DNA of 64,000 nt from Pricia antarctica (GTDB taxonomy: Bacteria > Bacteroidota > Bacteroidia > Flavobacteriales > Flavobacteriaceae), in assembly GCF_900101815.1 (NCBI RefSeq), contig NZ_FNAO01000009.1:62001-126000 (forward strand), given 5' to 3'. Made by a program: the position numbers and the translations under genes. The notes beneath the pieces were generated by a model. That model did not search any database, was not told the DNA's origin, and was given only the letters and a program-made list of their open reading frames with translations. Positions 1-64,000 of this stretch are shown here, piece after piece; position 1 is the first letter of the stretch, and each line of letters opens with the position of its first letter.

Positions 1-375
1 GGTGCCGATCCCCGATTATTGCCCCTGTCGCTCAATGAGCAGATCAGCGTTAAAGAAACCATTCCACGTGTGCCCGAAGGCCATTACCTACAATGGGTGA
101 ACGCTTGTATGGCGGGATACGGCAATGCGGAAACCAGTTCGTCTTTTGATTATGCCGGGCCGTTTACCGAAAGTATTTTAATCGGAAACCTAGCATTGAA
201 ATCATATTTCGAAGTCGACCCCAATGCCGAAAATAAAGGGTTCTGGGGCGGCGGCGCCCAATTCCAGGGTAGAAAACGCCTGCAATGGGATGCCGACAAC
301 ATGAAAATCACCAATTTCGAACCTGCGAACAAATATGTTAAGCGTACCTATCGGGATGGGTATTCCGTTGGATAA
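1..375 (+). CDS. Gfo/Idh/MocA family oxidoreductase, C-terminal part
   Basis: The reading frame is open to the left window edge, so only the last 124 residues are seen. The segment carries the C-terminal signature of large Gfo/Idh/MocA NAD(P)-dependent dehydrogenases common in Bacteroidota: a WVNACMAG stretch, then SSFDYAGPFTESILIGNLAL, then a LQWD...MKITN...ANKYVKRTYRDGY tail. These enzymes act on sugars or cyclitols, often after secretion, but the substrate cannot be told from this end. A strong hairpin terminator follows 63 bases after the stop codon. The family call is firm; the start lies outside the window. Confidence 0.85.
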   Translation, partial: GADPRLLPLSLNEQISVKETIPRVPEGHYLQWVNACMAGYGNAETSSSFDYAGPFTESILIGNLALKSYFEVDPNAENKGFWGGGAQFQGRKRLQWDADNMKITNFEPANKYVKRTYRDGYSVG

Positions 376-437
376 CACCGAGATTTTAAATTCCAAGCAT
401 CAAATCCTCAAATTTTTTTGCGAGGTAAATGTGATAG

Positions 438-465
438 ACTGGAGCTTAACCGCTCCAGTTTTTTT
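438..465 (+). terminator. Rho-independent terminator after the oxidoreductase
   Basis: Perfect 8-bp stem (ACTGGAGC / GCTCCAGT) with a 6-nt loop followed directly by a run of seven T on the plus strand. It separates the partial oxidoreductase from thiL. Confidence 0.85.
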
Positions 466-538
466 GCGTTGATTTTTTCAAAGAAAACCCTAATTCTAGC
501 AAAAGTCAACCTTTTTTTTGGAATTTGGAATTTAGAAT

Positions 539-564
539 TTGGTGCTTTTATTGCCTTACCTTTG
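539..564 (+). promoter_or_regulatory. Bacteroidota-type promoter of thiL
   Basis: TACCTTTG at 557-564 fits the Bacteroidota -7 consensus TAnnTTTG, with TTG at 539-541 as a possible -33 element (15-nt spacer, slightly short). The ATG at 569 begins only 4 nt after the -7 element, so transcription should start at or inside the first codons. This rules out the upstream TTG start at 539. Confidence 0.55.
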
Positions 565-568
565 CCCT

Positions 569-1618
569 ATGCTAGAAGACAAAAACCAAGAACGTACCGC
601 ACTTGAACAATTGGGCGAGTTCGGACTGATCGACCATCTGACCCAAAATTTTGCGATTTCCCGTAAATCTACCCTAAAAGGCATTGGTGATGATGCCGCG
701 GTGCTGGATTTCAAGGATAAAAAAACAATCGTCACCACAGATATGCTCATCGAGGGAGTACACTTCGACCTGAGCTATATGCCCTTGAAGCATTTGGGCT
801 ACAAGGCCGTCATGGCCAATCTTTCGGATGTCTACGCCATGAACGCCACCGCTACCCAAATCGCAGTTTCCGTAGCCGTCTCGAACCGATTCCCCTTGGA
901 AGCCTTGGAGGAACTTTACGCGGGCATTGCCCTAGCCTGCCAAATTTTTAAGATAGATCTCATCGGGGGCGATACGACCTCGTCGACCACCGGAATGTTG
1001 ATCAGCATCACCGCTTTGGGGGAGGCCGACGAAGCTGAAATCGTATATCGCAGCGGGGCCAAGCCGAACGATCTTTTGGTCGTCAGTGGCGATATCGGTG
1101 GCGCCTATATGGGATTACAAGTGCTGGAACGCGAAAAGGAAGTTTTCAAGGTGAACCCCAACACGCAGCCCGATCTATCGCCTTATTCCTATATCGTCGA
1201 GCGGCAACTAAAACCTGAAGCCCGAAAGGATATCGTCGAACTTCTGAAAAAACTAGAGGTGCAGCCAACGGCAATGATCGATGTCAGCGACGGATTATCC
1301 TCGGAAATTCTCCACCTTTGTAAAAACAGCGCCGTCGGCTGTAACCTTTTCGAAGAAAAGATTCCGCTAGACCCCACCGTAATATCCGCTTGTGAGGAAT
1401 TTAAAATGGACAGCACTTTAGTAGCCCTCAGTGGCGGTGAAGATTACGAACTCTTGTTCACTATCGACCAAAAAGATTTCGATAAGATCAAGGGCAACCC
1501 CAATATGACCATTATCGGGCACATGACGGAGGAAAGTGAAGGTGCGCATTTAGTAACGCGGGGGAATACCAAGATTCCGCTGACGGCACAAGGATGGAAT
1601 TCTTTTGGTAAGGAATAA
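569..1618 (+). CDS. thiL: Thiamine-monophosphate kinase
   Basis: ThiL phosphorylates thiamine monophosphate to the cofactor thiamine diphosphate with ATP in the cytoplasm. The 349-residue product has the family landmarks: GIGDDAAVLDF near residues 38-48 (metal/nucleotide-binding Asp pair D41-D42), TTDMLIEGVHF, an LIGGDTTSS loop, the MIDVSDGLSSEI motif and the C-terminal SGGEDYELLFT. Length is normal for ThiL. The ATG at 569 is preferred over an in-frame TTG at 539 because that codon lies inside the promoter. It stands alone, bounded by a terminator upstream and 130 nt of non-coding sequence downstream. Confidence 0.95.
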   Translation: MLEDKNQERTALEQLGEFGLIDHLTQNFAISRKSTLKGIGDDAAVLDFKDKKTIVTTDMLIEGVHFDLSYMPLKHLGYKAVMANLSDVYAMNATATQIAVSVAVSNRFPLEALEELYAGIALACQIFKIDLIGGDTTSSTTGMLISITALGEADEAEIVYRSGAKPNDLLVVSGDIGGAYMGLQVLEREKEVFKVNPNTQPDLSPYSYIVERQLKPEARKDIVELLKKLEVQPTAMIDVSDGLSSEILHLCKNSAVGCNLFEEKIPLDPTVISACEEFKMDSTLVALSGGEDYELLFTIDQKDFDKIKGNPNMTIIGHMTEESEGAHLVTRGNTKIPLTAQGWNSFGKE

Positions 1619-1748
1619 TCACCACTGACTTTCCTTATAAACGTTAGTTTGGCCGCAATTGGTGAAGTTAAATGGAAGTCATACGTAATGCAAGCCTCCG
1701 CATCGGGGGAATGCTATTTTTACAGAAAGCAATCCATCCAAAGAAAAA

Positions 1749-2792
1749 ATGAAACCGTTACGAAAACTCCTTAGACTTTTAGGCATGGTATCGTTGACCC
1801 TCTGCGTCGGTGCCAGCATGTATTCCTGTGCCTCGGTACCCAAAGTATCGAAAGAAAACAAAGAAACAATTAAAGAGGTCATGCGGAGTCCTATTCTTGA
1901 AATGGTAAAAGGAAAAGCCGGCTTTGCCAACTCTCAAGATTGGAAAGTTTGGTACGAAGACATCGTCCCGAAAGATTCCGTAAAAGGCACTGTGGTATTG
2001 GTGATGGGTGCGGCCAACGATGCCCTGAGCTGGCCCTTAAATTTTATCGCCAACTTTACCGATGCTGGATATCGCGTCATCCGCTATGACCACCGCGGCA
2101 CGGGGCTTACCGATTCGGAGGAGGGTTGGGACAGGAAAAACCCCTATTCCCTTGCCGATATGGCCCAAGACCCTATCGCCATATTGGATACACTGGGTAT
2201 TCAAAAGGCACATTTTGTTGGTGCTTCTATGGGAGGGATGATTGCGCAGATCATGGCCATTGAACATCCCGAGCGCACGCTTAGCCTCACCTCGATTATG
2301 TCGACAGGAGATATTTTGGATAGCGAACTGCCCCAAACCGATCCGGAAATCCTTCCCAAGATGATAAGTGCCGTGATAAAGCATGGTATCCTTGGGGGCA
2401 AAAAGGGAAAGATCAAGCTTCAGTTGGTGCATAAGAAAATCTTGATGGGCGAGGCAACGGGCGACATTGCCGTAGAACCCATCGCCGAAGCAGCTTTTTA
2501 CAACCTAAAAGAACGTAAGGGCTATCACTTTATAGCGGGCCGGCATCATCAAAAGGCCATTGAGGCGTCAGGTTCACGATATGAGGCCCTTGCCCAATTG
2601 AAAATTCCTGTTTTGATTATACATGGGGAGCAAGATCCTGTAATTCCTATCGCCCATGGGCGAAAAATGGCCGAGACCATTCCTTACGCCGATAGCCTTT
2701 GGTTGGACAATATGGGGCACGACCTTCCGGATGCGCTATTGGATACGATTGCGAAACGTAGCATTCGAAATTTCGAGAAAAGTGGGACGTAA
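1749..2792 (+). CDS. Alpha/beta hydrolase lipoprotein
   Basis: 347 residues. The N-terminus has a basic start, a hydrophobic stretch and a lipobox-like MYSC, so the mature protein is probably a lipoprotein anchored in the envelope. The body is an alpha/beta hydrolase: oxyanion region VLVMGAANDALSWP, DHRGTGLTD, nucleophile elbow GASMGG, acid in IIHGEQDPVIP and catalytic His in NMGHDLP. The substrate is unknown; esterase or lactonase activity would be typical. It converges on the DPP IV gene with only 20 nt between the stop codons. Confidence 0.85.
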   Translation: MKPLRKLLRLLGMVSLTLCVGASMYSCASVPKVSKENKETIKEVMRSPILEMVKGKAGFANSQDWKVWYEDIVPKDSVKGTVVLVMGAANDALSWPLNFIANFTDAGYRVIRYDHRGTGLTDSEEGWDRKNPYSLADMAQDPIAILDTLGIQKAHFVGASMGGMIAQIMAIEHPERTLSLTSIMSTGDILDSELPQTDPEILPKMISAVIKHGILGGKKGKIKLQLVHKKILMGEATGDIAVEPIAEAAFYNLKERKGYHFIAGRHHQKAIEASGSRYEALAQLKIPVLIIHGEQDPVIPIAHGRKMAETIPYADSLWLDNMGHDLPDALLDTIAKRSIRNFEKSGT

Positions 2793-2812
2793 AGGAATAT
2801 GTTTCTCCCCCC

Positions 2813-5068
2813 TTACTCTTCCATCCCATTATGTTCCATCAAATAATCGGTAAGCAATGTATACAGATGGCGACTCGTATTCTCACCTTCATAAATACCG
2901 TGTGAACGGTTCGGGTAGGCCATCATCGTAAACTTTTTGTTCTGGCGGATAAGCTCATTGACCAGATACTCCATATTCTGGTAGTGGACGTTGTCATCGC
3001 CGGTGCCGTGCACTACCAAAAGGTCACCCTCGAGGTTCTTGGCATAGGTGACCGGTGAGCCCTCGACAAAATCTTCCTTATTCTCTTGGGGAAGGCCCAT
3101 ATATCGCTCCTGATAGACATTGTCATAAAAAAGCTGATTGGCCACTGCGGCCACGGCCATTCCGGTCTTGTAGATTTCGGGGTAGCGGAACATTAGGTTG
3201 AGGGTCATTGAGCCACCGCCGCTCCAGCCCCAGACGGAGACCCTTTCCTTGTCTAAATACTCCCATTTTAGGACTTCTTCCGCGGCCTGCGCTTGGTCCC
3301 GCGAGTTCAACACACCCACTTTTCGGTAAATGCTTTTGCGCCATTCGCTTCCTTTTAAGGAAGGTGTGCCGCGATTGTCCATGTTAATAACAACAAATCC
3401 CTTTTGGGCGAGGAATATCTCATAGAGTCCTACCCAAGTGTCCGTTGCTACTTGGCCCCAAGGCTCTCCGTAAACGTGAAAAAGCACGGGATACTTTTTG
3501 GAAGCGTCGAAGTCCAAAGGCTTGGTCATCCGGCCATCGATATCGATCCCATCAGCCGTGGTGACACTGAAAAATTCGGTTTTCGGCAGTTCAAGAGTCT
3601 TGAGTTTTGAGTTTAGTTCCGTATTGTCGACCAGTTCGGTAAGAATTTTATGGTCGGGCAGACTGACCAAACGCGTCGTTTTGGGCGATGCGACATCGGT
3701 ATGGTGGTGTATCGCATACTTGCCGTTCGGGGAAATCTGATACGTATTTACCCCGCCAAAAGTTTCGGGGGTGATACGTTTTGCTTTGCCCTTGCCATTG
3801 ATTTTTGCGCTATACAGATAGCGCTGGGTGGGGTTTTCGGGGGATGCGCTAAAATAGACCTCCTTGTCCGTAGCCGCATAAAAGGCGGCTACGTCATAAT
3901 CACCAGGAGTCAAAAGTGTCTTTTTTCCGGATGCGATATCCACTTTATACAGATGCCGCAAGCCATCGGTCTCTGTCATGCGGATAAAGGCGGAATTGCC
4001 ATCTACCAACAGCAGGCTATTTGAACCCCACTGATTGGATGAGATATCAGGATAACTCAAATCGACCCAAGTGTCCTCGGTCTCGATATACACTTTTTTC
4101 AGTTCTTCGCTCGATGGCCGATAGGTAAAAATGTTCAGGATATTCTGTTTTCGGTTAAGCTGTTGAATAAGCAACAGGTCTTCATCGACCCACTGCATAG
4201 CGGGAATATAATGCTGTACGGCATCCCCGGGCACCGGAATCCACTTCGTTTTATCGTTTCTTGCATCGACTAGTCCCACTTTGGCAGAGGAGGGGTCGTA
4301 CCCCACTTTAGGATATTGCAGCGGCACCGGCTCGGAATACACCGAATCGGTGTTGTTGATCATATAAAAAGTTTTTATCTCGGAGGCATCCAACTGCCAA
4401 TAGGCGATCTGTTGGGCATCGGGACTCCAGCTAAAACCATCCCGTGCCCCGAATTCTTCTTCGTAGACCCAATCGAAGGTTCCGTTGATGATGTTGCCAT
4501 CGCCATCTTCGGTCAACTGTGTCATTTCGCCGGACTTAAAATCCTCTTTATACAGATTGAACCCAGATACATAGCCCACAAAGGTATTGTCGTCAGAGAA
4601 CTTGGCGAACATCAGGGAAGATGAGGGCAATTCTTTTCCGATTTGGCTTAACCTGTTGGTATCAAAATCGTACACCCAATAATCGCCCTTGGTGTTCGAA
4701 CGCCATACCCGGCTGGTATTGGTGAAGATCAGCACTTTGCTGCCGTCTTTCGACAGGCTGAAATCGGATACCGAGAGGGGTTTGCCGTTTTTTGGTGTAA
4801 GCTGCTCCGTGGAAAGAAAGCTGCTTTGGGTGTTGTCTCTACTGAGATATTTGACCAGTTCATCGACGCCCTCGCTGTTTTTTTCAATGGTGATAAAGGC
4901 GTTTCCGTTATCGACCCAAGATATCGGGCGTTGACTTTCGCCCCTGAACTCGTTTGAGTTAAAGATACGGTCAAGGGTTAGAAGCGATGTTTCGGTTTCT
5001 TGGCCCTGTAGGAGAAGGGACGAAACTAAAAGAAGGAGAACGAGTAAGGCGGTGGACTTTGTTTTCAT
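2813..5068 (-). CDS. Dipeptidyl peptidase IV (S9B)
   Basis: A 751-residue secreted serine peptidase that removes Xaa-Pro dipeptides from peptide N-termini. A signal peptide ends near the AQ/GQ-like cut (LLLQGQETE). The beta-propeller domain holds the DPP IV Glu-Glu motif (DWVYEEEFGARDGF). The C-terminal hydrolase domain has S616 in GWSGGGS, the Asp in HGTGDDNVH (691-692) and H723 in NRSHGI, in the order and spacing of the family. It lies 9 nt downstream of the aminopeptidase P gene on the same strand, so the two form a proline-peptide degradation operon. Confidence 0.95.
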   Translation of the reverse strand: MKTKSTALLVLLLLVSSLLLQGQETETSLLTLDRIFNSNEFRGESQRPISWVDNGNAFITIEKNSEGVDELVKYLSRDNTQSSFLSTEQLTPKNGKPLSVSDFSLSKDGSKVLIFTNTSRVWRSNTKGDYWVYDFDTNRLSQIGKELPSSSLMFAKFSDDNTFVGYVSGFNLYKEDFKSGEMTQLTEDGDGNIINGTFDWVYEEEFGARDGFSWSPDAQQIAYWQLDASEIKTFYMINNTDSVYSEPVPLQYPKVGYDPSSAKVGLVDARNDKTKWIPVPGDAVQHYIPAMQWVDEDLLLIQQLNRKQNILNIFTYRPSSEELKKVYIETEDTWVDLSYPDISSNQWGSNSLLLVDGNSAFIRMTETDGLRHLYKVDIASGKKTLLTPGDYDVAAFYAATDKEVYFSASPENPTQRYLYSAKINGKGKAKRITPETFGGVNTYQISPNGKYAIHHHTDVASPKTTRLVSLPDHKILTELVDNTELNSKLKTLELPKTEFFSVTTADGIDIDGRMTKPLDFDASKKYPVLFHVYGEPWGQVATDTWVGLYEIFLAQKGFVVINMDNRGTPSLKGSEWRKSIYRKVGVLNSRDQAQAAEEVLKWEYLDKERVSVWGWSGGGSMTLNLMFRYPEIYKTGMAVAAVANQLFYDNVYQERYMGLPQENKEDFVEGSPVTYAKNLEGDLLVVHGTGDDNVHYQNMEYLVNELIRQNKKFTMMAYPNRSHGIYEGENTSRHLYTLLTDYLMEHNGMEE

Positions 5069-5077
5069 TTTTGTGTA

Positions 5078-6469
5078 TTACGAATTTTTCAGTTCTTCGA
5101 TTGCTTCTGGCGTTTTCGCCAGTGGTTTTCCTAAAAGACGACTTCCAGACGCAGTGATGGCAAAATCTTCTTCAACCCGTATTCCGCCGAAATTTTTCAT
5201 TTTTTCTAATTCGTCGTAATTTACAAAATCGGTGTATTTGCCTTCCGCCCGCCAAGCATCAATTAAAAAGGGATTGAAATAGAGTCCGGGTTCTACAGTA
5301 ACCACGAAATTCTCTTTTAAAGCCTTGCCCAAACGCAGGGATTTTAATCCGAATTCGGTGCTTTTTTTTAAATCGGGAGTGTAGCCCACGTAGTGTTCCC
5401 CCAAGTTCTCCATATCGTGGATGTCAAGGCCCATCATATGGCCGAGTCCGCATTGGAAAAATAAAGTATGCGCCCCGGCCGCGACCGCGTCATCAGCATT
5501 ACCTTTCATCATGCCCATGTCGGTCAGGCCTTCCACCAGTTTTTTAGCGGCTAGCAGATGCAAATCTTTGTAGTGAACGCCCGGCTTTAGAGCAGCGACG
5601 GCGCTGTTATGGGCATTAAGCACGATATCGTAAACGTTGCGCTGTAAGGCGTTGAACTTTTTACCAGCGGGAAAAGTGCGGGTCATGTCCCCTGTATAAC
5701 CCATGGCATTCTCGGCACCGCAATCACAGAGTACCAGATCGCCTTCGGAAAGGGTGTTCTGGGTGGCGTGAACGTGCAAGTACTGTCCATTTTTGGTCAG
5801 AATTATGGGAAAGGCAATATTTCCGCCACCTCCTATGGCAATGGACTGCAGTTCACCCGCAATTTGGAGTTCGGTTCTGCCAGGCCGGGTGTTTTTTATC
5901 GCATGTGTATGCATGGCCACGGTAGTATTTACCGCCTTTTCGATTTCGACCAGCTCTTCATCGGACTTAATCTCGCGCTGGGCGACGATGGCCTTAATCA
6001 GATTGACGGATTTATTTTTATCCACCTCGGCCAGCTTTATGCCCAAGAGTTCGGCCAATCGTATTTTAGTATCCGCACGGTATGGGGACAAATAATGTAT
6101 CTGTTGCCCCTTTTGCTTTTTCTGTCTTACATAAGCTTCAAGTTCATTCACCACCTTAACGGAAGTAATCCCAGATTTTGCGGCTAAATCCGCCATAGGT
6201 GCAGCGGCGCCCGTCCAGACCATTTCTTCGGGCGTGGCATCGTTGCCGAAAAGGATATCGCGATCGTTGTCGATATCGATTAAAAAATACAGATTGGGAA
6301 TGCCGTTGATTCCGGTGTAATAAAGAAATGAACTATCCTGCATAAACGGATACCAATTGTCTGCATAGTTCATGGGGCTTTCCGCGTTTCCGGGAAAAAT
6401 AACTAGTCCAGATTTTAAGGTTTTTTTGAGTTGATAGCGTCTTTCGATATATGTTTTTGATGGGAACAT
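5078..6469 (-). CDS. pepP: Xaa-Pro aminopeptidase (M24B)
   Basis: 463 residues with an N-terminal aminopeptidase P domain (FLYYTGI, IPNLYFLIDIDNDRDILF) and a C-terminal pita-bread metallopeptidase domain. Dinuclear metal ligands are visible: CDCGAENAMGYTGDMTRTFP (two Asp), GLGHMMGLDIHD (His), TVEPGLYFNP (Glu) and RVEEDFAIT (Glu). It removes the N-terminal residue when the second residue is proline. No signal peptide is seen, so it is likely cytoplasmic. It precedes the DPP IV gene by 9 nt and has a well-formed Bacteroidota promoter upstream. Confidence 0.95.
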   Translation of the reverse strand: MFPSKTYIERRYQLKKTLKSGLVIFPGNAESPMNYADNWYPFMQDSSFLYYTGINGIPNLYFLIDIDNDRDILFGNDATPEEMVWTGAAAPMADLAAKSGITSVKVVNELEAYVRQKKQKGQQIHYLSPYRADTKIRLAELLGIKLAEVDKNKSVNLIKAIVAQREIKSDEELVEIEKAVNTTVAMHTHAIKNTRPGRTELQIAGELQSIAIGGGGNIAFPIILTKNGQYLHVHATQNTLSEGDLVLCDCGAENAMGYTGDMTRTFPAGKKFNALQRNVYDIVLNAHNSAVAALKPGVHYKDLHLLAAKKLVEGLTDMGMMKGNADDAVAAGAHTLFFQCGLGHMMGLDIHDMENLGEHYVGYTPDLKKSTEFGLKSLRLGKALKENFVVTVEPGLYFNPFLIDAWRAEGKYTDFVNYDELEKMKNFGGIRVEEDFAITASGSRLLGKPLAKTPEAIEELKNS

Positions 6470-6489
6470 AAAGATGTTTTTGATTTCAG

Positions 6490-6521
6490 CAAATATAAAG
6501 AGTTTACCAAAGCCTCTTCAA
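6490..6521 (-). promoter_or_regulatory. Promoter of pepP-DPP IV operon
   Basis: On the minus strand TATATTTG (6490-6497) is a match to TAnnTTTG, and TTG (6519-6521) lies 21 nt upstream, within the spacing used by Bacteroidota sigma factors. The start codon lies 20 nt downstream of the -7 element. Confidence 0.6.
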
Positions 6522-6805
6522 TAACAGCGCGAAAGGTTTACTATGGAGGTGGAAAATCCGATTGAACTCCTCTAAAATGAAGAACTTTTTCAACGCATGA
6601 TGGCAGAATTTCAAACGCTTGTAAACTAAAAAAGGGGTAAAAATTTTGGATTAGAAGAGAACACTTGAAAACCATGAATAAAAAAACCGATGTACGAGAC
6701 ACATCGGTTTTATTAAACTAACTTAAATAATCAGTTGCTAAATTCGAGGTTTGATTCCGGTTACGGGTTAAGTGAACGTGAGGGTATCATTAGTAAAATC
6801 CACAT
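6522..6805. other. Intergenic region with one terminator
   Basis: Together with the pepP promoter this makes 336 nt without a gene. Apart from the hairpin at 6683-6711 I see no reading frame, repeat or RNA gene here. Confidence 0.5.
6683..6711 (-). terminator. Terminator of the phosphatase-like gene
   Basis: Perfect 11-bp stem (AAAACCGATGT / ACATCGGTTTT) with a 7-nt loop. Read on the minus strand it runs straight into further T residues, fitting a Rho-independent terminator about 95 nt after the stop codon at 6806. Confidence 0.8.
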
Positions 6806-7903
6806 TTAATTAGTGGATAGCTCTATCGATTCCCCCTTCATTTGGACCGGGTCGATCTTAAGACCAAGCCTCTTTAAAATCGTAGGTGCAATCTGGTTGC
6901 TGTAAAACTGTTCTTGATGATCTACTTCCCCCTTTGGGGATACATCTTTCCCAAAGAGAATCATCCAGACACTTCCGGCGCCTTTGACATCACTACCGTG
7001 GCCTTTCCAGCTTTTTAAAGGTTCGGTGCCACGACCATGATCGGTGGTGATTATAAAAAGAGTGTTGTTTTTATAGAAGGGGTCGCTCTGGGTAAAATAC
7101 CATAGCTGCTCTATTAAAGCATCGGTAGTATGGGCCGATTTCAAATACGAATCATATTCTCCATCGTGCGCAAAATCATCGGTTTCACCATAGGAAATGT
7201 ACACAAATTCCGGGTGGTCTTTCTTCATTTTTTCCAAGGCGTAGTAGTGCGTAAAGGCATCGAAACGAACGGAGGACCAAGGACTGGGGACTTTCGGCTG
7301 TAATTCGTTCAGGAACATTTCGCGATCGGTCAAATCCTTACCTTGAGCCAGTTCGAAACCGGCATTGACCGGCACGTCCGCGCGTTCTTCGTTGACGATG
7401 TACGGGAATACGTCCCAACTTCCGAAAGCGGCGACCTTACCTTTATATTTTGAATCTGTATTGGCAATTTCGAGAATAGTCGTGTTCGGATTTGGAATTT
7501 TATCATTGCTGTCGATGCGGGCATCATCCGCTTTACCGGTCAAAATTTCGTTGTAGCCGGGATAAGAAAACCACATTTTGTTGGTCAAGTCCACTTGGCT
7601 ACCCAGCATCCTATTGCCGTGAATCTGTCCCATTTTTGAAACTTCCTTCCAAAAAAAGGGCATTAGGGCTTCCCGTCTTGCCTTGGGTGTTTCTTTCCAA
7701 AAGCGTTCCTTTAAATCGGTGGTATCGTTTACATATTCCGAATTGGCGATCAACAGCGAATCGGCGCCAGTAAAAAGATCTTGCCAACGGAAGCCATCCA
7801 AAGTAATCAGTATTATCTTGGTATCATCGGTTTTTTGGGCACTGCACAGCATTGGAATTGAAAATACCATGGTAAGAATCAGCTGTACCAATTTTCGTCG
7901 CAT
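6806..7903 (-). CDS. Secreted alkaline phosphatase/phosphodiesterase superfamily protein
   Basis: 365 residues with a signal peptide ending near CSAQ. The fold signature of the alkaline phosphatase superfamily is present: first metal site in ITLDGFRWQDLF, a nucleophile region SYPGYNEILTG (Ser or Thr), then the second site in SYGETDDFAHDG, and TTDHGRG plus KGHGSD near the end. This order matches nucleotide pyrophosphatase/phosphodiesterase-like and sulfatase-like enzymes; the substrate cannot be assigned. The gene stands alone, with its own terminator. Confidence 0.8.
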   Translation of the reverse strand: MRRKLVQLILTMVFSIPMLCSAQKTDDTKIILITLDGFRWQDLFTGADSLLIANSEYVNDTTDLKERFWKETPKARREALMPFFWKEVSKMGQIHGNRMLGSQVDLTNKMWFSYPGYNEILTGKADDARIDSNDKIPNPNTTILEIANTDSKYKGKVAAFGSWDVFPYIVNEERADVPVNAGFELAQGKDLTDREMFLNELQPKVPSPWSSVRFDAFTHYYALEKMKKDHPEFVYISYGETDDFAHDGEYDSYLKSAHTTDALIEQLWYFTQSDPFYKNNTLFIITTDHGRGTEPLKSWKGHGSDVKGAGSVWMILFGKDVSPKGEVDHQEQFYSNQIAPTILKRLGLKIDPVQMKGESIELSTN

Positions 7904-8014
7904 AGTTTTGTGTTTACGTATATTATACCAAATTACAATTTTCCCGCCTATTAAAAAAGTAGTTCACAACGTGCCGTATCTAGCATTGACAAGAACAGGA
8001 CCGAATTTATCCGG

Positions 8015-8033
8015 ACGGGTATCAAATACCCGT
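8015..8033. repeat. Short perfect inverted repeat
   Basis: ACGGGTAT, a 3-nt loop, then ATACCCGT, 103 nt downstream of the small lipoprotein stop codon. There is no T run on either side, so it may be a weak terminator or a regulatory hairpin. Confidence 0.35.
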
Positions 8034-8135
8034 ATTGACCAAAAAAAGAAATCTGAACTTTACCCCTGATTTTTAAAGCTCCAGCGCTACCAAGAACTAC
8101 AGCGAAGATTCCCCGCTCAAATCGACATCAACACC

Positions 8136-8270
8136 CTAATCATCTACTAAGTTCACGAACAGCGCAGGAAAAACAGGGTCGAATAATGGGCAATCCATTT
8201 CATTGGCATCATCATCCGTACAGGAGAACAGCATACTGAATATTAATATAACCAGAAGAAATCTCTTCAT
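8136..8270 (-). CDS. Small lipoprotein, possibly truncated
   Basis: A 44-residue product starting MKRFLLVILI with a lipobox ending in FSC, followed by an acidic tether (TDDDANE) usual for Bacteroidota surface lipoproteins. Flavobacterial lipoproteins with such a start are normally much longer. After the TAG stop the same frame continues for 12 codons (GVDVDLSGESSL) to a second TAG, which suggests a decayed 3' part. It is either a genuine mini-lipoprotein or the remnant of a larger one. The start at 8270 is chosen because it opens exactly on the signal peptide. Confidence 0.5.
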   Translation of the reverse strand: MKRFLLVILIFSMLFSCTDDDANEMDCPLFDPVFPALFVNLVDD

Positions 8271-8323
8271 CTTAAAAAGATACGTAAAACGCGAAACGGT
8301 TGCGTGGGTTCGCCTGTATTCTA

Positions 8324-8345
8324 TTGCAGTGCCCCGACACTGCAA
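8324..8345. repeat. Perfect 8-bp inverted repeat upstream of the small lipoprotein
   Basis: TTGCAGTG and CACTGCAA separated by 6 nt, 54 nt upstream of the lipoprotein start and downstream of the tRNA terminator. It could be an operator; no regulator gene is adjacent. Confidence 0.3.
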
Positions 8346-8387
8346 GGACAGTAACCGCCGCGCGTTACCGTACAAATTATAGAAACG

Positions 8388-8428
8388 AAAAACCCCAACA
8401 GTTTTATAATCAAACAGTTGAGGTTTTA
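8388..8428 (-). terminator. Terminator of tRNA-Ala
   Basis: Imperfect 16-bp stem (14 of 16 matched) with an 8-nt AT-rich loop. On the minus strand it ends in GGGGTTTTTC and begins 9 nt after the end of the tRNA. Confidence 0.75.
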
Positions 8429-8435
8429 ATAATCT

Positions 8436-8510
<75 letters not shown>

Positions 8511-8672
8511 TTTTGGCTGCGCAAAGGAAATACATTTTGGGAAAGTATCAAAATACTTGTTAAAGTAATTAAACAATATACTCGTTATAGCCTAGAATCA
8601 ATGCAAGCTGCAAGAATCAAGAACCAGCGCTTTATTTGGTTTTAAACGCTAGATCGGAAACTTGGCGCCTCC

Positions 8673-9476
8673 TTAATCCTTCTTAACGCTCAGCACCAAT
8701 ACGGGTATCCGCGCCGAAAATTCCGCTTTTGGTATCGTACTCTTTTCCCAAAGATTTTTAAAAAATCCTCTTTTTCTCCTGAACACACATAAAAGATCCG
8801 GCTGCTGTGCTTGCAGATGCTCCAGTACGCCCAAATAGGTGCTGGGCGCTTCGGTGAGTGTCAGTTGAGAACTGATATCCATCAAGGCTGTGTTGATTTT
8901 TAGGTCATCATCGGAATAACCCGGGGTCTTCACCATAAGCAGATTGACCTTGGCGTCGAACTTTTGTTTAATGGCTATCAGGGGATCCAGTATCCTTTTA
9001 CGCTTTAAAATACCCGATTTAAATGCGGTCAAAATAGTTTTCATCGGCTTGAGGGTGGTGCCCTTGGGCACTATCAGCGTGGGAATATTGGTTCTTTTAA
9101 CTATTCTTCCGGAAGTATATCCTAAATAAAGTTCTTCTTTGACATCGTTGCTTCTTGGGGCCATAATTATAAGGTCTATGCCCAGTTCTTTATCGATATC
9201 CTTTAAGCCGTCAACAAGATCTCCATTATAAGTAGCAATCTTAATTTTTATATTTTTGGAATCTATTTTATCGATGACCTCCTTTACATGTTCCTTACTG
9301 CTTTCGGCCACTTTTTGCTCGACGTTGGCCAAACTTTTACCTGCTCCGACCGAAACGTTGAACACTTCCATAACATAAATGTTGGCCGAAAACTCCGTGG
9401 CGAAATTCACGGCATACTGCAAAGTGTGAAAGGAATCGGGGGATGCACCTATGGGTACCAATATATTTTTTATCAT
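8673..9476 (-). CDS. Tandem universal stress protein
   Basis: 267 residues made of two UspA-like domains in tandem, about residues 1-140 and 145-267. The first opens MIKNILVPIGASPDS and ends in an ATP-binding-type loop (IIMAPRS...GYTSGRIVKRTNIPTLIVP); the second is more diverged and ends in IPVLVLSVKKD. Such proteins respond to stress or starvation in the cytoplasm. The ATG at 9476 is chosen because the Usp fold begins exactly there; an in-frame extension to 9593 would overlap the divergent GNAT gene. Confidence 0.88.
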   Translation of the reverse strand: MIKNILVPIGASPDSFHTLQYAVNFATEFSANIYVMEVFNVSVGAGKSLANVEQKVAESSKEHVKEVIDKIDSKNIKIKIATYNGDLVDGLKDIDKELGIDLIIMAPRSNDVKEELYLGYTSGRIVKRTNIPTLIVPKGTTLKPMKTILTAFKSGILKRKRILDPLIAIKQKFDAKVNLLMVKTPGYSDDDLKINTALMDISSQLTLTEAPSTYLGVLEHLQAQQPDLLCVFRRKRGFFKNLWEKSTIPKAEFSARIPVLVLSVKKD

Positions 9477-9522
9477 AACGGTCAGGGTTAAAGCTTTAAA
9501 TTTACAATAAAATCGTTCAAAG

Positions 9523-10026
9523 ATGATTCGACAGGGAAAAATATTCGAAATACCTGAAATTCTTGCTATTACCGCGGCCTGTTCGAAGCACATGATCGAA
9601 AAGGATATTTTTCAATGGAATCAGCATTACCCGTCAAAGCAGATCTTTGAAAAAGATGTAGACCGTTCGGAACTGTATGTGCTGGAAATGGCTGGCCAGA
9701 TTATCGGAACGATTGTGGTTTCTATACATAGGGATGACGAATATGCCCAAGTCGATTGGCTGACCCCTAACAAAGACAATATCTACGTCCACCGATTGGC
9801 GGTACATCCTGATTTTCAAGGCAAAGGTTTTGCACGGAAATTGATGGATTTCGCGGAAAAACACGCCCGTGAAAAAGGATGCCTCTCCGTTAGATTGGAT
9901 ACATTTAGCAAAAATCAACGCAATCAAAGGTTCTATGAGGCGAGAGGATACCAAAAGCTGGGCGATATCATCTTCCCGAAACAGAGCGAACATCCGTTTC
10001 ATTGTTATGAGCTGGTGCTTCAATAG
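9523..10026 (+). CDS. GNAT family N-acetyltransferase
   Basis: 167 residues with the GNAT acetyl-CoA-binding core: VHRLAVHPDFQGKGFARKLMDFAE contains the Q/RxxGxG/A pyrophosphate loop (QGKGFA), followed by VRLDTFSKNQRNQRFYEARGY, the usual strand-turn-helix before the C-terminus. The substrate is unknown. It is divergent from the universal stress protein gene with a 46-nt shared upstream region. Confidence 0.88.
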   Translation: MIRQGKIFEIPEILAITAACSKHMIEKDIFQWNQHYPSKQIFEKDVDRSELYVLEMAGQIIGTIVVSIHRDDEYAQVDWLTPNKDNIYVHRLAVHPDFQGKGFARKLMDFAEKHAREKGCLSVRLDTFSKNQRNQRFYEARGYQKLGDIIFPKQSEHPFHCYELVLQ

Positions 10027-10052
10027 TGTCATCTCAACTTGACATGACACTA
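10024..10052. repeat. Hairpin overlapping the GNAT stop codon
   Basis: Perfect 9-bp arms TAGTGTCAT / ATGACACTA with an 11-nt loop. The left arm begins with the GNAT stop codon. There is no T run, so it is only a possible terminator or processing site before the MATE gene. Confidence 0.4.
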
Positions 10053-10074
10053 AATTCCGCATACCTTGCCGCCC

Positions 10075-11409
10075 TTGAAAACAACTATAAATTTTAAAGC
10101 CATCAACCGTTTGGCGATTCCTGCGACCATCGCGGGCATTGCCGAACCCCTCTTGTCGATTACCGATACGGCCATTGTGGGCAATATTCCGGTTGACGGG
10201 GTCGAATCGCTTGCCGCTGCAGGAATTGTCGGCTCGTTTCTATCGATGTTGATCTGGGTGCTGGGCCAGACCCGTAGCGCTATTTCAGCTATTATTTCCC
10301 AATACTTAGGAGCCGGAAGGATCGAAGATGTAAAAACCTTACCCGCACAGGCCATTTTTCTCAATATTTCCTTGAGCCTGCTTATTTTGGGTTCCACCAT
10401 TTTTATCGTCGAGGATATTTTCAAGTTGTTCAATGCCTCCGGTAAAATTTTGGACTATTGTGTCTCGTATTATTCCATTCGTGTCTGGGGCTTTCCATTG
10501 ACGCTCTTCGTTTTCGCCGTGATGGGTATCTTCAGGGGATTACAAAATACCTACTACCCCATGATTATCGCCATCACCGGGGCCGTGCTCAACATCGGAC
10601 TCGATTTTCTTTTGGTCTATGGAGTAGAAGGATGGATTCCCGCCCTGTATCTCGATGGCGCCGCCTATGCCAGCTTGATTGCGCAGGGCAGTATGGCCGT
10701 TATGGCGTTTATTTTACTGTACACGAAAACCGATATTAGCCTAAAATTAAGATTCCCCTTCAACCCCGAGCTCGGGAGACTGATCGGTATGAGCCTCAAT
10801 CTTTTTGTGCGTACCATCGCCCTGAATACGGCCATGCTCTTGGCTGTTCGGGAGGCTACCGATATGGGACCCAGATATATTGGCGCCCATACCATCGCCA
10901 TTAACCTATGGCTGTTTTCATCATTTTTTATCGATGGATATGGTGCGGCGGCAAATATCATGGGCGGACGGCTTTTAGGTGCTAAGGATTATAACGGATT
11001 GTGGACCTTGGCCAAAAAGATAACCGGATACGGCTCCGTTGTCAGTTTAGTATTGATGCTGGCCGCTTTTCTATTCTACGACCCTATAGGGAATGTTTTC
11101 TCCAACGAGACCATCGTACTCGAAACTTTCTATGCCGTTTTCTTTATCTTGATTCTGGGATTGCCCATCAACACGGTAGCTTTTGTTTTAGATGGATTGT
11201 TCAAAGGATTGGGAGAAATGAAATATCTGCGGAACACACTACTAGCGGCCACATTTCTAGGATTTATCCCCGTACTTTATTTGGGGAAGTACATGGATTG
11301 GAAACTCTACGGCATCTGGATGGCATTCACGGTTTGGATGCTTATCCGCGGGGCCGCTTTGGTCTGGAAGTTTCGAAGAAAGTTTCGGCCGTTGTTGCAA
11401 AACGCTTAA
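10075..11409 (+). CDS. MATE family efflux transporter
   Basis: A 444-residue integral membrane protein with about 12 hydrophobic helices in two repeats. It starts with the MATE-typical INRLAIPATIAGIAEPLLSITDTAIVG, and LNIGLDFLLVYG occurs near the middle. MATE proteins export drugs or metabolites against Na+ or H+. No ATG is available; TTG at 10075 (then KTTINF) is favoured over TTG at 10066 because TACCTTGCC lies just upstream, like the promoter-to-start layout of other genes here. The substrate is unknown. Confidence 0.9.
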   Translation: MKTTINFKAINRLAIPATIAGIAEPLLSITDTAIVGNIPVDGVESLAAAGIVGSFLSMLIWVLGQTRSAISAIISQYLGAGRIEDVKTLPAQAIFLNISLSLLILGSTIFIVEDIFKLFNASGKILDYCVSYYSIRVWGFPLTLFVFAVMGIFRGLQNTYYPMIIAITGAVLNIGLDFLLVYGVEGWIPALYLDGAAYASLIAQGSMAVMAFILLYTKTDISLKLRFPFNPELGRLIGMSLNLFVRTIALNTAMLLAVREATDMGPRYIGAHTIAINLWLFSSFFIDGYGAAANIMGGRLLGAKDYNGLWTLAKKITGYGSVVSLVLMLAAFLFYDPIGNVFSNETIVLETFYAVFFILILGLPINTVAFVLDGLFKGLGEMKYLRNTLLAATFLGFIPVLYLGKYMDWKLYGIWMAFTVWMLIRGAALVWKFRRKFRPLLQNA

Positions 11410-11455
11410 ATTTGATATAAAGGATTACATTATGTATTAATTACCGGTAATTTCT

Positions 11456-11515
11456 GGTCGAGCGTGGTCGAGATCTAAGTCGCAAATTGCCCAGAGGTCT
11501 AGACCGCGCTCGACC
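11456..11515. repeat. Intergenic imperfect inverted repeat
   Basis: Two 21-nt arms (11456-11476 and 11495-11515) match at 18 of 21 positions when one is reverse-complemented, with an 18-nt loop. The core is GGTCGAGCG / CGCTCGACC. It lies between the MATE and crotonase genes and may act as a terminator or be a dispersed palindromic repeat. Confidence 0.6.
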
Positions 11516-11583
11516 CGACACCGGAAACCCTCTAGTCTCCTAATTCACAAACTTCACCTTTACAACTTCTATAATTTCACCCT

Positions 11584-12351
11584 ATGGCAACAGACAGACA
11601 AAACGGAAGCTTATACACCCATATCACTGGAAAGGTCGCTACCTTAGAATTCGGCCATCCTGCCGGCAATTCGTTCGTGCTTGAAATGTTGGATCGATTT
11701 GCGGCTGAAATCCAGAAACTTTCCATTAATGACACCATTTTGGTAATCGTTCTTAAATCAGAGGGCGATAGGGCCTTTTGCGGGGGAGCATCCTTTGACG
11801 AACTGATGGCCATATCAAATCTAGAGGAAGGCAAGGTCTTTTTCAGCGGATTTGCCAAGGTCATCAACGCCATGCGCAAATGCACAAAGGTCATCGTAGG
11901 CAGGGTTCAGGGCAAGACCGTTGGTGGCGGCATCGGGCTTGTATCCGCATGTGACTATGTCTTTGCTTCAGAAGCGGCATCCATTCGATTATCGGAACTT
12001 TCGATCGGTATCGCCCCACTGGTCATCGCCCCTGCGGTAGCACGAAAAATCGGAACCGCTGCCCTCTCCGAAATGTCGCTCTCCCCCACCGAATGGAAAA
12101 GTGCCTATTGGGCGCAGGAAAAAGGACTCTTTTCCAAAGTATTCGACAACATCAAGAAACTGGACAAGGAACTGGACTTTTTTGCAAACCAGCTCTCCAA
12201 TTATAATCCAGATGCTTTAGCAGAATGGAAAGCCGTGCTGTGGGAAGGCACTTCGCATTGGGATGCCTTATTGACGGAGCGCGCCGCCGTCACCGGAAAA
12301 TTGGTATTATCCAAATTCACAAAAAACGCACTTTCGAAATTTAAAAAATGA
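11584..12351 (+). CDS. Enoyl-CoA hydratase/isomerase (crotonase) family protein
   Basis: 255 residues with the crotonase fold. The oxyanion-hole segments are visible as AFCGGASFDEL (about residues 63-73) and GKTVGGGIGLVSACDYVFAS. These enzymes act on acyl-CoA thioesters: hydratases, isomerases or lyases. The usual second catalytic Glu position is part of LSELSIGIAP, but the precise reaction cannot be fixed. It stands alone and marks the left border of the accessory patch that carries the rhodopsin genes. Confidence 0.88.
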   Translation: MATDRQNGSLYTHITGKVATLEFGHPAGNSFVLEMLDRFAAEIQKLSINDTILVIVLKSEGDRAFCGGASFDELMAISNLEEGKVFFSGFAKVINAMRKCTKVIVGRVQGKTVGGGIGLVSACDYVFASEAASIRLSELSIGIAPLVIAPAVARKIGTAALSEMSLSPTEWKSAYWAQEKGLFSKVFDNIKKLDKELDFFANQLSNYNPDALAEWKAVLWEGTSHWDALLTERAAVTGKLVLSKFTKNALSKFKK

Positions 12352-12531
12352 GCTCGTTTCAACTTTTTGTTTGGAACCGATATTTTCGGCTTTTGTTTCC
12401 TAATGTTGTCATTTTTTTATGGCATAGCCTTTGCCCCGGAACTCAAATATGAGGAAATTAGGGTGCAAAATGTGGAAATCGCAGGTAAAAGAAAATGTTT
12501 AAACGAGTTCAATAACTCAAATTCAATTAGA

Positions 12532-12627
12532 ATGAACGGAAATATTATATTCCTACTTCTTGCAGTTATCGTAATCGTCATCTGGATCTTTAATCGTTGG
12601 CGGGGGAACAGGATGCACGGGAAGTGA
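12532..12627 (+). CDS. Tiny single-span membrane protein
   Basis: A 31-residue product: MNGNIIF, about 17 hydrophobic residues, then a basic tail NRWRGNRMHGK. A longer in-frame start at 12367 exists but adds no recognisable sequence. The short form is favoured because it aligns almost end to end with a second tiny protein at 16282-16395: both have NGN-I/L-IF, LA, a V/I-rich span and then NR-x-R and a basic end. The function is unknown. Its conservation with the other copy is the main reason to treat it as a gene. Confidence 0.5.
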   Translation: MNGNIIFLLLAVIVIVIWIFNRWRGNRMHGK

Positions 12628-12768
12628 GTTTGAAAAATGAACTTCAAATATCCATGCACCAAAACTGATTTAAAAATCGGTGACAATGAAAATAAATCGA
12701 CATTTGCTCGAATGACTTGGTTACCAGTAAAAATTTCTTCACCAAACTGTTCGATTTCACTGAAGACC

Positions 12769-13134
12769 ATGACAGAAAACGACAACTTCTACCTCAATCA
12801 AGAAGAACCAAATAAAAGCTGCCTGCTCGCCTTACGAAGAATCATTTTGGACCAAGACGCAGCGGTTGCCGAAACCAGAAAATGGGGCATGCCCTGCTTC
12901 TGTTATCAAAAAAAAATGTTCTGCTATCTGTGGACAGATAAAAAAACGAAGGAACCCTATCTACTTTTTGTGGAAGGCAAATACCTTGACCATCCTAAAC
13001 TAGAACAAGGAAATCGTTCCCGGATGAAAATTTTTAGGATAGCGTCCCGTAAGGATTTACCCATTGAAACCATTGAATTGTTGCTGATTGAGGCTTTGGA
13101 TTTGTATAGGAAGGGGAGGGTTAAAATCAAATAG
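12769..13134 (+). CDS. DUF1801 (YdhG-like) domain protein
   Basis: 121 residues from ATG 12769. The features KSCLLALRRIIL, ETRKWGMPCFCYQKKMFCYLW and PYLLFVEGKYLDHPKL fit the DUF1801/YdhG family, small proteins of unknown biochemical role. An in-frame start at 12637 would add a segment with no family features. It lies 45 nt ahead of the AraC-type regulator gene and could be co-transcribed with it. Confidence 0.7.
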   Translation: MTENDNFYLNQEEPNKSCLLALRRIILDQDAAVAETRKWGMPCFCYQKKMFCYLWTDKKTKEPYLLFVEGKYLDHPKLEQGNRSRMKIFRIASRKDLPIETIELLLIEALDLYRKGRVKIK

Positions 13135-13179
13135 AACACAAGTCCCCCTGAACAATTAAGCGTCTGATTTACCAAGCTT

Positions 13180-14103
13180 ATGACATCCGAAGAAAACCGT
13201 ATACATCCCGAATATCTACACCGCATAAATAAAGCCTTGGCATTTATTGACCAAAATCTCGACACCCATTTGACCTTGGAATCGGTCGCGAACATCGCCT
13301 GTTATTCCCCATATCATTTTCACAGGTTGTTCAAGGCCATTACGCGAGAAACCTTGAACGCTTATATTGCCCGCAGAAGCATTGAAAAAGCCGCATCCAT
13401 TTTAATGCATAAAAAAGAAGTATCCGTCTCGGAGCTTTCGTTGCAATATGGTTTTTCCAGCAACTCATCCTTTACCCGGGCCTTCAAGAATTTTTATGGG
13501 GTGCCACCTACGGAATTCAGAAAAAAACACGTTGACCGACATAGCAAGATACGTCAAACGGAAAGCAAGAATGGACAAGAAAATCATCTCTTTGAAAAAT
13601 ACATTTGCAACATTGATAACCTAATACAATGGATTACAATGAACTCTAACATTGAAATCAAGGAAACGCCCGAACTACATCTGGCAAGTATTACCCAAAT
13701 TGGGGTCAATGGTATCGAACAGGCCTTTGAACGCCTGATACGTTGGGCGACCCCTAGGGGTCTAATGAACAGCAACGAAGCAAAAATGGCCCGTATTTTT
13801 CATGACAGCTTTAAAGTTACCGGACCGGACAAGGTGCGCATGACTATTGGTTTACTTACCAATGCGCCTTTCAAAACCGCTGGTGAAATCCACAAAGCAA
13901 CTATTGAAAAATCAAAATGTATCGTCGGCCACTTTGAAATAGCACCTGACGGATTCGAGAAAGCCTGGAGCGGACTTTTTATTTGGATGAACGAAAACGG
14001 CTATATAAAAGCGGAAGAACATCCCTTTGAAATTTATCAGAATGATTTTAGGGAACATCCTGAGGGAAAAGCTATGGTGGATATGTACATACCTATCGAG
14101 TAG
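13180..14103 (+). CDS. AraC-type regulator with GyrI-like effector domain
   Basis: 307 residues. Residues about 8-117 form an AraC/XylS DNA-binding domain with two helix-turn-helix motifs (LTLESVANIACYSPYHFHRLFK and SVSELSLQYGFSSNSSFTRAFKNFYGVPPTEFRKK). Residues about 165-307 are a GyrI-like small-molecule-binding domain ending in HPFEIYQNDFREHPEGK. Such regulators usually sense hydrophobic or cationic compounds. It faces blh, with only 26 nt between the stop codons. Part of its 3' end is repeated, in diverged form, at 15943-16089 on the far side of the rhodopsin gene. Confidence 0.9.
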   Translation: MTSEENRIHPEYLHRINKALAFIDQNLDTHLTLESVANIACYSPYHFHRLFKAITRETLNAYIARRSIEKAASILMHKKEVSVSELSLQYGFSSNSSFTRAFKNFYGVPPTEFRKKHVDRHSKIRQTESKNGQENHLFEKYICNIDNLIQWITMNSNIEIKETPELHLASITQIGVNGIEQAFERLIRWATPRGLMNSNEAKMARIFHDSFKVTGPDKVRMTIGLLTNAPFKTAGEIHKATIEKSKCIVGHFEIAPDGFEKAWSGLFIWMNENGYIKAEEHPFEIYQNDFREHPEGKAMVDMYIPIE

Positions 14104-14129
14104 AAGAAAATAACAAAGACAAAAAAGGA

Positions 14130-15035
14130 TCAAATCCTATCGTTCTTGGAATTCCTAGTCTTGAACATTTTGTGAATCGCGATCGAATGTGGAAACGTAA
14201 CTGCCGCTAAGAAGGAGAAAAACAATGCATAGAAAATCTCAAGGTCTTTGAATACATAGTATAGTGCTACAATCCCAATTACGGAAATCAGCCAAAATGG
14301 TAGCGCCATTTTCCAATAATCCCAAACTCCTTTTTTATCGACCCTATTATTAAGAAAATAAATTTGGTCATACAGTGACGGTAAGCTATGCCAAAAGACA
14401 AAATAGATGGCAAATCCCCATATGAGTGAAGAAACCTTGAAAATAATGGTAAAAATAACAAGATAAAATAGTTCGGCCAGTACTTGTTTCCTAACGATGT
14501 TGTCTCTTACTATTAAGAATAGCCACAGCGGTACCAATACAATCAAATCAGAGTAGAACACGTATGAAATGAACGCTTCCGAAACATCATACCCGCTGAT
14601 AGCAACTACAACTTCATTGACCTCTTCATTTTTTAGCCAAAATAACAGGCTAAGTATAAACATCCCATAGAGTAAGTAAAAAAAACGCTTCCAGATACCC
14701 TCGACCAGCGTAAAATCATTTTCCCAGTGCTGTTCCCCAAAGTGGTAGGCACTGCATAGAATGAATATCGAAAGTGCAACAATCGGGGCAAAATAAAAAA
14801 GGCCCAAGGCCAAAAGGACAAATACAACATAAAAACTTAAAACGCGACCATAAGATGTGAGCGGACCGGATTCCCAAATTTTGGAAATTAAAAAAATATC
14901 ATTGGACCCATGTAAAATACCAAAAGACAAAATGAGAAAAAAACTTAAGATAATCTCATATTCGCCATGAATGTAAGAAGTCAACCAGATACAAAAAAAA
15001 CTGGCCAGAATAGCTATTTGTCTCAAATTTTTCAA
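14130..15035 (-). CDS. blh: Brp/Blh family beta-carotene 15,15'-dioxygenase
   Basis: Blh cleaves beta-carotene in the membrane to two retinal molecules, the chromophore of proteorhodopsin. The 301-residue product has about eight hydrophobic helices and the family's conserved histidines: H42 in GILHGSNDIFLI, H98 and H103 in AYHFGEQHW, H216 in FWHSLPS, and H283 and H288 in FPHSIAIH. It is transcribed away from the rhodopsin gene across a 113-nt shared control region. No carotenoid genes (crtE, crtB, crtI, crtY) are in the window, so beta-carotene must come from elsewhere in the genome. The gene is visibly AT-richer than the housekeeping genes around it. Confidence 0.93.
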   Translation of the reverse strand: MKNLRQIAILASFFCIWLTSYIHGEYEIILSFFLILSFGILHGSNDIFLISKIWESGPLTSYGRVLSFYVVFVLLALGLFYFAPIVALSIFILCSAYHFGEQHWENDFTLVEGIWKRFFYLLYGMFILSLLFWLKNEEVNEVVVAISGYDVSEAFISYVFYSDLIVLVPLWLFLIVRDNIVRKQVLAELFYLVIFTIIFKVSSLIWGFAIYFVFWHSLPSLYDQIYFLNNRVDKKGVWDYWKMALPFWLISVIGIVALYYVFKDLEIFYALFFSFLAAVTFPHSIAIHKMFKTRNSKNDRI

Positions 15036-15090
15036 AAAATCGGATTATTCATCAATTTATAATAATTCTTTTGAAGGTTTCATAAATATT

Positions 15091-15122
15091 TTGTTTAACT
15101 TTAAACGATTTTGGTTAAACAA
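15091..15122. promoter_or_regulatory. Dyad operator candidate between blh and proteorhodopsin
   Basis: A perfect 9-bp inverted repeat, TTGTTTAAC (15091-15099) and GTTAAACAA (15114-15122), separated by 14 nt. It lies 27 nt upstream of the rhodopsin start and 56 nt upstream of blh. A -7-like TAACTTTA follows at about 15127-15134. Its position suggests a shared operator for both genes; the regulator is not known. Confidence 0.5.
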
Positions 15123-15148
15123 ACATATAACTTTAAAAAACAATTACT

Positions 15149-15880
15149 ATGAATTCATTACTTATTTTCGCCGATGTAAGCAGCAAACTAGATCCTACCG
15201 ATTACGTGGGATTTACTTTTTTTGTAGGCAGTATGGCCATGATGGCAGCCTCTGCTTTCTTTTTTCTTTCCTTAAGTCAATTTGATACCAAATGGAGAAC
15301 CTCTATTCTGGTATCTGGTTTAATTACCTTTATAGCGGCCGTACACTACTTTTATATGCGGGACTATTGGTTTTCAAACTTAGAGTCGCCGACTTTTTTT
15401 AGGTATGTAGACTGGCTGCTGACCGTACCCTTAATGTGCGTGGAGTTTTATCTTATCCTGAAGGTGGCCGGTGCCAAAAAATCGCTGATGTGGAAATTGA
15501 TTTTTGCCTCCGTTGTAATGTTGGTCACCGGGTATTTCGGTGAGGCCGTATTCATGAGCCAAGCAGCGCTGTGGGGTGGTATTTCAGGTCTAGCCTATTT
15601 TTATATTGTATATGAAATCTGGCTCGGAGGCGCCAAAAAACTTGCAATTGCCGAGGGTGGGGATGTATTGAAATCACATAAGATCTTATGCTGGTTCGTA
15701 CTCGTCGGATGGGCCATATATCCGCTGGGATACATGCTCGGTACTGACGGTTGGTATACCAGTATTATAGGGACCGGTAGTGTTGATGTTGTCTACAATA
15801 TTGCGGATGCTATCAATAAAATCGGTTTCGGACTTGTCATATACGCATTGGCCGTTAAAAAACAAGCGGTACATAGTTAA
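15149..15880 (+). CDS. Proteorhodopsin, green-tuned DTE proton pump
   Basis: A 243-residue seven-helix rhodopsin. Aligned by motif to marine proteorhodopsin it has H66 (pKa-setting His), D88 (Schiff-base proton acceptor), T92, E99 (proton donor), D220 and K224 (retinal Schiff-base lysine in NIADAINKIGFG). The D-T-E triad marks an outward proton pump rather than an NDQ sodium pump or NTQ chloride pump. Residue M96 sits at the spectral tuning position where Leu or Met gives green absorption and Gln gives blue. A strong terminator follows. Retinal is supplied by the divergent blh. Confidence 0.97.
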   Translation: MNSLLIFADVSSKLDPTDYVGFTFFVGSMAMMAASAFFFLSLSQFDTKWRTSILVSGLITFIAAVHYFYMRDYWFSNLESPTFFRYVDWLLTVPLMCVEFYLILKVAGAKKSLMWKLIFASVVMLVTGYFGEAVFMSQAALWGGISGLAYFYIVYEIWLGGAKKLAIAEGGDVLKSHKILCWFVLVGWAIYPLGYMLGTDGWYTSIIGTGSVDVVYNIADAINKIGFGLVIYALAVKKQAVHS

Positions 15881-15894
15881 AAAAATCAGGCTGA

Positions 15895-15933
15895 AAAAGG
15901 CGTGATTCTCTTGGAATGGGGGTCACGCCTTTT
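15895..15933 (+). terminator. Terminator of the proteorhodopsin gene
   Basis: Perfect 11-bp stem AAAAGGCGTGA / TCACGCCTTTT with a 17-nt loop, 14 nt after the stop codon. Confidence 0.85.
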
Positions 15934-15942
15934 GTTTTGAAG

Positions 15943-16089
15943 TTCGGAGAAAGCTTTTTATTTGGATGAACGAAAACGGCTATAAAAAAGCGGACGAGCA
16001 TCCCTTTGAAATTTACCACAACGATTTTAGGAAACATCCCGAGAACAAATGTATTGCCGATTTCTATATTCCTATTGAGCGGAAATAGG
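15943..16089 (+). pseudogene. 3' remnant of a second AraC-GyrI gene
   Basis: This stretch encodes the last 40 or so residues of a GyrI-like effector domain (LFIWMNENGYKKADEHPF...YIPIERK, then TAG). It is about 79% identical in protein to the C-terminus of the complete AraC-GyrI gene at 13180-14103 and lies on the same strand. The first 29 nt of the shared block are identical. No start codon, HTH domain or upstream part of the effector domain precedes it; the match stops just after the rhodopsin terminator. It is the broken end of a paralogue or the trace of an insertion or duplication that placed the blh/rhodopsin pair here. From 16090 to 16281 I see nothing recognisable. Confidence 0.8.
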
Positions 16090-16281
16090 TGGTACATAAG
16101 TTTGAAGAGGATGAAAAAGTATGTTAAATACTGAAAAACATAGTTCTGTTTGTCCTAATTTTGATGTCCGAATGTCACTAAATGATGTGAATTGCCGATA
16201 AGCACATCCTAAAAACCGATATTTTAGTACTAAAATATACTAATCGCTTTTCGGCCACGTTGTACCCTTTAAATTTATAAG

Positions 16282-16395
16282 ATGACTATCCTAAATTTTC
16301 TGAACGGCAACCTTATCTTTCCGATTTTAGCCCTCTTTGTGCTGGTTATCTTCTTTATTAACCGCCAACGGATGCGGAGGAAATATAAGCGTTAG
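16282..16395 (+). CDS. Tiny single-span membrane protein, second copy
   Basis: A 37-residue product: MTILNFLNGNLIF, a V/L/F-rich membrane span, then a strongly basic tail NRQRMRRKYKR. It resembles the 31-residue protein at 12532-12627 in the NGN-x-IF start, hydrophobic span and NR-x-R tail. TAAATTTA lies a few bases upstream as a degenerate -7 element. The gene sits 60 nt before queD. No function is known; the N-out, basic-in topology follows from the charge distribution. Confidence 0.6.
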   Translation: MTILNFLNGNLIFPILALFVLVIFFINRQRMRRKYKR

Positions 16396-16429
16396 ACGCA
16401 AAGTCGCCTATCTTCTTTCCAAGAATCGC

Positions 16430-16437
16430 TACCTTTG
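16430..16437 (+). promoter_or_regulatory. Promoter -7 element of queD
   Basis: TACCTTTG matches TAnnTTTG and lies 17 nt before the queD start codon. No convincing -33 TTG is seen. Confidence 0.45.
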
Positions 16438-16454
16438 CCCTTTAACCGAAATAC

Positions 16455-16913
16455 ATGGGCAAAATACGCATTACCAAACAGTTCAATTTCGAGACGGGTC
16501 ACGCCCTGTACGGCTATGACGGCAAGTGCCGCAATGTGCATGGGCATAGCTACAAGCTTTCCGTTACCGTTATCGGTACACCGATTTCGGACACCTCGAA
16601 CGTGAAATTGGGTATGGTCATCGACTTCGGGGATCTCAAAAAAATCGTTAAGGAAGAGATTGTCGACCAGTTCGATCACGCCACTGTTTTCAATAAAAAT
16701 ACGCCCCATGTCGAATTGGCCAAAGAATTGATAGACCGAAACCATCAGGTCATCTTGGCCGATTATCAGCCTACAAGCGAAAATATGGTCATCGATTTTG
16801 CAGTGAAAATTAAAGCGAGATTGCCTGAAAACATACAATTGTATTCCCTCAAACTTCAGGAAACCGAGACGTCGTATGCGGAGTGGTACGCCGTTGATAA
16901 TACGCCCCTTTAA
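16455..16913 (+). CDS. queD: 6-carboxytetrahydropterin synthase
   Basis: QueD converts 7,8-dihydroneopterin triphosphate to 6-carboxy-tetrahydropterin, the first dedicated step to queuosine. The 152-residue product has the zinc-binding His residues H16, H29 and H31 (FETGHALYGY and CRNVHGHSY) and the active-site C25 in CRNVHGH. The later DQFDHATVFN and PTSENMVIDFA stretches also fit the PTPS family. No other queuosine genes are nearby. Confidence 0.93.
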   Translation: MGKIRITKQFNFETGHALYGYDGKCRNVHGHSYKLSVTVIGTPISDTSNVKLGMVIDFGDLKKIVKEEIVDQFDHATVFNKNTPHVELAKELIDRNHQVILADYQPTSENMVIDFAVKIKARLPENIQLYSLKLQETETSYAEWYAVDNTPL

Positions 16914-16983
16914 TCCTCACACGAGCACAAAAATCCGCTACGCCCCTTTCTTTTGGATTAAAAAATGCAACGGGGCTTTTTCC

Positions 16984-16991
16984 TATATTTG
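16984..16991 (+). promoter_or_regulatory. Promoter -7 element of lpxH
   Basis: TATATTTG matches TAnnTTTG and ends only 6 nt before the ATG at 16998. The transcript should therefore be leaderless or nearly so, which excludes the in-frame upstream start at 16965. Confidence 0.55.
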
Positions 16992-16997
16992 CCTTCC

Positions 16998-17765
16998 ATG
17001 ACTACGATTAACATTTCACAGGGCAAAAAGATCTATTTTGCCAGCGATAACCACTTGGGAGCCCCAAATCATGAGCAAAGTTTACCTCGGGAAAAAAAAT
17101 TCGTGGCCTGGTTGGACGAAATTAAACACGATGCGGCCGCCATTTTTTTATTGGGCGATCTTTTCGATTTTTGGTTCGAATACAAAACGGTTGTCCCCAG
17201 AGGCTTCACGAGAACCCTTGGTAAGCTGGCAGAAATATCCGATTCCGGTATTCCTTTGTTCTATTTTGTAGGCAATCATGACCTTTGGATGCACGGGTAT
17301 TTTGAGGAAGAGCTGAATATTCCTGTTTTTCACCAACCCGAGCAATTCGAAATTAACGGGGCCTCTTTTTTTATAGGGCATGGTGATGGCCTCGGCCCTG
17401 GCGACTTCGGTTTTAAACGAATGAAAAAGTTCTTCACCAATCCTGCTGCCAAATGGTTTTTTCGTTGGATTCATCCGGATATCGGAGTTCGGTTGGCGCA
17501 GTACTTCTCCGTAGAGAACAAATTGATTTCTGGTGACGACGACGCCAAATTTTTGGGAGAGGATAAAGAATGGCTGGTGCAATACGCCAAACGCAAACTG
17601 GAAACCCGGCACTACGACTATTTTGTGTTCGGCCATCGCCACCTTCCTTTGGAAATCGACCTAAATGGCAACTCAAAATATGTGAATCTGGGGGATTGGA
17701 TCCAGTATTTTACGTATGCGGTTTTTGATGGCGAAAGGCTTCTGTTGGAAAAATTTAAAAGGTAA
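16998..17765 (+). CDS. lpxH: UDP-2,3-diacylglucosamine diphosphatase
   Basis: LpxH hydrolyses UDP-2,3-diacylglucosamine to lipid X in lipid A synthesis, at the inner face of the cytoplasmic membrane. The 255-residue product shows the calcineurin-like phosphoesterase ligands in order: DNHLG (D17, H19), GDLFDFWFEY, VGNHDLW, GHGDGLGPGD and FGHRHLP. The DxH start and the HGDG and GHRH ends fit the LpxH group. The start is set by the promoter position. Confidence 0.88.
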   Translation: MTTINISQGKKIYFASDNHLGAPNHEQSLPREKKFVAWLDEIKHDAAAIFLLGDLFDFWFEYKTVVPRGFTRTLGKLAEISDSGIPLFYFVGNHDLWMHGYFEEELNIPVFHQPEQFEINGASFFIGHGDGLGPGDFGFKRMKKFFTNPAAKWFFRWIHPDIGVRLAQYFSVENKLISGDDDAKFLGEDKEWLVQYAKRKLETRHYDYFVFGHRHLPLEIDLNGNSKYVNLGDWIQYFTYAVFDGERLLLEKFKR

Positions 17766-17831
17766 TCGATAATACGCTATTTTTTGACTCCGCTCTAATC
17801 GCCACTTTCAAAAGATAAGAAAAAAGCAGCG

Positions 17832-19091
17832 CTAATTGCTCTCCTCATGTTCCTCGACATCTTTTTTCAAATCCAAATTCCTAAAGGTCGGCGAAACAAA
17901 GGCCGTAATTCCCACCGTTAATAAGGTCATCGTTCCCCCGAAAACTACTGCCGTTACCGTTCCCATAAGTTTAGCGGTCGCCCCACTTTCGAAGGCACCC
18001 AGTTCGTTCGAAGACCCCACGAACATCGAATTGACTGAGGCGACACGGCCCCGCATATTGTCCGGTGTTTTCAGCTGCAAAATAGTCTGGCGGATAATCA
18101 TGGAAACACCATCGACCCCACCGCTTAAGAACAAAGCGACTACAGACAGCCAAAAAGAGGTCGAAAGTCCGAATACGATAATACAGATTCCGAAACCGAA
18201 CACGGCCAATAGCAATTTTTTTCCAGCATTCCTATGCAATGGAAAACGGGTCGATGCGAACATAATCAATGCCGCCCCGACCGCTGGGGCCGCCCTTAAA
18301 ATTCCAAAGCCTTCCGCACCAACCTGTAGGATATCTTGTGCGTAAATTGGCAATAGTGCTACGGCTCCACCAAAAAGTACGGCGATCATATCCAAGGTCA
18401 ATGCGCCGAAAACAGCTTTAGAACCAAAAACGAACTTTAAACCTTCTTTTAAGCTCTGAAAAACAGGTTCGCCTATGTTCGGGTTCATAATCGGCTTCTT
18501 TGATATTTGAAAGAGGAAAATCAACGCCAAAACCGAAAACCCAAAAATTAGACACATCGACCAGTGCACACCGATCAAGCTGATTGAAAAGCCCGCTAAG
18601 GCAGGCCCTAGCACCGAGGCCATCTGCCAAGTGGTACTGCTCCAAGTGGCCGCGTTCGGATATATCTTTTTTGGAACAATCAGGGCAATCAACGAAAAAA
18701 TGGTCGGGCCTAAAAATGCGCGCACGATTCCCCCTAAAAAGACCAAGAAATATATACCGTATAGCAGGTTTAGGGTCTCCGTTTGGGCCAGAACTGAAGG
18801 AAGGCTCAAAATAAAGAGTCCAAAACTAATGACCGAAAAACCTAAGATACATTTAACCAAAAGATTGCGCTTTTCCTTCTGGTCGACAATATGACCTGCG
18901 AAAAGGGCGGTCGAGACTGCTGGAATCACTTCCATCAAACCGATAATCCCTAATGAAAGTGGGTCTTTTGTCATAGAATACACCTGCCATTCGATAACGA
19001 TAAACTGCATCGACCAGGCAAAGACCATGGCAAAGCGGACCAACAAAAAGATATTGAATTCTCTATAGCGGAGTGCGGCGTACGGGTCCAT
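17832..19091 (-). CDS. MFS transporter (EntS/MFS_3-like)
   Basis: 419 residues, about 12 membrane helices, no signal peptide. The N-terminal YREFNIFLLVRFAMVFAWSMQFIVIEWQVY and AGHIVDQKEKRNLLV loops are typical of the MFS_3 branch, which exports siderophores, drugs or other small molecules. The substrate is unknown. It faces lpxH with 66 nt between the stop codons. Confidence 0.87.
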   Translation of the reverse strand: MDPYAALRYREFNIFLLVRFAMVFAWSMQFIVIEWQVYSMTKDPLSLGIIGLMEVIPAVSTALFAGHIVDQKEKRNLLVKCILGFSVISFGLFILSLPSVLAQTETLNLLYGIYFLVFLGGIVRAFLGPTIFSLIALIVPKKIYPNAATWSSTTWQMASVLGPALAGFSISLIGVHWSMCLIFGFSVLALIFLFQISKKPIMNPNIGEPVFQSLKEGLKFVFGSKAVFGALTLDMIAVLFGGAVALLPIYAQDILQVGAEGFGILRAAPAVGAALIMFASTRFPLHRNAGKKLLLAVFGFGICIIVFGLSTSFWLSVVALFLSGGVDGVSMIIRQTILQLKTPDNMRGRVASVNSMFVGSSNELGAFESGATAKLMGTVTAVVFGGTMTLLTVGITAFVSPTFRNLDLKKDVEEHEESN

Positions 19092-19119
19092 GGTTTACTT
19101 TCTCGTAAAAAATTGGCTG

Positions 19120-19127
19120 CAAAGATA
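19120..19127 (-). promoter_or_regulatory. Promoter -7 element of the MFS gene
   Basis: TATCTTTG on the minus strand, 28 nt upstream of the start codon, matches TAnnTTTG. Confidence 0.45.
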
Positions 19128-19217
19128 ACATTCCAGCCAATTGGAGTAGTTTGTAATAGCTTTAATTTTAGTCGTCCTGTTTTTTCGAAATCGATTGATT
19201 GGTCGATTTTAAAGTCC

Positions 19218-20906
19218 TCACCTCAGATCTCGCAACTTCAACTGTAAACTAAGATTCCCCTGCCATTCATTTTCATCCAAAGAAAAAACGGCACGGAACG
19301 ATTTTCGTTGAGCGACCAAAGGCAGTTTGTCTCCAAGGTTGAAACCAATAGCGCTTATTGGGCCGATACCGTACTGGGTAATGGAGAGTTTCAAATGCGC
19401 CCCGTTTTCGCCAACCCCTTTGGCATATCCAGTATCCTTTAAATACTCGGCCATAAAAATTGGGGCCCGATTCCCAGGACCAAAGGGCGCGAACTGACCA
19501 ATAATACGCAACAGCTTAGGCGTAATTTGTTGAAACTCGATTTGTGCGTCCACGGCAATTTCGGGTGTGAGCAAATGAGGGTCGATACTTTCGGAGACCA
19601 CTTTTTCGAACTGCGCCTTGAAAGGTTCGAACTGTTCTTCAAGCATGGTCAGGCCCGCAGCATACTTATGGCCCCCGAACTGCTCGATACAATCGGCGCA
19701 GCCTTGAAGGGCATTATACACATCAAAACCTTTAACAGATCGGGCCGAGGCGGCCAGTTTATCTCCACTTTTGGTAAATACCAGCGTCGGCCGGTAATAG
19801 GTTTCCGTCAGGCGGGAGGCGACTATGCCGATGACCCCTTTGTGCCACGATTCGTGGTATACGACGGAAGTGAAACGTTCTTCCTCCTTGTTTTCCCGAA
19901 TCTGAATCAAGGCTTCTTGGGTAATCTCTTTATCAAGACCACGGCGGTCGGTATTGAATTTTTCGATTGTGGACGCAAAGACCTTCGCCCGTTCCATATT
20001 GGTTTCTGTCAGCAGGTTTACGGCGTGTTGACCATGCTCCATACGCCCGGCGGCGTTGATGCGGGGGGCGATGATAAAGACCACATCGGTAATGGTCAGC
20101 CGTGGTTTTTTTATCTGTTCGATAATAGCCTTAAAACCGATTCGGGGGTTCGTATTGATAACTTGTAGCCCGTAATAGGCCAACACCCGATTTTCTCCCG
20201 TCATGGGAACAATATCAGCCCCAATGGCCGTAGCTACCAAATCGAGATAGGGAATCAAATCATCAATGGACTCGCCCCGAAGTGATGCCAGTGCCTGAAT
20301 TAGTTTGAAACCGACCCCGCAGCCACATAGCTCGTCATAGGGATATAGACAATCTTCTCGTTTGGGGTCTAAAATGGCCACGGCATCCGGCAGATTTTCA
20401 CCGGGTCGATGATGATCACAGATGATGAAATCAATACCCTTTTCCTTGGCATAAGCGACCTTATCGATAGCCTTTACGCCACAATCAAGTGCGATAATGA
20501 GGGTAAACCCATTGTCTTCTGCAAAATCTACACCTTGAAACGAGACACCATAACCTTCGGTATATCTGTCGGGAATATAGGTCGCCACATTGGGATAGTA
20601 GCTCAGTAAATAGGATGAGAGCAAGGCAACGGAGGTCGTGCCATCTACGTCATAATCACCATACACCAGAATATTCTCACCCTTCGCTATCGCCGTTTGG
20701 ATGCGATTTACGGCGACATCCATATCCTTCATCAAGAATGGATCGTGCAGCTCGGATAGCTGCGGGCGGAAAAAACTTTTGGCATTGTCGTATGTTTTTA
20801 TTCCGCGTTGTATCAGTAATTGCGCTATCAGGCCGTCAACGCCCAAAGCTTTTGAAAGGGTGTTGATGTCGGTCTCAGCTGATTTGGGTCTTATCGTCCA
20901 ACGCAT
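19218..20906 (-). CDS. recJ: Single-stranded-DNA-specific exonuclease
   Basis: RecJ degrades single-stranded DNA 5' to 3' in recombination and mismatch repair. The 562-residue protein carries the DHH-family motifs: VYGDYDVDGTTSVALL (motif I), LIIALDCGVK, CDHHRPGENLPDAVAILDP (the DHH motif) and RINAAGRMEHG, followed by a DHHA1-type region (GHKYAAGLTM) and an OB-like C-terminus (GFNLGDKLPL). Length is normal for Bacteroidota RecJ. Confidence 0.95.
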   Translation of the reverse strand: MRWTIRPKSAETDINTLSKALGVDGLIAQLLIQRGIKTYDNAKSFFRPQLSELHDPFLMKDMDVAVNRIQTAIAKGENILVYGDYDVDGTTSVALLSSYLLSYYPNVATYIPDRYTEGYGVSFQGVDFAEDNGFTLIIALDCGVKAIDKVAYAKEKGIDFIICDHHRPGENLPDAVAILDPKREDCLYPYDELCGCGVGFKLIQALASLRGESIDDLIPYLDLVATAIGADIVPMTGENRVLAYYGLQVINTNPRIGFKAIIEQIKKPRLTITDVVFIIAPRINAAGRMEHGQHAVNLLTETNMERAKVFASTIEKFNTDRRGLDKEITQEALIQIRENKEEERFTSVVYHESWHKGVIGIVASRLTETYYRPTLVFTKSGDKLAASARSVKGFDVYNALQGCADCIEQFGGHKYAAGLTMLEEQFEPFKAQFEKVVSESIDPHLLTPEIAVDAQIEFQQITPKLLRIIGQFAPFGPGNRAPIFMAEYLKDTGYAKGVGENGAHLKLSITQYGIGPISAIGFNLGDKLPLVAQRKSFRAVFSLDENEWQGNLSLQLKLRDLR

Positions 20907-21342
20907 TTCGCAAATACAAATTCAAAAGTCAAACACAAATTCAAGTAGTGGTCTTAATCTTTATTTTTAATTCTTGTGGCAAATATCTTAATTAACAGTT
21001 CGACTTCACCTAAAAAGTCGTTTCATTTCAAACCTGCACCAAATTCAATCTTCGAAAGGATTTTCAAATTCATTCATAACTCTTTCACTACTTTCAAGAA
21101 AATAGTAGCCTTGTTCTAAAAATACTTTTCTGATTGCATCTCCTGCATTTCACCAAGATTAAATGTAGAACTACCACTCGAGCGCAATAATTGGTTTCCA
21201 TAATACGGCCCGGTAAAATCATTCGGTATTGCGACAAAAGATAGAAGCGTTCGCTAAAGAGTTAACAGTCCTTTTTCAAGGTTATAAGGCCTATCTGACA
21301 TCGGTTTAAATTTACGCTTGACTTTTTGTGTTCGTCTTTGTT
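20907..21342. other. Gene-poor region between recJ and the OsmC-like gene
   Basis: 436 nt, AT-rich, without an intact gene. It holds a frame-shifted coding remnant on the minus strand (21045-21253, listed separately). I see no RNA gene or strong terminator in the remainder. Confidence 0.5.
21045..21253 (-). pseudogene. Frame-shifted gene remnant of unknown family
   Basis: On the minus strand one frame reads RTLLSFVAIPNDFTGPYYGN... to about NLGEM. A one-base shift then continues as AGDAIRKVFLEQGYYFLESS... and ends in NEFENPFED with a TGA at 21045-21047. Both halves look like real protein, and the switch falls at a purine-rich GAAATGCAGGAG stretch. The natural reading is the degraded C-terminus of a protein of about 70 or more residues. 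I do not recognise the family. Confidence 0.45.
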
Positions 21343-21771
21343 TTAAACAGAGTGAAACACTGTTTTAATCTCCATTTCCGCAAACTGGCGAAACATCTCC
21401 ATCACCCCACAGTACTTCTCAACCGATAGGTTTACGGCCCTTTGCAGTTTTTTCTCTTCGAGATTGTTCCCGTGAAAATGGTATTCGACAACGACCTTAT
21501 CATAAAATTTCGGATGCTCGTCCGTAAGATGGGCAATCGTTTCGATATGGAAATCGTCGACCTCTAGTTGCATTTTTTTAATAAGTCCGGCAACGTCTAG
21601 GCCAGAGCATCCTGCCAGACCCGATAGCATCAGTGCTTTCGGTCGAAACCCCTTGCCTTCTCCGCCGTCATCGGGGCCTGCATCGATTTTCAGGTCTAAA
21701 CCTGACGGATTATTGCTTTCAAAGGCCATTTTACCGAGCCATTTCGTAGTAATATGATTTGTGGTGGACAT
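21343..21771 (-). CDS. OsmC family peroxiredoxin-like protein
   Basis: 142 residues with the OsmC/Ohr fold: an N-terminal beta strand, GFRPKALMLSGLAGCSGLDVAGLIKKM carrying the first redox Cys, and VNLSVEKYCGVMEMF carrying the second. OsmC proteins reduce organic hydroperoxides. The start at 21771 (MSTTNHITTKW) is chosen over 21822 because a -7 element lies at 21796-21803, inside the longer form. Confidence 0.9.
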   Translation of the reverse strand: MSTTNHITTKWLGKMAFESNNPSGLDLKIDAGPDDGGEGKGFRPKALMLSGLAGCSGLDVAGLIKKMQLEVDDFHIETIAHLTDEHPKFYDKVVVEYHFHGNNLEEKKLQRAVNLSVEKYCGVMEMFRQFAEMEIKTVFHSV

Positions 21772-21795
21772 AATTTTTCGTTTCTTGTTAAGGTA

Positions 21796-21803
21796 CAAAA
21801 GTA
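21796..21803 (-). promoter_or_regulatory. Promoter -7 element of the OsmC-like gene
   Basis: TACTTTTG on the minus strand, 24 nt upstream of the chosen start, matches TAnnTTTG. Confidence 0.45.
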
Positions 21804-21831
21804 TGATAATCCGGCTTGTCATTTCGAGCCT

Positions 21832-21891
21832 TTCGACTTTAGTCTGTGATGAGCGCGGGCAAAGTACTCAATATAGATACACTAAAGTCGA
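21832..21891. repeat. Dispersed palindromic repeat, copy 1
   Basis: Contains perfect 11-bp arms TCGACTTTAGT (21833-21843) and ACTAAAGTCGA (21881-21891). The first 39 nt (21832-21870) resemble the elements at 53939-53978 and 63957-63998, sharing TTCGACTT-AGT and CAAAGTACTCA. Confidence 0.6.
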
Positions 21892-21969
21892 GAACTTAGG
21901 AACACGCATCTCGATTATACCTGCCCGCCGGCAATAAACCTTAGCTATGACGCCAATAACAAAGAAACT

Positions 21970-22044
21970 ATGCCACCTATAAACCTAAACTCTGATTACG
22001 CATACAAACTCTTGACCCTTATAACAATGCAACTATGCCACTAG
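21970..22044 (+). other. Possible 24-codon upstream reading frame
   Basis: ATG at 21970 starts MPPINLNSD and runs to a TAG that overlaps the first codons of the AhpD-like gene. Its start region resembles that gene's own start (ACTATGCCAC-TA--AAACC in both). It may be a leader frame or a small duplication; there is no further support. Confidence 0.2.
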
Positions 22045-22637
22045 TAAACCCCCTATCCCCAGACCATAGTCCCGAGACCAAAAAACTCGCGGAATTCTTC
22101 AACGAAACGCTCGGATTTTGTCCTAATTCCGTGTTGACCATGCAGCACCGGCCTGCTATTTCAAAGGCCTTTATCAACCTCAACAAAGCGGTGATGGCCA
22201 ACGAAGGCAAAGTCACCTCGGCCCTAAAGCGTATGATTGCCTGGGTAAGTAGCAATGCCACCGGCTGCCGGTACTGCCAGGCCCATGCCATTCGCGCCGC
22301 CGAACGCTATGGGGCGGAACAGGAGCAATTGGAAAATATTTGGGAATACCGCACCCACCCCGCCTTTTCGGAAGCGGAACGTGCCGCATTGGATTTTTCG
22401 CTTGCCGCGTCACAGGTACCTAACGCGGTCAACACCGAAATCAAATCGCGTTTGTACAAACACTGGAACGAAGGAGAAATTGTCGAAATGTTGGGTGTAA
22501 TTTCTTTGTTCGGATATCTCAACCGCTGGAACGATTCTATGGGAACATCCATAGAGAATGGTGCTGTGGAAAGTGGGAATCAATATCTAGGAAAACATGG
22601 ATGGGAAAAGGGGAAGCATGACGGATCAAGATACTAG
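22035..22637 (+). CDS. Carboxymuconolactone decarboxylase/AhpD-like protein
   Basis: 200 residues with the AhpD-type redox motif: IAWVSSNATGCRYCQAHAIRAAERYG has C78 and C81 as the CxxC pair and H84 three residues later. AhpD-like proteins reduce peroxidase partners or act as peroxidases themselves. It is next to the OsmC-like gene on the opposite strand, a peroxide-defence pairing. The 24-codon frame noted above ends inside its first codons. Confidence 0.87.
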   Translation: MPLVNPLSPDHSPETKKLAEFFNETLGFCPNSVLTMQHRPAISKAFINLNKAVMANEGKVTSALKRMIAWVSSNATGCRYCQAHAIRAAERYGAEQEQLENIWEYRTHPAFSEAERAALDFSLAASQVPNAVNTEIKSRLYKHWNEGEIVEMLGVISLFGYLNRWNDSMGTSIENGAVESGNQYLGKHGWEKGKHDGSRY

Positions 22638-22667
22638 ACCTACTTCGCATGACTGTTTTATAAAAAA

Positions 22668-22693
22668 AGAACCTTGTCTTTCGGCAGGGTTCT
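22668..22693 (-). terminator. Terminator of the SnoaL-like gene
   Basis: Stem AGAACCTTG / CAGGGTTCT (one G-U pair). Read on the minus strand it is followed by seven T. It may also serve the converging AhpD-like gene. Confidence 0.75.
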
Positions 22694-22718
22694 ATATATC
22701 ATGATATCGAGCTGAAAA

Positions 22719-23078
22719 CTACTGCTCGGTATTGTAATAAAATCGTTCGTGTACGATATGGTCACCTTTCCAGCGTTGAACGGCTACCTGTTCCATTTTA
22801 GCGCGTTGGCCTCCTTTGAAGGTAACGTCCATAACCGATTCGATAAATGTAACGCCCTCTTCTACATCAGACGCCAAATTCACGATTTCCAAAGAGTGGA
22901 ATTCTCCTATACTAGCCAAAAATTGCTCTTCATACTGGCGGCATTCGGCCTTACCCGTTCTAGTACCCCGTGGTTCTGTCATGATGATATCATTTCCATA
23001 ATACTGGTCGAAGGCATCCAAAAGTTTATCTTGTTGTAACTGATAGTAGATATCCTTTGCTTTTTCTTTATAATTCAT
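22719..23078 (-). CDS. SnoaL-like (NTF2 fold) protein
   Basis: 119 residues with the pattern of the SnoaL/NTF2-like superfamily: an N-terminal helix (AKDIYYQLQQDKLLDAFDQYYGNDIIMTEP), then strands ending in AVQRWKGDHIVHERFYYN. These small proteins are enzymes or ligand-binding proteins of many kinds, and no function can be assigned. No signal peptide is present. Confidence 0.75.
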   Translation of the reverse strand: MNYKEKAKDIYYQLQQDKLLDAFDQYYGNDIIMTEPRGTRTGKAECRQYEEQFLASIGEFHSLEIVNLASDVEEGVTFIESVMDVTFKGGQRAKMEQVAVQRWKGDHIVHERFYYNTEQ

Positions 23079-23188
23079 GATGTTAATTTTTAAGTTCCTT
23101 CAAGCATACAAATATTATCCATACAACATTTGTATGTACAAGTTATTAATTTATGATTGATAGATTTCGTACTGATAGGCGACCTATT

Positions 23189-23770
23189 TCAAGCCCTAAC
23201 CGATAAAAGTTCTGAAACGCGTTTTCGCAACTCCGGCACAACATCAGCCTCGAACCACGGATTCCTTATTGTCCAAAAACGGTTGACGGGCGACGGGTGC
23301 GGAAGTACAAAGTAATCAGGCAGGAATTCCGTATAATTCGTGACATTCTCGGTAAGGTTCTTTTTTGAGGTCTTCCCTAGGTATTGATCCTGCGCATATT
23401 TTCCGATCAAAAGAGTCAATTTTACCCCCTTCAACCTCTTCAAGACCGCATCGTGCCATAAGGGCGCACATTCTTTCCGGGGCGGCAGGTCTCCTGATTT
23501 TGCCTTTCCCGGATAGCAAAACCCCATCGGCAGTATCGCAAAATTATCAGGATTATAAAATTGCGCTTCGGTAACTCCGAGCCATTCCCTAAGTTTTCTT
23601 CCGCTGGGGTCTTTAAAAGGCAAGTTATGTTCGTGGGCTTTACGGCCCGGGGCCTGGCTGATTAGAACGATCTTTGAATTTTGGGTACCGGCCACGATTG
23701 GTCGCGGTCCTAGAGGCAGGTATGCCTTGCAGACCTCGCAGTTCCTGATTTCGGAGAGTAGTTTTTGCAC
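23189..23770 (-). CDS. Uracil-DNA glycosylase superfamily protein
   Basis: 193 residues. CEVCKAYLPLGPRPIVAG, VLISQAPGRKAHEHNLPFKDPSGRKLREWLG and LPHPSPVNRFW match the uracil-DNA glycosylase superfamily (families 4/5-like active-site segments, with HPSP near the C-terminus). The paired Cys near the N-terminus (CEVC) and later Cys residues (FCYPG, KECAP) could bind a metal cluster. Whether it removes uracil is not shown by sequence alone. Confidence 0.75.
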   Translation of the reverse strand: MQKLLSEIRNCEVCKAYLPLGPRPIVAGTQNSKIVLISQAPGRKAHEHNLPFKDPSGRKLREWLGVTEAQFYNPDNFAILPMGFCYPGKAKSGDLPPRKECAPLWHDAVLKRLKGVKLTLLIGKYAQDQYLGKTSKKNLTENVTNYTEFLPDYFVLPHPSPVNRFWTIRNPWFEADVVPELRKRVSELLSVRA

Positions 23771-23898
23771 ATTGCTAATTTTGACGATGATAAAATGGTA
23801 AAGTCCATAGTTGTATCACGCCGGTTTATGAACATAGGTAATTGTACTAAAAATCGTTTATACCTATGAATATCTTAGTTTTTGAAACCACAAAACGA

Positions 23899-24570
23899 CT
23901 ACTTCCTACCTCCAACGACCACAACAATCTCCCCCTTCGGCGGTTTTTCAGTATAATGCCGCAAAACTTCCTCCGCGGTACCACGAACCGTTTCTTCATA
24001 GAGCTTGCTTAGTTCGCGTGAAACCGAAACAGGGCGATAAGCCCCAAAATACGTCACAAAATCAGTAAGGGTCTTGATTAGCTTATAGGGAGATTCATAA
24101 AATAGTATCGTCCGGGTCTCCTCGGCCAAAATTTTTAACCGCGTCTGCCGGCCTTTTTTGGGGGGAAGAAATCCCTCGAAAACGAATTTGTCGTTGGGAA
24201 GTCCGCTATTCACCAACGCGGGAACAAAGGCCGTAGCTCCAGGAAGGCAATCCACCTCGATATGTTGTTCTAAACAGGTGCGGACCAACAAAAATCCGGG
24301 GTCTGAGATGGCCGGGGTGCCCGCATCGGAAATCAGGGCCATGGTCTCCCCGGCCTGCATGCGTTTGACGAGACCGTCTACCGTCTTGTGCTCATTGTGC
24401 ATGTGATGGGATTGCATCGGGGTCGCAATCTCAAAATACTGCAGAAGCTTCCCGCTGGTGCGGGTATCTTCGGCGAGAATGATATCGACTTCTTTTAGAA
24501 TGCGGATGGCCCGTAAGGTCATATCCTCTAAATTGCCGATTGGGGTCGGCACCAAATACAATTTTCCCAT
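23899..24570 (-). CDS. rsmI: 16S rRNA 2'-O-ribose C1402 methyltransferase
   Basis: RsmI methylates the 2' hydroxyl of C1402 in 16S rRNA using S-adenosylmethionine. The 223-residue product opens with the family signature LYLVPTPIGNLEDMTLRAIRIL and continues with AEDTRTSGKLL, ALISDAGTPAISDPGF, CLPGATAFVPALVNSGLP and ETVRGTAEEVL. It is single-domain, as in Bacteroidota, without the C-terminal extension seen in some groups. Confidence 0.95.
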   Translation of the reverse strand: MGKLYLVPTPIGNLEDMTLRAIRILKEVDIILAEDTRTSGKLLQYFEIATPMQSHHMHNEHKTVDGLVKRMQAGETMALISDAGTPAISDPGFLLVRTCLEQHIEVDCLPGATAFVPALVNSGLPNDKFVFEGFLPPKKGRQTRLKILAEETRTILFYESPYKLIKTLTDFVTYFGAYRPVSVSRELSKLYEETVRGTAEEVLRHYTEKPPKGEIVVVVGGRK

Positions 24571-25010
24571 TGAATTGATTTATACCTTTTGTATTTAAGC
24601 GAAAATTAGTGATTTTTTGACCATTTGAAGTCCTTTTTGAGTTACATAGCAGGGCTACGAACCGAAAAAAAAGCGAAAAAGGACAATTTTTTAGCGAATG
24701 AAAAAGATTTTAAATCAGTTCATGGGAAAAATGAGAAGCCGGAATTCGTTCAAGCGATTTCCGGTTACAATTTTTCAAAGGGATTGATAATTTAAGGGCA
24801 AGTTTAAAAACAATGTAAACTAGAAATCAAAAGTTTGAGGTGCTGGCTATACATTAAACCCAACAGAGATTAAGCCCAACAGAGATTAAATCGGTCGAAT
24901 ATCGATATACGGAACCCATTTAATTTGATGCCAAGGTTCTCGAAATACCGATTTTCAGGAAGCCAGATCATTAAATAAACGCCAAGGAAAACATACGCCA
25001 AGGGCAAACT
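24571..25010. other. Non-coding stretch between rsmI and a conserved hypothetical gene
   Basis: 440 AT-rich nt. It holds a 12-bp imperfect hairpin at about 24739-24766 (arms AGCCGGAATTCG / CGATTTCCGGTT, 10 of 12 paired), possibly a terminator for the gene at 25011, and a short tandem duplication at 24859-24889. No gene is evident on either strand. Confidence 0.45.
24859..24889. repeat. Two-copy 16-bp tandem repeat
   Basis: CCCAACAGAGATTAA occurs twice (24859-24873 and 24875-24889) with one G between, a recent-looking short duplication in non-coding DNA. Confidence 0.8.
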
Positions 25011-25700
25011 TTACGAAAACCTCCGCTCGATCAAGAACATAAACCGTTCTTCATATTCTTCTTTGCCCGCCCAATGATTATAGTCGGGTTTGACCATATT
25101 TTCTATAAACGAAATCGAACGCTCATGGCTATCGATGGTGTTCAGTTGAGAGAGTACGCGATTGTAATCTTCGGTACTGCCGTTAAACAAATGTTTTACG
25201 AAAGCCAAGCGGTTGTTCAGGTCGACCTTGAGCAATTTGTTCGTGCCTTTATCATTAAGCGATTTCGTTCGAATCTCTTTTCTTGAGGTGATATCCTCCT
25301 GTGGCATAAAGAGTTCTTTATCGTTCTTCATGTATTCCGGTTTGGCCAGAAATTCCGCTAACACTTCATCTACGGGAATATTGCCGGGCATTTCCGAGAC
25401 CATATCCTTGATGGTGTCGATACCGGGTATCATAATATCCTCTTCATGTGGATTGCTTTCGGGTACGGAAGAGTTTTCGCTGAGCACAGCATTGGCCATT
25501 TTTTCGAACTTGGCGGCGATGACGTTTTTGGACCCGTCCACTTCCACATGATTCAATTTTTCCTCGATAAAACGCAGTACAGCCAACTTTTCGTACAAAT
25601 TTTTGGCCGCCTCATACAGCTCCCCAATATTTTTCATATCGCGCGAAGTGATGATGTCGGTGGATAACTTCCGTAGTTCTTCCTTCAATTTTTTCTTCAT
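25011..25700 (-). CDS. Conserved flavobacterial hypothetical protein
   Basis: 229 residues, soluble, highly charged, no signal peptide. The N-terminal 70 residues are helical and coiled-coil-like (KKKLKEELRKLSTDI...LYEAAKNLYEKLAVLRFIEEKL); the middle is acidic; the C-terminus (LNNRLAFVKHLFNGSTEDY...EEYEERFMFLIERRF) looks like a compact conserved domain. I recognise it as a protein family seen in related flavobacteria, without a known function. It is followed by the tdk-alr pair on the opposite strand. Confidence 0.75.
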   Translation of the reverse strand: MKKKLKEELRKLSTDIITSRDMKNIGELYEAAKNLYEKLAVLRFIEEKLNHVEVDGSKNVIAAKFEKMANAVLSENSSVPESNPHEEDIMIPGIDTIKDMVSEMPGNIPVDEVLAEFLAKPEYMKNDKELFMPQEDITSRKEIRTKSLNDKGTNKLLKVDLNNRLAFVKHLFNGSTEDYNRVLSQLNTIDSHERSISFIENMVKPDYNHWAGKEEYEERFMFLIERRFS

Positions 25701-25968
25701 CGTTCCTTTTTTTTGGTATCTGTAATTAAGCTAGCGCTATCTTTTTTACCTTTATCCTTCTATAGTAACAACGGAAAACACTTTAATTTCGTGTTGAGAG
25801 ACCGTTTTAAAATGGATCAATTGCTTTTTTATATCTCTTTTTGCACATAACTTCGTTAAAAAAATATACCGTAGCCCTGCTATTCTTGAAACTTTTGCCT
25901 TGTTCTTTACAAAAATAGTCAATAAAAAATTCAATCGTAGGCTTCAAAACGGTCTTTAAAATTACAAA

Positions 25969-26613
25969 ATGTTTCTCGAAAACACGGTCAACCCCAAGGA
26001 ACAATTCGGATGGATCGAGGTCATATCCGGCTCGATGTTCTCCGGAAAGACCGAAGAGCTCATCCGCAGATTGAAGCGAGCCAAGTTCGCCAAGCAAAAC
26101 GTCGAGATTTTTAAACCCATTGTCGATAACCGCTATGATGAGGATAAGGTGATTTCTCACGATGCCAATGAAATCCGGTCTACCGCCGTTCCCGCTGCGG
26201 CCAACATCCGTATTTTGGGAGATACCTGCGATGTGGTCGGTATTGACGAGGCCCAGTTTTTCGATGATGAGATTGTAACCGTTTGCAACGATTTGGCCAA
26301 CAAAGGCATTCGCGTCGTGGTGGCCGGCCTTGATATGGATTTTAAGGGAAACCCCTTCGGCCCCATGCCCGCCCTAATGGCGACTGCCGAATATGTAACA
26401 AAGGTTCACGCCATCTGCACCCGCACCGGTAATCTGGCCAATTATAGCTTCCGTAAATCGAATAACGACGCCCTGGTACTATTGGGGGAAACGGAATCGT
26501 ATGAACCTTTGAGCCGGGGGGCCTTCTACAAGGCCATGTTGAAGGAAAGAGTAAGCCGGTTGGATGTTGATATAGAGGATGTTACTGCGAGTATAAAAAA
26601 ATCGGATGTCTAA
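25969..26613 (+). CDS. tdk: Thymidine kinase (type II)
   Basis: Phosphorylates thymidine to dTMP with ATP in the pyrimidine salvage pathway. The 214-residue product has a P-loop at 21-28 (GSMFSGKT), a Walker B-like GIDEAQFFDD and the lasso region CTRTGNLANYSFRK. The lasso lacks the four clustered Cys that bind zinc in many TK1-type enzymes. Its 3' end overlaps alr by 8 nt, so the two are translationally coupled. Confidence 0.93.
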   Translation: MFLENTVNPKEQFGWIEVISGSMFSGKTEELIRRLKRAKFAKQNVEIFKPIVDNRYDEDKVISHDANEIRSTAVPAAANIRILGDTCDVVGIDEAQFFDDEIVTVCNDLANKGIRVVVAGLDMDFKGNPFGPMPALMATAEYVTKVHAICTRTGNLANYSFRKSNNDALVLLGETESYEPLSRGAFYKAMLKERVSRLDVDIEDVTASIKKSDV

Positions 26614-27715
26614 AGCGACCGAGACCGTTCTTGAAATCGACCTTCGGGCCTTGGAACATAATTATCTATATCTAAAAGGAAGGTTACGGCCGGAAACTGG
26701 CTTTTTAGGTGTTGTCAAGGCCTTTGCTTACGGAAGCGACTCGATTATCATAGCCAAAAAACTGGAAGCCCTAGGTGTGGACTATCTTGCCGTCGCCTAT
26801 GCAAAGGAAGGCGTGGTATTACGGGATGCTGGCATCCGGACGCCAATTTTGGTGTTGCACCCGCTACCGGTCAACTTCGATGAAATGATAGAATGCTGTC
26901 TGGAACCCAGTCTGTATTCCCAGAAAATTCTAGAGGGATTTCTGGAAGCTGCGAAAAGAAAGGTCCAAAAGGATTATCCCGTACATTTGAAATTTAACAC
27001 GGGGCTCAATCGGTTGGGATTTGTAGGCAGTGATGTTGATTATCTCGCCGCACAGCTGAACGGTCGGGAAGAACTTAAGGTGGCATCCATCCTTTCGCAT
27101 TTAGCGGCCTCTGAAGATCTCAATGAAAAAGCGTTTACCCAGAACCAAATCGAAGCTTTTGAAAAAATATCCGTTAAAATCCATAAAAAACTGGATGCGC
27201 GTCCCTTTCGTCATTTACTGAATACTTCGGGCATTATCAACAACCCTGAGGCCCAATACGATATGGTGCGCAGCGGTATCGGCCTGTACGGGTTCGGCAA
27301 CGATGTCAAAATTGATAAACAACTGAGGCCCGTAGCTACCCTTAAAACCGTGATTTCACAAATCCATAGTATTGCGCCCGGCGAAAGTATTGGCTATAAC
27401 CGGGCCTTCGTCACCCATTCCCCCCGGGTCACCGCGACTCTGCCCATTGGCCATGCGGACGGAATCGGACGGCAGTATGGCAACGGAAAAGCACATGTGA
27501 CCATACGGGGAAACAAAGCACCTATCGTTGGAAATGTCTGTATGGATATGATTATGGTAGATATCACCGATATCGATTGTCAAGAAGGGGATGAGGTCAT
27601 TATCTTCGGGGGAAATCATACGGCAAACGAATTCGCCCGTGATGCCGCTACCATTTCCTATGAGCTTTTAACCGGAATTTCCCAACGTGTAAAAAGAAAG
27701 ATTCTATCCGAATAA
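26606..27715 (+). CDS. alr: Alanine racemase
   Basis: Interconverts L- and D-alanine for peptidoglycan. The 369-residue product carries the PLP lysine K38 in GVVKAFAYGS, MVRSGIGLYGF, the catalytic Tyr in GESIGYNRAF and the C-terminal VCMDMIMVDITDID. Overlap with tdk indicates an operon. Length is normal for the single-domain enzyme. Confidence 0.95.
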   Translation: MSKATETVLEIDLRALEHNYLYLKGRLRPETGFLGVVKAFAYGSDSIIIAKKLEALGVDYLAVAYAKEGVVLRDAGIRTPILVLHPLPVNFDEMIECCLEPSLYSQKILEGFLEAAKRKVQKDYPVHLKFNTGLNRLGFVGSDVDYLAAQLNGREELKVASILSHLAASEDLNEKAFTQNQIEAFEKISVKIHKKLDARPFRHLLNTSGIINNPEAQYDMVRSGIGLYGFGNDVKIDKQLRPVATLKTVISQIHSIAPGESIGYNRAFVTHSPRVTATLPIGHADGIGRQYGNGKAHVTIRGNKAPIVGNVCMDMIMVDITDIDCQEGDEVIIFGGNHTANEFARDAATISYELLTGISQRVKRKILSE

Positions 27716-27759
27716 TTATGAGTTAACATTTCGTTGTGAAATCTTTTTTTGTACTTTGC

Positions 27760-27905
27760 GCAAGTATTGCGTTAAGTTTCGTGTGTTGGCTAAGCGGTCG
27801 TCGTTTTTTGCCAGGTTAAGGCACGACATCGCGAAAGCTGTGGACGAGTCGAGGCGAAGGCAAGGCTTAGCCGTAGCTATGGAACGATTTTTTAACGCAG
27901 GGGTT
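27760..27905. ncRNA. Candidate structured RNA or miniature palindromic element upstream of mscL
   Basis: Nested complementary segments close this region. TGCGTTAA (27768-27775) pairs with TTAACGCA (27892-27899). TCGT/ACGA pairs lie inside it. GGCTAAGC (27788-27795) pairs with GCTTAGCC (27865-27872). Between them are one hairpin (GTCG-TGCC / GGCA-CGAC arms within 27797-27827) and one GNRA-type loop (GC-GAAA-GC at 27831-27838 with ACA/TGT outside). The block is GC-richer than its AT-rich flanks. TACTTTG at 27752-27758 could be a promoter on the plus strand. A reading frame across it looks arginine-rich and protein-like but matches nothing I know. The strand and identity are not settled. Confidence 0.4.
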
Positions 27906-27989
27906 TTAAAAAGGAACAAAGCATGTGCCGACCATAACAAGCTTAACATACCAATACTATAAACAGTTAACACCTAAAAACACAAGACC

Positions 27990-28397
27990 ATGTGGAAAGA
28001 ATTTAAGAATTTCATTATGACCGGCAATGTTATCGACTTGGCAGTTGCCGTAATTTTGGCAGGTGCCGTCGGACTCGTTGTCAACGGATTTGTAAATGAT
28101 ATCATGATGCCCATAGTTGGTTATTTTGCCGGAGGAATGGATTTCGCCGATATGAAAGTGATACTTTCCGAAGCTGTAATGGCCGCGGACGGGACAGTGG
28201 AAAAACCGGAGAGTGCCATCCGTTACGGAGCTTGGATCAATTCGATTATCAACTTGATCATTGTCGGATTTGTACTTTTCATGATCGTGAAATCGTACAA
28301 CAAGGTACGTGCACCAAAGCCTGCACCTGCACCAAAAGGTCCAACCGCCGAAGAGTTGCTTGCTGAAATTCGCGATGAATTGAAAAAGCAGAACTAA
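27990..28397 (+). CDS. mscL: Large-conductance mechanosensitive channel
   Basis: MscL opens under membrane tension to release solutes on osmotic downshock. The 135-residue product begins FKNFIMTGNVIDLAVAVILAGAVGLVVNGFVNDIMMPIVGYF (helix 1), has a periplasmic loop of about 35 residues, a second helix (INLIIVGFVLFMIVKSYNK), a proline-rich link and a C-terminal helix EELLAEIRDELKKQ. A candidate structured element lies 85 nt upstream, and a strong terminator follows. Confidence 0.96.
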   Translation: MWKEFKNFIMTGNVIDLAVAVILAGAVGLVVNGFVNDIMMPIVGYFAGGMDFADMKVILSEAVMAADGTVEKPESAIRYGAWINSIINLIIVGFVLFMIVKSYNKVRAPKPAPAPKGPTAEELLAEIRDELKKQN

Positions 28398-28685
28398 AAT
28401 AGCATCCGCGTTCCGGTTTAACCGGAATATCACCGCTACATTACATTTATAACCGTAAACCGTCAGTGGGAATTCGCAATTTCCATTGGCGGTTTTTATA
28501 TTGGGATTTTACTTCAAAACTATGTGGTGGAACCGGATAGGCAGGTGGGTAAGCCTTTAGATGGCTACCAATTTTGGCGAAGTACCGCATGTAAGTTGAG
28601 TCTCATTGTGTGCCAATTACATCCGAATTCAAAATTGTTGCAAACACAACATTTTGTTGTAAAATTAATATTCTGATGAGGTATC
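28398..28685. other. Intergenic region between mscL and asd
   Basis: Contains the mscL terminator (28457-28497). The rest, up to the asd promoter at 28686, has no recognisable gene or repeat. Confidence 0.5.
28457..28497 (+). terminator. Terminator of mscL
   Basis: Long stem AAACCGTCAGTGGGAA / TTTCCATTGGCGGTTT with G-U pairs and a short AT loop, followed by further T on the plus strand. Confidence 0.8.
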
Positions 28686-28716
28686 TTGCCCAATAACCCG
28701 CATTGATTTACCTTTG
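28686..28716 (+). promoter_or_regulatory. Promoter of asd
   Basis: TTG (28686-28688), 20-nt spacer, TACCTTTG (28709-28716): both elements and spacing fit the Bacteroidota consensus. The start codon follows 21 nt after the -7 element, which also decides for ATG 28738 over the in-frame codon at 28714. Confidence 0.65.
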
Positions 28717-28737
28717 TCCTTCAAAATTCAATACAAG

Positions 28738-29727
28738 ATGAAAGTAGCCGTTGTAGGCGCCACCGGAATGGTAGGCGAAGTAATGTTGAAAGTACTGGCC
28801 GAACGTAATTTTCCGATTACGGAACTTTTATTGGTTGCCTCGGAACGTTCGGTGGGCAAAAAGTTGGCCTATAAAGGAAGGACTTATACCATTGTAGGCT
28901 TGGCAGATGCCGTTGCGGCTCATCCCGATATCGCCATTTTTTCCGCTGGTGGGGATACTTCGTTGGAGTGGGCTCCAAAATTCGCGGAGGCAGGCACGAC
29001 CGTAATCGACAATTCCTCGGCCTGGCGCATGGATGCGGACAAGAAATTGGTGGTTCCCGAAATCAATGCGAATGCTTTGACCAAAGCCGATAAAATCATA
29101 GCCAATCCCAATTGTTCCACTATACAATTGGTTATGGTATTGGCACCACTGCATAAAAAGTATAAGATGAAGCGAGTCGTTATTTCAACATACCAATCGG
29201 TGTCCGGAACGGGCAGTAAGGCGGTAAAGCAACTTGAGAATGAAATGGCCGGTATACAAGGCGAAATGGCCTATCCCTATCCCATAAACCGGAACGCCCT
29301 GCCCCATTGCGATGTTTTCTTGGAAAATGGCTACACCAAGGAAGAAATGAAACTCGCCCGCGAACCACAAAAGATATTAGATGACCGCACTTTTTCTATC
29401 AGTGCTACCGCTGTGCGTATTCCTACGTCAGGAGGGCATTCGGAATCGGTCAACGTGGAATTTTTGGAAGATTTCGACCTGAACGATGTCCGTAAATTGT
29501 TAAATGATACGCCCGGTGTGACGGTTCAGGACAATCCGGATACCAATACCTACCCCATGCCCATTTACGCCCATGACAAAGATGATGTTTTTGTAGGCCG
29601 TATCCGCCGCGACGAGACCCAACGTAATACTTTGAATATGTGGATCGTAGCCGATAACCTTCGAAAAGGGGCGGCGACCAATGCGGTTCAGATTGCCGAG
29701 TATTTGGTAGAAAACGGATTGGTTTAG
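28738..29727 (+). CDS. asd: Aspartate-semialdehyde dehydrogenase
   Basis: Reduces aspartyl phosphate to aspartate semialdehyde with NADPH, the branch point to lysine/diaminopimelate, threonine and methionine. The 329-residue product has the N-terminal MKVAVVGATGMVGEVML nucleotide loop, the catalytic C126 in IANPNCSTIQL and the His in TSGGHSESVNVEF. It stands alone with its own promoter. Confidence 0.96.
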   Translation: MKVAVVGATGMVGEVMLKVLAERNFPITELLLVASERSVGKKLAYKGRTYTIVGLADAVAAHPDIAIFSAGGDTSLEWAPKFAEAGTTVIDNSSAWRMDADKKLVVPEINANALTKADKIIANPNCSTIQLVMVLAPLHKKYKMKRVVISTYQSVSGTGSKAVKQLENEMAGIQGEMAYPYPINRNALPHCDVFLENGYTKEEMKLAREPQKILDDRTFSISATAVRIPTSGGHSESVNVEFLEDFDLNDVRKLLNDTPGVTVQDNPDTNTYPMPIYAHDKDDVFVGRIRRDETQRNTLNMWIVADNLRKGAATNAVQIAEYLVENGLV

Positions 29728-29882
29728 TTTCAAAATTTAAAATATTCCACAAGGTCTCTGACAAAATTCTAAAATGTCGAGGGGAAGCTCAGTGGCCAAA
29801 CTACGTGTTCCAAAATTTAGGTTAAAACCTACCATCTGTCCATTTCATGATGGTATTTTTAGCGAATATCAATCCGTAGCCT

Positions 29883-32033
29883 ATGCCAAAGACCCTAACT
29901 ATAGTATTGGTAATAATTTTTTTGATACCCAATTCCTCCAAAGCCCAAAACGAAACTAGTAAAGTGAACTATCCCGATACCAAAAAAGTCGATACCGTTG
30001 ATACTTATTTCAATACCGAGGTCAAAGATCCGTATCGCTGGCTAGAGGACGATCGTAGCTCAGAAACAGAGGCCTGGGTGAAAGCAGAAAACAAAGTCAC
30101 CTTTGGATATCTGGAAAAAATTCCCTTTCGCACGGCTTTAAAAACCAGGTTGGAAAAACTTTGGAACTACGAAAAATTAGGAGCCCCGTTCAAAGAAGGC
30201 GATTACACCTATTTTTATAAAAACGACGGACTTCAAGACCAATATGTCGTTTATCGTCAAAAGGATGACACAGCGCCCGAGGTTTTTTTAGATCCAAATA
30301 CATTCTCTGATGATGGTACGACCTCGCTTGCTGGATTGAGCTTCACCAAAGACGGGACTCTAGCCGGATATCTGATATCAGAGGGCGGTAGCGATTGGCG
30401 GAAGGCCATGGTTATCAATACGGAATCCATGGCAATCGTAGAGGATACCCTGATCGATATCAAATTTAGTGGATTGGCGTGGAAGGGCAACGAAGGCTTT
30501 TATTATTCAAGCTACGATAAACCTGAGGGCAGTGAACTCTCCGCCAAGACCGACCAGCACAAAGTATATTTTCACAAATTGGGAACATCTCAAAAAGAAG
30601 ACCGATTGGTATATGGAGGACAATTTGAAGAAAAACACCGCTATATCGGAGCTTCGGTCAGCGAAGACCAACGTTTTTTGACCATTTCAGCAGCTACCTC
30701 TACTTCCGGAAACAAACTGTTCATTAAAGACCTACAAGATCCGAACGGGCTGCTAACTCCCATTGTATCCGATACGGATTCGGACAACTACCTTATTGAC
30801 AATGTCGGTTCGAAACTTTACATTGTTACCAATAGAAACGCCCCGAATAAAAAAATAATAACAGTAGACGCTGCCGAACCGACCCCAGAAAACTGGAAGG
30901 ATTTTATCCCGGAAACGGAAAACGTACTTTCCCCGGGCACAGGCGGGGGTTATTTTTTCACGGAATACATGGTCGATGCGGTCTCAAAAGTCATGCAATA
31001 CGACTACGATGGTACGTTAATCCGAGAGATAAAGCTTCCGGGAGTCGGTAGTGCTTCCGGTTTTGGAGGGAAGAAAGAGGAGACCGATTTCTATTTTTCC
31101 TTTACCAATTATGTCACGCCCGGCTCATCCTATAAATATAATGTAGAAAGCGGTACATACGATTTGTATTGGAAACCTGAGATCGATTTTAAATCGGATG
31201 AATATGAATCGAAGCAAGTATTTTATTCTTCAAAAGACGGCACGAAAATCCCGATGATCATCACCCATAAAAAGGGATTAGATCTGAACGGTAAAAATCC
31301 GACCATCCTGTATGCCTATGGAGGCTTTAACATCAGTATTACTCCCGCGTTCAGCATAGCCAACACCGTTTGGATGGAGCAGGGCGGTATCTATGCGGTG
31401 CCGAATATCCGCGGAGGGGGCGAATACGGGGAAAAATGGCACAAAGCAGGTATTAAAATGAAGAAACAGAACGTTTTTGATGATTTTATAGCCGCGGCGG
31501 AATACCTTATCGACAAGAATTATACAGCTTCCGACCATCTGGCAATTCGTGGCGGCAGTAACGGCGGACTGTTGGTAGGCGCGACCATGACGCAAAGACC
31601 TGATTTGATGCAGGTAGCCCTTCCAGCGGTAGGCGTTATGGATATGCTGCGATATCATACTTTTACCGCCGGCGCGGGATGGGCCTACGATTATGGAACG
31701 GCAGAAGACAGTAAAGAAATGTTCGACTACCTTAAAGGCTATTCGCCCGTTCACAATATCAAAAAAGGCATCGAGTACCCCGCCACCTTAGTAACCACCG
31801 GCGACCACGACGACCGCGTCGTACCCGCGCACAGCTTTAAGTTCGCCGCCGAGTTGCAGGAAAAACAGACTGGCGAAAATCCTACCTTGATCCGTATCGA
31901 AACCAAAGCGGGGCATGGCGCGGGAACCCCCGTAAGCAAAATCATCGAGCAGTACGCCGATATCTTCGCCTTTACCTTGTATACTATGGGATTTGAGGAA
32001 TTGCCGAATCAGGCCGTTTTGAACTCTCCTTGA
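29883..32033 (+). CDS. Prolyl oligopeptidase (S9A), exported
   Basis: 716 residues; a signal peptide ends near SSKAQ, so it acts in the periplasm or outside. After the [24 protein letters not shown] start of the propeller domain comes the hydrolase domain with S559 in [11 protein letters not shown], the Asp in [12 protein letters not shown] (641-644) and H678 in KAGHGAG. It cleaves short peptides after proline. With DPP IV and aminopeptidase P it is the third proline-specific peptidase in the window. Confidence 0.94.
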
Positions 32034-32179
32034 CTTTTGGTTTGGAACCCAAGGCTAAAGAATACGTCAAGGCGAGTGCCTTGAAAGCGTTCAAAGATTA
32101 ATCTTTTGAACATCGGAAATGTACTGGAAAAACCGTTTCTTGTACTGACGGATTAATAATTGTTCCAGAACACCCTAGT

Positions 32180-33163
32180 ATGCTACACGTTGACCATGTT
32201 TCCTTTGCCTATAATACCCATATTCCTGTATTGGAGAATATCAACCTCAAAGTGGCCAAGGGCGAACATGTTTCCATAATCGGAGAGAGCGGTTGCGGAA
32301 AAAGTACCCTGTTGAAGATTATTTATGGTTTGTTGCACCTCGAGGTAGGTGAAGTGTATTGGAACGATACACAAGTACTAGGTCCCCTGCACAATTTGGT
32401 GCCCGGGGAGACTTACATGAAATACCTCTCCCAAGATTTTGACCTGATGCCCTACACCACGGTCAAGGAGAACATCAGCGAATTTCTTTCCGTATTCGAA
32501 CCCCAAGAAATGAAAGCGCGCAGCCTTGAACTTTTGGAGATGTTGGGAATGACGGATTTCGCCGACACCAAGGTCCGATATCTAAGTGGCGGCCAGCAGC
32601 AGCGGGTGGCCCTAGGTCGCGTACTTGCGCAAGAACCGGAAATTTTGTTGCTCGACGAACCCTTTAGCCACATCGATAATTTTCGTAAGAACGACCTACG
32701 GCGAAACCTTTTCGGATATCTGAAACGTAAAAAAATAACCGTGTTGACCGCCACCCACGACCACAACGATATGCTTCCCTTTGCCGACCGGGTCGTCGTG
32801 CTAAGGGATCGTTATATTATCGCCAAGGGTACGCCCAAGAATCTTTATGAACATCCCAAAGATCTATATATCGCCTCATTGTTCGGCGAGGCCAATAAAA
32901 TTCCCATTAACATTGTAAAATCCTATGCCGATACCAAACGACGCATTATCGTATACGCTCATGAATTCAAGGTTTCAGGCCGATCAGGACTCGAAGTTGT
33001 GGTAAAAAGTGCCTACTACATGGGCAATTACTTTATGATTGTCGGTGTTTATGACGGACAGGATATCTATTTTCACCACCACACGCCCTTTGAAAGCGGC
33101 AAGGTGGTTTTTCTGAACATTTCCATCGAGACCATCAACCAAAGGATGACCGACACGTTATAA
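32180..33163 (+). CDS. ABC transporter ATP-binding protein
   Basis: 327 residues: Walker A GESGCGKST (about 35-43), Q-loop in SQDFDLM, signature LSGGQQQRVALGR (about 134), Walker B ILLLDEP and the switch His in ATHDHND. About 90 extra residues after the ATPase core resemble the regulatory end of importer-type ATPases. No permease or binding protein gene is adjacent, so the partner is unknown. The stop codon overlaps the ATG of arfB (TAATG), so the two are translationally coupled. Confidence 0.88.
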   Translation: MLHVDHVSFAYNTHIPVLENINLKVAKGEHVSIIGESGCGKSTLLKIIYGLLHLEVGEVYWNDTQVLGPLHNLVPGETYMKYLSQDFDLMPYTTVKENISEFLSVFEPQEMKARSLELLEMLGMTDFADTKVRYLSGGQQQRVALGRVLAQEPEILLLDEPFSHIDNFRKNDLRRNLFGYLKRKKITVLTATHDHNDMLPFADRVVVLRDRYIIAKGTPKNLYEHPKDLYIASLFGEANKIPINIVKSYADTKRRIIVYAHEFKVSGRSGLEVVVKSAYYMGNYFMIVGVYDGQDIYFHHHTPFESGKVVFLNISIETINQRMTDTL

Positions 33164-33567
33164 TGAACAAAACGATAGTCATACAGGAGTTAGATTTTAA
33201 GGCCGTTAGAAGCGGAGGTGCGGGCGGGCAAAATGTGAACAAGGTTTCTACCAAGGTCGAACTAAGTTTCGACGTCGAAAATTCACTAGGCCTTTCCTCC
33301 AATGAAAAGGAACGCTGCTATCAAAAACTCGGCAGTAAACTGACCAAGGAAAATATACTGCTTTTATCTTGCGACGAGACCCGCAGCCAGCACAGAAACA
33401 AAGACCTGGTCATCAAACGGTTTATGGAAACGATGCGAACAGGGTTAGTTGTGCCTAAAATACGTAGAAAGACAAAACCCAAGAGATCTGCGATAGAGAA
33501 GCGGTTGAAATCGAAGAAGAAGAATGCGGAAAAGAAGGCGCGTCGGCAGCGACCGGATATACGATAA
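33163..33567 (+). CDS. arfB: Alternative ribosome-rescue factor B (release factor-like)
   Basis: 134 residues: the peptidyl-tRNA hydrolysis GGQ motif (G21-G22-Q23 in RSGGAGGQNVNK) followed by a lysine/arginine-rich tail (about the last 40 residues) that in ArfB sits in the empty mRNA channel. It frees ribosomes stalled without a stop codon. It is coupled by a 1-nt overlap to the preceding ABC ATPase gene and converges on dinB. Confidence 0.92.
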   Translation: MNKTIVIQELDFKAVRSGGAGGQNVNKVSTKVELSFDVENSLGLSSNEKERCYQKLGSKLTKENILLLSCDETRSQHRNKDLVIKRFMETMRTGLVVPKIRRKTKPKRSAIEKRLKSKKKNAEKKARRQRPDIR

Positions 33568-33574
33568 ATTGTAT

Positions 33575-34657
33575 TCAAAAATCAAATTTCAACTGCACCA
33601 AAACCGGTTCCTCCCTGCGTTTCTCCTTTTTATCCCCCGTATTCAGATTGGCCAATGAAATGCCTAACAGTCGCACGGAATTCTGAAGCTCTTCTTGGTA
33701 CAGCAGCTCTTTGGCGGTTTCAAGAATCAGATTTTTATCGGCAATAAAATAGGATATCGTTTTGCTGCGGGTGTTCAGCGTAAAATCGCTGTACTTTATT
33801 TTTAGGGTAACGGTCTTGCCGGCGATTTTCGATTTTTTGAGCCGGCGCTCCAGTTCTTCGGCGATATGTTCCAAGCGTTCGAGCATAAAGATTTCGCTGC
33901 TCAAATTTTCGCTGAACGTTCGCTCCGCCCCCACCGATTTTGGAATGCGATGCGGTTTTACCTCGCTGTTATGTATCCCGCGAACGACTTGGTAATAGTA
34001 ACTGCCGCTTTTTCCGAATTTCTCCGCGAGAAACTCCAATGGCCTTTCCTTCAAATCCTTCCCAGTAAAAATACCCAAGCCGTACATCTTTTCAGCGGTG
34101 ACCTTCCCTACCCCATAGAATTTTCGGATATCCAAATCCTCTAAAAAACCAAGAACCTCTTCGGGATTGACGGTTTTCTGTCCGTTCGGTTTGTTGATAT
34201 CACTGGCGACCTTGGCAATAAACTTGTTGACGGAAATGCCCGCGGATGCGTTTAGTCCCGTTTCCTCCAAAATCCTTTGGCGGATTTCCTTGGCGATCAA
34301 GGTTGCGGATGGATTTCCTTTCTTGTTGACGGTCACATCAAGATAGGCCTCGTCCAAAGAAAGGGGCTCCACCAAGTCGGTATACTCATAAAATACATTC
34401 CGGATCTGTTTCGAGATTTCCTTGTAGCGGTCGAATCGGGCCTTTACAAAAATCAATTCGGGACAATTGCGTTTCGCCAAAACGCTGCTCATGGCACTGC
34501 GCACCCCGAATTTTCTCGCTTCATAGCTTGCCGCTGCCACGACGCCGCGCTGCGAACTTCCACCAACGGCGATGGGCTTTCCCCGTAATTCAGGATTATC
34601 CAATTGTTCTACGGAGGCGTAGAAGGCATCCATATCGACATGGATGATCTTTCGCAT
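33575..34657 (-). CDS. dinB: DNA polymerase IV
   Basis: A Y-family translesion polymerase. The 360-residue product has MRKIIHVDMDAFYASVEQ (metal-binding Asp), VAAASYEARKFGVRSAMSS, the catalytic SLDEAYLDVT and a C-terminal little-finger region. In-frame codons exist at 34681 and 34675, but a -7 element covers 34679-34686, placing the transcript start at about 34672. ATG 34657, which gives the standard DinB N-terminus, is therefore preferred. Confidence 0.95.
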   Translation of the reverse strand: MRKIIHVDMDAFYASVEQLDNPELRGKPIAVGGSSQRGVVAAASYEARKFGVRSAMSSVLAKRNCPELIFVKARFDRYKEISKQIRNVFYEYTDLVEPLSLDEAYLDVTVNKKGNPSATLIAKEIRQRILEETGLNASAGISVNKFIAKVASDINKPNGQKTVNPEEVLGFLEDLDIRKFYGVGKVTAEKMYGLGIFTGKDLKERPLEFLAEKFGKSGSYYYQVVRGIHNSEVKPHRIPKSVGAERTFSENLSSEIFMLERLEHIAEELERRLKKSKIAGKTVTLKIKYSDFTLNTRSKTISYFIADKNLILETAKELLYQEELQNSVRLLGISLANLNTGDKKEKRREEPVLVQLKFDF

Positions 34658-34678
34658 CGGGAAATCGTTGTCCATATG

Positions 34679-34686
34679 CAAATTTA
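34679..34686 (-). promoter_or_regulatory. Promoter -7 element of dinB
   Basis: TAAATTTG on the minus strand matches TAnnTTTG and lies 21 nt before the chosen start. No SOS-type operator was recognised beside it. Confidence 0.5.
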
Positions 34687-34762
34687 AGGCTTATCTTAGT
34701 GTTGATCGGTAAGGCCCCGTCCATTTTCAGCGAAAACGGATACTGAAACAAATTCAACACAA

Positions 34763-35239
34763 ATGATTGAAATAGAGCGTAAATTTTTGGTGACCTCCGC
34801 AAAGTTCAAACAAAAGGCCACATCCAAAGAAAGAATAGAACAAGGTTTTTTAAATACCCATCCCGAACGGACGGTTCGAATACGAATCAAAGGCGATACC
34901 GGTTTTTTGACCGTCAAGGGAAAATCCAACGAATCGGGCACTTCACGTTTCGAATGGGAAAAAGAAATCACGGTAGCGGACGCTCAAGCGATGCTAGAAC
35001 TCTGCGAGGAAGGTGTTCTGGAAAAAACTCGCTACGAAATCCCCGTAGGCAAGCATGTTTTTGAGGTGGACGAGTTTCATGGCCAAAACACAGGCTTGAT
35101 CCTTGCCGAGGTGGAACTAACATCCGAGGAAGAAACTTTCGATAAACCCGGTTGGCTAGGCGACGAAGTTACCGGAGATGTCAAGTACTACAATTCGCAA
35201 TTGAGCAAAAACCCTTTCCAGCTTTGGGACAAGGATTGA
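34763..35239 (+). CDS. CYTH domain protein
   Basis: 158 residues beginning with the CYTH signature EIERKFLV (ExExK). The basic and acidic residues of the tunnel follow: RTVRIRIKGDTGFLTVKGK, RFEWEKEI, KTRYEIP, FEVDEFHG and LAEVELTSEEE. CYTH enzymes hydrolyse triphosphates such as tripolyphosphate or thiamine triphosphate, or make cAMP; the bacterial single-domain type is usually a triphosphatase. The exact substrate is not known. Confidence 0.88.
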   Translation: MIEIERKFLVTSAKFKQKATSKERIEQGFLNTHPERTVRIRIKGDTGFLTVKGKSNESGTSRFEWEKEITVADAQAMLELCEEGVLEKTRYEIPVGKHVFEVDEFHGQNTGLILAEVELTSEEETFDKPGWLGDEVTGDVKYYNSQLSKNPFQLWDKD

Positions 35240-35250
35240 CCTTCAAAACA

Positions 35251-35284
35251 TTTTGAAATTTGGTGCTTGGAATTTGGAATTTTA
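35251..35284. repeat. GGAATTT-type simple repeat
   Basis: TTTGGTGCTTGGAATTTGG and neighbouring AATTT units. Similar stretches occur at 518-545 and 49551-49593, always just outside genes. They may be a low-complexity repeat family of this genome. Confidence 0.5.
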
Positions 35285-35287
35285 ACA

Positions 35288-36685
35288 TCACTGCCATCCC
35301 CCGCCAACGGCCTCGTACAGGTTAACTATTGACTGTAATTGGCTGAAGCGCGCATCGATCAGGTCAAGGCTCGAACGCAGGGCATTTTCGCGTGCATTGA
35401 GCACTTCTAAATAGTTGGCCAGACCGTTGTTCAACAACTGCTCGGAATATTCTGTCGCGGTCGAATAGGCATCGTACTCCTTGTTCTTGACGTCAATTTT
35501 AGCCGTGGCCGCCTGATAACCGAACAAGGCGTCGGACACCTCTTTACTGGCGGTCAGAATAGCCCGCCTAAAACTCAACCGGGCTTCTTCCTGCTGGGCC
35601 TGAGAGACCTCGTATTGGGTACGAATTTTTCTACCGTTGAAAATGGGCTGGGTAAGACCTGACATGATACTGGCAAAAAGGGAGGTGGAATCAAAAAGAT
35701 CGCTAAAATCGAGACTTTGTAATCCCCCCGTGGCGTCCAGGGTCAATGAGGGATAAAAATCGCTGCGGGCCACATTGGTCAGTTCGAACGCATTGACCAG
35801 ATCGTATTCCGCCGCCATGACATCGGGGCGGTTTCGCACCAATTGAATTGGAACGCCCACGTTCAGTTCGGTCGTAATCTCCTGGGTATCCAAAGTGGTG
35901 CGTTGTATGTCGCCAGGCTCCTTTCCCAATAAAATGGACAAGGTATTTTCGACCAAACGGGACTGGTTGTTGAGATCGATCAGAATACCTTGGGCGGTGT
36001 AGTACTGTGCCTCGGTCTGCTTTACGGCCACTGCGGTAAGGGTTCCGGCTTCCTTGAGGGCCTGGGTAGTTTCTAGCGAGTTTTTACGGGTCCGGACGGT
36101 TTCTTCAGTGATCCGCACCTGTTCGTCCAATGACAACAACTGATAATATAGGGTTGCGATATTGGCGATGAGATCGGTCTTTACTGCCTGATGTGCCGCC
36201 ACGCTCTGCAGGTAAGTGGCCTGGAAAGCCCGTTTATTACTGCGTATCTTTCCCCAGATATCGGCCTCCCATGATAGCCCCGCGCTTACCTGATATTGAT
36301 CCAACGTATTGAACTGGCCCCCAAACTGGCTGTTACCCGAAAGTTCTTGATGGCTATATTGGGTAGAACCTTGCAAAGTAGGCAGAAATCCCGCTTTGCC
36401 CTGTTTGACATAGGCCTCGGCTGCCAAAATACGCTGTAGAGCGATGCGGATATCGATATTTTCCGCCAAACCCTCTTCGATATAGTCTTGTAAGGTAGGG
36501 TCGGTAAACATTGCTGTCCAAGGTACGGTAGCCATGGTCAGGCTATCCTGCGGCAAGTTGTCTGTTCGGAAATTGGCCTCGGTCACCACTTCCGGCCGTT
36601 CGTAGGTCTTGGCCGCAAAACAGGACACCAGCAATAGGGGGAGCACTGTTATAAAAAGGAATCGATACAGGCTGTTGATCTTCAT
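35288..36685 (-). CDS. RND efflux outer membrane lipoprotein (OprM/NodT family)
   Basis: 465 residues with a lipoprotein signal (LPLLLVSC). Outer membrane factor repeats follow: QDYIEEGLAENIDIRIALQRILAAEA, GLSWEADIWGKIRSNKRA, LVRNRPDVMAAEYDLVNA and DARFSQLQSIVNLYEAVGGGW. The trimeric channel completes the efflux pump encoded upstream. It is the last gene of the operon, 29 nt after the permease gene. Confidence 0.93.
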   Translation of the reverse strand: MKINSLYRFLFITVLPLLLVSCFAAKTYERPEVVTEANFRTDNLPQDSLTMATVPWTAMFTDPTLQDYIEEGLAENIDIRIALQRILAAEAYVKQGKAGFLPTLQGSTQYSHQELSGNSQFGGQFNTLDQYQVSAGLSWEADIWGKIRSNKRAFQATYLQSVAAHQAVKTDLIANIATLYYQLLSLDEQVRITEETVRTRKNSLETTQALKEAGTLTAVAVKQTEAQYYTAQGILIDLNNQSRLVENTLSILLGKEPGDIQRTTLDTQEITTELNVGVPIQLVRNRPDVMAAEYDLVNAFELTNVARSDFYPSLTLDATGGLQSLDFSDLFDSTSLFASIMSGLTQPIFNGRKIRTQYEVSQAQQEEARLSFRRAILTASKEVSDALFGYQAATAKIDVKNKEYDAYSTATEYSEQLLNNGLANYLEVLNARENALRSSLDLIDARFSQLQSIVNLYEAVGGGWQ

Positions 36686-36714
36686 ACCGTATTATATTGA
36701 TTTTGTATTATTTG

Positions 36715-39700
36715 TTACTCGGTCAAGCCTTTTGAACCGGACTCAACGGCAGGCAGATTTGAACTAGTGCTTGCACTTGAACTTTCGGTGGCCGCTTCAG
36801 GCGCCCCCGATATTTTTTCCTGCAGCCATTGGAAAAGTATAAATAGGATAGGGATTACGAATATGCCTAAAATCGTACCAATAAGTAATCCACCGACCGC
36901 GCCAGTCCCGATTGATCGGTTTCCTTTGGCGCCCACGCCACTGGCCAATACCAGAGGCATTAACCCAAGGATAAAAGCAAAGGAAGTCATGAGGATGGGC
37001 CGTAGCCGGGCTTCTGCGCCATTAATGGCCGCATCCAGTAAAGATTCGCCGTTACGGCGTCTTTGTATGGCAAATTCCACAATTAAGATAGCGTTCTTGG
37101 CCAACAGCCCGAGCAGCATAATCAGGGCGATCTGAAAATAAATGTTGTTCTGCAGTCCGGTAAGCTGTGTGGTAATGTAGGCCCCAAAAACACCCAGAGG
37201 CAAGGACAGCAGTATAGAAAAGGGCAGCAGGTAGCTCTCATACTGCGCTGCTAGTAAAAAATAGACGAATAAAATCGACAACATAAATATGGTCGTCGTC
37301 TGGTTACCGGCGTTCACCTCTTCACGGGTAAGTCCGGAATAAGCGGTGGAGTAATTACCAGGCAGCTCGCTGGCCACTTCTTGAACGGCCTTGATGGCAT
37401 CACCGGAACTGTATCCGGGCTTGGTCGCGGCCGTGACGGTGGTAGAATTGAACAGGTTGAACCGGGTCACCGATTGTGGCCCGTATACCCGCTTTAGGTT
37501 GACAAACTGCGTTATGGGGGTCATCTCGCCACTTTGGGTGCGCACGTAGAGCTGGTCAAGCGCCGATTTGTCGGCACGATCCTGAGGAAGTGCCTGCACG
37601 TATACGCGATATTGTTTGCCGAAACGGGAAAAATCCGATGCAAAAATGCTACCGATATAGCCCTGTAGGGTCGAAAAGATACTACTAATGGAGACCCCCA
37701 GTTCTTTGGCAAGCGGTACATTAAGCTCCAGCTCATATTGTGGATATCTTGTATTGAAAGACGACTGGGCATATTGAATTTCCGGTCGTTGGCTCAATTT
37801 TCCTATAAATTCCTGATTGGTGGCATCGAGATCTTCGAAAGTACCTCCTGAACGGTCGAGCAAGTTCACTTCCACCCCCGCAGAACTACCGAAACCGGGG
37901 ATACTGGGCGGCGCGAAAAAAACGATGTTCGCCTCGGGAATCTGCGCGGCGACACCGAACATTTTACTCGTTATCGTTTCAATGGAAAGGGAATCCGCAT
38001 CGCGTTCGTCCCAATCCTCCAACCGAATGAACCCAAGGCCGAAGTTGCTGCCCGCACCACCCAGAAAACTCCTGCCCTCGACCACCGTACCGGCCTGAAC
38101 ACCAGGGATTTTTATAAGGCCTTCATAGAGTTTCTGGTTCACCTGATGCGTCCGATCAATAGAAGCACCCGCCGGAAGTTCGACGTTCAAGAAGATGATA
38201 CCTCGGTCTTCATCGGGTACAAAACCCGTTTTCAAGGTCGATGACGACCACCAAATACCTGCACCTGCTACAATCAAAATAGCGGCGGTAATCCATTTGT
38301 GCCGGTACAGAAAATGTACCGACTTGCCGTACTTTTTTACCGTTGCATTAAAGCCGCGGTTAAATCCTGCAAAAAAACGCTGAACAAAACCGGGTTTTTT
38401 TCCTTTTGAGTTCTCCTTTTCATCGTGTCCTTTTAAAAACAGGGCACACAGGGCGGGACTCAACGTCAGCGCGTTCACCGCCGAAATTACGATAGCTACA
38501 ATCAGCGTGACCCCGAACTGTTCATAGAAAACTCCCGTAGGCCCTTGTACGAAGGTAACCGGTATAAAAACAGCCGCCATCACCAAGGTGATAGAAATAA
38601 TGGCCCCCGAAATTTCATTCATGGCATTTAAACTTGCCCTTTTCGGATTTTCTTCACCTTCATCGATCTTGGCATGTACGGCCTCGACCACCACGATGGC
38701 ATCATCTACCACAATACCGATGGCCAAAACCAGCGCAAAGAGGGTCAATAAGTTAATAGAATATCCGAAAAGGTTCAAAAAGAAAAACGTGCCAATGATA
38801 GATACAGGCACTGCAATAGCGGGAATTAGGGTAGAACGAAAATCCTGTAAAAAGATAAAGACCACTAAAAACACCAATAAAAAAGCCTCCACAAGCGTAG
38901 TGACCACTTTTTCGATGGAAGCGTTCAAGAAATTGTTCGTATCATAAGGAATGAAGATGTCCATGCCTTTGGGTAACTCTTCCTTAACACCCTCCAGTAC
39001 CTTTTTAACCTCTGTAATGATTTCACGCGCATTGGATCCCTTGGTCTGAAAAATACCCATACTTACCGCAGGATAGCCTTTGGTCACCGAACTTCCAGAA
39101 TAGGATTGGGCACCTAATTCAATATCGGCAACATCACTAAGCCTAAGAAAATCACCGTCCCCCAAAGCCTTGATTACGATATCGCTATATTGGGCCTCGG
39201 TCTTGAACCTGCCCCCATATTTAATCGTATATGAGAAAGCTTCCCCATTGTTTTCCCCAAGGGCTCCAGCGGCCGCCTCAAGGCTCTGTTCGCGCAGGGC
39301 TGCCGTAACATCGGAGGGAATCAGGTTATAGGCAGCCAATTTTTCCGGTCGAAGCCAAATACGCATTGCATAATCCTTGCCCCCGAAAACATTGACGTCA
39401 CCCACCCCATTTACACGTTGTAGCTCAGGTATAACATTGATTTTTAAGTAGTTTTGAATATAGGTATCGTCATAATCCTTGTTGCTGCTGTAAACGGACA
39501 AGAACATCAGTGCACTGCTCTGCTGTTTTTGGGTAGTGACCCCGGTCTGTAGTACGGCCTGTGGCAAAAGCGGATTGGCCCGTGCTACCCGGTTCTGCAC
39601 ATTTACCGCGGCAATATCCGCATCTACATCTTGATCGAAAAAAACCTGGATTGTAGCGGTACCGCTATTGGTAGCTGTTGAAGTAAGATAGGTCATCCCC

Positions 39701-39918
39701 TCGACCCCATTGATCTGTTCCTCTAAAGGAATGACCACACTTTCCAAAATCGTTTCCGCATTTGCACCAGGGTAGGTCGCACTTACCTGAATGGTCGGAG
39801 GTGCGATATCGGGATATTGGGTGATGGGCAAAGTCGTTACCCCTAAAATACCCAGAATGACGATTATGATGGATATAACCGTGGAGAGTACGGGCCGTTC
39901 TATAAATGTTTTTAGCAT
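36715..39918 (-). CDS. RND multidrug efflux permease (HAE1 type)
   Basis: 1067 residues, starting MLKTFIERPVLSTVISIIIVILGILG, the usual first helix. The proton-relay Asp pair lies in IGIVVDDAIVVVEAV and the partner Lys in LLAKNAILIVEFA. Two large periplasmic loops flank the duplicated membrane domain. It exports hydrophobic or amphiphilic compounds with proton influx through the adaptor and outer channel. The C-terminal 40 residues are serine-rich and probably disordered. It lies 21 nt after the adaptor gene. Confidence 0.96.
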   Translation of the reverse strand: MLKTFIERPVLSTVISIIIVILGILGVTTLPITQYPDIAPPTIQVSATYPGANAETILESVVIPLEEQINGVEGMTYLTSTATNSGTATIQVFFDQDVDADIAAVNVQNRVARANPLLPQAVLQTGVTTQKQQSSALMFLSVYSSNKDYDDTYIQNYLKINVIPELQRVNGVGDVNVFGGKDYAMRIWLRPEKLAAYNLIPSDVTAALREQSLEAAAGALGENNGEAFSYTIKYGGRFKTEAQYSDIVIKALGDGDFLRLSDVADIELGAQSYSGSSVTKGYPAVSMGIFQTKGSNAREIITEVKKVLEGVKEELPKGMDIFIPYDTNNFLNASIEKVVTTLVEAFLLVFLVVFIFLQDFRSTLIPAIAVPVSIIGTFFFLNLFGYSINLLTLFALVLAIGIVVDDAIVVVEAVHAKIDEGEENPKRASLNAMNEISGAIISITLVMAAVFIPVTFVQGPTGVFYEQFGVTLIVAIVISAVNALTLSPALCALFLKGHDEKENSKGKKPGFVQRFFAGFNRGFNATVKKYGKSVHFLYRHKWITAAILIVAGAGIWWSSSTLKTGFVPDEDRGIIFLNVELPAGASIDRTHQVNQKLYEGLIKIPGVQAGTVVEGRSFLGGAGSNFGLGFIRLEDWDERDADSLSIETITSKMFGVAAQIPEANIVFFAPPSIPGFGSSAGVEVNLLDRSGGTFEDLDATNQEFIGKLSQRPEIQYAQSSFNTRYPQYELELNVPLAKELGVSISSIFSTLQGYIGSIFASDFSRFGKQYRVYVQALPQDRADKSALDQLYVRTQSGEMTPITQFVNLKRVYGPQSVTRFNLFNSTTVTAATKPGYSSGDAIKAVQEVASELPGNYSTAYSGLTREEVNAGNQTTTIFMLSILFVYFLLAAQYESYLLPFSILLSLPLGVFGAYITTQLTGLQNNIYFQIALIMLLGLLAKNAILIVEFAIQRRRNGESLLDAAINGAEARLRPILMTSFAFILGLMPLVLASGVGAKGNRSIGTGAVGGLLIGTILGIFVIPILFILFQWLQEKISGAPEAATESSSASTSSNLPAVESGSKGLTE

Positions 39919-39939
39919 AGTTTTCTGATTCTGGGCCGG

Positions 39940-41082
39940 TTATCGGAATACGGTTTCTAAGGGTTTGGCAATGCTGTCAAAAGGGGTTTCTTGTGGATTG
40001 ATTTTGGTCTCCCCCCTAAGTTTGGCCACGCCCTTTCCTACGATACGATCATCCTTTTTTAGTCCTGAACTAACGACATATAGGTTCTCTACTTCCTTTT
40101 CAATCTCTATTTGGGTCGCGGTCGCCAAACTATCTTCGCCCACTTTATAAACATATGTGCTTCCCTGACGTTCAAAAGTAGCCGTTTTGGGCACGACCAC
40201 GGCATCGGTATAGGTCTTTGGTACTCGGATCTTTCCGCTGTTCCCATTGGTTAACAGTCGGTTCGGATTCTCGAAAATAGCTCGGAAGGAAATGGTGCCC
40301 GTTTGCGCGTTTACCTGGGAATTTATGGTTTCGACAGTCCCTTCCTTTTCATAGATACTACCGTCGGGCAAGACCAACTGTACCTTGGGTAATTTCTTTA
40401 TAACTTCCGCAATACTCTCACCTTCGGTGCTCCGCAGAAATTCGATATAGTCTCTTTCGTTCATTGAAAAATATGCATACACCTTACTTATATCCGATAC
40501 CCTGGTGAGGGGCGTTTGGTTGCCAGGACTCACCAACGAACCCTTGCGAAGGCGTATCTCGCCTACGTAACCGTCAACGGGGCTCTTGATATTCGCATAG
40601 TCGATATTGGCGGCAATACTGCTATACCCGCTTTTGGCCTGCTGAAGTTTGGCCTTTGCGGTCTCCATCTGTACTTCGCTGATAATATTCTTTTCGACCA
40701 AAGGCTTTAGCTTGTTTAACTCAACTTGGGCGGCGTTCACGTTCGCCTCAGCCGCTGCAGCATCTTGGCTGAGCGATTGGGTTTCCAACTTAAAAAGGGT
40801 CTGTCCACGTCGCACCTTTTGGCCTTCATCTACCAGAACGTCGGTAATGTAACCGCTGACCTTGGCCCTGACCTCACTGTTTATGATGCCCTCGATACTG
40901 GCCGGGTAAGTGTTGTAGGCAGTTAGTGTTTTTAACGGGATTTCGGTGACGGAAAAGGTGGGGGTCTGTTGGTTTTGCTCTGCTCCACCCGGTTTCTGTT
41001 CCTGAACTCCGTTTCCGCATCCGGTTAAAGATAAAATGGCAACCAGTAATAAGGCCAGACGGAAGTGTATAATTTTTTTCAT
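39940..41082 (-). CDS. RND efflux periplasmic adaptor
   Basis: 380 residues with a lipoprotein signal (LSLTGC). The membrane-fusion layout is clear: a lipoyl half (GYITDVLVDEGQKVRRGQTLFKLE), a helical hairpin of about 60 residues, the second lipoyl half (IKSPVDGYVGEIRLRKGSLVSPG) and beta-barrel strands. It links the inner membrane pump to the outer channel. The gene begins 13 nt after the regulator's stop. Confidence 0.94.
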   Translation of the reverse strand: MKKIIHFRLALLLVAILSLTGCGNGVQEQKPGGAEQNQQTPTFSVTEIPLKTLTAYNTYPASIEGIINSEVRAKVSGYITDVLVDEGQKVRRGQTLFKLETQSLSQDAAAAEANVNAAQVELNKLKPLVEKNIISEVQMETAKAKLQQAKSGYSSIAANIDYANIKSPVDGYVGEIRLRKGSLVSPGNQTPLTRVSDISKVYAYFSMNERDYIEFLRSTEGESIAEVIKKLPKVQLVLPDGSIYEKEGTVETINSQVNAQTGTISFRAIFENPNRLLTNGNSGKIRVPKTYTDAVVVPKTATFERQGSTYVYKVGEDSLATATQIEIEKEVENLYVVSSGLKKDDRIVGKGVAKLRGETKINPQETPFDSIAKPLETVFR

Positions 41083-41095
41083 TTCAATTTTAAGA

Positions 41096-41596
41096 TTAAT
41101 CGTTGTTGGCTTCGTTCGTATGATCCCTGCGGATGTCTTTCATAGAACTAATGGCCTGTTCTAAAAAAGTCAAATATTTTTTATGGAATGCTAAATCTAA
41201 AATAACTTCGTCGGTCGCATCCGAATGATCGGTTATTTCCTGTTTGTAATTAACCATCTCTACATGCAATTTTTTCTCGCGATCCCAATTTTCGATCATC
41301 TTATCCAGATAACGGACCAAATAGTCGAGACTCTTAATAAAATATTTCTTACGATCGCCCGCCTTGGTAAAATAGGTAACACGACCGGTGTGCTGTAAGT
41401 TGTTCAAATGTGTGGAGATGGTGCTTTTGCTGGCGCCAAGGTTAGCTACAAGTTCGTCAAAGGTGACCCCCTGTTTTCCCGTCAGTATCAAAGTAGCTAC
41501 AATACGTGCGGCAAGTGGGGCCAATTGGTCCCTACATTCCAGATACACACCCAAGCGTTCTATCAACCGTTCTTTTTTTTGTAACAAATCTTTCAT
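41096..41596 (-). CDS. GbsR/MarR-type transcriptional regulator
   Basis: 166 residues with a winged helix-turn-helix (LAARIVATLILTGKQGVTFDELVANLGASKSTISTHLNNLQHTGRVTYF) and a helical C-terminus for dimerisation. It heads the efflux operon, and a perfect palindrome overlaps its promoter, so it most likely represses its own operon and responds to pump substrates. ATG 41596 is chosen because the -7 element is at 41627-41634, inside the longer frame. Confidence 0.88.
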   Translation of the reverse strand: MKDLLQKKERLIERLGVYLECRDQLAPLAARIVATLILTGKQGVTFDELVANLGASKSTISTHLNNLQHTGRVTYFTKAGDRKKYFIKSLDYLVRYLDKMIENWDREKKLHVEMVNYKQEITDHSDATDEVILDLAFHKKYLTFLEQAISSMKDIRRDHTNEANND

Positions 41597-41626
41597 AATG
41601 ACCAGGAAACCGCATTTTTCGGGAGG

Positions 41627-41634
41627 CAAATTTA
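41627..41634 (-). promoter_or_regulatory. Promoter -7 element of the efflux operon
   Basis: TAAATTTG on the minus strand, 30 nt before the regulator's start, matches TAnnTTTG. The adjacent palindrome covers where the -33 element should be. Confidence 0.55.
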
Positions 41635-41636
41635 TT

Positions 41637-41662
41637 ATTAGTTCGGTCAAAACCGAACTAAT
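41637..41662. promoter_or_regulatory. Perfect palindromic operator of the efflux operon
   Basis: Arms ATTAGTTCGGT (41637-41647) and ACCGAACTAAT (41652-41662) are perfect reverse complements around a 4-nt centre. It lies 2 nt upstream of the -7 element, the expected place for a repressor site of the GbsR/MarR-type protein. Confidence 0.75.
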
Positions 41663-41799
41663 CTGACCCAATGTTGTGTTAATTGATACGGGAGTTTATA
41701 CTTGCGCCATCAGTTCAGATTAATTTGGCAAAATTACGATGTGCAGAATGATGAATTTGCCCCTAGAAGTTAATTAATCGTTAAGGCCTTGAAGTATTG

Positions 41800-42195
41800 T
41801 CACTTTGGTAAAATACCGTCCTTTTCAATGACAGGTATGGATTTAATAGTGCTCTGTTTGACAGAATTCTTGGGAAATACGAACCGTTTTTCGTACAGCT
41901 TGTCATCAGCAAAGAAAGTAACAAAGAATTCATTATTCAGCGCAAGTACATCTTCCGGGACCAATTCTATCTTTTTAAAGGATTTTGGCCCAATTGATCC
42001 CATACCGTGGCGCATGGTGGAAGTTTTTCTATCCCTATCAAAACCTTTGGAAACTACCAGTACCATATCAATGGCCGCATTTCTGCCGTTGATGAGATAA
42101 GCATTCCAATCCTTTGAAAGAAATTCATCGTTACATTCATGGATGAGAGCCACATGAACGTCTTTGGCAATGGGTATCTCGATATCTTTTTTCAT
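41800..42195 (-). CDS. Conserved flavobacterial protein of unknown function
   Basis: 131 residues, soluble, no signal peptide. The pattern MKKDIEIPIAKDVHVALIHE...DWNAYLINGRNAAIDMVLVVSKG...KTSTMRHGMG...LNNEFFVTFFADDKLYEKRFVFPKN is one I recognise as conserved in flavobacteria, often next to pheS. There is no established function, and I see no catalytic motif. ATG 42195 is favoured over 42210 because the conserved region starts there. Confidence 0.78.
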   Translation of the reverse strand: MKKDIEIPIAKDVHVALIHECNDEFLSKDWNAYLINGRNAAIDMVLVVSKGFDRDRKTSTMRHGMGSIGPKSFKKIELVPEDVLALNNEFFVTFFADDKLYEKRFVFPKNSVKQSTIKSIPVIEKDGILPK

Positions 42196-42279
42196 AATTC
42201 CTGTTTGCACTTACGATTTAAATGACAGCAAAAACTTCCGTTTAGCATAGGAATCCAGCCTTTCGCAGTTCAAATGGAT

Positions 42280-43299
42280 TTACAATGCGCTCCTAAATTG
42301 CTCCAGAAACCGAACATCGTTCTCGCTGAGTAGACGGATATCCGAAATCTGGTGCAGCAAAAGGGCGATTCGGTCGATGCCCATACCAAAGGCAAATCCC
42401 GAATAGGTTTCGGAATCGATGCCACAGTTGTCAAGCACGTTGGGATCGACCATGCCACAGCCCATAATCTCAAGCCATCCGGTGCCCTTGGTCATGCGGT
42501 AATCGGTCTCGGTTTCCAAACCCCAATATACATCGACCTCTGCGCTGGGTTCTGTAAAAGGGAAATAGGAGGGGCGTAGGCGGATCTTGGATTTTCCAAA
42601 AAGTTCTGTCGTAAAGAACTGTAGCGTCTGTTTCAGGTCGGCAAAGGATACCTCTTTGTCAATATAAAGCCCCTCCACTTGATGGAAAAAACAGTGCGAA
42701 CGCGCCGAAATGGCCTCGTTTCTATATACCCTTCCGGGAGATATGGTACGAATGGGCGGTTGGTTGTTCTCCATATATCGCACCTGAACGGACGAAGTAT
42801 GCGTACGTAAGAGGATGTCGGGGTCGGTCTGCACGAAAAAAGTATCCTGCATATCCCTTGCCGGATGGTGCTCCGGAAGATTCAGCGCTGTAAAATTATG
42901 CCAGTCGTCTTCAATTTCAGGCCCTTCGGAAACGTTGAAGCCTATCCTTGAAAAAATTTCTATGATTTGGTTCTTTACTATGGAAATAGGATGCCGCGCC
43001 CCTAATTCTATGGGTTCGCCCGGCCGTGTCAGATCGCCGTAGATTGGGCTGAAATCGGTTTCATTCTCCAACGCCTCTTTGAGCGTATTGACCTTTTCGG
43101 CGGCCAAGGTCTTGAGTTCATTGATGGTCTGGCCGAACTCCTTTTTCTGGTCATTGGGCACGTTCTTGAATTCGGCGAAAAAATCGTTAAGGAGGCCCTT
43201 TTTACCCAAATATTTGATGCGGAAGGCTTCAACAGCTTCCTTCGAATCGGTCTTAAAAGCTTCTACTTCAACGATGTGTTTTTTTAGCGTATCGATCAT
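42280..43299 (-). CDS. pheS: Phenylalanine-tRNA ligase alpha subunit
   Basis: 339 residues with an N-terminal coiled coil (about 1-85) and a class II catalytic core. Motif 2 is in RTHTSSVQVRYMENNQPPIRTISPGRVYRNEAISARSHCFFHQVEG and motif 3 in GFAFGMGIDRIALL. The core also shows GPEIEDDWHNFTALNLPEHHPARDMQDTF. It charges tRNA-Phe together with PheT, which is not in this window. ATG 43299 gives the usual N-terminus. Confidence 0.96.
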   Translation of the reverse strand: MIDTLKKHIVEVEAFKTDSKEAVEAFRIKYLGKKGLLNDFFAEFKNVPNDQKKEFGQTINELKTLAAEKVNTLKEALENETDFSPIYGDLTRPGEPIELGARHPISIVKNQIIEIFSRIGFNVSEGPEIEDDWHNFTALNLPEHHPARDMQDTFFVQTDPDILLRTHTSSVQVRYMENNQPPIRTISPGRVYRNEAISARSHCFFHQVEGLYIDKEVSFADLKQTLQFFTTELFGKSKIRLRPSYFPFTEPSAEVDVYWGLETETDYRMTKGTGWLEIMGCGMVDPNVLDNCGIDSETYSGFAFGMGIDRIALLLHQISDIRLLSENDVRFLEQFRSAL

Positions 43300-43432
43300 G
43301 GTAGCTTGATATGATGGCAAATTTAGTTCTTTGCCGCAACTTTGACAAAGTTGATCCGCATGCTAGTAAGATTTAAAATCCATAGATTAAGGAAAACAAT
43401 CTTAATATCCCGTAATCCTATAGATTCTAGAA

Positions 43433-44068
43433 TTATTTACGGCCAAAATCCGCCGGAATCTCGCCCCAGGCTTTCGTCTCCCATTTAACAATAGGTGTAT
43501 TGTACGAATTGTTCTTTAGCCATTCGAGGGCACGGCGAACCAATTCGAAGAGCGCCTTGTTCTTATCGGTTTCCTTAAGTTTCGTGTTGCATGTGCGTTT
43601 GCGTACCCAGCTCATGGCGGTGCGGGAATCGGTGTAGATGATGCGGTCACTGTTTTTTTGTTTGAGGAAGGCGAGACCATGTACGAGGGCCAAAAATTCA
43701 CCGATGTTGTTGGTGCCGTGCGCGAAAGGACCTTGATGGAACAGTTTTTTTCCTGTTTTTGTGTCGACGCCTTGGTACTCCATCACCCCCGGGTTTCCAC
43801 TGGAAGCGGCGTCAACGGAGATGGAATGGTAATTGGGGGCTCCGTATTTGAGCAGCTGCTCTGCGGTGAGCGAGGGTTCTCCCTTTTTCTTCCCCTTATA
43901 ATCATCATAATTGCCATTGTAGGCCTTTTTGGCGGCGGCAAAAGTGGGGAATGATTTGTATTGCGCGCCTGCATAGCCGTTAATCGCCGCCTTGCAATCT
44001 TTCCAAGTATCATAGATGCCGGGGCGTTTGCCTTTCCAAACGGTATAGAATTTTTGTTTTTTGGCCAT
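43433..44068 (-). CDS. rnhA: Ribonuclease H with viroplasmin domain
   Basis: 211 residues. An N-terminal viroplasmin/RNase H1-type hybrid-binding domain (FYTVWKGKRPGIYDTWKDCKAAINGYAGAQYKSFPTFAAAKKAY) is joined to an RNase HI domain with catalytic residues in SVDAASSGNPG, NNIGEFLALVHGL, IYTDSRTAMSWV and the final GEIPADFGRK. It cuts the RNA strand of RNA-DNA hybrids. The ATG at 44068 (MAKKQKF) is preferred; an earlier one lies two codons upstream. Confidence 0.92.
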   Translation of the reverse strand: MAKKQKFYTVWKGKRPGIYDTWKDCKAAINGYAGAQYKSFPTFAAAKKAYNGNYDDYKGKKKGEPSLTAEQLLKYGAPNYHSISVDAASSGNPGVMEYQGVDTKTGKKLFHQGPFAHGTNNIGEFLALVHGLAFLKQKNSDRIIYTDSRTAMSWVRKRTCNTKLKETDKNKALFELVRRALEWLKNNSYNTPIVKWETKAWGEIPADFGRK

Positions 44069-44189
44069 TGACATCTAAAAATCGTGTTTGTTTTCAAATG
44101 GATGTGGCAAGAAGAAAAAGCGACGGCTAAAGAGCTCGCAACAACACGTTCTGCCCACTTCCCGAATACATCCTTTCCACTTTACAACT

Positions 44190-44774
44190 TCATTCTATCG
44201 GATCTCCCACCAAAAGTTGCTCGATGACTTTTGGAAAATGGGCAAACTCCAATTCCCGGATTTTTTGGGTGATGCGCTCTACATCATCTTCTGCTTCTAT
44301 CCTTGTTTTTGATTGATGAATGATGGCTCCCTCGTCATAGTTCTCGTTAACGTAATGAATGGTAATACCCGTTTCGGCATCCCCGTTCGCCTTCACGGCT
44401 TGATGAACTTTGTTGCCATACATCCCTTTACCCCCATATTTAGGTAACAGGGCAGGGTGGATATTGATGATTTTGTTCGGAAAAGCCCGGATAATTTTTT
44501 CCGGGATTTTCCAAAGAAATCCGGCGAGCACGATTAAATCGGGATGAAAAGCTTCTAAAACATCCAGTATGCAATCATTATCGTAAAAGGATGTCCTATT
44601 AAAATATAATCCACTGATTGCAAGGCTGTCACACCTATCCAGCACTTTCGCATCCTTTTTATTGGTCAAAACGGCAGAAATGGCAACCTCGGGCCTATCC
44701 TGAAAATAGCGTACAATATTTTCAACGTTAGAACCGGAACCGGAGGCGAGAAGAACGATGTTTTTAGTTTTCAA
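44190..44774 (-). CDS. purN: Phosphoribosylglycinamide formyltransferase
   Basis: Transfers a formyl group from 10-formyl-tetrahydrofolate to GAR in purine synthesis. The 194-residue product has the phosphate loop ASGSGSNVENI, the catalytic Asn-x-His in INIHPALLPKYGGKGMYG and the Asp in NENYDEGAIIHQ. Divergent from acpP across a 370-nt gap, a common flavobacterial arrangement. Confidence 0.94.
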   Translation of the reverse strand: MKTKNIVLLASGSGSNVENIVRYFQDRPEVAISAVLTNKKDAKVLDRCDSLAISGLYFNRTSFYDNDCILDVLEAFHPDLIVLAGFLWKIPEKIIRAFPNKIINIHPALLPKYGGKGMYGNKVHQAVKANGDAETGITIHYVNENYDEGAIIHQSKTRIEAEDDVERITQKIRELEFAHFPKVIEQLLVGDPIE

Positions 44775-45104
44775 GAAAAATAGGGGATTAACGTCTGTGT
44801 TTAGGATGAAGGCAAAATACCTACAATTGGGTTAAAATTCCAAATTAAAAGTCCAACTTGTCCGCTAATCCGCCAGCAAGTAAGATTTCAAAAGAATCTA
44901 ACGGTCAAAATTCATATAACCCCTATCACGATCTGTCGACTTGAACACTTCTCGAACCCAAGTCGAAGGGTTAAATCGCTTTAGGGCGACTACCAACCGT
45001 AAGCACTATCAATTTTTTTAAGCTTAAACCATCCATCATATCCTTTAATTCATTAAATTACCATACATTTTAACTGCAAATAGTATTATTACGTCAAAGT
45101 TTTT
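44775..45104. other. Intergenic region between purN and acpP
   Basis: The 370-nt divergent gap includes the acpP promoter at 45105-45112. A 7-bp dyad TCGACTT / AAGTCGA lies at about 44937-44972 and resembles a decayed copy of the dispersed palindromic repeat. No gene is evident. Confidence 0.4.
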
Positions 45105-45112
45105 TACTTTTG
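45105..45112 (+). promoter_or_regulatory. Promoter -7 element of acpP
   Basis: TACTTTTG matches TAnnTTTG, 32 nt before the acpP start codon. Confidence 0.5.
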
Positions 45113-45144
45113 CCATCAATTAAAATTTTAAAACCAATATTATT

Positions 45145-45378
45145 ATGTCAGACATTGCATCAAGAGTAAAAGCTATCATCGTTGATAAATTGGGTGTTGA
45201 TGAAAACGAAGTGGTAACCGAAGCTAGCTTTACGAACGACCTCGGGGCAGATTCTTTGGATACCGTGGAATTAATCATGGAATTCGAAAAGGAATTTGAT
45301 ATTCAGATCCCTGATGATCAAGCCGAGAATATCGCAACCGTAGGCCAAGCTATCAGTTATATAGAAGAAGCGAAGTAA
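45145..45378 (+). CDS. acpP: Acyl carrier protein
   Basis: A 77-residue acidic helical protein that carries fatty acyl intermediates on a phosphopantetheine arm attached to S37 in [15 protein letters not shown]. It is followed at once by a strong hairpin terminator and then fabF, giving the usual acpP-fabF-rnc order of flavobacteria. Confidence 0.98.
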
Positions 45379-45406
45379 TTTTTATGATTTCTTGAAGAAA
45401 TCCTAA

Positions 45407-45447
45407 AATATCCATGCGGTACCTCTATCGCATGGATATTTTTTTTT
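45407..45447 (+). terminator. Strong terminator between acpP and fabF
   Basis: Perfect 12-bp stem AATATCCATGCG / CGCATGGATATT with a 10-nt loop and a run of T. It lies inside the acpP-fabF gap and should reduce read-through from the highly expressed acpP. Confidence 0.88.
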
Positions 45448-45471
45448 AATTTACAACCAAAACCAAGTCCA

Positions 45472-46725
45472 ATGGAGTTAAAGCGAGTTGTGGTTACCGG
45501 GCTGGGCGCCTTAACGCCTATCGGCAACAATATCGATGAATATTGGGAAGCTTTAAAAAACGGCAAGAGCGGTTCTGCTCCCGTGACCTATTATGATACC
45601 GAAAAATTCAAGGTCAAATTCGCCTGTGAACTGAAAAATTTCAATCCTGAGGATCATTTTGATCGCAAGGAAGCACGGAAATTGGATCGTTTTGCACAAT
45701 ATGCGCTCGTTTCATCCGACGAAGCTATAGCAGATTCAAAATTAGACTTGAACGTAGTTGATAAATTCAGGGTCGGAGTCATCTGGGGCGCCGGTATCGG
45801 AGGTCTGGAAACCTTTCAGAACGAGGTAATGAACTTTGCCAACGGTGACGGTACGCCGCGTTTCAATCCTTTCTTTATCCCAAAAATGATTGCGGATATC
45901 GCTCCGGGCCATATTTCGATCAAGCACGGCTTCATGGGGCCGAACTATACTACGGTCTCCGCCTGCGCATCTGCCGCGAATGCCATGATCGACGCCCTGA
46001 ACTATATTCGTTTGGGACATTGTGACGTGATTGTCACCGGTGGCAGCGAGGCAGCGGTAACTATTGCCGGCATGGGCGGTTTTGGAGCCATGCATGCCCT
46101 AAGTACCAGAAACGACAGTCCCGAAACGGCATCCAGGCCATTTGATGCAACCCGAGACGGCTTTGTTTTAGGAGAAGGGGCAGGAGCTCTGATCTTGGAA
46201 GAATTTGAACACGCCAAGGCCAGAGGTGCCAAAATATATGCCGAAGTAGCCGGCGGTGGACTTTCAAGCGATGCCTATCACATGACAGCACCCCACCCCG
46301 ATGGCATCGGAGTAGTACAGGTCATGAAAAATTGCCTACGCGATGCGGGACTGAAACCTGAGGATGTCGATGCCATAAACACACACGGAACCTCAACCCC
46401 CTTAGGTGACGTTGCCGAACTAAAGGCCATTGTAGAGGTTTTCGGAGACCATGCACCGGATATCAATATTAATTCCACCAAATCGATGACCGGACATTTG
46501 TTGGGTGCCGCAGGTGCCATTGAGGCCATCGCCTCCATTTTGGCCATGAAACATAGTATCGTACCGCCGACCATCAACCATACAACGGTCGATGAAAATA
46601 TTGACCCGAGGTTAAACCTAACCCTTAACGAAGCGCAAAAACGAGAGGTCAATGTAGCTTTGAGCAATACCTTCGGATTTGGCGGCCACAACGCGTGTGT
46701 GATATTTAAAAAAATTAGCCAGTAA
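45472..46725 (+). CDS. fabF: 3-oxoacyl-ACP synthase II
   Basis: Condenses malonyl-ACP with acyl-ACP in fatty acid elongation. The 417-residue product has the Cys-His-His triad: C165 in TTVSACASAANAM, His in NTHGTSTPLGD and His in MTGHLLGAAG, plus the C-terminal NTFGFGGHNACVIF. It lies 5 nt before rnc. Confidence 0.97.
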   Translation: MELKRVVVTGLGALTPIGNNIDEYWEALKNGKSGSAPVTYYDTEKFKVKFACELKNFNPEDHFDRKEARKLDRFAQYALVSSDEAIADSKLDLNVVDKFRVGVIWGAGIGGLETFQNEVMNFANGDGTPRFNPFFIPKMIADIAPGHISIKHGFMGPNYTTVSACASAANAMIDALNYIRLGHCDVIVTGGSEAAVTIAGMGGFGAMHALSTRNDSPETASRPFDATRDGFVLGEGAGALILEEFEHAKARGAKIYAEVAGGGLSSDAYHMTAPHPDGIGVVQVMKNCLRDAGLKPEDVDAINTHGTSTPLGDVAELKAIVEVFGDHAPDININSTKSMTGHLLGAAGAIEAIASILAMKHSIVPPTINHTTVDENIDPRLNLTLNEAQKREVNVALSNTFGFGGHNACVIFKKISQ

Positions 46726-46730
46726 ATTCC

Positions 46731-47468
46731 ATGGGGTTTTCATCCAAAATATTCGGTTCCCATTCTAAAAAGGATGGGGATTTTTTTATAGGGATGACCA
46801 AAATCCTCGGTTTTAAACCGAAAAAATTAGATTGCTACCAAAAGGCCTTCTTACATCGGTCCGCCAACGAAAAGGACGAGGATGGAATCCCTATGAACTA
46901 CGAGCGTTTAGAGTTTCTGGGCGATTCGATGCTCGGCACCATTATCTCACGACATCTTTTCATCGAAGTTCCGGAAGGTGACGAAGGTTATCTGACGAAA
47001 ATGCGGTCAAAAATCGTTAGCCGTAAACATTTGAACCAATTGGGTAAAGATCTGGGGCTTATCGATTTCGTGAAAAGCCGGATACCTAAATCGAATTTTG
47101 GTGACAACATACATGGTAATGTCTTCGAAGCACTGGTAGGGGCGATTTATATGGATCGGGGCTATAACTACTGCCAGAAATTCATTCATGAAAAAGTGAT
47201 AGCCCCTTATGTAGATATCGAACAGCTTGAGGGCAAGGTCATCAGCTATAAAAGTTTGATTATTGAGTGGTGCCAGAAACAAAAAAAATCATTTGATTAC
47301 GAGGTATACGACGACACGGGCAAAGACGCCCTGAAGCACTTTGCCGTTAAGCTGACCATAGAAGACCAGATTGTTGCAAAGGCACGGGCTACGTCAAAAA
47401 AGAAGGCCGAGGAGAAAGCGTCGAAACGGGCCTATTATGCGTTACAGGACAAGATGGGGAAATCGTGA
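46731..47468 (+). CDS. rnc: Ribonuclease III
   Basis: Cleaves double-stranded RNA in rRNA and mRNA processing. The 245-residue product has the signature NYERLEFLGDSMLG (57-70), the second acidic patch VFEALVGAIYMDRG and a C-terminal dsRNA-binding domain (YKSLIIEWCQKQKKSFDYEVYD...KKKAEEKASKRAYYAL). It is 5 nt after fabF and 15 nt before the next gene, so it belongs to a longer operon. Confidence 0.96.
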   Translation: MGFSSKIFGSHSKKDGDFFIGMTKILGFKPKKLDCYQKAFLHRSANEKDEDGIPMNYERLEFLGDSMLGTIISRHLFIEVPEGDEGYLTKMRSKIVSRKHLNQLGKDLGLIDFVKSRIPKSNFGDNIHGNVFEALVGAIYMDRGYNYCQKFIHEKVIAPYVDIEQLEGKVISYKSLIIEWCQKQKKSFDYEVYDDTGKDALKHFAVKLTIEDQIVAKARATSKKKAEEKASKRAYYALQDKMGKS

Positions 47469-47483
47469 GCAATATGGCGTTTG

Positions 47484-48020
47484 ATGAAAAGCGATGTGGG
47501 CATTGCCTTAAAAAATCTTATATTTGCGGTTTCCACCCTGATGGCAGCAGTACACAAACTTACGGAAGATTTGTATGAAGATTCCTTCGACCTTATTGCC
47601 CTACATACCAGTCTTGAAGACTTCGCATTGGGGTATGCCCTCAACCTTGCGCTGAAATCCAACTTTAAAAGACGGCGGAGAGATCTCGATATTTCCGCTC
47701 GAGTAACGATTCCAATCTTTGAATGGAAGGATGACTTGAACGACCGATATTGGACTTTCTTTACCAACAAGGGAATAAGTCAAGACGTGGTGGCAGAAAA
47801 TGGTTTTTTTAAGGAAGAACCATCCTACCGAAATTACCATATGATTTCGGAATATCGCGAAGTCGATTATTTTTTAAAGATAGAACAAGACGGTTCGGAA
47901 AGCCATCGCCAGGCAGAGAACGAAAAAATCACCACAAGGTTACTCACCATATCCAAAGTGATTACGGCCTATACTGTGGAAACCCAAAAACTGAAATCTA
48001 AAAATAATTTAATTTTTTAA
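47484..48020 (+). CDS. IPExxxVDY family protein
   Basis: 178 residues. The segment MISEYREVDYFLKIEQD fits the family's IPExxxVDY block, with Ser in place of Pro. The segment before it (FALGYALNLALKSNFKRRRRDLDI...IPIFEWKDD) is also typical. The family is conserved between rnc and pyk in Bacteroidota, and its role is unknown. The gene begins 15 nt after rnc and ends 4 nt before pyk. Confidence 0.85.
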   Translation: MKSDVGIALKNLIFAVSTLMAAVHKLTEDLYEDSFDLIALHTSLEDFALGYALNLALKSNFKRRRRDLDISARVTIPIFEWKDDLNDRYWTFFTNKGISQDVVAENGFFKEEPSYRNYHMISEYREVDYFLKIEQDGSESHRQAENEKITTRLLTISKVITAYTVETQKLKSKNNLIF

Positions 48021-48024
48021 AGCA

Positions 48025-49467
48025 ATGCCAGTACAAAAAAAGACGAAGATAGTTGCCACCCTAGGGCCAGCTACCAGCACGAAAGAAGTGCTTCGCAAAA
48101 TGATCGAAGCCGGTGTAGACGTATTCCGCATTAATTTTTCGCATGCCAATTACGATGATGTAACCGCCCGCATCAAGATGATTCGGGAACTTAACGAAGA
48201 ATTAGGCAGCAATACTTCAATTTTGGCCGACTTGCAGGGTCCTAAGTTGCGAGTGGGCGTCATGGCCGGCGAAGTAGTCGTAGCACCGGGCGACGAGATA
48301 ACCTTTGTGACCGGTAAACCCTTCGAGGGCAACTCCGAAAGGGTGTATATGAACTACGCCACCTTTCCTCAGGATGTGAAGTCGGGTGAACGTATCTTAT
48401 TGGACGATGGAAAACTGATTTTCGAGGTGGTTTCTACGGATGGCAAGTCAGAGGTGAAGGCAAAAGTTGTTCAGGGCGGCCCGTTGAAATCAAAAAAAGG
48501 GGTCAATTTACCCAATACCAACATATCGCTACCGGCATTGACCGAAAAGGATATCAAAGATGCCGAATTCGCAGTTTCCCAGAACGTAGATTGGATGGCC
48601 CTTTCATTTGTACGCTTCAGTCAAGACCTTATCGATCTTCAAAATATCATAAGCCAACATTCGGAGCATAAGATTCCGATCATCGCAAAAATCGAAAAAC
48701 CTGAGGCTGTCCAAAACATTGATAAGATTGTAGCCTATTGCGACGGATTGATGGTAGCTCGCGGCGATCTTGGTGTCGAAGTGCCCGCCCAAGAAGTTCC
48801 GCTTATTCAAAAACATTTGGTGCTCACGGCGAAAAAAGCCAGGATTCCCGTCATTATCGCCACCCAGATGATGGAAACTATGATTACAAGCCTTACGCCT
48901 ACCAGAGCCGAGGTAAATGACGTAGCCAACTCTGTTATGGACGGTGCCGATGCCGTAATGTTATCGGGCGAGACTTCGGTTGGCAACTACCCAGTTGAAG
49001 TGATCGAGAAAATGACAAGCATTTTACAGAGTGTCGAAAATTCGGAGCTCATTCATGTACCTCATGACCCGCCACATATTCGTACGAAACGCTATATCAC
49101 CAAATCAGTCTGCTATCACGCTGCCATCATGGCCAATGAAATCAAGGCCAAAGCGATATCTACACTTACCAATAGCGGATATACGGCATTTCAAATTTCC
49201 GCTTGGCGGCCTAGCGCCCATATCTTGGTCTTTACCTCCAACAAGCGGATATTGACGCAATTAAACCTACTATGGGGGGTAAAAGCCTTTTATTATGACC
49301 GATACGTCTCTACGGACGAGACCATCGAAGATGTGAATCGAATCGCCTGTCAAAAAGGATTTTTAGAAATCGGAGATATGCTCATCAGCTTAGCGGCAAT
49401 GCCCATTAAGGACAAGGGAATGGTCAACACCTTGAGAGTTACCGAAATAGAGAGCGATGATTTTTAA
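48025..49467 (+). CDS. pyk: Pyruvate kinase
   Basis: Makes pyruvate and ATP from phosphoenolpyruvate and ADP. The 480-residue product shows KTKIVATLGPATS, VFRINFSHANYDD, LADLQGPKLRVG, the catalytic Lys/Glu region IIAKIEKPEAVQNIDKI, MVARGDLGVEVP, TQMMETMITSLTPTRAEVNDVANSVMDGADAVMLSGET and an allosteric C-terminal domain. It is the last gene of the fabF-rnc-IPExxxVDY operon. Confidence 0.97.
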   Translation: MPVQKKTKIVATLGPATSTKEVLRKMIEAGVDVFRINFSHANYDDVTARIKMIRELNEELGSNTSILADLQGPKLRVGVMAGEVVVAPGDEITFVTGKPFEGNSERVYMNYATFPQDVKSGERILLDDGKLIFEVVSTDGKSEVKAKVVQGGPLKSKKGVNLPNTNISLPALTEKDIKDAEFAVSQNVDWMALSFVRFSQDLIDLQNIISQHSEHKIPIIAKIEKPEAVQNIDKIVAYCDGLMVARGDLGVEVPAQEVPLIQKHLVLTAKKARIPVIIATQMMETMITSLTPTRAEVNDVANSVMDGADAVMLSGETSVGNYPVEVIEKMTSILQSVENSELIHVPHDPPHIRTKRYITKSVCYHAAIMANEIKAKAISTLTNSGYTAFQISAWRPSAHILVFTSNKRILTQLNLLWGVKAFYYDRYVSTDETIEDVNRIACQKGFLEIGDMLISLAAMPIKDKGMVNTLRVTEIESDDF

Positions 49468-49550
49468 AATCAGGGAAAAGAAATAAAAAAACCAAGTAAA
49501 GAAAGTTTGATATTACGCATAACGTAACTTCAATTTACACCAAGAGCTTA

Positions 49551-49593
49551 AAATTTCCAGTTTTGGAATTTGGAAATTGGTACTTGGGATTTC
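49551..49593. repeat. GGAATTT-type simple repeat
   Basis: AATTT / TTGGAATTTGGAAATTGG units between pyk and the PAS gene, similar to those at 518-545 and 35251-35284. Confidence 0.45.
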
Positions 49594-50106
49594 TTAAGCG
49601 ACCTCTTTTTCGTAGGCAATGAAATTTACCAGTTCACCGCTAGTGTCGAATATAGGTTCGCCCGTAATCCAGCAATTATAGGCGCTTCCGTCTTTTCTAT
49701 AATTTAGGATTACAGCCTCGAACGGTTTTCGGTTTTCTACCGCTTTTCGAATTTGTCCCGCGGTCTTTTCACTCGTTTCTTTGCCTTGGAACATTTTCGG
49801 TCTTTTGCCCAGAATTTCATGAGGAGAATAACCGTTCATGTGAACTATGTTATTTGTGGCATGTACAATATTCAGTTGGGTATCCGTAACCAGAATGACC
49901 TGCTCTTTCTGTAATAAGGCTTCATTGAACTTTGAGGTGTACGACCATTTGTTGTCTTCGGACAAACGCAGTAAAGCAATGACATCATCGTGATTTTTGC
50001 AAAGATTATCAAAATATAGTCCATAAATATCCCACGACATAAGGGGCAGACTCTTCAGATCCAATGCACTGTAATATCGATATGCAGCGTTATCATACTC
50101 TTTCAT
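49594..50106 (-). CDS. Stand-alone PAS protein, LOV-like without the photoactive Cys
   Basis: 170 residues. After an N-terminal helical segment (1-65) comes a PAS fold (about 66-168) with the LOV-type layout ILVTDTQLNIVHATNNIVHMNGYSPHEILGK...QG...YRKDGSAYNCWITGEPI. In true LOV photoreceptors the helix reads GxNCRFLQG; here it is GKRPKMFQG (100-108) with Pro103 in the Cys position, so no flavin-cysteinyl adduct can form. There is no output domain. It may bind flavin, haem or a partner protein. Stand-alone gene. Confidence 0.8.
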   Translation of the reverse strand: MKEYDNAAYRYYSALDLKSLPLMSWDIYGLYFDNLCKNHDDVIALLRLSEDNKWSYTSKFNEALLQKEQVILVTDTQLNIVHATNNIVHMNGYSPHEILGKRPKMFQGKETSEKTAGQIRKAVENRKPFEAVILNYRKDGSAYNCWITGEPIFDTSGELVNFIAYEKEVA

Positions 50107-50279
50107 GAAATCTTCTTGGTTGGATTAATTGTAAAAATAGCTATAAATCCATCAATACTACGCAAACTAACTTTGTTTAACAAATATGAGACTTCGATTA
50201 ACAGTATTATTGTCCGTTTAAACCCGTCCTTTTAATTCTTTTTTGTGATTTAACAGCGTATTTTGCCTGAGTGTAGTGG

Positions 50280-50287
50280 TATTTTTG
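50280..50287 (+). promoter_or_regulatory. Promoter -7 element of the small exporter gene
   Basis: TATTTTTG matches TAnnTTTG and lies 17 nt before the chosen ATG at 50305; it falls inside the longer in-frame extension to 50263. Confidence 0.5.
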
Positions 50288-50304
50288 CGTATTCTAAATT
50301 ACCT

Positions 50305-50763
50305 ATGCTAGTAGATTTGATCATTGCGGTACTTTGGAGCCTGTCTCCCTTTGGGGAGGCCAAGGTAGGTATCCCCTACGGTTTGCTGAAGGGTCATAAC
50401 ATTTATCTTGTGTTTATAGTCTGCTTTTTGGCCAATCTGTTGGTGTTCCCCATGATGATGTTCTTTCTTGAAAAGATAAATAGCTATTTTCTGCGCTGGG
50501 TCTTTTATAAAAAATCGGCCATCTTCGTTGCGAGAAGGGCAAAGACCGGATCGGGAGCGAAAATACAGCGTTTCGGGTTTTGGGGGCTCATTCTGTTCGT
50601 CATGATTCCTTTACCAGGTACCGGTGTCTATGCGGGTAGTATCGTCACCTATCTATTTAAAATTGAAAAGCAGAAAGCATTTTGGGCGAATGCCATAGGT
50701 ATTTTCTTCTCTTCGGTCATTATTTGGTTGGCCACCTTGGCCTCGATTAAAGGCATGTCGTAA
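50305..50763 (+). CDS. Small multidrug export protein family membrane protein
   Basis: 152 residues with four hydrophobic segments. SPFGEAKVGIPYGLLKGHN near the start and FWGLILFVMIPLPGTGVYAGSIVTYLF in the second half match the small multidrug export (COG2426-like) family. These are putative inner membrane transporters with little experimental data. The start is set by the promoter element. Confidence 0.82.
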   Translation: MLVDLIIAVLWSLSPFGEAKVGIPYGLLKGHNIYLVFIVCFLANLLVFPMMMFFLEKINSYFLRWVFYKKSAIFVARRAKTGSGAKIQRFGFWGLILFVMIPLPGTGVYAGSIVTYLFKIEKQKAFWANAIGIFFSSVIIWLATLASIKGMS

Positions 50764-50806
50764 AATACACGATTGCCTTATGCTCTATTTCGGCTTTAAC
50801 TCAACA

Positions 50807-51256
50807 CTAGTGCACACTTAAAATCTCTGTGATAGTATTATGAAATAGGAAAGTATCACCAGCTGATTTTCCAAGCAATAAACGTCCTATAGGCGTATCG
50901 GCAGAAATACAGAATACGTTACTACTATCATCTTCAAATTGTCCTGCAGAAATAGCCAAAAAATAATCGGCTTTCGAGGTCTTGACCCAACTGCCCAAAC
51001 CAGCGATTTGTGAAGCTTTTTCAAAAGGTACTTTCAACAGCACTTGTTTCGTTCTTTCGGCTTCCGCGAGCTGTTGCCCTAGCCTTTCACGTTCCAGTTG
51101 CAGCATCGCTCGAGCGGTTTCGTGCTTGTCGCCTGCACTACTCTTGGTTTCCGAGGCAAGGGATTCCTGTATATCGCGAATGTTTTTTTGGATACGGCTT
51201 ATACGGCCCTCGATGAAGGTTTGGCAATAGTTGAAGAGGATTTGTTTTGATGGCAT
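50807..51256 (-). CDS. GreA/GreB family transcription factor-like protein
   Basis: 149 residues: an N-terminal coiled coil (about 1-75; ISRIQKNIRDIQESL...LQLERERLGQQLAEAERTK) and a C-terminal FKBP-like Gre domain (LGSWVKTSKADYFLAIS...ISADTPIGRLLLGKSAGDTFLF). The SSAGDKHETA stretch at the coiled-coil tip is common in this Bacteroidota group. The basic or acidic tip residues needed for RNA polymerase cleavage stimulation are not obvious, so it may modulate polymerase differently. Confidence 0.8.
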   Translation of the reverse strand: MPSKQILFNYCQTFIEGRISRIQKNIRDIQESLASETKSSAGDKHETARAMLQLERERLGQQLAEAERTKQVLLKVPFEKASQIAGLGSWVKTSKADYFLAISAGQFEDDSSNVFCISADTPIGRLLLGKSAGDTFLFHNTITEILSVH

Positions 51257-51400
51257 GTTTTGATTTTAATCTCACGGGTCTAATAGAGTTCCCGTTTCAC
51301 ATTTGACCCCGAGCCTCCAACGAGAAAGTAAAGGTCTGCACCCTTAAATACCATGACAACATACTTGTCGATTTCAAAATCAGTAGTATCGATGAAACGG

Positions 51401-52513
51401 TCAAACCAAATCTGCCAATTCCTTTCCGACCAAACTACCAATGGCAATGCCCATACCCCCCAATCGAACTCCACAAAACACATGTTCGGAAATTTGTTTT
51501 ACAATAGGCCGCTTCTGGTCGCCCACCCCCATAATACCGCTCCACCTTCGATCAATTTGAAATGGCGTATCGGGCAGAATGACTTCCTTGAGCAATTTTT
51601 CCAACTCGGTTTGAATGTGTTCAGTTTGTTCGAATACTGTCGTTTCCTCGGTTTTGAGATCAAGATTTCTGCCGCCGCCGAGCAAAATACGGTCGTCGAT
51701 ATTTCTAAAGTAATAATAGCCCTCATCAAAATGAAAGGTGCCTTTAATGGAAAGGTTTTGGATAGGTTTAGTAATCAAGACCTGGGCCCTTGCGGGTTTT
51801 ATGCGTTCGTTCAAAAGTTGGGACGCAAAGCCATTGGTGGCAATAAGCAGCTTTTTTGTCTTGAATTCGAAGCGGTCGGTGCTGACCGCAATATGCGATG
51901 TATCATCCGAAAAATCTTGTACGGAAATCCCGTTCAGAACGATAATGCCTTGATTTTGGACAAGCCGTAGTAGCTGGGCCATCATTTTACCGGTATCCAA
52001 TTGAGCTTCTAAGGTATTCGTGATGTACTTGTCCTGAATGTTCTTGAAGTGAAATGTATTCGGATGTTCATGAAAGGCATCATTACCAAAAACGGGATGC
52101 AACAGCCTGTTGATTTCATCCCTTTTATTGCGGCAGGCCTGAAATAATGGCACATCTTTCTCCAAGAACAACTCATGCCCGCCAAGTTGTTGGAAATCGA
52201 GAACTTTGTCACCTAGTGTCCTCCGAAGCAATTGTATGCCGTTCCATCTTTTTTGAACTAGTCCGAAAACCTCTTCTTCAGAATGATGTTTCAGGTCCGA
52301 TATGATTTCAGAAAGACTTCCAAAACAAGCGAAGCCCGCATTTTTGGTGCTAGCACCTTGCGGTAAAAATCCCTTTTCGAGAACAAGTATTTTAGCTTCC
52401 GGAAAGCGCTGTTTGAGGTGTAGCGCACAGTTGAGACCTACGATACCGCTGCCCACGATCGTGAAATCGGTGTTGGAGAGCCAGGTTTTGTATTCCCAGT
52501 AGCTGAGGTTCAT
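51401..52513 (-). CDS. FAD-dependent amine oxidase-type oxidoreductase (DAO family)
   Basis: 370 residues beginning with an FAD-binding Rossmann motif (DFTIVGSGIVGLNCALHLKQRFPEAKILVLEKG), then GASTKNAGFACFGS, and a GGGRNLD / RRWSGIMGVGDQKRP pair near the C-terminus. This is the layout of D-amino acid and glycine oxidase-like enzymes (DadA/ThiO type); the substrate is unknown. The ATG at 52513 lies 10 nt downstream of accC, so it is probably co-transcribed with the fatty acid genes. Confidence 0.87.
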   Translation of the reverse strand: MNLSYWEYKTWLSNTDFTIVGSGIVGLNCALHLKQRFPEAKILVLEKGFLPQGASTKNAGFACFGSLSEIISDLKHHSEEEVFGLVQKRWNGIQLLRRTLGDKVLDFQQLGGHELFLEKDVPLFQACRNKRDEINRLLHPVFGNDAFHEHPNTFHFKNIQDKYITNTLEAQLDTGKMMAQLLRLVQNQGIIVLNGISVQDFSDDTSHIAVSTDRFEFKTKKLLIATNGFASQLLNERIKPARAQVLITKPIQNLSIKGTFHFDEGYYYFRNIDDRILLGGGRNLDLKTEETTVFEQTEHIQTELEKLLKEVILPDTPFQIDRRWSGIMGVGDQKRPIVKQISEHVFCGVRLGGMGIAIGSLVGKELADLV

Positions 52514-52522
52514 GGACAACGA

Positions 52523-53875
52523 TTACTCCTCCGCCTGTGGCTCCATCTTAAAGTCGTCCATAAACGCGGTCGTGTAGTTGCCCGCCAGATAATCGGGATG
52601 GTCCATCAACTGCCTGTGAAAGGGAATGGTCGTCTTTACGCCTTCGATTACAAATTCGTCCAAAGAGCGTCTCATTTTGTTGATGGCCTCCTCACGGGTC
52701 TGAGCCGTGGTTATGAGCTTGGCGATCATGCTATCGTAATTGGGCGGAATACTGTACCCGCTATAGACATGCGTATCCATTCGTACCCCGTGTCCTCCGG
52801 GGATATGTAAGGTCGTTATCCTTCCCGGGGATGGTCTGAAATTGTTATAGGGATCCTCGGCATTAATCCGGCATTCGATAGAGTGCAGTTTCGGAAGATA
52901 GTTTTTTCCGGAGATAGGGACTCCGCCGGCTACCAATATCTGTTCTCGAATCAAATCATAATCGATGACCTGCTCGGTAATCGGATGCTCGACCTGAATA
53001 CGGGTGTTCATTTCCATAAAATAGAAATTCCGGTGTTTGTCGACCAAAAATTCAATAGTACCGGCGCCTTCGTATTTAATAAATTCCGCTGCTTTGACCG
53101 CTGCTTTTCCCATGGCTTCCCGTAGCTTGTCGGTCATAAAGGGAGAAGGCGTTTCTTCGGTCAATTTTTGATGGCGGCGCTGAATAGAACAATCCCGCTC
53201 TGATAGATGGCAGGCTTTTCCATATTGATCACCTACTATCTGAATCTCGATATGTCTTGGCTCTTCGATGAGTTTTTCCATGTACATATCGCCGTTGCCG
53301 AATGCAGCGGAGGCTTCTTTAACGGCACTTTCAAAAAGGGCATCCATTTCCTCCGCTTTCCTCACGGCACGCATACCCTTGCCACCGCCGCCGGCGGTAG
53401 CCTTTATCATGACGGGGTAACCCATCTTTTTTGCGACTTTTCTGGCATCGGCAAGGTCTTTCAGCAAACCGTCGGAGCCCGGAACGGTCGGTACGCCCGC
53501 TTTCTTCATAGTAGCTTTTGCCGAGGCTTTATCGCCCATTCTGTCAATCTGCTCCCCAGATGCCCCGATAAATTTTATTTCGTGCTCGGCACAGATTTTC
53601 GAGAATTTGGAATTTTCGGATAAAAATCCGTAGCCGGGATGTATGGCATCGGCATTGGTAATCTCGGCCGCCGCAATGATATTGGGGATTTTAAGGTAGG
53701 ATTCGCTACTCGCCGCAGGGCCTATACAGACCGCCTCATCGGCAAAACGTACGTGCAGGCTTTCTTCATCGGCCTTGGAGTAGACCGCCACTGTTTTGAT
53801 GCCCATCTCTTTACAGGTACGGATGACCCGTAATGCAATTTCTCCCCTATTCGCTATCAATATTTTTTTGAACAT
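52523..53875 (-). CDS. accC: Acetyl-CoA carboxylase, biotin carboxylase subunit
   Basis: Carboxylates biotin on BCCP with ATP and bicarbonate. The 450-residue product has [36 protein letters not shown], the glycine-rich ATP-grasp loop [24 protein letters not shown], the [11 protein letters not shown] turn and [12 protein letters not shown]. It follows accB across a 127-nt gap that holds a dispersed repeat. Confidence 0.97.
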
Positions 53876-53938
53876 GGTCTATTGAATTAATATTCGTGAA
53901 AACCAATTTGTCCCCGAGAGTTGGGGATGTGCTTGGCG

Positions 53939-53978
53939 CTTCGACTTCAGTTGATACCGAGAACAGCCAAAGTACTCA
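53939..53978. repeat. Dispersed palindromic repeat, copy 2
   Basis: CTTCGACTTCAGT then GAGAAC and CCAAAGTACTCA, aligned with the element at 21832-21870. It lies in the accB-accC gap and contains no gene. Confidence 0.55.
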
Positions 53979-54002
53979 GTGTAACAATTTTAGAATTTAC
54001 CT

Positions 54003-54500
54003 TTAGGAGGGGTCCACCATAAACAAAGGCTGATCAAACTCTACGGGCGAGGAATCCTCCACCAATATTTTCACGATTTTTCCAGAAACCTCGGATTCGA
54101 TATCGTTGAAAAGTTTCATCGCTTCGATCACGCAGAGCACATCGCCCTTTTTGATAGCGGAGCCCACTTCAACAAACGTATCTTTATCAGGGGACGGTTT
54201 TCGATAAAAAGTACCAATAATGGGCGACTTGATCGTAATGTACTTTGAATCGTCCTCCTTTTTATTCTCTTTGGATGCTTCGGAAGTAGCCGCTTCCCCG
54301 GCTTGTGCAGGTGGTGATGACGGTTGTGTCATCTGGGGCTGCCCCATAGGAATTTGCTGAATGTACGTGGGCTCGTGATGATCAGATTCCGCAGGGCCTG
54401 TCTTAATTGTAATCTTCAGATCGTCGGTTTCTAATTTTACCTCTCTGGCCCCTGACTTCGCAACGAATTTTATCAGGCTTTGAATTTCTTTTATATCCAT
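54003..54500 (-). CDS. accB: Biotin carboxyl carrier protein
   Basis: 165 residues: an N-terminal domain (1-35), a Pro/Gln/Ser-rich link (about 45-85) and a biotinyl domain (88-165) with the modified K129 in VIEAMKLFNDIE. It shuttles carboxylated biotin in acetyl-CoA carboxylase. Located 46 nt after fabH. Confidence 0.96.
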   Translation of the reverse strand: MDIKEIQSLIKFVAKSGAREVKLETDDLKITIKTGPAESDHHEPTYIQQIPMGQPQMTQPSSPPAQAGEAATSEASKENKKEDDSKYITIKSPIIGTFYRKPSPDKDTFVEVGSAIKKGDVLCVIEAMKLFNDIESEVSGKIVKILVEDSSPVEFDQPLFMVDPS

Positions 54501-54546
54501 GGAATTTGAATTTTATAGTGTTCGATCGGTTTTGTTCTGTTCTATT

Positions 54547-55542
54547 TTAATTATACGCCCATGTCAAGTATATCGACCCCCAGGTAAAGCCTCCGCCGAA
54601 AGCTGCAAACACAAGGTTGTCTCCTTTTTTAAGCTGTTTCTCATAATCGTACAACAATAGGGGCAGGGTTCCCGATGTGGTGTTCCCGTAGCGTTGAATG
54701 TTCATCATCACTTTCGAACTATCAATGCCCATTCGGCTGGCCGTCGCATCGATAATCCGCCTATTGGCCTGGTGGGGCACCAACCAAGCTACGTCTTTAT
54801 GATCTAGATCGTTCTGCCGCATAATTCGCGCCGCCACGTCGGCCATATTCGAAACGGCGAACTTAAATACCGTTTTCCCTTCTTGATAAATGAAATGTTT
54901 TCTGTTTTTGACTGTTTCTTCGGTCGCCGGCATTAAAGAACCACCGGCATCCATGCCCAAAAATTTTCTCCCGTTGCCATCTGCCCGAAGATATTCGTCT
55001 TGCAGACCAAGGCCCTCATCGTTCGGTTCGAAAAGCACCGCCCCGGCTCCGTCACCAAAAATAATGCATGTGGTACGGTCGGTATAGTCGATGATGGACG
55101 ACATTTTATCCGCACCGATCAGCAGCACTTTTTTATATCTGCCGGACTGAATATAGCTCGCCGCGGTCGACATCCCAAAAAGAAAACTGGAACAGGCGGC
55201 CAATAGGTCATAGGCAAAAGCATTTTTTGCCCCTATTTCGGATGCTACGAAAGCAGCTGTCGAAGCTACCATACTGTCCGGTGTAGCGGTAGCTACGATA
55301 ACCAAGTCGATTTCCCCAGGATTTATATTTTTTCTTCGGATAAGGTCTTTGGCAGCCTTTATGGCCAAGAATGAAGTACCTTCGCCCTCTTCAGGTTTTA
55401 AAATGCGCCTTTCCTTGATTCCGGTTCGGGTGACAATCCACTCATCGTTGGTATCGACCATACCTTCTAGCATTTGATTGGTCAGCACAAATTTTGGCAC
55501 GTAACCCCCTACAGCCGTAATCGCTGCCGTTAATCTACCCAT
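54547..55542 (-). CDS. fabH: 3-oxoacyl-ACP synthase III
   Basis: Starts fatty acid chains by condensing acyl-CoA with malonyl-ACP. The 331-residue product has C117 in YDLLAACSSFLFG, His in WLVPHQANRRI and Asn in QRYGNTTSGTLP, plus the NDEWIVTRTGIKERR start region. The preceding rpmF ends in a terminator 220 nt upstream, so fabH probably has its own promoter. Confidence 0.96.
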   Translation of the reverse strand: MGRLTAAITAVGGYVPKFVLTNQMLEGMVDTNDEWIVTRTGIKERRILKPEEGEGTSFLAIKAAKDLIRRKNINPGEIDLVIVATATPDSMVASTAAFVASEIGAKNAFAYDLLAACSSFLFGMSTAASYIQSGRYKKVLLIGADKMSSIIDYTDRTTCIIFGDGAGAVLFEPNDEGLGLQDEYLRADGNGRKFLGMDAGGSLMPATEETVKNRKHFIYQEGKTVFKFAVSNMADVAARIMRQNDLDHKDVAWLVPHQANRRIIDATASRMGIDSSKVMMNIQRYGNTTSGTLPLLLYDYEKQLKKGDNLVFAAFGGGFTWGSIYLTWAYN

Positions 55543-55761
55543 CTTACGTCGGTTTGATCTAAAATCCTTTGAAAATCCCTTAAAACTCGTGAAAATTAAT
55601 CATTTTCCATGAAAAATATTCCAAAAACCAAGTGTTTTTAAAATATAAGCCCACCCATTGATTCTAAAACCACAAAATACAACATCACCTTAGTATATCC
55701 ATAGATTATTGTAGCTCCGATAAGGCGTGCATTGCAACAAGAAATTTCCATCCATAAAAAA

Positions 55762-55784
55762 ACTCCCGCTTACATCACGGGAGT
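55762..55784 (-). terminator. Terminator after rpmF
   Basis: Perfect 7-bp stem ACTCCCG / CGGGAGT with a 9-nt loop. Read on the minus strand a run of seven T follows the second arm. It separates DUF177-rpmF from fabH. Confidence 0.85.
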
Positions 55785-55816
55785 CCTTGAATCTTTAAGG
55801 GTTTGGTCTATATGAC

Positions 55817-56014
55817 CTAAGCTTCGACCTCTTCGGTTTTATCGATTAAAACTTGACCTTTGTAATACAGTTTGCCCTCGTACCAGTGCGCCCTATGGAA
55901 CAGGTGCATTTCACCAGTCGTCGGATCGGTCGCCAACGTAGGGGCTACCGCTTTGTAGTGGGTTCTTCTCTTGTCTCTTCGGGTTCTCGAAATTTTTCTC
56001 TTGGGATGTGCCAT
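55817..56014 (-). CDS. rpmF: 50S ribosomal protein L32
   Basis: 65 residues with the L32 start [22 protein letters not shown]. The downstream half ([19 protein letters not shown]) lacks the zinc-binding Cys of some L32 types, as is common in Bacteroidota. It follows the DUF177 gene by 6 nt. Confidence 0.97.
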
Positions 56015-56020
56015 CGTATT

Positions 56021-56554
56021 TTATTTATCCGTTAACAGTTTTTTTAATTCGTCCCATCGGGGATCGTTTTCGTTTTTATTTTCTTTTATTTGCTTGGGCT
56101 GCAATTCTTCCAGTTTTTTCAAAGCTTCCGATTGCAAACTGCCATCAAGCACCCCGGGATGTATTCGTTTCAGTGGAACGGCTAAAACCAACATTTCATA
56201 TACATACTGGGCGATATTGACCTGATGTGACCCGTGGGGAACAATCAAAATATCATCGTCATCGTCATTGTATTCGTCTCCGAACTTTACCACCAGTTCC
56301 AACTCGGCCGAAATCGGTTGGTCATAAGGTTCACTCGTCAAATCGCAATCTACATTTACCGTTCCCGTAGCTTCCATCTCGAATTCGAGCATGGTACTCA
56401 TTTTTTTTAAGGCGACATTTAGAACGATATTGGCCCCATTGAACTCATCATACCCAAAAGACTCAAAGAACGCGTTATCTACCGTATATTGAAAATTGTG
56501 TTTTCCTTGCTTTAATCCCGAGAAAGGAATGCTAAACTCCTTTTGCACCATCAT
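56021..56554 (-). CDS. DUF177 (YceD-like) protein
   Basis: 177 residues. The DUF177 core is visible: MEATGTVNVDCDLTSEPYDQPISAELELVVKFGDEY, then an acidic stretch, IAQYVYEMLVLAVPLKRIHPG, and DPRWDELKKLL at the end. Family members sit before rpmF in most bacteria and are linked to 23S rRNA metabolism. A strong promoter lies upstream, and rpmF follows after 6 nt. Confidence 0.9.
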   Translation of the reverse strand: MMVQKEFSIPFSGLKQGKHNFQYTVDNAFFESFGYDEFNGANIVLNVALKKMSTMLEFEMEATGTVNVDCDLTSEPYDQPISAELELVVKFGDEYNDDDDDILIVPHGSHQVNIAQYVYEMLVLAVPLKRIHPGVLDGSLQSEALKKLEELQPKQIKENKNENDPRWDELKKLLTDK

Positions 56555-56898
56555 TTCAACACTAATTTTAAAAACCTATATGCCTATTATGCTCCTGCTG
56601 AGTACAAAGGCGGGCGCAAAGATACTATTATTTTCATTAATACCAAACCCTTACACATGGTCTTAGCGACCGCTTTAAAGTCTTACAATGCTTGCGGCAA
56701 ATGCCGAAACCTATGTACCTTTAATCTATACAATTGTCGTTCCGTGAAAAAGCAAAAAACAATTTATCGGGAATCTTATCGCCAAGTTTTGAAAAAAATG
56801 TTTTACGGCTACGCGCAGGTCGAAGTCCGGTTTGAAATGATAGGTAGGTCCGGCAAATTTTGATACATTAGCTAAAACGACAAAGAAAAATAGTAAAA
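56555..56898. other. Divergent intergenic region upstream of DUF177 and the GAF gene
   Basis: 344 nt. It carries the DUF177-rpmF promoter (56617-56647, minus). A 106-codon plus-strand frame here looks like chance: it overlaps the promoter and has no recognisable motif. I see no other feature. Confidence 0.5.
56617..56647 (-). promoter_or_regulatory. Promoter of the DUF177-rpmF operon
   Basis: On the minus strand TTTG (56644-56647), a 19-nt spacer and TATCTTTG (56617-56624) match the Bacteroidota consensus almost exactly, 62 nt before the start codon. Confidence 0.7.
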
Positions 56899-57363
56899 AT
56901 GGATATCTTAAAACGTGAAAGCATTAGTTCCTTATTACAACGGACTCCCGTCGATTGGCAAAAAGTTCTTTCTGACTGTATTTCTTGTTTTGGTTGTTCG
57001 ACCGGAACCCTGCATTTTTTAGTAGCGAACACCGATATATTGAAATTGCAGGCCCAAATCGGTATTCCACAATTCTTACTTCCCAAAGTATCGCAGATTC
57101 CCATAGGAAAGGGCATGGCGGGTATCGCGGCTGAGAGGCGAGAACCGGTAGAAATGTGCAATCTGCAGACGGATACTTCGGGAGTAGCCCGTCCGGCAGC
57201 GAAAGAAACTAAAGTAGAAGGATCGATTGCGGTGCCTATGATGCTCGATGGCAATTTGTACGGTACGTTAGGTATTGCGAAACCGGTGCCTTATAATTTT
57301 ACCGAAAACGAACGGAACGAACTTGTAAAAATCGGGGAGGAAATCGCTAAGCATTTAGCTTAA
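56899..57363 (+). CDS. Stand-alone GAF domain protein
   Basis: 154 residues forming one GAF domain: FGCSTGTLHFLVANTDILKLQAQIGIPQFLLPKVSQIPIGKGMAGIAAERREPVEMCNL...KVEGSIAVPMMLDGNLYGTLGIAKPVPYNFTENERNEL. Small-molecule sensing or redox (free methionine sulfoxide reductase-like) roles are possible; the Cys residues present do not settle this. No output domain is attached. Confidence 0.85.
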   Translation: MDILKRESISSLLQRTPVDWQKVLSDCISCFGCSTGTLHFLVANTDILKLQAQIGIPQFLLPKVSQIPIGKGMAGIAAERREPVEMCNLQTDTSGVARPAAKETKVEGSIAVPMMLDGNLYGTLGIAKPVPYNFTENERNELVKIGEEIAKHLA

Positions 57364-57370
57364 AGCGCTA

Positions 57371-57440
57371 TTCGGCGTTCGGCGTTCGGCGTTCGGCGTT
57401 CGGCGTTCGGCGTTCAGCGTTCAGCGTTCAGCGTTCAGCG
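57371..57440. repeat. 7-bp tandem repeat, 10 copies
   Basis: Six units of TTCGGCG followed by four of TTCAGCG, 70 nt in all, filling the gap between the converging GAF and pdxA genes. The block is perfect apart from the single G-to-A switch between halves. Confidence 0.95.
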
Positions 57441-57454
57441 TAAAAAAAAGGAAA

Positions 57455-57473
57455 TTCTTGTAAACCACAAGAA
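57455..57473 (-). terminator. Terminator of pdxA
   Basis: Stem TTCTTGT / ACAAGAA with a 5-nt loop. Read on the minus strand it leads into TTTCC and a run of T, 20 nt after the pdxA stop. Confidence 0.6.
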
Positions 57474-57492
57474 AATCCCACAGAACTTTTAA

Positions 57493-58539
57493 CTATCGCC
57501 GTACCCTTTGACGCTGTAGCGGGTTCTCCGTCAGTTCTAGATATTCCTTGCGGTTCCTGAAAATTGAAATGGCAGTAAATACCGCCTCCTTGAAGGAACT
57601 AGGGTCGGCCTTGCCTTGCCCGGCGATTTCGTAGGCAGTGCCATGGTCAGGTGAGGTGCGTATCTTTGATAGACCCGCGGTAAAGTTCACGCCCCTACCA
57701 AAGGATAGGGTTTTAAACGGAATCAAGCCTTGGTCATGATATGCAGCCAAGATAGCATCGAAGTTTTTGTAATTATCCGATCCAAAAAAGCTATCGGCGG
57801 AATAGGGGCCGAATACCAGATGGCCGGCATCCGACATTTCCTTGATTATGGGTTTGAGTATCTCCTCGTCTTCCTTACCGATTACACCATTGTCCCCGCT
57901 ATGCGGATTGATACCCAAAAGAGCCACTTTGGGCGCACGAATGCCAAAATCCATCCGCAATGATTTTTCGATGGTCCTGACCTTACTTCGGATCAAGATC
58001 GGGTTAATGGCCGAAGACACGTCCTTTACGGCTACGTGATCGGTAAGCAAACCCACTTTTAATCCCTCGGTGACCATGAACATCAAGCTTTCGCCTTCAA
58101 GCTCCTGCGTAAGAAAATCGGTGTGCCCGGGAAATTTAAAGTCCTTCGTTTGAATGTTGTTCTTGTTGATGGGCGCGGTGACCAAAACATCGATGTCTCC
58201 GTTTTTCAAAGCGTCTACGGCCGCAAGTAAAGATTTCAAGGCGTATTTCCCCCCTTCTTCGGTGGCCTCGCCGAACTTGATATCGGGAATTTCCTTCCAT
58301 ACGTTGACCACATTGACTTTGCCGTCAACGGCCATTGAAGCTTCCTGAACGCCGTTGTATTTAATATCGATATTCAGTTCTTTTTGTTGAAAGGAAATGG
58401 TCTTGCTAGAGGCAAAAAGTATCGGGGTACAGAAATCCAACATCCGGGAATCCTCAAACGTCTTGAGCACGACCTCGCATCCAATACCGTTCAAATCACC
58501 TATGGAAATACCCAATTTTATTTTACCGTCTTCCTGCAT
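57493..58539 (-). CDS. pdxA: 4-hydroxythreonine-4-phosphate dehydrogenase
   Basis: An enzyme of pyridoxal phosphate synthesis. The 348-residue product has KLGISIGDLNGIGCEVVLK, VTAPINKNNIQTKDFKFPGHTDFL (metal-binding His region), LTDHVAVKDV, NPHSGDNGVIGKED and AYHDQGLIPFK, all family hallmarks. ATG 58539 is chosen because the upstream in-frame extension to 58695 overlaps the divergent ribE gene and shows no conserved sequence. Confidence 0.94.
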   Translation of the reverse strand: MQEDGKIKLGISIGDLNGIGCEVVLKTFEDSRMLDFCTPILFASSKTISFQQKELNIDIKYNGVQEASMAVDGKVNVVNVWKEIPDIKFGEATEEGGKYALKSLLAAVDALKNGDIDVLVTAPINKNNIQTKDFKFPGHTDFLTQELEGESLMFMVTEGLKVGLLTDHVAVKDVSSAINPILIRSKVRTIEKSLRMDFGIRAPKVALLGINPHSGDNGVIGKEDEEILKPIIKEMSDAGHLVFGPYSADSFFGSDNYKNFDAILAAYHDQGLIPFKTLSFGRGVNFTAGLSKIRTSPDHGTAYEIAGQGKADPSSFKEAVFTAISIFRNRKEYLELTENPLQRQRVRR

Positions 58540-58626
58540 GATATTCTTTACCTTTGTAAGGGTGAATTGATTTATACTTTTTTTTGCGATTGCACTAGCT
58601 ACAAAACTAGTTAATTTAGACGGAAT

Positions 58627-59217
58627 ATGTTTACGGGAATCATCGAAACCTTGGGGGAAATTAAGCGATTGGAGCGCGATGGGGAGAACCTTCACGTCAC
58701 CATAAAATCACCTATGGCAGAAGACCTGAAAATCGACCAGAGCGTATCCCATAACGGGGTCTGTCTAACGGTCGTAGCTCTAGACGGACAGACCTACACC
58801 GTCACCGCCATAGCCGAAACCCTTCAAAAAACGAACTTGAATCGGCTAAAGGTGGGCGAAAAGGTCAATTTAGAACGTGCGATGATATTGGGAAGCCGTT
58901 TTGATGGCCATATCGTTCAGGGCCATGTTGATCAAACCGGTGTTTGTACCGCTCGAAAAGAAGTGAACGGCAGCTGGGTATTTACCTTCGAATATGATTC
59001 TGAAATGGGCAACCCTACCATTGAAAAGGGTTCGATTACTATCGACGGCACTAGCCTTACCGTAGTGGATTCCGGTAGCAATACCTTCAGTGTGGCCATT
59101 ATTCCATACACCTACGAACATACAAGGTTTAACGCTTATGAAGTCGGCAGCGTTGTAAATTTGGAGTTCGATGTAATCGGAAAGTATGTGGCGAAGTTGA
59201 TGAAACAGAATATTTAA
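58627..59217 (+). CDS. ribE: Riboflavin synthase, alpha chain
   Basis: Forms riboflavin from two 6,7-dimethyl-8-ribityllumazine molecules. The 196-residue product has two lumazine-binding repeats: MFTGIIETLGEIKRL...VSHNGVCLTVV...NLERAM at the start, and GHIVQGHVDQTGVCTAR...GSITIDGTSLTVV...VNLEFDVIGKYV in the second half. No FMN riboswitch-like element was seen upstream. Confidence 0.96.
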   Translation: MFTGIIETLGEIKRLERDGENLHVTIKSPMAEDLKIDQSVSHNGVCLTVVALDGQTYTVTAIAETLQKTNLNRLKVGEKVNLERAMILGSRFDGHIVQGHVDQTGVCTARKEVNGSWVFTFEYDSEMGNPTIEKGSITIDGTSLTVVDSGSNTFSVAIIPYTYEHTRFNAYEVGSVVNLEFDVIGKYVAKLMKQNI

Positions 59218-59296
59218 AATCGGCAATCTGACACCCCGCTCAATCTTGAACCATGTCGTGGAACTATGCAGATCTATAGAAACAAGCTAAAAGTTT

Positions 59297-60493
59297 TCAT
59301 TCCTCAAAAAAGCTGATTGATGATCCGATCCAGGTTTCGTCGACCTGATGCGAAACATTAATCATTTCACCTTTGCTCATCCGGGTCAGATTGATTACTG
59401 GTTTCAATCGATTTTCTTCGGTACTCCAGACGTAAAGCATCCGTAGCTCCACCTTTGAATTCTTCTCATTTTTGGTTTTCACCACAGCGGCATATTTCAC
59501 TTTTTGTTGAAGGATATAGTTCTGTTTTTCTTCTATCGCTTCAATAGTTTTTTGATCGGGATGTAAATTTACACCTTGGCCCGCAAAGGAAAACAAGGGT
59601 TTCAATACATAATCCCCTAGATTTAAATTTTTTGGATAGTCGTTCAAATAATAGGATGCCGGTATGTTCTTGTGCTTTAACAAAGGCATAATGCACTTTG
59701 AAATCACGAAAAACCAATCGGGGTGGGTAACCCACCGCACGTCAAGGTCGTCGCTAAGATTGAAAGCGACATCAAGGTTTTCGATACGTTGCAGTTCGTC
59801 AAAGATAACGCGATTATAAATCCTGTGGATGGGGATTTTTCGACCGTCTTTTTCATAGAAGAGTTTTTTTCCTTGCTTAATGACCTTGGTCATACAGACC
59901 ACTTCGATACCCAAGGCCTTTTTGGTGGCCCAGAAATCGATGCGCGTCTTTTGCTTTTCGGGGAAAAGCTCCAAAAGGATGACGTTCTCCGGTTTTTCAT
60001 TTCCAAGGATTACTTCCTTGATTTCCTTGAGATAGCTTTCTTCGTTCAATCCGCTGAAATAATAATTTAGGCCCTCTTTAGGAAGGTTCGGATAGCACTT
60101 GCGATACGCCTCTCCAAGAAAAGGCTGGTAAAAGAACAAAGTCGGAAAGGCCTGCAGTTCGATAAGCTGGGGCGTAATACCCCCCTTGCCGTCATCACAA
60201 AGTCCGAAATCGATGGCCAAAAAATCAGGATTGCCCATCGGAAGCGGGGATTGTAATTCTTTTGGAATAAAGGTATCCCGTATTTTTTGGAAGTCGATTT
60301 CCCCAAGCTGTTCTATTATGGCATCACAAGCGGAAAATACATCCTTTTTTAGGTTTACATCGATAAAAACCGGTGTTTCAGAAATTCTGAAGGCACTGGG
60401 TTCCGAATAGGTGTTTTCAATATGTTTGAGTAGATCTTCGTAATATTCCGGTTTGAATTCCGCATTGAACCTATCCCTGATTTCTGATATCAT
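59297..60493 (-). CDS. Probable ATP-grasp-type ligase of unknown substrate
   Basis: 398 residues, soluble. LAIDFGLCDDGKGGITPQLIELQAFPTLF (92-120) and DYVLKPLFSFAGQGVNLH (294-311, K298) look like the metal-binding and ATP-lysine halves of an ATP-grasp fold in permuted order, reminiscent of glutathionylspermidine synthase-like ligases. I do not recognise a named family. Its ATG overlaps the amidotransferase stop (ATGA), so it is translationally coupled to that gene. It is the last gene of the ligase cluster, and context points to forming a peptide or amide bond. Confidence 0.65.
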   Translation of the reverse strand: MISEIRDRFNAEFKPEYYEDLLKHIENTYSEPSAFRISETPVFIDVNLKKDVFSACDAIIEQLGEIDFQKIRDTFIPKELQSPLPMGNPDFLAIDFGLCDDGKGGITPQLIELQAFPTLFFYQPFLGEAYRKCYPNLPKEGLNYYFSGLNEESYLKEIKEVILGNEKPENVILLELFPEKQKTRIDFWATKKALGIEVVCMTKVIKQGKKLFYEKDGRKIPIHRIYNRVIFDELQRIENLDVAFNLSDDLDVRWVTHPDWFFVISKCIMPLLKHKNIPASYYLNDYPKNLNLGDYVLKPLFSFAGQGVNLHPDQKTIEAIEEKQNYILQQKVKYAAVVKTKNEKNSKVELRMLYVWSTEENRLKPVINLTRMSKGEMINVSHQVDETWIGSSISFFEE

Positions 60494-61326
60494 ACTACTT
60501 GTAATTTTTCGATGTCTATGGCTTCCGCTGCCAACCGTAAGAAATTGGGGATAATCGTATGGTTGGTTTTCATTATCTTTTCATCGTCTACCAATTGTTC
60601 CAGCATATTGAGATATTTCCGTTTGCCGTATTTTTTAATGATGGCATTGCGCTTGTCCTCTTTCTTAAAGTGGCGCAACATCCCTTCGGAATCCGCTTCC
60701 GGATGAAACTGCACTCCAAAAATCTCCCTGCTGTAACGAATGGCCATAACTGCCCTCTCTAAAGGCACATGCGCGCGCACCTTCTCCCTACATAAGACTT
60801 TGCCCTCTAAGGTATCAAGTTTCCATTCAGAAGGACCGACAACTTGATAATCCCTTGAGTCAACGGCGTAAAATGGATTGGCCAAGCCTTCGAGCAATAT
60901 TTCATGCTCCCCGCTGTTGGTCTTAAATATAGGATAAATTCCAAAAGAGGTAGAGCGGCGCTTAGTGACCTTCGCCAGATCCCAATGCACGCAGGCCAAT
61001 TGAAACGAATGGCAAATCAAAAAAAGGTGTTTTTTATCCGGTTTCGACAGGTTATGCAAGAGCAGGGCGTCAAGAAAACCGAAATATTTAAACTCCCAAT
61101 CTTGCCCTGATATTAATGGTGATCCGGGGCCGCCGGAGGATAGATAGATGTCAAAATCATCCAATAGGGGAATCTCTTCATTGACCCTTACCTCGAAAAC
61201 TTCGTAGTGACCCTCCCTACCTTCTTGCGCCAAAAACTCGCCCGCTAGCATTTTCAGACAGCGCATACCTTCATTGGGCTCTCCGGCATTCATATCGAGA
61301 ATTGCTATTCTGTATTTGTTGATCAT
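60490..61326 (-). CDS. Class I glutamine amidotransferase-like protein
   Basis: 278 residues with the triad of class I amidotransferases: C105 in LFLICHSFQLAC, H208 and E210 in IFGVQFHPEADSEG. The oxyanion GGPGSP motif is at about 65-70. The elbow reads CHSFQ where typical amidotransferases have CxGxQ, so it may be an amidotransferase, a gamma-glutamyl peptidase or another hydrolase. The 60 C-terminal residues are basic and not part of the domain. It overlaps the next gene by 4 nt; a palindromic element separates it from the GCS2 gene upstream. Confidence 0.8.
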   Translation of the reverse strand: MINKYRIAILDMNAGEPNEGMRCLKMLAGEFLAQEGREGHYEVFEVRVNEEIPLLDDFDIYLSSGGPGSPLISGQDWEFKYFGFLDALLLHNLSKPDKKHLFLICHSFQLACVHWDLAKVTKRRSTSFGIYPIFKTNSGEHEILLEGLANPFYAVDSRDYQVVGPSEWKLDTLEGKVLCREKVRAHVPLERAVMAIRYSREIFGVQFHPEADSEGMLRHFKKEDKRNAIIKKYGKRKYLNMLEQLVDDEKIMKTNHTIIPNFLRLAAEAIDIEKLQVV

Positions 61327-61340
61327 GTTTTTTTCTAATC

Positions 61341-61501
61341 GTCATTGCGAGCTTTTCAGGCCTTTGGCCTCAAAAGCGTGGCAATCTGTTGAACATCGGC
61401 GAATGGCGTTATGAAACTACTTGCCCACTTCAACGGATTGCCACGCCAATTTGGGCTACACCCTCATTGGCTCGCAATTGTTCAGTTAAATAACGCCATT
61501 C
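61341..61501. repeat. Complex inverted-repeat element inside the ligase operon
   Basis: Three nested complementary pairs. TTGCGAGC (61345-61352) pairs with GCTCGCAA (61470-61477). A 17-nt arm at 61376-61392 pairs with 61430-61446 (16 of 17; core CGTGGCAATC / GATTGCCACG). GAATGGCGTTAT (61401-61412) pairs with ATAACGCCATTC (61490-61501). Sequences of this CATTGCGAGC...GTGGCAATC type are dispersed palindromic elements in many bacteria. There is no gene inside. Confidence 0.75.
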
Positions 61502-61534
61502 ATGCTTTAATAGTGTGTGTTCTCGATACGATGT

Positions 61535-62632
61535 CTAAAGCCCCTTCTTTGTCTGCTGCACGATATACTTTGACACATCACACAGGTCGCCAGTTTGTTC
61601 GAACACCTTAAGTTGGCGGTCGGCACCTGACCCCTGCTCGAGCATTTGATACACGTAATTCACTTCGCTTCGGCATCCGAGGTCGTCGACGACATCATCG
61701 ATGAATTCCAACAACTCGTTCATCAACTGATTAAAGTGAACTTCCTCTTCCTTGCCGAAATCGATTAGTTTGGCCTCTACGCCCCATCTTGCGGCACGCC
61801 ATTTGTTCTCGTTCAGGAGCAGGCGGCGGTAATTTTTGAAAGTCTGGTTCTTTTTGTGCATTTTATACAACTTAGCCACGATACACTGCATCAGGGCCGC
61901 GATGCAGGTCACCTCATCGACCGTCATTACGACATCACAGATCCGGAACTCGATCGTTGGATAGAACGGATGCAAACGAATGTCCCACCATATTTTTTTG
62001 GCGTTGTCAAGGCAATTGGTACGCACCAGAATATCAACGAACTTGTCATATTCTCCAACGCTGGAAAAAAAAGGCGGAATTCCGGTTCTGGGAAATTTAT
62101 CGAACACCTTGCTCCGAAATGATTTGAACCCGGTTTCGCGCCCCTCCCAAAACGGACTGTTTGTTGAAAGGGCATAGAGATGCGGCAAAAAATATCGCGC
62201 CACATTCAGTATCTCAAGGCCCTCTTCACGACTGGGGATGGCCACATGCACGTGCATGCCAAAAATGAGGTTGCCCCGTGCCACGTCTTTCATTTCCTCG
62301 ACTATTTCGTCGTATCGGGGTTTCGAAGTAATCAGCTGTTCGTGCCAAAGCGAACTGGGGTGCGTACCGGAAGCGGCCACCTTGAGACCTTCGGCATCGG
62401 CCAGTTTGATGATCTGTTGCCGAAGATAGGAAACCTCGTCCCGCACCTGATTTATGTTCTCGCATACATTGGTACCCATTTCAATCATCGACTGGTGCAT
62501 TTCTTCCTTGATTCGTTCTTGCAGCAGTACCTTGCCCCCATCGATGATTTTCGACATCTGTGACCGAAGCTTGAACGTATCGCTGTCGAGAACCTGGAAT
62601 TCTTCTTCTATACCCAGTGTGAATTTATGCAT
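61535..62632 (-). CDS. Carboxylate-amine ligase, GCS2/YbdK family
   Basis: 365 residues of the glutamate-cysteine ligase 2 family. The start HKFTLGIEEEFQVLD supplies the metal-binding Glu residues (GIEEEFQ, 7-13). GMHVHVAIPS, SVGEYDKFV, WWDIRLHPFYPTIEFRICDVVMTVDEV and LLNENKWRAARWGVEAKLIDF follow in the family order. Members join an amino acid carboxylate to an amine using ATP; YbdK has weak gamma-glutamylcysteine activity. The real substrate is unknown. It lies 27 nt after the ATP-grasp/H1 gene. Confidence 0.9.
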   Translation of the reverse strand: MHKFTLGIEEEFQVLDSDTFKLRSQMSKIIDGGKVLLQERIKEEMHQSMIEMGTNVCENINQVRDEVSYLRQQIIKLADAEGLKVAASGTHPSSLWHEQLITSKPRYDEIVEEMKDVARGNLIFGMHVHVAIPSREEGLEILNVARYFLPHLYALSTNSPFWEGRETGFKSFRSKVFDKFPRTGIPPFFSSVGEYDKFVDILVRTNCLDNAKKIWWDIRLHPFYPTIEFRICDVVMTVDEVTCIAALMQCIVAKLYKMHKKNQTFKNYRRLLLNENKWRAARWGVEAKLIDFGKEEEVHFNQLMNELLEFIDDVVDDLGCRSEVNYVYQMLEQGSGADRQLKVFEQTGDLCDVSKYIVQQTKKGL

Positions 62633-62659
62633 GTTGATGGTTTTGTTTGATCAGATTGC

Positions 62660-63925
62660 CTATTTGGTCTTTTTGGGAGCCGACTTAGCCGGGGATTTTT
62701 TAGTTACACCAGTTTTTGGTTTGACAGGGGTTTTGCCTTTGGCAGGGGCTTTAGCTTTCACCGGAGCCTTTTTATTAGCCTCCACCTTCGCTGGGGCCGG
62801 AACTTTCGATTTTGTTTGGGCTTTTGACTTGGCGGGCCCTTTTTTGGGCGGTGCCCCTTTTTTATCGGATTCTGTTTTTTTCTTGGCGGCGGCTGCTTTT
62901 TTCTTTGCTTCCGTAGCTTTTTTAACCTCTTCCGCAGTTTTTAGATTGACCTTGCCTCTTTTTGGGGCTTCGGGTGCAATCGAATCCTTAACGAAACCGC
63001 CCCAAGAGGTATTGTTCTGTTTCGCCTTGTGGGCATTTGCCTTTTCAACGGCATACTTGGCGGAATGCTCGACAATCCAATCAAAATTTTCTTGGCCTAC
63101 GGAATGTAAATCCGCATCTGGCGCGGGATTACAAAAATCGATGGCGTAGGGTATTCCGTCCCTTACCGCAAATTCTACGGTGTTAAAATCATAGCCAAGG
63201 GCCTTATTAAGTTTTAAGGTGTAGTTGTGTATCGTCTTCAATAATTTATCACGTTCGTCACCCGTGGCCTTGATTTCACTCACATACCGCTCGTGAAAAG
63301 GTTTTCTAGGGTCGTAGGGCATAATATGCACATATTTTTGACCGAGACAATACACCCGGAAATAGTCGTCAAAAACGATTTCTTCCTGTAACATCATAAC
63401 CAACTGTCCGGTTTCGGCATGGCTGGCGAAGAGTGCATCTGCATTTTCTACCTTATATACATCTTTCCATCCGCCTCCATCAAAAGGTTTCATGTAAGCG
63501 GGGAAGCCGATGTAATTAAATATATAATCCCAGTCTAACGGGCCCACTAGATTTCTGAACGATTTCTCACTCGTATCATTGGGCCTTGTGTTCGAGGGCA
63601 ATAATACCGTTTTTGGCACGGGAACGCCCAATTCCATTGCCAGACAATTGTTAAAAAATTTCTCGTCGGCACTGAACCAAAACGGGTTGTTGATGACCGC
63701 CGTACCCATTAGGGCCGCATTTTTGACATACGATCGATAAAAGGGAACACCTTGCGACATACGGTCGAGTATGACATGATACCCATAATCGATACCCTGT
63801 TGCACCTTATCTATCTGAACGGGTTCGGCAACTACTTTACCTTTGCCCAATTCGTTCACTTTGTCTATAAAGGCCCAGGGAAACGTGTCTTCCTGACCGA
63901 AAATAATACCTACTTTTTTTGCCAT
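62660..63925 (-). CDS. ATP-grasp ligase with a lysine-rich histone H1-like tail
   Basis: 421 residues. Residues 1-316 are an ATP-grasp (RimK/glutathione synthetase-like) enzyme: GIIFGQEDTFPWAFIDKVNELG, the ATP-binding K146 in AYMKPFDGGGWKDV, MLQEEIVFDDYFRVYCLG, and metal ligands in TVEFAVRDGIPYAIDFCNPAPDAD (E251, D263, N266). Residues about 320-421 are almost only Lys, Ala, Pro, Thr and Ser in PAKxK-type repeats, like the tails of histone H1 and bacterial H1-like proteins. This fusion is unusual. It is the first gene of the cluster seen here, and the operon may extend past the right edge. ATG 63925 (MAKKVGIIF) is preferred over 63949. Confidence 0.82.
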   Translation of the reverse strand: MAKKVGIIFGQEDTFPWAFIDKVNELGKGKVVAEPVQIDKVQQGIDYGYHVILDRMSQGVPFYRSYVKNAALMGTAVINNPFWFSADEKFFNNCLAMELGVPVPKTVLLPSNTRPNDTSEKSFRNLVGPLDWDYIFNYIGFPAYMKPFDGGGWKDVYKVENADALFASHAETGQLVMMLQEEIVFDDYFRVYCLGQKYVHIMPYDPRKPFHERYVSEIKATGDERDKLLKTIHNYTLKLNKALGYDFNTVEFAVRDGIPYAIDFCNPAPDADLHSVGQENFDWIVEHSAKYAVEKANAHKAKQNNTSWGGFVKDSIAPEAPKRGKVNLKTAEEVKKATEAKKKAAAAKKKTESDKKGAPPKKGPAKSKAQTKSKVPAPAKVEANKKAPVKAKAPAKGKTPVKPKTGVTKKSPAKSAPKKTK

Positions 63926-63956
63926 AATAATTTTTGTTTTAATTGTCATTCCCGCA

Positions 63957-63998
63957 CTTCGGCTCTAGTTTATGCTGAGCGCAGTCGTAGCACTAAGC
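63957..63998. repeat. Dispersed palindromic repeat, copy 3
   Basis: CTTCGGCTCTAGT then CTGAGCGCAGTCG and GCACTAA align with the copies at 21832 and 53939. It is cut near the window edge. Confidence 0.5.
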
Positions 63999-64000
63999 AC

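Follow-up and report, generated by a model that had tools for sequence, protein, structure and literature searches.

A conserved cluster of three carboxylate-amine ligases and an amidotransferase-like protein in Pricia antarctica and other Bacteroidota, a probable route to a small amide molecule

Peptide ligases of different folds encoded in one operon are a known theme, as indicated in PMC4431377, which cites Iyer et al. (2009, Mol Biosyst 5:1636), and the gene cluster of Pricia antarctica described here shares with the amidoligase operons of Iyer et al., as outlined there, the general theme of ligases of different folds occurring together. Like the glutathione pathway (GshA-type ligase and GshB), the cluster combines one ligase of the GCS2 fold, followed by ATP-grasp ligases, but its GCS2 belongs to the YbdK/PRK13515 subfamily and not to cyanobacterial GshA, and a third ligase, an amidotransferase-like protein (GAT) and esterases are added. 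The third ligase, of 398 aa (cp), shares in its predicted structure the GSS/GspS-type fold of glutathionylspermidine (Gsp) synthetase/YgiC-YjfC (PF03738) and of eukaryotic-type glutathione synthetase. However, it is only 14-15% identical to Gsp synthetase/YgiC-YjfC and scores below the Pfam cut-off, appears from an alignment by eye to have Gln instead of Asn at a metal ligand and to lack the Arg of the RMDF motif and, unlike these proteins, has no fused amidase domain and is placed in a multi-ligase operon. The E-64 pathway (Cp1B ATP-grasp ligase) is likewise an amide route independent of NRPS, but it is fungal, its warhead is made by an oxygenase and its partner ligase is different. No description of the gene set presented here was found in the titles or abstract openings of the papers surveyed, a search that did not cover Iyer et al. 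2009.

The window, i.e., the whole analysed stretch of 64,000 nucleotides, comprises bases 62001-126000 of a 212-kb contig; the cluster lies at its right edge, and the contig was followed beyond that edge. The ORF inventory of the window contains four ORFs in a row on the minus strand (59297-63949; Table 1), in agreement with the initial annotation, whose gaps of 27 nt and 208 nt and overlap of 4 nt were measured again with the same values. The start that it had assigned to the first ATP-grasp ligase (ATPg), 63925, is a plausible internal ATG (MAKKVGIIFG), while the first ATG places the start at 63949. The four genes are present as described, but their set turned out to be larger: the esterase gene Est236 adjoins them on the same strand just past the window, the gene of a divergent 284-aa PF00756 esterase follows next on the upstream side, and in other families the linked genes also include those of an M17-type peptidase and of one more ATP-grasp protein. 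Two ligases of this set in the window genome pass no Pfam family cut-off. On the downstream side, the genes at window positions 54003-59217, which we take to encode riboflavin synthase, PdxA-like, DUF177-like, FabH and biotin carboxyl carrier proteins, are again found next to the cluster in 12-14 loci, and the location therefore looks stable in the family of the host.

Table 1. Positions of the cluster features in window coordinates.
Feature	Position	Strand	Details
Est236, PF00756 esterase, 236 aa	64076..64786, beyond window edge (L002:7077-7787)	same strand, just upstream of ATPg	
ATPg, Ddl/RimK-type ATP-grasp ligase (predicted fold)	62660..63949	-	429 aa (first ATG) or 421 aa (start at 63925)
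H1-like Lys/Ala/Pro-rich disordered C-terminal tail of ATPg	62663..62992	-	composition and pLDDT
GCS2 / YbdK-family carboxylate-amine ligase	61535..62632	-	365 aa; PF04107, NF010039, 1r8g
Intergenic hairpin region, 208 nt	61327..61534	-	folding z -6.8 vs shuffles
GAT, class I amidotransferase-like protein	60490..61326	-	278 aa; PF00117, C105/H208/E210
cp, GSS/GspS-type (permuted) ATP-grasp ligase	59297..60493	-	398 aa; predicted fold

GCS2 exceeds the cut-offs of PF04107 (217.8 vs. 21 bits, E 2.6e-64) and of the NF010039/PRK13515 equivalog (533 vs. 371 bits) and matches the structure of Escherichia coli YbdK (1r8g, E 3e-48), while the cut-off of the cyanobacterial GshA family TIGR02048 is missed (61.7 vs. 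249 bits). The palindromic repeat that had been noticed between GCS2 and GAT is a real hairpin, folding at -74.9 kcal/mol with none of 200 shuffles as good; the whole gap used as a single query found no second copy in its own genome at E<=0.001. The gap has the same length in the locus of a Pricia antarctica MAG (L027), and other relatives differ. In three Epilithonimonas-type loci (L055, L056, L073) a two-gene insert, presumably a toxin-antitoxin pair by its look (78 and 97 aa in L055), occupies this gap.

The class I amidotransferase-like protein passes the PF00117 cut-off (26.4 vs. 22.8 bits), and its Cys-His-Glu residues C105, H208 and E210 are invariant in all 24 aligned sequences, so that, as judged from the sequence, its catalytic set is hydrolase-competent. 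Plant gamma-glutamyl peptidase may serve as its analogue.

The ATP-grasp nature of ATPg follows from its predicted fold, which is of Ddl/RimK type. The protein of the window genome matches no Pfam family and stays far below the cut-off of TIGR00768 (RimK; 22.5 vs. 143.4 bits), and 6 of 27 members give weak R2K_2 matches. Its structure model is of middling confidence, and the TM-scores of its Foldseek matches, graspetide ligases among them, are low (0.24-0.47). The named locus nearest to ATPg, among the top 80 kept from at least 590 relatives, is that of the Pricia antarctica MAG, with 90% identity, and plasmid carriage of ATPg was not found at E<=1e-5. The H1-like tail proposed for this protein is real here: the 110 residues after the WGxF motif are rich in Lys (32%), Ala (19%) and Pro (12%), and residues 364-429 of the model mostly have a pLDDT <50. 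It is not a general trait, since among the 86 measurable ATPg ORFs a Lys/Ala/Pro-rich tail of more than 25 residues recurs in 40, and a tail of 25 residues or fewer is found in 46.

The 398-aa protein had been described as an apparently permuted ATP-grasp protein, and structure prediction supports this, the predicted fold of the whole cp chain being that of GSS/GspS-type permuted ATP-grasp proteins. Residues 1 to about 227 of RimK/LysX align to residues 165-398 of the model, which fits the permutation guessed earlier. The match to PF03738 (GSP_synth) remains under the gathering cut-off (20.9 vs. 29.3 bits); among 31 aligned members, 15 match this family at E<=0.01 (best 9.6e-6), and the cut-off is passed in none of the 31 genomes. 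In GspS, Asp, Glu and Asn serve as metal ligands and an Arg is catalytic. In an alignment made by eye, D95 and E112 of cp are invariant, the position of the GspS Asn is occupied by Gln114, and cp does not retain the 'RMDF' Arg.

The 80 named loci are the highest-ranking among at least 590 relatives, and the carrier genera include Chryseobacterium, Maribacter and Dyadobacter; 66 of these loci have enough sequence on both sides (a further one, L098, in which no ATPg ORF was called, is outside the 66). The order Est236-ATPg-GCS2-GAT-cp, on one strand, is kept in 58 of the 66, which indicates that the cluster is more than a chance assembly. Exceptions are the locus of Maribacter antarcticus (L036), where ATPg is split into two ORFs (L036:10025-11131), one locus with no cp ORF (L065), two with no GCS2 ORF (L080 and L090) and four of Runella type with no GAT or cp nearby (L097, L101, L105 and L106). 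As the gap of L080 holds a piece resembling the start of GCS2, the gene may be broken or misread there; the GCS2 start is off frame in L036, too. In the family of the host, Flavobacteriaceae, 14 of 149 sampled genomes match ATPg, two of which (E about 1e-3) were dropped as unrelated, and all 11 that remain besides the genome studied here carry the five genes together.

A search of 247 Bacteroidota genomes with alignments of ATPg, cp, GAT and GCS2 at E<=1e-20 gave matches in 86, 73, 59 and 79 genomes, respectively, and the ligases co-occur strongly, with Fisher values that are nominal as the genomes are related. All four families are present in 41 genomes and none in 152; ATPg, cp and GCS2 occur without GAT in 24, ATPg, GAT and GCS2 without cp in 5, ATPg, cp and GAT without GCS2 in 4, and cp, GAT and GCS2 without ATPg in 1. 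Pairs are limited to ATPg with GAT (8), cp with GCS2 (2) and ATPg with cp (1), and single matches to GCS2 (6) and ATPg (3). Three loci (L200, L201 and L202, of genomes G155, G233 and G303) contain a divergent ATPg, with no matches to the other three families. The set read by the initial annotation, three carboxylate-amine ligases accompanied by a class I amidotransferase-like protein, is therefore common to many Bacteroidota, GCS2 and GAT each being absent from some lineages. Scattered genes in relatives, which would have spoken against a common pathway, were observed in part: ATPg and cp lie within 12 kb in 42 of the 70 genomes with both, but far apart on one contig in 4 and on different contigs in 24, where contig breaks may hide some linkage. 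In 10 of these 28 unlinked genomes both surroundings were inspected and no partner was found near ATPg or cp, so the co-occurrence is not only a product of linkage.

Certain parts of the cluster appear to be exchanged. GAT occurs without a cp match in 13 genomes; seven of these were inspected, and in five of them (L187, L188, L190, L191 and L193) a CP_ATPgrasp_2-like protein of 451-474 aa adjoins GAT; none was found in G176 and G278, in part perhaps owing to failed ORF calling. One of three tested replacement proteins passes the CP_ATPgrasp_2 cut-off, and hhalign comparison of this 450-aa family with cp gave a probability of only 3.4, so that it replaces cp by position and not by homology. In two genomes lacking GAT (G201 and G239), an M29-like peptidase (62% mutual identity over 335 residues) is encoded between GCS2 and cp, while in G149 and G154, which also lack GAT and have the three ligases linked, nothing is present there. 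As a general stand-in for GAT, the M29 peptidase can be rejected, since it is found in only two of four linked GAT-lacking genomes and occurs in 78 of the 247 genomes anyway. Although the M29 cases are few, these exchanges point to a real hydrolase role that unrelated enzymes can fill. Genes for an M17-type peptidase and for a D-Ala-ligase-like ATP-grasp protein of 400 aa lie close by in 41 of 91 loci and share the strand in 35 (assigned from one scanned example of each). In 17 loci, mostly of Dyadobacter and its relatives, cp is closely followed on its downstream side by a gene of a class III aminotransferase family, assigned by Pfam from one example; the strand is the same in 16 (e.g., L079:8510-9697).

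We propose, with moderate confidence, that the cluster specifies a ribosome-independent small-amide pathway that would work like the route from glutamate through glutathione to glutathionylspermidine. The analysis shows the predicted folds, the conserved catalytic residues, the conserved order and the co-occurrence, whereas all substrates, the succession of steps and the product are inferred. GCS2 would couple an amine or amino acid with a glutamate-like carboxylate, ATPg, of Ddl/RimK type, would then attach a further amino acid, and cp, of GSS/GspS type and nearest to the peptide-spermidine ligase YgiC, would attach a terminal amino acid or amine. GAT, or an M29/M17-type peptidase in some lineages, might remove a residue, gamma-glutamyl or N-terminal, from an intermediate or recycle the product, and the serine esterases might process an ester or thioester form. 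For a polyamine end group the likeness to YgiC offers only an analogy, and a supply of polyamines by NspC was rejected: its cut-off is passed in 4 of 73 genomes with cp and in 6 of 174 without it, i.e., without association (10 of 247; some match at E<=0.001 exists in 116, mostly far below the cut-off), and the genome of the cluster has no match. A strict scheme in which GCS2 caps and GAT uncaps is not obligatory, as GAT is present without GCS2 in 12 of 59 GAT genomes and missing in 24 of 65 genomes with ATPg, cp and GCS2. The amide-pathway reading is weakened by the departures of cp from GspS (score below the GSP_synth cut-off, Asn replaced by Gln, loss of the RMDF Arg), by NspC not tracking cp, by the middling ATPg model with its low TM-scores, by the inconstant M29 peptidase and by the absence of a transporter or regulator from the neighbour families common to most loci. 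A more specific form of it, to which we assign a low probability, is a hitherto undescribed glutathione-like cofactor or metabolite across Bacteroidota: a gamma-glutamyl peptide that cp would complete with a terminal amine or amino acid and that peptidases and esterases would recycle, for which the Lys-rich ATPg tail, where present, would be an in-cis carrier.

The main rival is protein modification, in which the RimK/R2K-like ATPg and its partner ligases would attach an amino-acid tag to a protein, perhaps to the Lys-rich tail of ATPg itself, and a peptidase or GAT would remove the tag. Despite its low RimK score ATPg is RimK-like, with R2K_2 matches in some members; R2K families have been proposed as protein-peptide ligases (PMC4431377), ligase/hydrolase pairs such as RimK/RimB exist (PMC12239564), and the recurrence of the Lys/Ala/Pro-rich tail in 40 of 86 ATPg ORFs would also fit. 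We nevertheless regard tagging as having only a minor chance, since the tail is short in the other 46, three different ligases and esterases exceed the needs of a tag writer, the nearest structural relatives of cp act on small peptides, and neither a substrate protein nor a small ORF is found widely in the cluster. A search for a RiPP precursor collected 1390 small ORFs in 262 gaps or flanks belonging to 76 loci, where most of the 12 largest families are pieces or overlaps of neighbouring ATP-grasp, esterase or aminotransferase genes and one is a 25-aa minus-strand family found in 19 loci. A stricter survey of 91 inner gaps >75 nt in 57 loci yielded nine small-ORF families, four in three loci and the rest in two, all four of the former being located in one gap of L055, L056 and L073. 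The RiPP precursor sought in these inner gaps was rejected, no precursor-like ORF being widespread there. This makes a graspetide-type RiPP very improbable, together with an Anbu/alpha-E peptide-tagging system, even though ATPg has graspetide ligases among its structural matches and some relatives encode the CP_ATPgrasp_2-like protein: the genome has a single alpha-E match, which lies on contig C44, while the cluster is on C27. The alpha-E gene (C44:291560-292498, L218; E 7e-74) may belong to a separate amidoligase system. Amine use or detoxification, by which amines or xenobiotics would be gamma-glutamylated or amidated, processed and then released by GAT, we consider improbable. PuuA and PuuD handle putrescine in this manner, by gamma-glutamylation, processing and release, and the apparently hydrolase-competent GAT, the class III aminotransferase downstream of cp and the linked PF00756 esterases would fit such a role, but three ligases in a row serve synthesis rather than breakdown, the aminotransferase is restricted to certain lineages, and neither a dehydrogenase nor a permease is shared by most loci.

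The cluster thus probably makes a small amide molecule. With ATPg found in about a third of the sampled Bacteroidota genomes, a product shared this widely could be a cofactor, a storage compound or a stress compound.
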